7,178 nucleotides of DNA from Synergistaceae bacterium (lineage in GTDB: Bacteria > Synergistota > Synergistia > Synergistales > Synergistaceae): NCBI GenBank assembly GCA_012513245.1, contig JAAZCN010000149.1, positions 1 through 7,178 of the forward strand, given 5' to 3'. Shown one piece after another: positions 1 to 7,178 of this stretch. Position 1 is the stretch's first letter. Each line of letters begins with the position of its first letter. The translations under genes and the position numbers were made by a program. The notes under the pieces were generated by a model that saw nothing but the letters and a program-made list of their open reading frames with translations, made no database searches and had not been told where the DNA came from.

Positions 1-54
1 ACCCAGACCTGGATCCCCGATCTCGAAGCGCACTCGAAATGGTTCGAGCACTAA
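1..54 (+). CDS. C-terminal 17 codons of an unidentified upstream gene (5' truncated by window edge)
   Basis: Frame 1 is open from the first base and ends with TAA at 52-54. It reads TQTWIPDLEAHSKWFEH. Fourteen of the 17 codons end in C or G, which is much stronger third-position bias than in the genes downstream. That suggests real coding sequence, perhaps from a highly expressed or compositionally different gene. Seventeen residues are too few for me to name a family, and I recognise no motif. The next gene starts about 400 bases later, so an operon link is not evident. Non-coding status cannot be excluded from such a short stretch. Confidence 0.55.
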   Translation, partial: TQTWIPDLEAHSKWFEH

Positions 55-68
55 GGATGTTTTTAAAT

Positions 69-84
69 GTTTTCTATAGAAAAC
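69..84. repeat. 16-bp perfect palindrome GTTTTCTATAGAAAAC
   Basis: The two 8-base arms are exact reverse complements with no spacer. It begins 15 bases after the stop codon of the upstream gene. The symmetric AT-rich form without a loop suits a dimeric protein-binding site better than a terminator, since no T-run follows it. No bound factor can be named. Confidence 0.5.
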
Positions 85-160
85 GGTGCTTCCCTGACAG
101 GTGCATACGGGAATGATGCCAGGCAACCGAATTCTGTAGTCTGATTATCTTTAATTCTCC

Positions 161-176
161 GCAGCGTTAGCGCTGC
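161..176. repeat. 6-bp stem hairpin flanked by 8-bp direct repeats
   Basis: GCAGCG (161-166) and CGCTGC (171-176) are exact inverted arms around TTAG. The octamer AATTCTCC occurs on both sides, at 153-160 and 178-185. An inverted repeat inside short direct repeats resembles a very small inserted element, but the arms are short and chance is possible. Confidence 0.45.
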
Positions 177-203
177 AAATTCTCCAGCGGACGGCCTACC
201 CGC

Positions 204-234
204 GAATTCACCGCTTGACAGAGTCAAGCAATTC
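204..234. repeat. Imperfect hairpin with 7-bp core stem and AATTC extension
   Basis: GCTTGAC (213-219) and GTCAAGC (223-229) pair around a 3-base loop. The outer arms GAATT (204-208) and AATTC (230-234) add five pairs, with a 4-base bulge (209-212) on the left. The TTGACA hexamer at 215-220 falls inside the stem. It has no matching -10 box at normal spacing, so I do not call a promoter there. Confidence 0.5.
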
Positions 235-298
235 CCCGCCCCAAGCGCTCAGCAATTGTTCAGCTGCATTAGACAACAGATTTGCGATCGACTCGCGC

Positions 299-317
299 GC
301 CGGATGCCTCATCCGGC
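299..317. repeat. 8-bp stem, 3-base loop hairpin
   Basis: GCCGGATG (299-306) and CATCCGGC (310-317) are exact inverted arms around CCT. The stem is GC-rich and would be stable as RNA from either strand. What follows on the + strand is pyrimidine-rich but has no uninterrupted T-run, so it is not a typical terminator. Confidence 0.55.
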
Positions 318-334
318 TACTCTTTCTGCCGCAC

Positions 335-348
335 TTCACAACTGTGAA
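335..348. repeat. 6-bp inverted repeat TTCACA-AC-TGTGAA
   Basis: TTCACA (335-340) and TGTGAA (343-348) are exact inverted arms around AC. The spacing is too tight for a stable RNA loop, so a symmetric DNA site or chance is more likely. A T7 run lies 19 bases further on (367-373), too far to make a terminator with it. Confidence 0.35.
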
Positions 349-393
349 ACCAAAGCCCCGTCTCTCTTTTTTTATAAAGGTAAACATGGTAGG

Positions 394-426
394 ATAGAGA
401 GAGGGGAAGTATTCCCCTCTCTCTAT
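394..426 (+). promoter_or_regulatory. 15-bp perfect hairpin in the leader of the glycosyltransferase gene
   Basis: Positions 394-408 and 412-426 are exact reverse complements around GTA. The left arm is purine-only apart from one T (ATAGAGAGAGGGGAA). It ends 8 bases before the GGAGG ribosome binding site at 435-439, so it leaves that site free. No T-tract follows on either strand, which argues against an ordinary rho-independent terminator. Possible roles are 5' mRNA protection, weak attenuation, or the end of a repeat element. It is the strongest fold in the window by eye. Confidence 0.6.
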
Positions 427-434
427 ATTCAAAT

Positions 435-439
435 GGAGG
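435..439 (+). promoter_or_regulatory. Ribosome binding site fixing the glycosyltransferase start
   Basis: GGAGG lies 11 bases before ATG 451, slightly long spacing. It lies inside codons that would be translated if ATG 433 were used, which favours 451. Confidence 0.65.
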
Positions 440-450
440 AACGAACATTA

Positions 451-2205
451 ATGTTTGACAGCAATTACACTCTGACGGTTTTTTTGGTATTATTTGTCGC
501 CGTTACATGTATTTTTATACAGAAATTTTTTAAAAAATACCTTGAGAGCGATCAGTACTATTATCTCAAGGACATTACTCTAGTCGCCGCCTGGGCCCTC
601 TGCGGCATCTGGGCGCCTAACAGGCCGTTAAAGATAACTATAGCAGCCGGAGTTGCAGCTGCATGCATAGGTTTCTGTCAAAAGGTCACTAAGGGCAAAA
701 ACCTGAGATTCCTCTACTTTATAGTAGGACTGGGTTTTTCACTATTTGGGCCACGGATAGCCTTTATAGAGTTTGTACCTGGAGAATACTACTACCTCTC
801 ATACTTTGCCTCGATCGCAATAAGTACACTTTGGATCGGTATATTCCCCATCTTATTTCAGGAAATAGATGAGATCCCCGGAATGTGCGGTCTTCTTCTA
901 ACTGTCAGCTGGACACTTGTTTCCGTAGTTATAATGCTCTCATCACAAAATCTACGTGAAGCTGTCCAGCTATGTATAATTGGCATGGTGCTTATACTTG
1001 TATTCTGGAGCAGGCATATCAACGCTTACAGAAGACTGACAGAACCCCTTACGGCTCTTTGGGGAACTCTCTTCGCGGGGCTTTCTATCTTTGGCGTCAG
1101 CAAAGGTGTCGCCTTTTACACTCTTGCCGTTCTGCCGTTAGGACTATTCATGCTCCCTCTCATAGAGACATCCATAAGCGTTGTGAGCGCAGCCTTCTCT
1201 TCTAAGCCTACAGGCAATCTGATACTTTATAGAAAATTTCTAAGCAAAGGTATGGATCATGCGACATCATTCCATACAGTCGTAATGATTTGTGCCTTTA
1301 TTGGCTGTATGGCCGCTTTTATACAGATAGGAGCTGCCAGTTTCCTTGTACTTCTAACTGCAGCTGTTTTTATTTCGACCGTGACCTGGATTTTTTTCAG
1401 ATATGCTTCACGATCAGACAGAAGCCAGTCCAGAAAGCCGGGGCTTTGGGGGATCCGGGTAGACAATATTTCTTTGAATTACGCTATTACACAGGTACAG
1501 CACTGGATAAACAAGGGATCTGCCCATTGCATGATAGTCACTCCTGATGCGCTGGCGGCATTGAGAAGCCGAACAGACGAAAGATACAGAAGGATAGTAA
1601 GAAACGCAGCGCTGGTCCTGCCGGATGGCGCCGGACTTATCGCTGCCCTTAAACTTCTGCACACACCTATACAGGAAAGGATACCCGGAGTTGAATTTAC
1701 AGAGCATATATGCAAGAGAGCATCCTACGAAGGGTGGGGGATCTGGTTCCTGGGAGGTTCACCCGGGATCGCTGAGATCGCAGCTAAAAAACTTGCAGAA
1801 AAATATCCGGGCCTAAATATATCCGGTACACGAAACGGTTACTTCACTAATGAAGAGACAGAGAATATTTGCATGGAGATCCGTGAAAGCAACGCGAAGA
1901 TACTTTTCGTAGGTCTGGGTGTGCCCAGACAGGAATATTGGCTGGAAGAAAACCTCGCAAAATCGGGTGCAACTGTCGGCATGGGAATTGGTGGAACAAT
2001 GGACGTTATCTCAGGGAAATTGGCAAGAGCGCCCCAAATATGGCAGAAATTCTGCCTTGAATGGCTCTACCGTACCATACAGGAGCCATGGCGGTGGCGC
2101 AGAATACTTAAACTCCCGGTATTCGCCTTTTATGTTATCCTGACTGCCCTTCATCTTGACAATTTTAATCCTGATCAACCGGATGAAGAAACAGACATAA
2201 ACTAA
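451..2205 (+). CDS. Membrane-anchored WecG/TagA/CpsF-family (GT26) glycosyltransferase with N-terminal WecA/TagO-like domain
   Basis: The 584-residue protein has two halves. Residues 330-555 are a typical GT26 domain. Visible motifs are TPD at 364-366 (the family usually has TPN), PDGAG at 391-395 holding the likely general-base Asp392, LGG at 434-436, YPGL at 452-455, and VGLGVPRQE at 487-495. GGTMDVISG (514-522), RAP (526-528) and EWLYR..EP.R (537-548) follow. Such enzymes add ManNAc-type sugars to undecaprenyl-diphosphate-GlcNAc in making surface glycans. Residues 1-317 are hydrophobic with many membrane segments. Residues 85-280 line up with TagO by eye but lack its catalytic residues. 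Start: ATG 451 has GGAGG at 435-439. ATG 433 is in frame but has no ribosome site. The extension back to 256 crosses the hairpin region and is unlikely. The sugar and final glycan are not knowable from sequence. No terminator is seen after the stop. Confidence 0.9.
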   Translation: MFDSNYTLTVFLVLFVAVTCIFIQKFFKKYLESDQYYYLKDITLVAAWALCGIWAPNRPLKITIAAGVAAACIGFCQKVTKGKNLRFLYFIVGLGFSLFGPRIAFIEFVPGEYYYLSYFASIAISTLWIGIFPILFQEIDEIPGMCGLLLTVSWTLVSVVIMLSSQNLREAVQLCIIGMVLILVFWSRHINAYRRLTEPLTALWGTLFAGLSIFGVSKGVAFYTLAVLPLGLFMLPLIETSISVVSAAFSSKPTGNLILYRKFLSKGMDHATSFHTVVMICAFIGCMAAFIQIGAASFLVLLTAAVFISTVTWIFFRYASRSDRSQSRKPGLWGIRVDNISLNYAITQVQHWINKGSAHCMIVTPDALAALRSRTDERYRRIVRNAALVLPDGAGLIAALKLLHTPIQERIPGVEFTEHICKRASYEGWGIWFLGGSPGIAEIAAKKLAEKYPGLNISGTRNGYFTNEETENICMEIRESNAKILFVGLGVPRQEYWLEENLAKSGATVGMGIGGTMDVISGKLARAPQIWQKFCLEWLYRTIQEPWRWRRILKLPVFAFYVILTALHLDNFNPDQPDEETDIN

Positions 2206-2354
2206 AAACTTACAGAAAAATTTAACTTGTCATCAAATTCTCAATAATTTTTCAATAATTTATTGCGTACTTTATCTGGCAATAATAATAATATAGTTGT
2301 ATACTTTACGATTAATCAAACAAATAACGTCTTTATCGAAAGGAAGATATTTTT
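2206..2354 (+). promoter_or_regulatory. AT-rich intergenic region, probable promoter of ybaB-recR
   Basis: This 149-base gap is strikingly AT-rich and holds no gene. Candidate -10 boxes are TATAGT (2292-2297) and TATACT (2300-2305), each one base off TATAAT. A weak -35 candidate is TTGCGT (2263-2268), spaced 17 bases from TAATAA (2286-2291). No pairing is clean, so the exact start is undecided. TCAATAATTT occurs twice, at 2241-2250 and 2252-2261, one base apart. No terminator hairpin for the gene upstream is visible. The ribosome site AGGAAG (2341-2346) sits 8 bases before ybaB. Confidence 0.4.
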
Positions 2355-2666
2355 ATGAAAATGGACAAACTCTTGAAGCAGGCACAACGCATGCAGGCTG
2401 AAATGGCGTTAGCACAGGAACAGCTTGCCAATACAGTGGTAGAGGGGGTTTCCGGGGGCGGCATGGTCAAGGCTAAAGTGAACGGAGACGGAGATGTCCT
2501 TTCTATCTCTATCTCTCCTGAAGTCGTTGATCCACAGGATGTCGAAATGCTGGAAGACCTGATCATATCAGCTATCAAAGAAGCGCTCAAACAGAGCAAA
2601 GAAATGGCAAACAGCAAAATGAATTCAATTACCGGGGGAATGGGTGGATTTCCCGGTCTGATGTAA
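2355..2666 (+). CDS. ybaB: YbaB/EbfC family nucleoid-associated protein
   Basis: The 103-residue protein has the family's normal length and layout. A charged N-terminal helix (KMDKLLKQAQRMQAEM) is followed by a small beta region with VKAKVNGDGDVLSISISPE. It ends with a long helix (LEDLIISAIKEALKQSKEM) and a Gly/Met-rich tail (GGMGGFPGLM). Known members form dimers that bind DNA in the nucleoid and are usually encoded beside recR. Here recR starts 7 bases after the stop. The dnaX gene that commonly precedes this pair is absent; a glycosyltransferase gene lies upstream. The start ATG 2355 has AGGAAG 8 bases before it. ATG 2361 is a possible alternative that would shorten the protein by two residues. 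Confidence 0.95.
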   Translation: MKMDKLLKQAQRMQAEMALAQEQLANTVVEGVSGGGMVKAKVNGDGDVLSISISPEVVDPQDVEMLEDLIISAIKEALKQSKEMANSKMNSITGGMGGFPGLM

Positions 2667-2673
2667 CCAGAGA

Positions 2674-3288
2674 ATGTCAGCCACTTCACTGCCCGGTTCA
2701 GTATACAAACTTATAAAACTTTGGAGCAAATTGCCCGGTGTAGGAGAAAAAACTGCCCGCCGAATGGTTTTTTTTATCTTAAAACAGGATAGTAATTGGG
2801 TAAATGAGTTCATCAGCACCATAAAACAGGTAAAAGATGAAACACACCACTGCAACGAATGCGGCAACATAACTGACATAGAACCATGTTCCATTTGCAG
2901 GGACAAAATGAGGAACCGTAAAATATTATGTGTAGTAGAAAGCGATGAGGATTGTATCTCGATAGAACAGGCAGGCATATTCAACGGTCTGTATCATGTT
3001 CTTGGAGGTCAGGTATCGCCTCTCGATGAACAGGACATACCAGAAGAGAGCATCACAAAGTTAAAGGAACGAGTCTACGAATTAAAAATTGAGGAAATTG
3101 TACTTGCGACTGCTCCAAGAATAGAGGGAGACCTCACCGCATTTGCGATCCAGGAAGCACTCAGGGGTATACCCGTTAAAATATCAAGACTCTCATACGG
3201 ACTGCCGGTAGGAGGAAGCATAGGCTATGCAGATAGAGTCACACTGCATATGGCAATGGAATCAAGAAAGGAGATGTCGGAAAAATAA
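2674..3288 (+). CDS. recR: Recombination mediator RecR
   Basis: This 204-residue protein is of normal RecR length. An N-terminal helix-hairpin-helix (LPGVGEKTARRM, 20-31) is followed by a C4 zinc finger with Cys60, Cys63, Cys72 and Cys75. A Toprim domain comes next: CVVES at 86-90, the YHVLGG..SPL region at 107-117, and ATAPRIEGDLTA at 145-156. RecR works with RecF/RecO to load RecA on gapped DNA. The usual ATNPTVEGEATA motif is altered here (N to A, E to D). SPLDG reads SPLDE. The fold signatures are otherwise intact, so function is expected. The start has only a weak ribosome site (AGAGA) and lies 7 bases after the ybaB stop, so translation is probably coupled. An AT-rich 68-base spacer without a terminator separates it from the next gene. 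Confidence 0.96.
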   Translation: MSATSLPGSVYKLIKLWSKLPGVGEKTARRMVFFILKQDSNWVNEFISTIKQVKDETHHCNECGNITDIEPCSICRDKMRNRKILCVVESDEDCISIEQAGIFNGLYHVLGGQVSPLDEQDIPEESITKLKERVYELKIEEIVLATAPRIEGDLTAFAIQEALRGIPVKISRLSYGLPVGGSIGYADRVTLHMAMESRKEMSEK

Positions 3289-3341
3289 AACACAGAGATA
3301 ATCACATCCACCGGGAAATTCAACAACAAAAAAATAATATG

Positions 3342-3348
3342 AAAGGAG
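3342..3348 (+). promoter_or_regulatory. Ribosome binding site fixing the PIN/TRAM gene start
   Basis: AAAGGAG lies 8 bases before ATG 3357, which is ideal spacing. An in-frame ATG at 3339 would place this site inside the coding region and has no site of its own, so 3357 is preferred. Confidence 0.8.
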
Positions 3349-3356
3349 AAAACAAA

Positions 3357-4520
3357 ATGTCGTCAGGATCCGGTCTTTCCACTGTTATGAAAAGATTGGT
3401 CAGAGCGGTGATGGTCTTTATATGCGCAGCTGCCGGCTATCAGATTTCAAAGATAGCCCTAGAGCAGAACTGGTGGCCATCCGTTACACTGCTTCACCCA
3501 ATAGCAACGACCGTATTTATTATTACTGTTTCAGCATGTTTCGGCTTTATCCTTGCACCCATATTCTGGCTAAGCGTAAGAAAATTTGCACAGTTTACAG
3601 AATCCAGACTCCAGAATACGAGCGTACCGGAACTCACAGTGAGCCTGCTTGGCCTGATCCTGGGCCTCTTGCTCGCCAACCTTATCGCTATGCCGATGTC
3701 AAGAATTCCGGGTGGGATAGGGGTATACATTGCGGTACTGCTGAACGTCGCCCTCGGCTATCTAGGTCTGCGCTTCTTCGCAAAGAGAAAAGATGATATT
3801 TGGAGTGTAATAACAAACATCAGTGATATCAGGCTGCGGCTTCCCAAACGTAAAAAGAAAAACGAAAATGGGGAAGAGGAAAAAAATACAGATCTCGAAG
3901 TTGCTCCTGAGTTTTTCTACTCAATACCCAAGATACTTGATACAAGCGCCATAATCGACGGCAGAATATTGGATGTTGCACAAAGCGGTTTCATTGAAGG
4001 AACTATAGTTCTGCCACGCTTCATACTTGCAGAGCTTCAGGGGGTCGCAGACTCAACAGACCCGCTCAGAAGGACTAGAGGGAGGCGCGGCCTGACAGTA
4101 GTAAAAGAACTTCAGAAGATCGCCACCCTTAACATTGAGATCCCTGAAACAACTCTTAAGGATCTTGAAAGAGAAAAGGTAGATGAAGCTTTAGTCGTGC
4201 TTGCACGTCAGCTCAACGGCAAAGTTATCACGACAGACTACAACCTCAATCAGATCGCCCAGATCGAGGGAGTTTCTGTCCTTAACGTAAACGACCTGGC
4301 AAACTCTCTCAAACCTATGCTCCTCCCCGGTGAGAACGTAGAAATAGACATAATACGCATTGGAAAAGAGTCCCATCAGGGCGTTGGCTACCTTGATGAC
4401 GGAACCATGCTTGTTGTCGAAGACGGTTATAAACGTATAGGAGAAAGAGTCAAAGTCACAGTTACTTCAATGCTTCAGACGTCGGCCGGAAGAATGGTCT
4501 TCGGAAGAATACGCCCCTAA
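3357..4520 (+). CDS. Membrane-anchored PIN/TRAM domain protein (YacL type), putative nuclease
   Basis: The 387-residue protein starts with four likely membrane segments (about 14-35, 47-72, 93-112, 119-142). A basic, low-complexity linker follows (163-176, KRKKK then acidic NGEEE). A PIN nuclease domain covers about 190-318: LDTSAIIDGRI with Asp195 and Asp201, AELQ with Glu226, the RRTRGRRGL stretch (238-246), VDEAL with Asp276, and TTDYNLN with Asp294. The acidic metal-binding set is therefore complete. A C-terminal TRAM RNA-binding domain covers about 320-387. This matches Bacillus subtilis YacL, whose cellular role is poorly defined. In Firmicutes yacL also precedes ispD and ispF, as here. 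The active domain should face the cytoplasm. RNA cleavage is inferred from the family, not shown. Confidence 0.9.
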   Translation: MSSGSGLSTVMKRLVRAVMVFICAAAGYQISKIALEQNWWPSVTLLHPIATTVFIITVSACFGFILAPIFWLSVRKFAQFTESRLQNTSVPELTVSLLGLILGLLLANLIAMPMSRIPGGIGVYIAVLLNVALGYLGLRFFAKRKDDIWSVITNISDIRLRLPKRKKKNENGEEEKNTDLEVAPEFFYSIPKILDTSAIIDGRILDVAQSGFIEGTIVLPRFILAELQGVADSTDPLRRTRGRRGLTVVKELQKIATLNIEIPETTLKDLEREKVDEALVVLARQLNGKVITTDYNLNQIAQIEGVSVLNVNDLANSLKPMLLPGENVEIDIIRIGKESHQGVGYLDDGTMLVVEDGYKRIGERVKVTVTSMLQTSAGRMVFGRIRP

Positions 4521-4521
4521 A

Positions 4522-5685
4522 ATGAAAAGAGAGACCTGGTCCTTCATAATAGTTGCAGGAGGGGCAGGAACTCGCCTTGGCGGGACTCCGAAACAATTCA
4601 GGCTTCTTGATGGCTGTCCGGTCTGGAAATGGTCTGCTAAAATTGCAGAAGAGTTATGGAAAGACGGGGCAACAGAAGAACTTGTAATTGTCGTTCCGGA
4701 GGAGCATATGGCAGAAGTAGAGAGGCAGTGTGACCTAAAGATCCCAATACGACTTGCCGCCGGAGGAACCACAAGATCTCAGTCAGTAATGAACGGATTA
4801 AAGAATTCATGCGGGTCTCACGTGCTGGTGCACGATGCGGCCCGCCCTTTTATAACAAAAGAACTTTGCCTCGAACTTATAAAAAACACTGCCATACACG
4901 GATCTTCTATTCCCCTTATTGGATCCAGTGATTCTCTAAAAAAAATAGAAAGAGGAAAGATGACCTGTGTGGATAGAAAAGAATACCTCAGGACTCAAAC
5001 TCCTCAGGCATTTGAAAAAGCACCCTTAATAGAGGCCATAAAATCATTTGGATTTGAAGGTACTGATGAAGCCGCTGCCTGGATCGCTTCAGGAAGGGAT
5101 ATCTTCTGCACGGAAGGACCTGAATCAAATTTTAAGATCACAACGAATTTTGACTGGGACGTTGCCTCTTTAGTGACCGGAGGCAGAAAGATACAAAGGA
5201 CAGGGCACGGATTTGACGTACATCAGCTTGTACGGGGAAGAAAACTAATACTTGCCGGTATTGAAATAAGAAATACCGAATTTGGACTCTTTGGCCATTC
5301 TGATGCGGATATAGTTCTTCATACAGCAATGGACGCACTGCTTGGAGCTGCAGGGTTACCTGATATCGGGACCCTCTTTCCTGCGTCAGATGCAAAATGG
5401 AAGGATGCGGACAGTCGGGAACTACTTAAAATTGTTATCCGTAAAATCAGAGCAGAGGGATGGAATATTGACTGGGTGGATGTTACTTTGCAGGCACAGT
5501 CTCCTAAGCTGGGGCATTTGATACCGAGCTTTATATCAAACGTATCCTCTTTTATTGCTGAAAATAAGAGCGAAACAAATTTCAACATGAAGGTAAAATC
5601 GGGCGAGAGCTGTGGTTCTGTCGGGCGTAATGAATGTATGCTCTGCCATGGAGTTGCAACGCTCTCAAAATACAATTGGAATTAA
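4522..5685 (+). CDS. ispDF: Bifunctional IspD-IspF: MEP cytidylyltransferase / MEcPP synthase
   Basis: One unbroken 387-residue frame holds both enzymes. Residues 1-222 are IspD, which joins CTP and MEP. Visible are the nucleotide loop AGGAGTRLGGTPKQF (12-26), VHDAARPF (103-110), RTQTPQAF (157-164), TDEAA (181-185) and the NFKITT region with Lys205. Residues 224-387 are IspF, which cyclises CDP-ME 2-phosphate. It has RTGHGFDVH with metal ligands Asp232 and His234, GHSDADIVLH with His267, GLPDIGTLFP (278-287) and QAQSPKLGHLIP (324-335). The linker is only a few residues. The IspF C-terminal motif, usually KATTTE..G..GRGEG, reads KVKSGESCGSVGRNEC, with Glu362 and Arg369 kept but the threonines gone. 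The gene begins 1 base after the previous stop (TAA-A-ATG) with no strong ribosome site of its own, so translation is probably coupled. The intermediate CDP-ME must still be phosphorylated by IspE, encoded elsewhere. Confidence 0.95.
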   Translation: MKRETWSFIIVAGGAGTRLGGTPKQFRLLDGCPVWKWSAKIAEELWKDGATEELVIVVPEEHMAEVERQCDLKIPIRLAAGGTTRSQSVMNGLKNSCGSHVLVHDAARPFITKELCLELIKNTAIHGSSIPLIGSSDSLKKIERGKMTCVDRKEYLRTQTPQAFEKAPLIEAIKSFGFEGTDEAAAWIASGRDIFCTEGPESNFKITTNFDWDVASLVTGGRKIQRTGHGFDVHQLVRGRKLILAGIEIRNTEFGLFGHSDADIVLHTAMDALLGAAGLPDIGTLFPASDAKWKDADSRELLKIVIRKIRAEGWNIDWVDVTLQAQSPKLGHLIPSFISNVSSFIAENKSETNFNMKVKSGESCGSVGRNECMLCHGVATLSKYNWN

Positions 5686-5752
5686 GGCTGTGCATTTATA
5701 AGACAAGACCTGAAATCAGCCTGAACATATATTCTTAAACGGAGGCATCGAT
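5686..5752 (+). promoter_or_regulatory. Short ispDF-guaB spacer with possible weak promoter
   Basis: The 67-base gap holds a -10-like TATAAG (5697-5702) with TTGGAA (5676-5681) 15 bases upstream, a poor match and spacing. TATATT (5728-5733) is another isolated -10-like hexamer. GGAGG (5741-5745) is an ideal ribosome site for guaB, 7 bases before its ATG. There is no room for a purine riboswitch and no terminator hairpin with a T-tract. Read-through from ispDF is plausible. Confidence 0.3.
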
Positions 5753-7178
5753 ATGACAAAAAAGAGATCCGAAGAAAAATTTGTTGAATACAGGGGCTTC
5801 ACATTCGACGACGTACTGCTAGTCCCGGGATACAGCGAAGTTGTTCCTTCACAGGTAGACGTCTCAACAAAACTAACACCACAGATCTCCCTCAATATAC
5901 CCCTTTGCAGCGCAGCAATGGATACTGTAACAGAGGGTAGACTGGCTATAGCTATTGCTCGTGAGGGAGGAATGGGCATACTTCACAGAAACCTGTCTAT
6001 CGAAAAACAGGCTGTCGAAGTTGACAAGGTAAAGAGATCTGAATCAGGCGTCATAGTTGATCCGTTCTATCGCCATCCGGAAGATATGGTTAGAGAGGCT
6101 GTAGGGCTTATGGAGCACTATCACATCTCGGGAGTACCTGTCGTGGACAAAGACCTAAGACTTGTTGGAATAATTACAAACAGAGACCTCAGGTTCGTCA
6201 CAAATCTTGACCAGCCAATATCGAATGTTATGACGAAAGAAAACCTTATAACAGCTCCTCTGGGAACAACACTTGAAGACGCAAAGACGATCCTTATGGG
6301 TACAAAAGTAGAAAAGCTGCCTATAGTGGACAAGGACGGCAAACTCAAAGGACTTATCACCATTAAAGACATCCTGAAAGCCAGAGCCTTTCCTAATTCA
6401 ACAAAAGATTCAAGAGGCCGTCTGCGTGTCGGAGCAGCCATAGGTGTTGGTGCTGATGCTTTTGACAGAGCATCAGCTCTTGTCAAAGCCGGAGTAGACA
6501 CTCTCATTGTTGACACAGCACACGGACATTCAAAAATGGTCATAGATACGGTGGCCAGGCTCAGACAATTGTATCCGGACCTGCCCCTTATCGCCGGGAA
6601 CATTGCGACCGCAAGTGCAGCGGAAGCTCTTATGGATGCAGGAGCTGACGCAGTCAAGGTCGGAATAGGCCCGGGATCGATATGCACCACACGTATAGTC
6701 GCAGGGATCGGCGTACCTCAGGTGGCAGCGGTAATGAATGTTTCCGAGGCTGTCCATAAGAGAGGCAAGATAGTAATCGCAGACGGCGGGATCAGATATT
6801 CCGGAGACATCGTAAAAGCTCTTGCCGCCGGTGCTGACGTCGTCATGATCGGATCACTTTTTGCAGGCACAGAAGAAAGTCCCGGAGAAGAAGTAATATA
6901 CAGAGGCCGTTCATTTAAGAGCTACAGGGGAATGGGATCACTGGGAGCAATGAAAGGCGGCTGCAGCAAGGACAGATATTTCCAGGAAGGCACGACAGAA
7001 GACAAACTAGTCCCGGAAGGCATAGAGGGAATGGTAGCACACAAAGGATCGATCTCAGGGGTCGTCTATCAGATGGTCGGCGGTATTCGTTCCGGAATGG
7101 GTTACGTCGGGGCACCTAACATCCACTCACTTCACGAAGATTCAAAGTTCGTACAGGTGACTGCGGCATCAATAAAGG
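5753..7178 (+). CDS. guaB: IMP dehydrogenase (3' end cut by window edge)
   Basis: The frame is open from ATG 5753 to the last base, 475 codons. Family members are about 485-490 residues, so only about a dozen are missing. GuaB oxidises IMP to XMP with NAD+, the first step from IMP to GMP. Visible are the N-terminal [13 protein letters not shown] (16-28), AAMDTVTE (54-61), and two CBS domains at about 98-150 and 158-212 that regulate the enzyme through adenine and guanine nucleotides in relatives. The catalytic loop GPGSICTTR has Cys311. [20 protein letters not shown] (341-360), the IMP-binding [10 protein letters not shown] (391-400), the flap region DRYFQ (406-410) and PEGIEG (420-425) follow. 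Every core motif is intact. GGAGG lies 7 bases before the start. It may be co-transcribed with ispDF, but the two pathways are unrelated, so adjacency says little. Confidence 0.97.

Follow-up and report, generated by a model that had tools for sequence, protein, structure and literature searches.

A GT26-type glycosyltransferase fused to an apparent WecA/TagO pseudoenzyme in Synergistota

The fusion gene and its surroundings

The DNA analyzed here, referred to as the window, is a stretch of 7,178 nucleotides from a Synergistaceae bacterium (contig JAAZCN010000149.1). It carries a gene in which a hydrophobic N-terminal half is joined to a GT26 glycosyltransferase half; the open reading frame and both halves were found where the initial annotation had placed them. 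The ATG start lies at position 451, with a Shine-Dalgarno-like GGAGG just 5' of it, and the protein shares 86-91% identity with frames in six Synergistaceae bacterium contigs. The features referred to throughout are the following.

451..2205, + strand: whole fusion gene (584 aa), putative pseudo-WecA/TagO half plus GT26 half
451..1416, + strand: N-half (residues 1-322), predicted MraY/WecA fold plus an 11th helix
679..684, + strand: Q77-K78 in place of the DD motif
763..795, + strand: beta hairpin (residues 105-115) in the interval of helices 4-5, from DSSP on the model
859..882, + strand: QEIDEIPG (137-144) in place of NxxDGxDG, with D140 (868-870) and G144 kept
1039..1053, + strand: TEPLT (197-201) in place of GDxGS
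1165..1167, + strand: E239 in place of the Asp of VPxxDT, from alignments
1222..1233, + strand: ILYR (258-261) in place of HxHH, Y260 being invariant
1333..1416, + strand: 11th helix (residues 295-322, model helix H295-322), past the region matched to MraY/DPAGT1 and taking the C-terminus to the cytosolic side
1444..2142, + strand: GT26 glycosyltransferase half (residues 332-564)
1540..1542, + strand: T364, equivalent to T37 of Thermoanaerobacter italicus TagA, invariant in 83 fusions
1624..1626, + strand: D392, equivalent to D65, the proposed catalytic base of TagA, invariant in 83 fusions
2017..2148, + strand: C-terminal appendage with R541, R548 and R551, equivalent to R214, R221 and R224 of TagA; R541 and R548 are invariant in 83 fusions

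Positions 2355-7177 encode ordinary neighbors, namely YbaB/EbfC, RecR, a PIN-TRAM protein, a fused IspD-IspF and an IMP dehydrogenase, whose gene is incomplete at the window end. On the other side, only about bases 360-470 of bases 1-470 align to relatives (12 rows, representing six close relatives twice each). In locus L002, about 140 bases separate the end of serS from the fusion, and no such gene end is present in the upstream region of the window. Since the serS end of L002 has no counterpart here, bases 1-359 may have been inserted or rearranged, or may stem from a join made in the assembly. Upstream of the fusion, serS is found both in L002 and, with one intervening gene, in the basal locus L101 (names assigned by eye), a shared order in favor of a single old locus. 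In the basal genomes, the interval between serS and the fusion encodes a protein of 253-254 aa in opposite direction (L101:5732-6493, + strand; L110:391-1155, - strand).

The only Pfam family detected in the fusion protein is PF03808 (residues 386-552, E 1.5e-61, 207.6 bits, cut-off 27.4). The TIGR00696 score of 172.8 bits exceeds its cut-off of 69, while the scores of the TarA ManNAc transferase model NF041710 (166.4 bits) and the WecG ManNAcA transferase model NF002980 (141.6 bits) fall below their equivalog cut-offs of 350 and 323, respectively. Thus, donor and acceptor of the GT26 half are not fixed by the sequence; for the same reason, ManNAc is a presumed donor, suggested by TagA and by the wecB-like gene of relatives described below.

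Residues 332-564 align with T. italicus TagA/TarA (PDB 7mpk, 7n41, 5wb4, 5wfg) including its C-terminal appendage (E 2.1e-52), and the catalytic T37, D65 and R221 are all present in the window as T364, D392 and R548. Passages of the TagA study (PMC6493773) name D65 as the proposed base, state that T37 may position the donor, and derive R221 from the appendage. According to the same passages (PMC6493773), this appendage tethers a peripheral enzyme; the proposal is that the soluble dimer is inactive and that the enzyme toggles between this state and a membrane monomer. Two differences to T. italicus TagA stand out: the Asn two places past T37 reads D366 in the window, and the GT26 half is tied to 11 membrane helices.

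Distribution and descent of the membrane half

In the predicted model, the fold of residues 1-299 matches the MraY/WecA superfamily (Foldseek, VIA-align), in likeness to the solved structures of MraY and DPAGT1, and the ranges matched to these end at residues 293-299. WecA has 11 helices and a cytosolic C-terminus, and the predicted N-half is alike in both respects. A beta hairpin of the kind seen here is a mark of the superfamily; GPRIAFI at its start pairs with GPRIEFI of the standalone protein P0127 in the profile alignment. The Lys and Arg counts per loop agree with an N-out/C-in orientation, with the exception of loop 5, the acidic loop at the DGxDG site.

Relatives of the N-half of the window occur in 170 of the 185 genomes of the phylum examined, and among the 150 matches listed, 147 lie in open frames at least 560 aa long and three in shorter frames of 389, 348 and 284 aa. 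PF03808 is present in 173 of 185 genomes, in single copy in 168 of these 173. The one-piece architecture of N-half and GT26 is found across the phylum; an apparent gene split in G183 contains an unread base (X). In G011-G013, GT26 frames of 585-593 aa have no match to the window N-half, yet they reach PF00953 with 27.0-41.5 bits (cut-off 27), as do the cut-off frames of G010 and G014. There are at least six proteins combining PF00953 and PF03808 (P0121-P0126), and Pfam confirms the combination in L101 and P0121.

Two further architectures were noted. In G016, a second, unfused GT26 gene (L129) adjoins a sugar transferase and a GDP-mannose dehydratase-like gene (names by eye) and looks like an ordinary polysaccharide-cluster gene. 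P0133, P0136, P0137 and P0140 are 827-aa proteins with PF13727, PF00953 and PF02397; they unite a polytopic phosphoglycosyltransferase, its motifs present, with a monotopic one in a single chain.

The resemblance to WecA/TagO (polyprenyl-phosphate GlcNAc-1-phosphate transferase, PF00953) that the initial annotation had pointed out proved to be above chance. With hhalign, whose E-values are those of a single comparison, 80 in-group N-halves (without basal rows) matched 33 standalone proteins with a probability of 98.8% (E 8e-17, 238 columns), compared to 0.1-1.0% for reversed-profile controls, and three basal rows reached 99.8%. Against the short TagO of relatives, the values were 61% for the in-group and 97% for the basal N-halves. 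A profile of 12 N-halves, searched against 5.8 billion sequences, reaches P0190 (E 3.1e-5), a PF00953 protein with intact motifs and the one match outside the fusion family among the 120 matches listed. That search also listed short N-half proteins lacking PF03808; the six examined (P0182 and P0183 not among them) seem truncated or frameshifted.

Neither the whole window protein nor its residues 1-330 gave a PF00953 match at a limit of E 10, where HMMER filters drop most matches above about 0.1. Basal members of the fusion family, unlike the window protein, do match PF00953. The basal N-half of L101 finds standalone PF00953 proteins directly, with P0127 as the best match (E 1.0e-21). This search scored the 7996 candidates sharing most words and gave 47 matches, composed of six fusions (P0121-P0126) and 41 proteins without PF03808; 33 of the latter (under 420 aa) were used in the hhalign alignment and the tree, and 31 (under 420 aa, up to P0165) in the motif count. 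The absence of a PF00953 match together with a fold unlike MraY/WecA had been named beforehand as signs of an unrelated membrane anchor: the former holds for the window sequence but not for the basal members, and the latter does not hold.

In the tree, the fusions form one group (support 100/99), and the stem leading to the 11 derived rows is very long (2.78 changes per column). Because the tree came with warnings on long branches and composition, the grouping of the fusions is the sole claim drawn from it. A descent from MraY instead of WecA/TagO was ruled out, as hhalign to the relatives' own MraY gives weak values (0.2-13.2%) and the fusions stand apart from MraY in the tree.

It had also been suggested to look for a separate, active WecA/TagO, and in relatives a short TagO with intact motifs does lie beside a wecB-like gene. 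Two PF00953 genes are present in each of the nine relatives' genomes checked. One is MraY, in L021 adjoining a MurF-like gene; the other is the short TagO (frame of 292-333 aa), in L026 adjoining a UDP-GlcNAc 2-epimerase-like (wecB-like) gene (all names by eye). Over the phylum, at least two PF00953 matches were counted in 164 of 185 genomes, one in 18 and none in 3, the count of basal genomes including the fusion itself as one match. All 13 short TagO frames examined contain DD, GDxGS or GDxGA, and HxHH, a count that is not blind, since the frames were chosen by the last two of these motif types (L118, truncated at the end of its contig, was not among them). DGxDG is found in 10 of the 13, with DGxNG instead in L115, L116 and L117 from three Synergistota genomes. 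PF02350 occurs in each of the 12 genomes checked; by coordinates, its best match is always a same-strand neighbor of the short TagO. The fusion, near serS, and the short TagO, beside the wecB-like gene, are not adjacent.

Catalytic motifs and conservation of the N-half

For the motif comparison, 89 fusions (88 of them distinct, since L101 and P0121 share one N-half) were aligned jointly with 31 standalone proteins. A set of 83 fusions comprises that of the window, those of 64 loci and 18 selected proteins, and P0121-P0126 were added to give 89; 10 loci of L029-L102 are without a fusion frame by motif pattern and were left out of the 83.

Both aspartates of the DD motif are present in 31 of 31 standalone proteins and in none of the 89 fusions (first alone 1/89, second alone 1/89), where their place is mostly taken by Gln and Lys, Arg or His. 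At the next site, N-F-I-D-G-I-D-G of P0128 pairs with Q-E-I-D-E-I-P-G of the window. The Asn is kept in 1/89 fusions (Gln in 63/89) versus 30/31 standalone proteins and the second Asp in 0/89 (Pro in 76/89) versus 29/31; the first Asp (D140) and the last Gly (G144) occur in all 89 fusions and all 31 standalone proteins. The Asp of GDxGS remains in 4/89 fusions, three of the four among the 9 basal rows (Glu in 52/89), versus 30/31, the first Gly in 53/89 (the window not among them) and the second Gly in 0/89, versus 31/31 for each. Both outer His of HxHH are found in 0/89 fusions (first 1/89, last 5/89) versus 31/31, while the place between them, Y260 in the window, is Tyr in 89/89 fusions and 1/31 standalone proteins. 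Single residues survive in some fusions, but a whole motif is kept in none of the 89. Of DD, NxxDGxDG, GDxGS and HxHH, the window protein keeps only the first Asp and the last Gly of DGxDG.

The initial annotation had correctly read TEPLT for GDTGS and ET for DT. Its pairing of DGLDG with EIDEIPG rightly marks an altered site, but the first Asp is retained as D140 and the change is not complete. HATSFH, proposed as the counterpart of HIMHR, lies further on, and the histidine motif pairs with ILYR (258-261) instead. The DD motif, which reads Q77-K78 here, had gone unmentioned.

The same kind of disablement is seen in each of the 9 basal rows, and the simplest reading of this pattern is that the catalytic loss predates the split of the lineages. 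No fusion of TagO-TagA type with intact first-half motifs was seen, the six fusions of the L101 search (P0121-P0126) all being disabled; with that search restricted to the 7996 candidates that shared most words, an intact fusion may still exist in another phylum.

The term "decayed", used initially for the N-half, is misleading, as this half is conserved like GT26 and has the lower dN. In 59 proteins, the commonest residue has a mean share of 71% in residues 24-270, 42% in 271-330 and 72% in 331-562. In 21 pairwise comparisons of seven close relatives, residues 1-270 show a median dN of 0.036, compared to 0.154 in 271-330 and 0.081 in 331-562. We relied on dN, since dS is often saturated and the median dN/dS values of 0.022 for the N-half (7/21 pairs usable), 0.084 for the linker (11/21) and 0.053 for GT26 (9/21) are shaky. 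Invariant in 83 of 83 fusions are D140, G144 and Y260, and R188, Y193 and H270 each occur in 96% of the 83. The cytosolic loops, in which these single residues stand out, show no significant excess of conservation over the remainder of the N-half (difference 0.042, reached by 58 of 264 circular shifts), a result which does not favor a conserved pocket over general structural constraint.

A possible membrane platform for GT26

The protein is almost certainly a pseudo-TagO fused to an active-looking GT26 enzyme. The initial proposal, an ancestral joining of TagO-type and TagA-type enzymes with loss of catalysis in the first half, is supported by the predicted fold, the profiles, the basal PF00953 matches and the motif counts. 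The retired TagO-type enzyme seems to form a built-in membrane platform for GT26, whose task would be to lengthen a sugar of the cell envelope while it is bound to the carrier lipid. On balance, we favor as a whole the reading of a membrane-built GT26 enzyme whose N-half is a WecA/TagO-derived pseudoenzyme holding lipid for GT26; that the N-half holds the carrier lipid is, taken by itself, a tentative suggestion.

A mechanism along these lines would start from the short TagO making polyprenyl-PP-GlcNAc and WecB making UDP-ManNAc. The polyprenyl phosphate groove would survive in the fold of the dead half, and D140, Y260 and basic residues close to the former DD and GDxGS motifs may make up a remodeled cytosolic pocket. 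The exchange of DD for Gln plus Lys, Arg or His, together with R188 and R194, which lie in the loop preceding the former GDxGS site, could permit a metal-free holding of the diphosphate. The lipid-linked GlcNAc of the short TagO would then sit in the dead half, where the adjacent, fixed GT26 adds the next sugar, and the built-in anchor would replace the membrane-triggered switch described for soluble TagA.

It is unlikely, by our estimate, that the N-half is a mere membrane anchor, for which any multi-helix domain would serve. Passages of PMC6493773 describe TagA as active only with membrane and otherwise peripherally bound, which fits an anchor, as does the unremarkable conservation of the cytosolic loops. 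The strong constraint apparent on the N-half speaks against a plain anchor, since its dN lies below that of the catalytic half in close relatives; the polar D140 and Y260 are retained in all fusions, and the C-terminal membrane appendage of TagA is retained as well. Equally doubtful appears a bolder reading, namely that the remodeled N-half is a new lipid-handling module, either a chaperone that handles the carrier lipid without metal or a new catalyst acting on polyprenyl diphosphates, which took its present shape at the root of the main Synergistota lineage and has stayed fixed since.

The dead half might also be the inactive partner in a mixed dimer with the short TagO, such that lipid is handed between the first and the second pathway enzyme. 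MraY-type enzymes form dimers, and the second, short PF00953 gene besides MraY in the nine relatives' genomes, next to a wecB-like gene, would supply the partner. We regard this as improbable, as the two genes lie apart and fusion N-half and short TagO are only distantly alike in the hhalign comparison. Less probable still is a sensor of polyprenyl phosphate or UDP-sugar that switches GT26 on and off: pseudoenzymes often turn regulatory and D140 of the old active site is retained, but most of the old motif residues are lost. A chance likeness between membrane helices, for which the missing PF00953 match of the window protein might speak, has next to no probability, and we take it as refuted by the fold, the profile comparison with its reversed controls, the profile search and the basal PF00953 matches, which likewise rule out an unrelated membrane anchor.

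Compared to WecA/TagO, the fusion shares sequence kinship by profile, the superfamily fold, and the topology, and differs in the lost DD, second Asp of DGxDG, GDxGS and HxHH and in the attached GT26. Polytopic phosphoglycosyltransferases are known as catalysts. A search of an open-access library gave no description of this fusion, nor of any WecA/MraY superfamily member that has lost catalysis. The plant FAD synthetase fusion is soluble, of unrelated folds and part of a different pathway. It is likewise an active enzyme joined to a disabled one, an inactivated FAD pyrophosphatase (PMC9678776), both concerned with related compounds.

Both domains of the fusion belong to known families; the new part is the dead half and its phylum-wide fixation. 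A strongly constrained, dead member of this superfamily, fused to the next enzyme of what appears to be its own pathway, would offer a natural test of how lipid-linked sugars are handed over between membrane enzymes, and of what the WecA/MraY fold offers without catalysis. The membrane-fixed GT26 enzyme is a counterpart to set against the membrane-switch model of TagA.
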